Assembly: GCA_025929125.1 (NCBI GenBank)
Contig: JAICMT010000071.1
Coordinates: forward strand, 1 to 7,304
Reading direction: 5' to 3'
From: Acidobacteriaceae bacterium
GTDB lineage: Bacteria; Acidobacteriota; Terriglobia; Terriglobales; Acidobacteriaceae
DNA: 7,304 nucleotides
Every line of letters begins with the position of its first letter. Within the stretch, counting starts at the first letter, position 1. The notes beneath the pieces were generated by a model. The model saw only the letters and a program-made list of their open reading frames with translations, was not told the origin of the DNA and did not search any database. This document shows positions 1 through 7,304 of the stretch, piece by piece. The position numbers and the translations under genes were made by a program.

Positions 1-157
1 CAAAAAGATTTCCGGAGGGTTGAGTCACCAGCATTTCGGGCGTGATCGGAAGTTGACCTTCCGGGCCGCGCGCGTGGGTTTTGACCCCGTTGAGTACGGC
101 GGAACTGCTCTCCAGCACCTGGTCCAAGGGAATGGTTGTGTATGGGCGATTCGGCAT
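1..157 (-). CDS. YjhG/YagF-family aldonate (xylonate) dehydratase, N-terminal fragment cut by window edge
   Basis: Reading from an ATG at 157-155, an open frame of 52 codons continues off the left edge; it is too short and partial to stand out as a long ORF. Residues 24-52 contain GVKTHARGPEGQLPITPEML followed by VTQPSGNLF. This matches, from memory, the N-terminus of E. coli YjhG/YagF (VRTHADGPDGELPLTAEML, then a PSGDLF segment). These enzymes are Fe-S dehydratases of the IlvD/Edd superfamily that convert D-xylonate or related aldonates to 2-keto-3-deoxy acids in the cytoplasm. The catalytic and cluster-binding cysteines lie beyond the window and cannot be checked. The start lies 2 nt after the stop of the MFS transporter gene, so the two are almost certainly one operon. 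A GGAG lies about 14 nt upstream inside the transporter 3' end, a rather long spacing, so coupling may help initiation. Exact substrate is unknown. Confidence 0.85.
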   Translation of the reverse strand, partial: MPNRPYTTIPLDQVLESSSAVLNGVKTHARGPEGQLPITPEMLVTQPSGNLF

Positions 158-162
158 GCTTA
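155..162 (-). promoter_or_regulatory. Translational-coupling junction (TAAGCATG)
   Basis: On the minus strand the transporter stop TAA (162-160) is followed by GC and then the dehydratase ATG (157-155). A 2-nt gap of this kind allows terminating ribosomes to restart on the next gene. It supports co-expression of importer and dehydratase. Confidence 0.75.
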
Positions 163-1500
163 TTTCAGTATCTCCGCCGCGGCTTCCGCGTGTTGCCGTT
201 TGGGGGAATCATGGAGGAAGAATGAAAGTCCCGAGGCGCAGATCAACGACAGTGACATCAGCAGGTATCCGGCCTTTGCATTTCCAGTTACCGCCTGCAG
301 CCAGCCCACAAAGTAGCTGCCGACGAATCCTCCGACCGCCCCAAGGCTGTTGATGAACGCCATCACTTCGGCCGAGACGGTACGCGGCACCTTCTCAGGA
401 ATAAAGGCGAAGAAGGGACCATAGGGGGCGTACATGCACCCTCCGCCAATCACCACGCAGAGAAATGCCAGCGGAAAGCTGGACTGCGCGAACAGGAATG
501 AACCGAATAGTGCGAGCCCAGACACTAGCAACAAGGGCCAGATGAATCTCTGCCGATTCAAACTTCGATCTGACGCTCGGGATATCAGGATCATCAGCAG
601 GATCGCAGCCGCATAGGGACACGCGGTGAGCAGGCCCGTATTGGAGAGCGAAAGCGATCCACCCTGGCGCAGTATGACGGGCAGCCAAAGGACGAATCCG
701 TATAGCCCCAGGCTCCACAGGAAGTATTGGAACGCCAGAATCAACACTTCAGGACGAACCAAGGCAGTTCGCACCGCATCAATTTTGGGAAGAGAGACCT
801 GCTCCCGCTCAAGGCGGTGTTCCAACAGGCTGGCTGCCTCGGGCCTGAGCCATGTCGCATCCGCAGGCCTGTCGCGCACCAGAAACAGCCACGCGAACGC
901 CCACAGAACCGAAGGGATTCCTTCGACGATGAAAGTCTTCTGCCACCCCAGGAATTCGATCAGGAAGCCGGTGATAGCCGACATCCAGAGCACTGTGATG
1001 GGGTTCCCCAGAATCAGCAAGGTATTTGCGCGTGAGCGCTCCGCGTGACTGAACCAGCGCGTGAGCAGAAGAAGCATCGCGGGGAAGATGCAGCTCTCGG
1101 CCACGCCAAGCAGGAAACGATCCAGCGCCAGCATCCAGAAGCGGGTGAGGACGCCAGTGAGCGCGCCAAGTATGCCCCAAAACACGAGCGATACAAATAC
1201 GAGTCGTCGGGCGCCGTGTTTCTTCGCAAAGGATGCGCCGGGTATCTGGAAGACTAGATAACCGAGGAAGAAGAGTGCGCTCAGAAGAGAATTCTGCTCG
1301 CCGGTAATGTGCAGCGTTTTAGCCATACCGGCTGCCGCGCCGAAGCCATAGTTCGCACGATCGAGATACGCCAGGCTGTAGGTGACGAACACGGCTGGCA
1401 GAAGATACAGCCATCGCCTGTGCAGGCTTTTCGTCACGGCCGCCCCGTCGCCATCAAGGCCGATCGGGCTGCTGTTCTGGTCCTCTGTGGTTAGCTTCAT
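160..1500 (-). CDS. MFS transporter, anion:cation symporter (ACS) type, probable sugar-acid importer
   Basis: This 446-aa protein has the length and roughly 12 hydrophobic spans of a major facilitator. It is an inner-membrane permease, likely importing an organic or sugar acid with protons. TM1 (about residues 31-46) is followed by YLDRANYGF (45-53), the D-R-x-N signature of the ACS family. Next come a helix with FFLGYLVFQIPG (77-88), a motif-A-like loop GASFAKKHGARR (88-99), and RFLLGVAESCIFPAMLLLLTRWF (128-150, shown in part: RFLLGVAES, then IFPAM). The central loop lies about residues 209-250, and the second half has the loop SRASDRSLNRQ (307-317). ATG at 1500 is preferred because 30 residues before TM1 suffice. 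No Shine-Dalgarno sequence precedes it, however, and an in-frame TTG at 1527 has GAGAG 9 nt upstream and would add 9 residues. The downstream aldonate dehydratase, 2 nt away, suggests an aldonate substrate. Family call is firm; substrate is inferred from context only. Confidence 0.9.
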   Translation of the reverse strand: MKLTTEDQNSSPIGLDGDGAAVTKSLHRRWLYLLPAVFVTYSLAYLDRANYGFGAAAGMAKTLHITGEQNSLLSALFFLGYLVFQIPGASFAKKHGARRLVFVSLVFWGILGALTGVLTRFWMLALDRFLLGVAESCIFPAMLLLLTRWFSHAERSRANTLLILGNPITVLWMSAITGFLIEFLGWQKTFIVEGIPSVLWAFAWLFLVRDRPADATWLRPEAASLLEHRLEREQVSLPKIDAVRTALVRPEVLILAFQYFLWSLGLYGFVLWLPVILRQGGSLSLSNTGLLTACPYAAAILLMILISRASDRSLNRQRFIWPLLLVSGLALFGSFLFAQSSFPLAFLCVVIGGGCMYAPYGPFFAFIPEKVPRTVSAEVMAFINSLGAVGGFVGSYFVGWLQAVTGNAKAGYLLMSLSLICASGLSFFLHDSPKRQHAEAAAEILK

Positions 1501-1618
1501 AGGAAAATCAGGTTTCTGGCGGACCAAGGGAATCCGCTCTCAAGACATAGTCGTTTCTATCCTGTTCGCGGATGCTTGCGCAAGCTGGCGGGCTGCGGTA
1601 CGACCTTCTCTCTAGGCT
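1501..1618 (-). promoter_or_regulatory. Intergenic region with a perfect palindrome, likely control region of the sugar-acid genes
   Basis: This gap separates the Wzi-family stop from the transporter start. It holds the perfect 12-bp palindrome GCTTGCGCAAGC at 1574-1585, about 74 nt upstream of the transporter ATG, a position suited to an operator. I see no hairpin plus T-run that would terminate wzi transcription, and no strong -35/-10 pair. TTGCGC inside the palindrome with a weak ATAGAA 17 nt on is the best, but poor, promoter match. Function as an operator is inference. Confidence 0.35.
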
Positions 1619-3523
1619 TCACTTCGCCGTTGAGTTGAGTTTCGGAAATACTGTGAGTTGGAAGTTGAATGTGTTGTTGCCCTGCGAGCCTGATTTGTAA
1701 ATAGGGGCCTTCCAGCTCTCATGCTGGTACCACGTGTTCAGCTCGATCCCGGGACGCAGGCGCTTGGTCAACTCAATACGGAACTGAGTCTGGGTCGTTC
1801 CACCTGCAATGAAATCCTTGGCCGTTTTCTTGTGGAGATACTCTAGCTGCACCCACTCGTTGCTGCTGAGATGATAGGTTAGCCATGCCTGGCCGCCCTT
1901 CCCCTCGCGCCCGATCCAATCCCCTAGAATGTTGCCCTTGTTTGTGTAGGCCTGCTTTTGAATGGTTTCGGTGTACTCATTGTTGCCGTTCACACAGGCC
2001 AGCGTGACGCAATCCGTGTTGGCTGCCTCTACGCGCAGGTCGAGCCGGCTGGATCCCGGAAAACGCGAAAGATAGATGCCGGGCCGGTAGCCGGCGCGGC
2101 GCGGAGCGGAGATAGGAGTCACATCGTCGTGGGTTTCGGAGTCGGTGTAGAGGGTGAGAGCCCTGCGTGCGAACGGAAGGCGATAGGAGAAACTAAAATC
2201 CGAATACCTGGCGCCGGGATCGTTACGCGAGAACTTAAGGTCCGGGGTAGTGTCGCTGAAACTAAAAAATCCCTTAAGGAAGGTATGCAGAGTGACCGGC
2301 TCGTGCCCTGCGCCACCGAAGACGATGGTGCGCTGGAATGCGAACTGGAAGTCGCGTGTGGGAGCGAAGGAAAACATCTCGGAGTGGATCCAGGGATGGT
2401 TCGGGTCCGTATGGCCCTTCAGGCTGCCATAGAAGAAGTCGTATCGAAGTGGCCCGAGGAACCGGGACACCAGCGGAATCGAGAGCGGCTCCACTCGATT
2501 GATGCGAAAGGAATAGATGTTCTCCGCGTTGTTCGACCACGCCATGGCGCTGCCCATGCCCGGACCGAGCCACGCATCGGACTTGCCTCCGGAGATCTCG
2601 TGCCCGGCGACAAAGTAGGATAGCGTTCCCTCCACGATGCGAAACGGATTTTGCGCGGTGCTGGACGGCATGGGAACTGTCGGATCGGGATAATTGGGAG
2701 GCGCGTAGGGAATGATGAGCAGTTGCCGCTCTAACTGCGAGCCGAGGTTCAGCGGATATCCCGTTGCGGAAGGCGCATGCTGATACTCTCCGCGCACAAA
2801 CAGCGAGAAGCGCCCTCGCTCCGCCAGGCCGGAGAGCCCGGTGTAGTTGTTGAAACCGGGCTCATGCGGACGGCCATAGTCATTGAAATAGGTCTGGCCC
2901 AGGTGGAAACTATCCTGCAGAATTGATCCGCTGACTCCCATTACACGGGTGTAGGCCGAGTAGACTCCGTAAACTGTGCCGCGCCGAGCCCCCGTGAGAC
3001 CCTGCTTGGAAATACCTTCATCGCTCAGCTCATTCAGCAGGCCGGCAAGTAAAGATTGCGCCTCCTCGTCGGTGCCGGAAAGGATTTCATCCTCGGACCG
3101 CTGCAGGATATGTAGAGCACTTTGCCGCGTGTAAGGCCGCATGGCGAGGAACATCGAATCCAGATACCCCATGGAGTAGAGCCGCATCATGGCCGGATAG
3201 ATCCAGCTATCCAGCGGGATGTAAGCACTTCCAAGCGCCTCCTCGCGCATCCTGCTGCGGGTGGGAGCCGTGCCCAGGTAAGGAGGCATCGCGGTGAACG
3301 GATGTTCCGGGGAGGGTGATGCAGGCGTAACCTCAGGCGGCGGAGCCTTGTCGGGAACCGGCATGGATTCGGTTGTCCCCGGCTGCTGCTGGTAAGGGGG
3401 GGCAGCAGAGTCCTGCGTCGCTGGGCTCTGACCATGCCCCTGCGCGAGCGCAGGTCCGAGAATGCCGGCGAGCAGCACAAGAAGCAGGGAGTGCTTTCCT
3501 GAGGAAAGTTGGGGCATCGACAT
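1619..3523 (-). CDS. Capsule assembly Wzi family outer-membrane protein
   Basis: This 634-aa protein starts with a signal peptide: Lys10, a hydrophobic core at 13-26 and an ALA-Q junction near residue 27. A proline/glutamine/serine-rich linker follows (about 30-90), then a helical segment with YIPLDSWIYPAMMRLYSMGY (101-120) and MRPYTRQSALHIL (128-140). The rest to about residue 626 is made of alternating aromatic/polar strands separated by loops, consistent with a large beta-barrel ending FNFQLTVFP (619-627). Conserved-looking blocks include GDWIGREGKGGQAW (534-547). The Wzi family (Pfam Caps_assemb_Wzi) includes E. coli Wzi, about 480 aa, which anchors capsular polysaccharide at the cell surface; this protein is longer, mainly through the linker and loops. 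Cys505 and Cys510 could form a loop disulfide. The frame stays open upstream to 3865, but ATG 3523 (or ATG 3517) is chosen because it directly precedes the signal peptide and does not overlap the previous gene. The start has no clear Shine-Dalgarno sequence. Assignment is family-level; a role in capsule or another exopolysaccharide is not shown. Confidence 0.82.
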   Translation of the reverse strand: MSMPQLSSGKHSLLLVLLAGILGPALAQGHGQSPATQDSAAPPYQQQPGTTESMPVPDKAPPPEVTPASPSPEHPFTAMPPYLGTAPTRSRMREEALGSAYIPLDSWIYPAMMRLYSMGYLDSMFLAMRPYTRQSALHILQRSEDEILSGTDEEAQSLLAGLLNELSDEGISKQGLTGARRGTVYGVYSAYTRVMGVSGSILQDSFHLGQTYFNDYGRPHEPGFNNYTGLSGLAERGRFSLFVRGEYQHAPSATGYPLNLGSQLERQLLIIPYAPPNYPDPTVPMPSSTAQNPFRIVEGTLSYFVAGHEISGGKSDAWLGPGMGSAMAWSNNAENIYSFRINRVEPLSIPLVSRFLGPLRYDFFYGSLKGHTDPNHPWIHSEMFSFAPTRDFQFAFQRTIVFGGAGHEPVTLHTFLKGFFSFSDTTPDLKFSRNDPGARYSDFSFSYRLPFARRALTLYTDSETHDDVTPISAPRRAGYRPGIYLSRFPGSSRLDLRVEAANTDCVTLACVNGNNEYTETIQKQAYTNKGNILGDWIGREGKGGQAWLTYHLSSNEWVQLEYLHKKTAKDFIAGGTTQTQFRIELTKRLRPGIELNTWYQHESWKAPIYKSGSQGNNTFNFQLTVFPKLNSTAK

Positions 3524-3614
3524 GTCCAGTGTAATGGGACGCTGCTGGTAAGCGCCTTCTGCGGTCGAACCGAACCTGGCGATGAGCTCGGGATCACGGA
3601 TTAAACGTGGAGCA
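3524..3614 (-). other. Intergenic gap without recognisable signals
   Basis: This stretch lies between the stop of the E1-alpha-like gene and the Wzi-family ATG. I find no stem-loop with a T-run and no good -35/-10 pair. A TACACT just upstream of the ATG resembles a -10 box but has no matching -35. The Wzi gene may therefore be read through from the aceE transcript, or use a promoter I cannot recognise. Confidence 0.4.
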
Positions 3615-4493
3615 CTACACCTGAGAAGTTGCGGATGCGAGCCGGAAACCGATTCTTCTGGCGAATGACTTCGCCTCTGCCTCCATCCATCGCTTTTCCG
3701 CGACATTGCGGTGCAGCATGTACTCGGCAAGAACCTGGATCGCATCGGCGGATTGCTGCTTCTGGCCCTCAACGGCGTAACGGACGCACTCGATGAGTGC
3801 GCCGCCACCGCCAATGCGAGCGTGTCCAATCGCTTCCTGTGCGACGCGATAGATCGCAACTGCATCGTCCTGATCGACAGGTATGCCCGGAACCCTGGAC
3901 CGAAGCGCGATGGCAGACATTCGGCCCGTCCGTGAGGTTTGAGATCCGCGTTCCGGCAGGAGCACGAAGACTAGAGGCAGCTTCTGCACAGATACCCGCT
4001 CGAGGACCCGCAACCAGGAGGACGGCTGTGCGTCCGAGGGCTGCGCATAGCAGACGAGGACTGCGCTGTCTTTCGCGTCGGAGCTAAGTGAGCTTGCCTT
4101 CAGCGCTGCAGATGCTCCTGCGGCCATCCAGAGCCGCTCCGGATCGCTTGCCGACGCAATCAGCCGGGTCGCCGCACCGCATTCGGCGAGCGTGCTCAAG
4201 GAGCGAACATGCCGTCCAAGGGTGAGCACCTGCTCGGCAGACCGGCCGCGCAGGAAATCGATTGCACCCCCCTCCAGGGTGTCGCAAACTAGGTCCTCGG
4301 CTTGGAGATTGATAGCTGGGGCAACGAGGCAGGCTTCCATCCCGACCGGCGTAGCTGTGCGTCTGGGCTGCGAGCCGACGCGCCCCGCGAGCATGCGCAG
4401 GCGCAGCATGGCCACATACATCTGCCGCAGGCGGGCGTGGGGCATCAGCGGATTCTCGTAGGCGGAGGATTCGGCCGCTCTGCTTGCGGTCAC
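3615..4493 (-). CDS. Degenerate 2-oxoacid dehydrogenase E1-alpha-like protein (probable pseudoenzyme)
   Basis: This 292-aa cytoplasmic protein (no signal peptide or membrane span) aligns by eye along its length with the E1 alpha subunit of heterodimeric pyruvate/acetoin/branched-chain dehydrogenases. Residues 22-38 (LRQMYVAMLRLRMLAGR) match the first helix, GMEACLVAPAINLQAEDLV (51-69) the G-Q-E-A-x-x-x-G-x-A-L-x-x-x-D region, and VLVCYAQPSDAQ (145-156) with KLPLVFVLLPERGSQ (171-185) the thiamine diphosphate fold. GIPVDQDDAVAIYRVAQEAI (203-222) and ALIECVRYAVEG (232-243) match the block after it, and 250-281 the C-terminal helices. Key residues are gone: the G-D-G of the cofactor motif reads A-Q-P-S-D near 150-154, the paired Asn reads P-E near 180-181, and the H-x-H-G-type loop and the G-H-S phosphorylation-type loop are lost or shortened. 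Thiamine diphosphate and Mg binding is thus unlikely. Usual family length is about 320-400 aa. The GTG start overlaps the aceE stop (GTGA), with AAGGA about 12 nt upstream; ATG at 4445 is a weaker alternative. Homology is inferred by eye; function is unknown, possibly structural or regulatory for AceE. Confidence 0.78.
   Translation of the reverse strand: MTASRAAESSAYENPLMPHARLRQMYVAMLRLRMLAGRVGSQPRRTATPVGMEACLVAPAINLQAEDLVCDTLEGGAIDFLRGRSAEQVLTLGRHVRSLSTLAECGAATRLIASASDPERLWMAAGASAALKASSLSSDAKDSAVLVCYAQPSDAQPSSWLRVLERVSVQKLPLVFVLLPERGSQTSRTGRMSAIALRSRVPGIPVDQDDAVAIYRVAQEAIGHARIGGGGALIECVRYAVEGQKQQSADAIQVLAEYMLHRNVAEKRWMEAEAKSFARRIGFRLASATSQV
4490..4493 (-). promoter_or_regulatory. GTGA stop/start overlap coupling aceE to the E1-alpha-like gene
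   Basis: On the minus strand GTGA carries the GTG start of the E1-alpha-like gene (4493-4491) and the TGA stop of aceE (4492-4490). Four-base overlaps of this type usually mean translational coupling and roughly matched synthesis of both proteins. This supports physical or functional partnership. Confidence 0.85.
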
Positions 4494-7183
4494 GTGCGCG
4501 CGGGGTCCTTTGCTTCGGGATTCAGACCCAGCTCAGCGATGGCATCCTGCGCCTTCTTTGGCTTGATCTTTCCGTCACGCGCCAGCCGCGACAGTGCTGC
4601 GGCCACGATCGACTCCGCATCCACCTCGAAATGACGTCGCAGATACTTTCGGGTGTCGCTTCGACCAAAACCATCCGTTCCCAGAGTGATCAGGCGGCAT
4701 CGGCCGTTCTCCTGGAGCCAAGGGGCAAGCACATCTGGCAGCGATTTCATGTAATCGCTCGCGGCGATGACTGGGCCTTTGGCGTCACTGAGCGCAGTTA
4801 GAATGTATGGCTTCTTCTCCGGCTCGGCGGGATGCAGACGATTCCAGCGTTCTACTGCAATGGCATCGCGGCGGAGCTCAGTGTAGCTGGTCACGCTCCA
4901 GACATCGGCGGCGATACTGTAATTGGTGGCCAGCATCTCCTGCGCTCGCAGAACCTCGTTCAGGATCGGTCCGGAGCCGAAGAGCTGCACCGTCGCGTCT
5001 CCCTTCTGCGCCGCGCGATAACGATAAATCCCCCGCAGGATGCCTTCCTGCACGCCCTCGGGCATTTCGGGCATGGGGTAATCCTCGTTGTACATAGTGA
5101 TGTAGTAGAAGTGATCCTCGCTCTGCTCGTACATGCGCCGCAGTCCGTCCTGGATCACAACCGAGAGCTCGTACACAAACGCGGGATCGTAGGTGATACA
5201 GGTGGGCACCGTACTGGCGAGCAGATGGCTGTGCCCGTCCTGGTGCTGAAGCCCCTCGCCGAGCATAGTGGTCCGACCGGCGGTGCCGCCCATCAGAAAT
5301 CCTTTGCAGCGCGCATCGGCAGCCGCCCAGATCATGTCACCGACCCGCTGGAATCCAAACATCGAGTAGTACATGTAGAAGGGAACGGTCGGGACCCGCA
5401 GGGTTGAGAAGGCCTGGCCGGCGGCGGTGAAGGACGCCATTGCTCCAGCTTCGGTGATTCCTTCTTCGAGAATCTGGCCGTCCTGCTCCTCGCGGTAGTA
5501 AAGCAGCATGTCTTTGTCGTGGGGAGTGTAGCGCTGGCCCTCCGGCGCGTAGATGCCGACCTGCCTGATAGCCGATTCCAGCCCGAAGGTGCGACCCTCG
5601 TCCGGAACAATAGGCACCACCAGCTTCCCAATCGCCGGCTCCTTCAATAGACCCCGCAAGATGGAAACGAAGCCCATCGTGGTAGAAACCCCGCGTCCTC
5701 CGGAGCCGGAGGTCCACTCCCGGAAGAACTCCAGCGGCGGAGCTTTGAATTTCGATTCTGGCACGGTGCGCTGCGGGAGATAACCGCCCAGCTCGCGCCG
5801 CCGCGCCTGCATGTACTGCATCTCGGGCGAGTCCTGCGGCGGACGATAGAACGCCGCTTCCTTCGCCTGCTCCTCCGGTATAGGAATGTCAAACAGTTTG
5901 ACAAACGCTGCGAGCGCATCGTCGGTCAGTTTCTTTTCGGAGTGCGTCGCATTCCGAGCCTGCGCGGAGCCCAGGCCGAAGCCCTTCACCGTCATGGCCA
6001 GCACTACCGACGGACCGCCTCGATGCTCAAAGGCGCGCTTATATGCGTTGTACACCTTGATCGGATCGTGACCCCCGCGGCGCAGGTGGATCAACTGATC
6101 GTCTGTGTAATCCTTTACCAACTCCAGCAACTCAGGGTATTTGCCGAAGAAGTTCTTGCGCAGGAACGCACCGTCCTTCGCTTTATAGGTCTGGAAATCG
6201 CCGTCGACGCACTCTTCCATACGACGAAGCAGCAGCCCGCTGTGATCCCGGGCAAACAGCTCATCCCAGTCCGAGCCCCAGATGACCTTAATGACATTCC
6301 AGCCCGCGCCCCGGAACACACCTTCCAACTCATCGATGATGCGCTTGTTGCCGCGTACCGGCCCATCCAGCCGCTGCAGATTGCAGTTGACGACGAAGAT
6401 CAGGTTGTCGAGCCGCTCGCGGGCTCCCAGCGAAATCGCACCTAAGGTGTCGACTTCGTCGGTTTCGCCGTCGCCCAAGAAGGCCCAGACTTTTCGGTCG
6501 GTCTTTTTGAGCAGGCCGCGGTGCTCCAGGTAACGCATGAAGCGAGCCTGATAAATCGAATTCAGCGGTCCGATGCCCATCGACACCGTCGGGAAGTTCC
6601 AGAAGTCGGGCATCAGCCAGGGGTGCGGATAGCTGGAAAGACCAGGCGTATCGCGAAGATCGTGGCGGAAGTTGCCCAGGCGATCCTCGTTGAAACGGCC
6701 CAGCAGGAATGAACGCGCATAGATACCTGGCGACGCATGGCCCTGGTGGTAGATAAGGTCGCCCGGCTGCTCGCTTCCGTCCTCGGCAATGCACCGCGCC
6801 CGGAAGAAATGGTTGTAACCGACCTCCTGCAGAGTAGCGAGCGAGGAGTAAGTAGAGATGTGTCCGCCGATCCCTGCGTCCTTCTTATTCTGGCGATGCA
6901 CCATTGCCATTGCGTTCCAGCGGATGAGGGCCTCAATGCGACGCTCCATCTTGCGGTCGCCTGGGTAGGGAACCTCTTCATATTTGGGAATCGTGTTCTG
7001 GAATGGGCTCACCAGGCCGGAAGGGACGGCAACACCCGCCTCACGCCCACGCTGGCGCAAAGCCTTCAGCAGTTCGGCGGCGTTCTCCCACTCAGCGGCA
7101 ACGACCTCGTCAAACGCCTCAATCCACTCGGCCAGCTCAGCCGAGAAGTCTACTTTTGGTTCTGCTTCTGTCTTTGTGGTCAT
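4490..7183 (-). CDS. aceE: Pyruvate dehydrogenase E1 component, homodimeric type
   Basis: This 897-aa cytoplasmic enzyme decarboxylates pyruvate with thiamine diphosphate and Mg and transfers the acetyl group to the lipoyl domain of E2 in the pyruvate dehydrogenase complex, feeding acetyl-CoA to the TCA cycle. E. coli AceE is 887 aa, and similarity is visible throughout. Residues 105-112 (GIGGHIST) and 147-152 (QGHASP) hold active-site-type histidines. GDGETDE (237-243) with NCN (266-268) is the thiamine diphosphate motif. Other conserved blocks are KDGAFLRKNFFGKYPE (336-351), a His at 414 in the loop equivalent to the E. coli catalytic His loop, PIVPDEGRTFG (524-534), EEGITEAGA with the cofactor Glu near 574, YYSMFGFQRVGD (605-616), GEGLQHQDGHSH (642-653) and GTDGFGRSD (835-843). 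ATG 7183 gives an N-terminus matching E. coli in length. The frame stays open to a TTG at 7282, but that would overlap the candidate promoter. No strong Shine-Dalgarno sequence precedes ATG 7183; the nearest purine-rich stretch, AAAAGAG, is about 20 nt away. No E2 or E3 gene follows it here. Confidence 0.97.
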   Translation of the reverse strand: MTTKTEAEPKVDFSAELAEWIEAFDEVVAAEWENAAELLKALRQRGREAGVAVPSGLVSPFQNTIPKYEEVPYPGDRKMERRIEALIRWNAMAMVHRQNKKDAGIGGHISTYSSLATLQEVGYNHFFRARCIAEDGSEQPGDLIYHQGHASPGIYARSFLLGRFNEDRLGNFRHDLRDTPGLSSYPHPWLMPDFWNFPTVSMGIGPLNSIYQARFMRYLEHRGLLKKTDRKVWAFLGDGETDEVDTLGAISLGARERLDNLIFVVNCNLQRLDGPVRGNKRIIDELEGVFRGAGWNVIKVIWGSDWDELFARDHSGLLLRRMEECVDGDFQTYKAKDGAFLRKNFFGKYPELLELVKDYTDDQLIHLRRGGHDPIKVYNAYKRAFEHRGGPSVVLAMTVKGFGLGSAQARNATHSEKKLTDDALAAFVKLFDIPIPEEQAKEAAFYRPPQDSPEMQYMQARRRELGGYLPQRTVPESKFKAPPLEFFREWTSGSGGRGVSTTMGFVSILRGLLKEPAIGKLVVPIVPDEGRTFGLESAIRQVGIYAPEGQRYTPHDKDMLLYYREEQDGQILEEGITEAGAMASFTAAGQAFSTLRVPTVPFYMYYSMFGFQRVGDMIWAAADARCKGFLMGGTAGRTTMLGEGLQHQDGHSHLLASTVPTCITYDPAFVYELSVVIQDGLRRMYEQSEDHFYYITMYNEDYPMPEMPEGVQEGILRGIYRYRAAQKGDATVQLFGSGPILNEVLRAQEMLATNYSIAADVWSVTSYTELRRDAIAVERWNRLHPAEPEKKPYILTALSDAKGPVIAASDYMKSLPDVLAPWLQENGRCRLITLGTDGFGRSDTRKYLRRHFEVDAESIVAAALSRLARDGKIKPKKAQDAIAELGLNPEAKDPART

Positions 7184-7260
7184 AGCGCTGGTCCCGGGGG
7201 GTCTCTTTTCGCGGAGTGTATGGAAACGAACGCAGAGTGCGCTCAAATACTCCTTCTCTA
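7184..7260 (-). other. aceE 5' leader
   Basis: This stretch contains AAGGAG (7255-7250), an ideal Shine-Dalgarno core, only 3 nt before an in-frame TTG (7246-7244). That is too close for normal initiation, and it lies about 66 nt from the preferred ATG. Just before the ATG lies a C/G run, CCCCCCGGG. I see no riboswitch-like structure or recognisable operator. Confidence 0.35.
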
Positions 7261-7289
7261 ACCATAATTCGCCGCGGGACAAACGTCAC
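7261..7289 (-). promoter_or_regulatory. Candidate sigma70-type promoter for aceE
   Basis: On the minus strand GTGACG (7289-7284) resembles TTGACA at 4 of 6 positions. It is followed by a 17-nt spacer and TATGGT (7266-7261), 4 of 6 against TATAAT. Transcription would start near 7254, leaving a leader of about 70 nt before ATG 7183. The match is only moderate and is based on the general bacterial consensus. Confidence 0.4.
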
Positions 7290-7304
7290 GTTCGCGAGGC
7301 TCGC

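Follow-up and report, generated by a model that had tools for sequence, protein, structure and literature searches.

In heterodimeric pyruvate dehydrogenases, the active site of the E1 component is formed between the alpha and the beta subunits. The replacement of one enzyme by another is usually thought to end in the loss of the old parts. Among the relatives of thiamine enzymes, TKTL1 (transketolase-like) has lost part of its cofactor site, as has the protein described here, but it belongs to a different family, is the duplicate of a living enzyme and is eukaryotic. The duplicated genes of crucian carp and goldfish reportedly encode E1 subunits. The pyruvate dehydrogenase genes duplicated in these fishes have acquired a new role in an ethanol pathway (PMC5554223). 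The fish copies reportedly gained decarboxylase activity whereas the protein considered here has lost its cofactor motifs, and both may be regarded as E1 relatives with a changed role. E3BP of the eukaryotic pyruvate dehydrogenase complex is described as a paralogue of E2 that has no catalytic activity (PMC9974300; PMC10156792), and it resembles our protein in being an inactive relative of a component of the complex (PMC9974300). However, E3BP is related to E2 and has a known docking role, whereas ours is a bacterial relative of E1-alpha with a putative role. Our search of the open-licence literature found no description of an inactive E1-alpha beside AceE. Pseudo-subunits are already known; an orphaned E1-alpha retained through the replacement of its enzyme appears to be undescribed.

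The window, that is, the whole stretch of 7,304 nucleotides of Acidobacteriaceae DNA that was analyzed, carries on its minus strand, in this order, aceE, the gene of a pseudo-E1-alpha (PSE), a gene for a Wzi-type protein and a gene for an MFS transporter (Table 1). According to the preliminary description of this DNA, a relative of E1-alpha overlaps a complete homodimeric aceE; the GTGA junction is indeed seen, and the TIGR00759 score of AceE lies above the cut-off. The same type of overlap was found in the relatives L005, L006, L007, L008, and L010. The open reading frame of aceE extends to 7282, and the likely ATG was picked as its start because the alignments of the relatives begin nearby. 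The Wzi-type gene is treated as a neighbor, and no part in the function proposed below is ascribed to it. The genome of the window also encodes a fused E1-alpha-beta of ~780 aa (L001; G000:C80:8065-10125), which by its look is a separate enzyme of the branched-chain type.

Table 1. Features of the PSE locus in the window.
Feature	Position	Strand	Evidence
aceE, complete homodimeric pyruvate dehydrogenase E1, 897 aa	4490..7183	-	TIGR00759 1292 bits, above cut-off
Pseudo-E1-alpha (PSE), 292 aa, GTG start	3615..4493	-	
GTGA, overlap of PSE start and aceE stop	4490..4493	-	sequence
Shine-Dalgarno-like AAAGGA, 12 nt upstream of the PSE GTG	4506..4511	-	
PSE codons 150-154 (AQPSD), replacing the Mg/thiamine motif GDG or GEG	4032..4046	-	
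PSE codons 180-181 (PE), replacing NN of true E1-alpha	3951..3956	-	
PSE codons 206-220 (VDQDDAVAIYRVAQE), best-conserved stretch of the PSE family	3834..3878	-	
PSE codons 239-250, site of the missing E1-alpha active-site (phosphorylation) loop	3744..3779	-	
Wzi-type protein, conserved neighbor, start position approximate	1619..3532	-	PF14052 E 2e-111; synteny

The proposed homology of PSE to E1-alpha is borne out by a match to PF00676 (30 bits against a cut-off of 22, residues 191–242) and by the predicted structure, in which the E1-alpha fold appears and is retained even in a PSE member of 218 aa. On the equivalog model TIGR03181, PSE reaches 46 bits and remains below the cut-off of 411. 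With the heterodimeric PdhA (PF00676, TIGR03181), it shares the predicted fold, the locus and core residues such as V206, D207, D210, Y215, and R226; unlike PdhA, it is shorter, scores below the TIGR03181 cut-off and is devoid of the GDG..NN motif, the active-site loop and an E1-beta.

The Mg/thiamine diphosphate motif, defined as G[DE]G followed after 20–35 residues by NN, was present in 24/24 rows of true E1-alpha vs. 0/90 rows of PSE, and the pattern of the active-site (phosphorylation) loop was divided in the same way (24/24 vs. 0/90). These PSE rows were chosen as open frames and give no count of intact versus broken copies; they hold same-sequence duplicates from two collections (L020/L034, L023/L040, and L025/L091). 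L086 and L120, which represent another paralogue by their position in the tree, were left out, the second, short ORF of L020 and L034 was likewise excluded, and L121 yielded no alpha. The motif was likewise absent from the 120 PSE-type proteins listed of the 336 found; seven of these 120 match a looser pattern (G[DE]G ... N). The claim of a dead thiamine site therefore holds, and an intact motif in close relatives, named in advance as evidence against it, was looked for and found in none of the 90 rows. Residues essential for catalysis are lost and the fold is, as predicted, kept; by this criterion, PSE would be a pseudoenzyme. Many of its relatives are annotated as “TPP-dependent pyruvate/acetoin dehydrogenase alpha subunit”, although the cofactor motif matches none of the 120 listed of 336, which should serve as a warning to annotators.

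The origin of PSE was traced in 150 genomes of the same family, with loci fetched for chosen matches. PSE was identified in 69 of them, which is a lower bound under this choice of loci, and a true pair of E1-alpha and E1-beta in 24; 87 genomes possess either and 63 neither. The true E1-alphas carry GDG/GEG..NN and are directly followed by E1-beta in 23 of the 24 loci; in the 24th (L053, counted as true E1-alpha), the contig ends before E1-beta. Fourteen of these 24 genomes are without aceE. The true pair sits after argJ in six genomes (L026, L027, L028, L032, L048, and L051), and no argJ was seen within the stretch fetched for the remaining 18 of the 24 loci. At the PSE loci, three gene orders were found, namely argJ PSE Wzi, argJ PSE aceE Wzi, and argJ aceE PSE Wzi, the last being that of the window; argJ lies upstream in 51 and argJ or Wzi is present in 66 of the 89 fetched loci, many of which are cut by contig ends. 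None of these 89 loci has an E1-beta beside PSE; the cofactor motif and the E1-beta partner are thus present together or missing together.

A tree of 117 rows, built by a quick search with SH-aLRT support and without bootstrap, separated the 24 true from 89 PSE rows (SH-aLRT 85 and 81); one dead protein, L031 of the genome G062, fell among the true E1-alphas. The tree sets PSE beside all true E1-alphas and does not nest it with those of the argJ locus, so the orthology of PSE and pdhA is argued mainly from the shared locus. Most simply, PSE represents the pdhA that belonged to the argJ locus and stayed behind when E1-beta was lost; it would not have been built as a partner for AceE. In the simplest reading, such a loss of E1-beta with a surviving alpha has taken place at least twice. 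Six genomes (G015, G078, G088, G097, G104, and G129) hold both PSE and, on another contig, a true E1-alpha/E1-beta pair; in these, PSE can therefore not be explained just as a remnant of the pair that the genome has today. In the other 63 of the 69 PSE genomes, no true pair that could be the functional parent of PSE was found.

The second case is fresh and comes from the genus g62, which contains the genomes G062, G114, and G138. G138 has the pair and lacks aceE, G114 has both the pair and aceE, and G062 has aceE and lacks the pair, from which we infer that aceE arrives, beta goes and alpha stays. The DNA of G062 aligns with that of G114 across E1-alpha (1050 bp at 78%), and the alignment resumes in the next gene (489 bp at 77%). 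Directly after E1-alpha, G062 retains a scar of E1-beta (L031:4989-5131), with 82 bp at 85% (E 8e-22) and a short match to the C-terminal part of E1-beta. The alpha frame of L031 is open over 360 codons, and its motif changes include GEGS to DEGP and HGGYAP to RRRHAP. This protein is only partly dead: it still has NN, SHRDF and the greater part of the loop. The length of the loop is preserved in no other PSE row, and GHA takes the place of GHS. Arithmetic from the pairwise values gives for its branch a dN of ~0.095, a dS of ~0.42 and a ratio of ~0.23. With the steps of the replacement side by side in one genus, the survival of a catalytic subunit that no longer catalyzes becomes a question that can be addressed.

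Within the best-conserved stretch of PSE, the conservation in 89 rows is 0.99 for V206 and D207, 0.97 for A213, 0.94 for V217 and 1.00 for D210, R216, and E220, and that of R226 lies within 0.94–1.00. R216 and V217 are less conserved in true E1-alpha (0.71 and 0.58, respectively) than in PSE. Judged from the sequences, a contact surface that has been kept would most plausibly lie in the region from V206 to R226. The family possesses several kinds of E1, namely AceE, SucA and the fused E1-alpha-beta, and a single match to the E2 domain (PF00198) was found in 25 of the 28 genomes examined, which suggests that one E2 core may serve several E1s. Among the E2 loci L142-L149, two (L146 and L147) have the E2 gene after genes that by eye resemble lpd and lipB. 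Given the single E2 match in spite of several E1s, together with an alpha that is predicted to fold and has an invariant charged patch, we propose PSE as an accessory subunit of the assembly, which would have become specialized for AceE in the lineage of the window.

Since neither a beta subunit nor the cofactor residues are present, PSE should not catalyze the heterodimeric E1 reaction. The reading that we tentatively prefer, and to which we give not quite an even chance, is that PSE is an orphaned pdhA without its motifs and with an intact frame, which in the lineage of the window docks on AceE as a non-catalytic accessory subunit. AceE would have replaced an older heterodimeric enzyme; E1-beta, which supplies the second half of the active site, would then have been deleted, and E1-alpha may have kept a structural or regulatory contact. 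A putative surface of D207, D210, R216, E220, and R226 would bind the partner, which in the lineage of the window would be AceE, with the ratio of the two possibly kept by coupled translation. PSE might thus influence how active AceE is or how it assembles on the shared E2 core. The broader account, in which a two-part enzyme was swapped for AceE at least twice and the stripped, beta-less alpha was kept across much of the family to serve in regulation or assembly, translationally coupled to AceE in one branch, is possible but somewhat doubtful. Should PSE turn out to regulate AceE or a shared E2 core, the step that feeds the citric acid cycle would have a pseudoenzyme among its subunits, for which our search of the open-licence literature gave no description.

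In 56 of the 60 genomes of the window's genus, aceE lies directly upstream of PSE. Among the four exceptions, the two genes are split across contigs in two and separated by a longer gap in one, and the last, a 73%-complete genome, gave no aceE match. In the family sample, aceE is found just upstream of PSE in 10/69 and just downstream in 8/69 PSE genomes (a separate tally scored L008, where aceE is upstream, as downstream, since its long ORF starts inside aceE); it is absent from nine (G002, G008, G020, G081, G083, G102, G122, G124, and G144) and was not seen adjacent in 42 of the 60 that hold it. Mapped on the tree, the adjacency requires 5 changes, or 6 with three states, which indicates that aceE has joined or left PSE several times and on both sides. 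In the genus g9, all 12 genomes checked, which had been selected because the PSE profile matched them, are without aceE (two of them are single contigs), and in each a dead PSE adjoins argJ or Wzi. Because PSE occurs there without aceE, in the ancestral state it probably contacted the E2/E1 assembly generally, and not just AceE. Among 116 genomes with aceE, 56 are without a PSE identified among the stronger matches; AceE therefore has no need of PSE, and for this reason we hold the accessory-subunit reading lower and its AceE-independent rival higher. A role of PSE as the partner of AceE only is contradicted by these genomes and by those of g9. The link to aceE proposed in the preliminary description is borne out by the adjacency among congeners and does not stand as a rule of the family (18/69 adjacent); overall, its observation was confirmed and its interpretation partly supported.

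The strongest rival retains the same orphaned E1-alpha and gives it a role independent of AceE, in which it binds the E2 core, SucA, the fused E1-alpha-beta or an outside partner, and the adjacency to aceE is incidental. It is a serious possibility, if an improbable one on balance. It agrees with the persistence of PSE without aceE (in g9 as well as in G002, G081, G122, G020, and G102), the missing adjacency in most aceE-holding PSE genomes, the many aceE genomes without PSE and the single E2 domain match, and also with Acidipila, where PSE convergently adjoins sucA instead; the gene overlap and near-constant adjacency in the genus of the window and the presence of aceE on either side of PSE in different clades argue against it. 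The covariation of rates is highest for PSE with AceE (partial rho 0.29, p 0.037), compared with 0.23 for Wzi and 0.14 for ArgJ, but the control pairs AceE-ArgJ (0.29) and Wzi-ArgJ (0.49) equal or exceed it. PSE was found in 46/58 genomes with a best aceE of 1250–1335 bits vs. 10/44 at ≥1366 bits, and its presence is therefore associated with one class of AceE, a pattern that common descent by itself could produce. In the same 28 loci, the tree length is 20.1 for PSE vs. 3.4 for AceE, and such fast evolution would not be expected of an obligate subunit when the enzyme itself is conserved.

PSE is maintained by purifying selection: every one of the 24 alpha pairs with a finite dN/dS stays below 1, and a PSE match was found in 60/60 genomes searched in the genus of the window, in line with the earlier claim that the gene is maintained and not decaying. 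Four control pairs of true E1-alpha gave a dN/dS of 0.02–0.07 and the other alpha pairs 0.07–0.68. The values for PSE are mostly 0.07–0.39, with three pairs at 0.48–0.68, two of them probably inflated; in aceE-less g9 pairs they are 0.19–0.52 (12 finite among 14 listed of 66). Three values (L007/L010, 0.68; L009/L010, 0.50; L084/L099, 0.36) are probably inflated because the longest ORF took in upstream out-of-frame sequence, and window/L005 and other pairs were saturated. That PSE is a functionless relic drifting to loss is accordingly unlikely. Such a relic would fit the shortening of the matched part to 199 aa in some lineages, a dN/dS ~1.7 to 5.6 times that of AceE (0.02–0.18) in the same pairs, the lack of any PSE match in G005 and G044 (98% complete) and a stop inside the matched span in 8/60 congener matches. 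However, two of the eight matches with a stop, those in G130 (L046) and G235 (L162), lie in frames that stay open over 279 and 242 codons, as would be seen if the profile just extended beyond the gene end, and among the family matches listed only G046 has an internal stop; the fold predicted for the 218-aa member also speaks against decay.

It is very unlikely that PSE is still an enzyme, with another cofactor or a different use of thiamine diphosphate, perhaps in concert with the beta portion of the fused E1-alpha-beta: the predicted fold and the invariant charged patch are retained, but the motifs tested for the cofactor and the active site are gone and no E1-beta is found at the PSE loci. 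The low similarity to solved E1-alphas (phmmer E ~0.01) could suggest that PSE is not an E1-alpha relative at all, a view with practically no chance, as it is ruled out by the PF00676 match, the predicted fold and the alignment with true E1-alphas.

Some minor observations concern the wider context of the locus. Pyruvate:ferredoxin oxidoreductase scored over the cut-off of the profile search in four of the nine aceE-less PSE genomes (G083, G124, G144, and G102) and not in G002, G008, G020, G081, and G122; as a general substitute for aceE in these genomes, it was therefore rejected. In Acidipila rosea (L020, same sequence as L034), whose PSE adjoins a sucA gene that is directed towards it, aceE is located elsewhere. 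Second copies of aceE apart from PSE were found in G130 (L045, 62% identical to the AceE of the window) and at G175:C1:1814698-1817328. Two assemblies labeled Rhodanobacteraceae (L016 and L021) carry the locus and fall inside the acidobacterial clade, and they are more likely to be mislabeled bins than cases of transfer.
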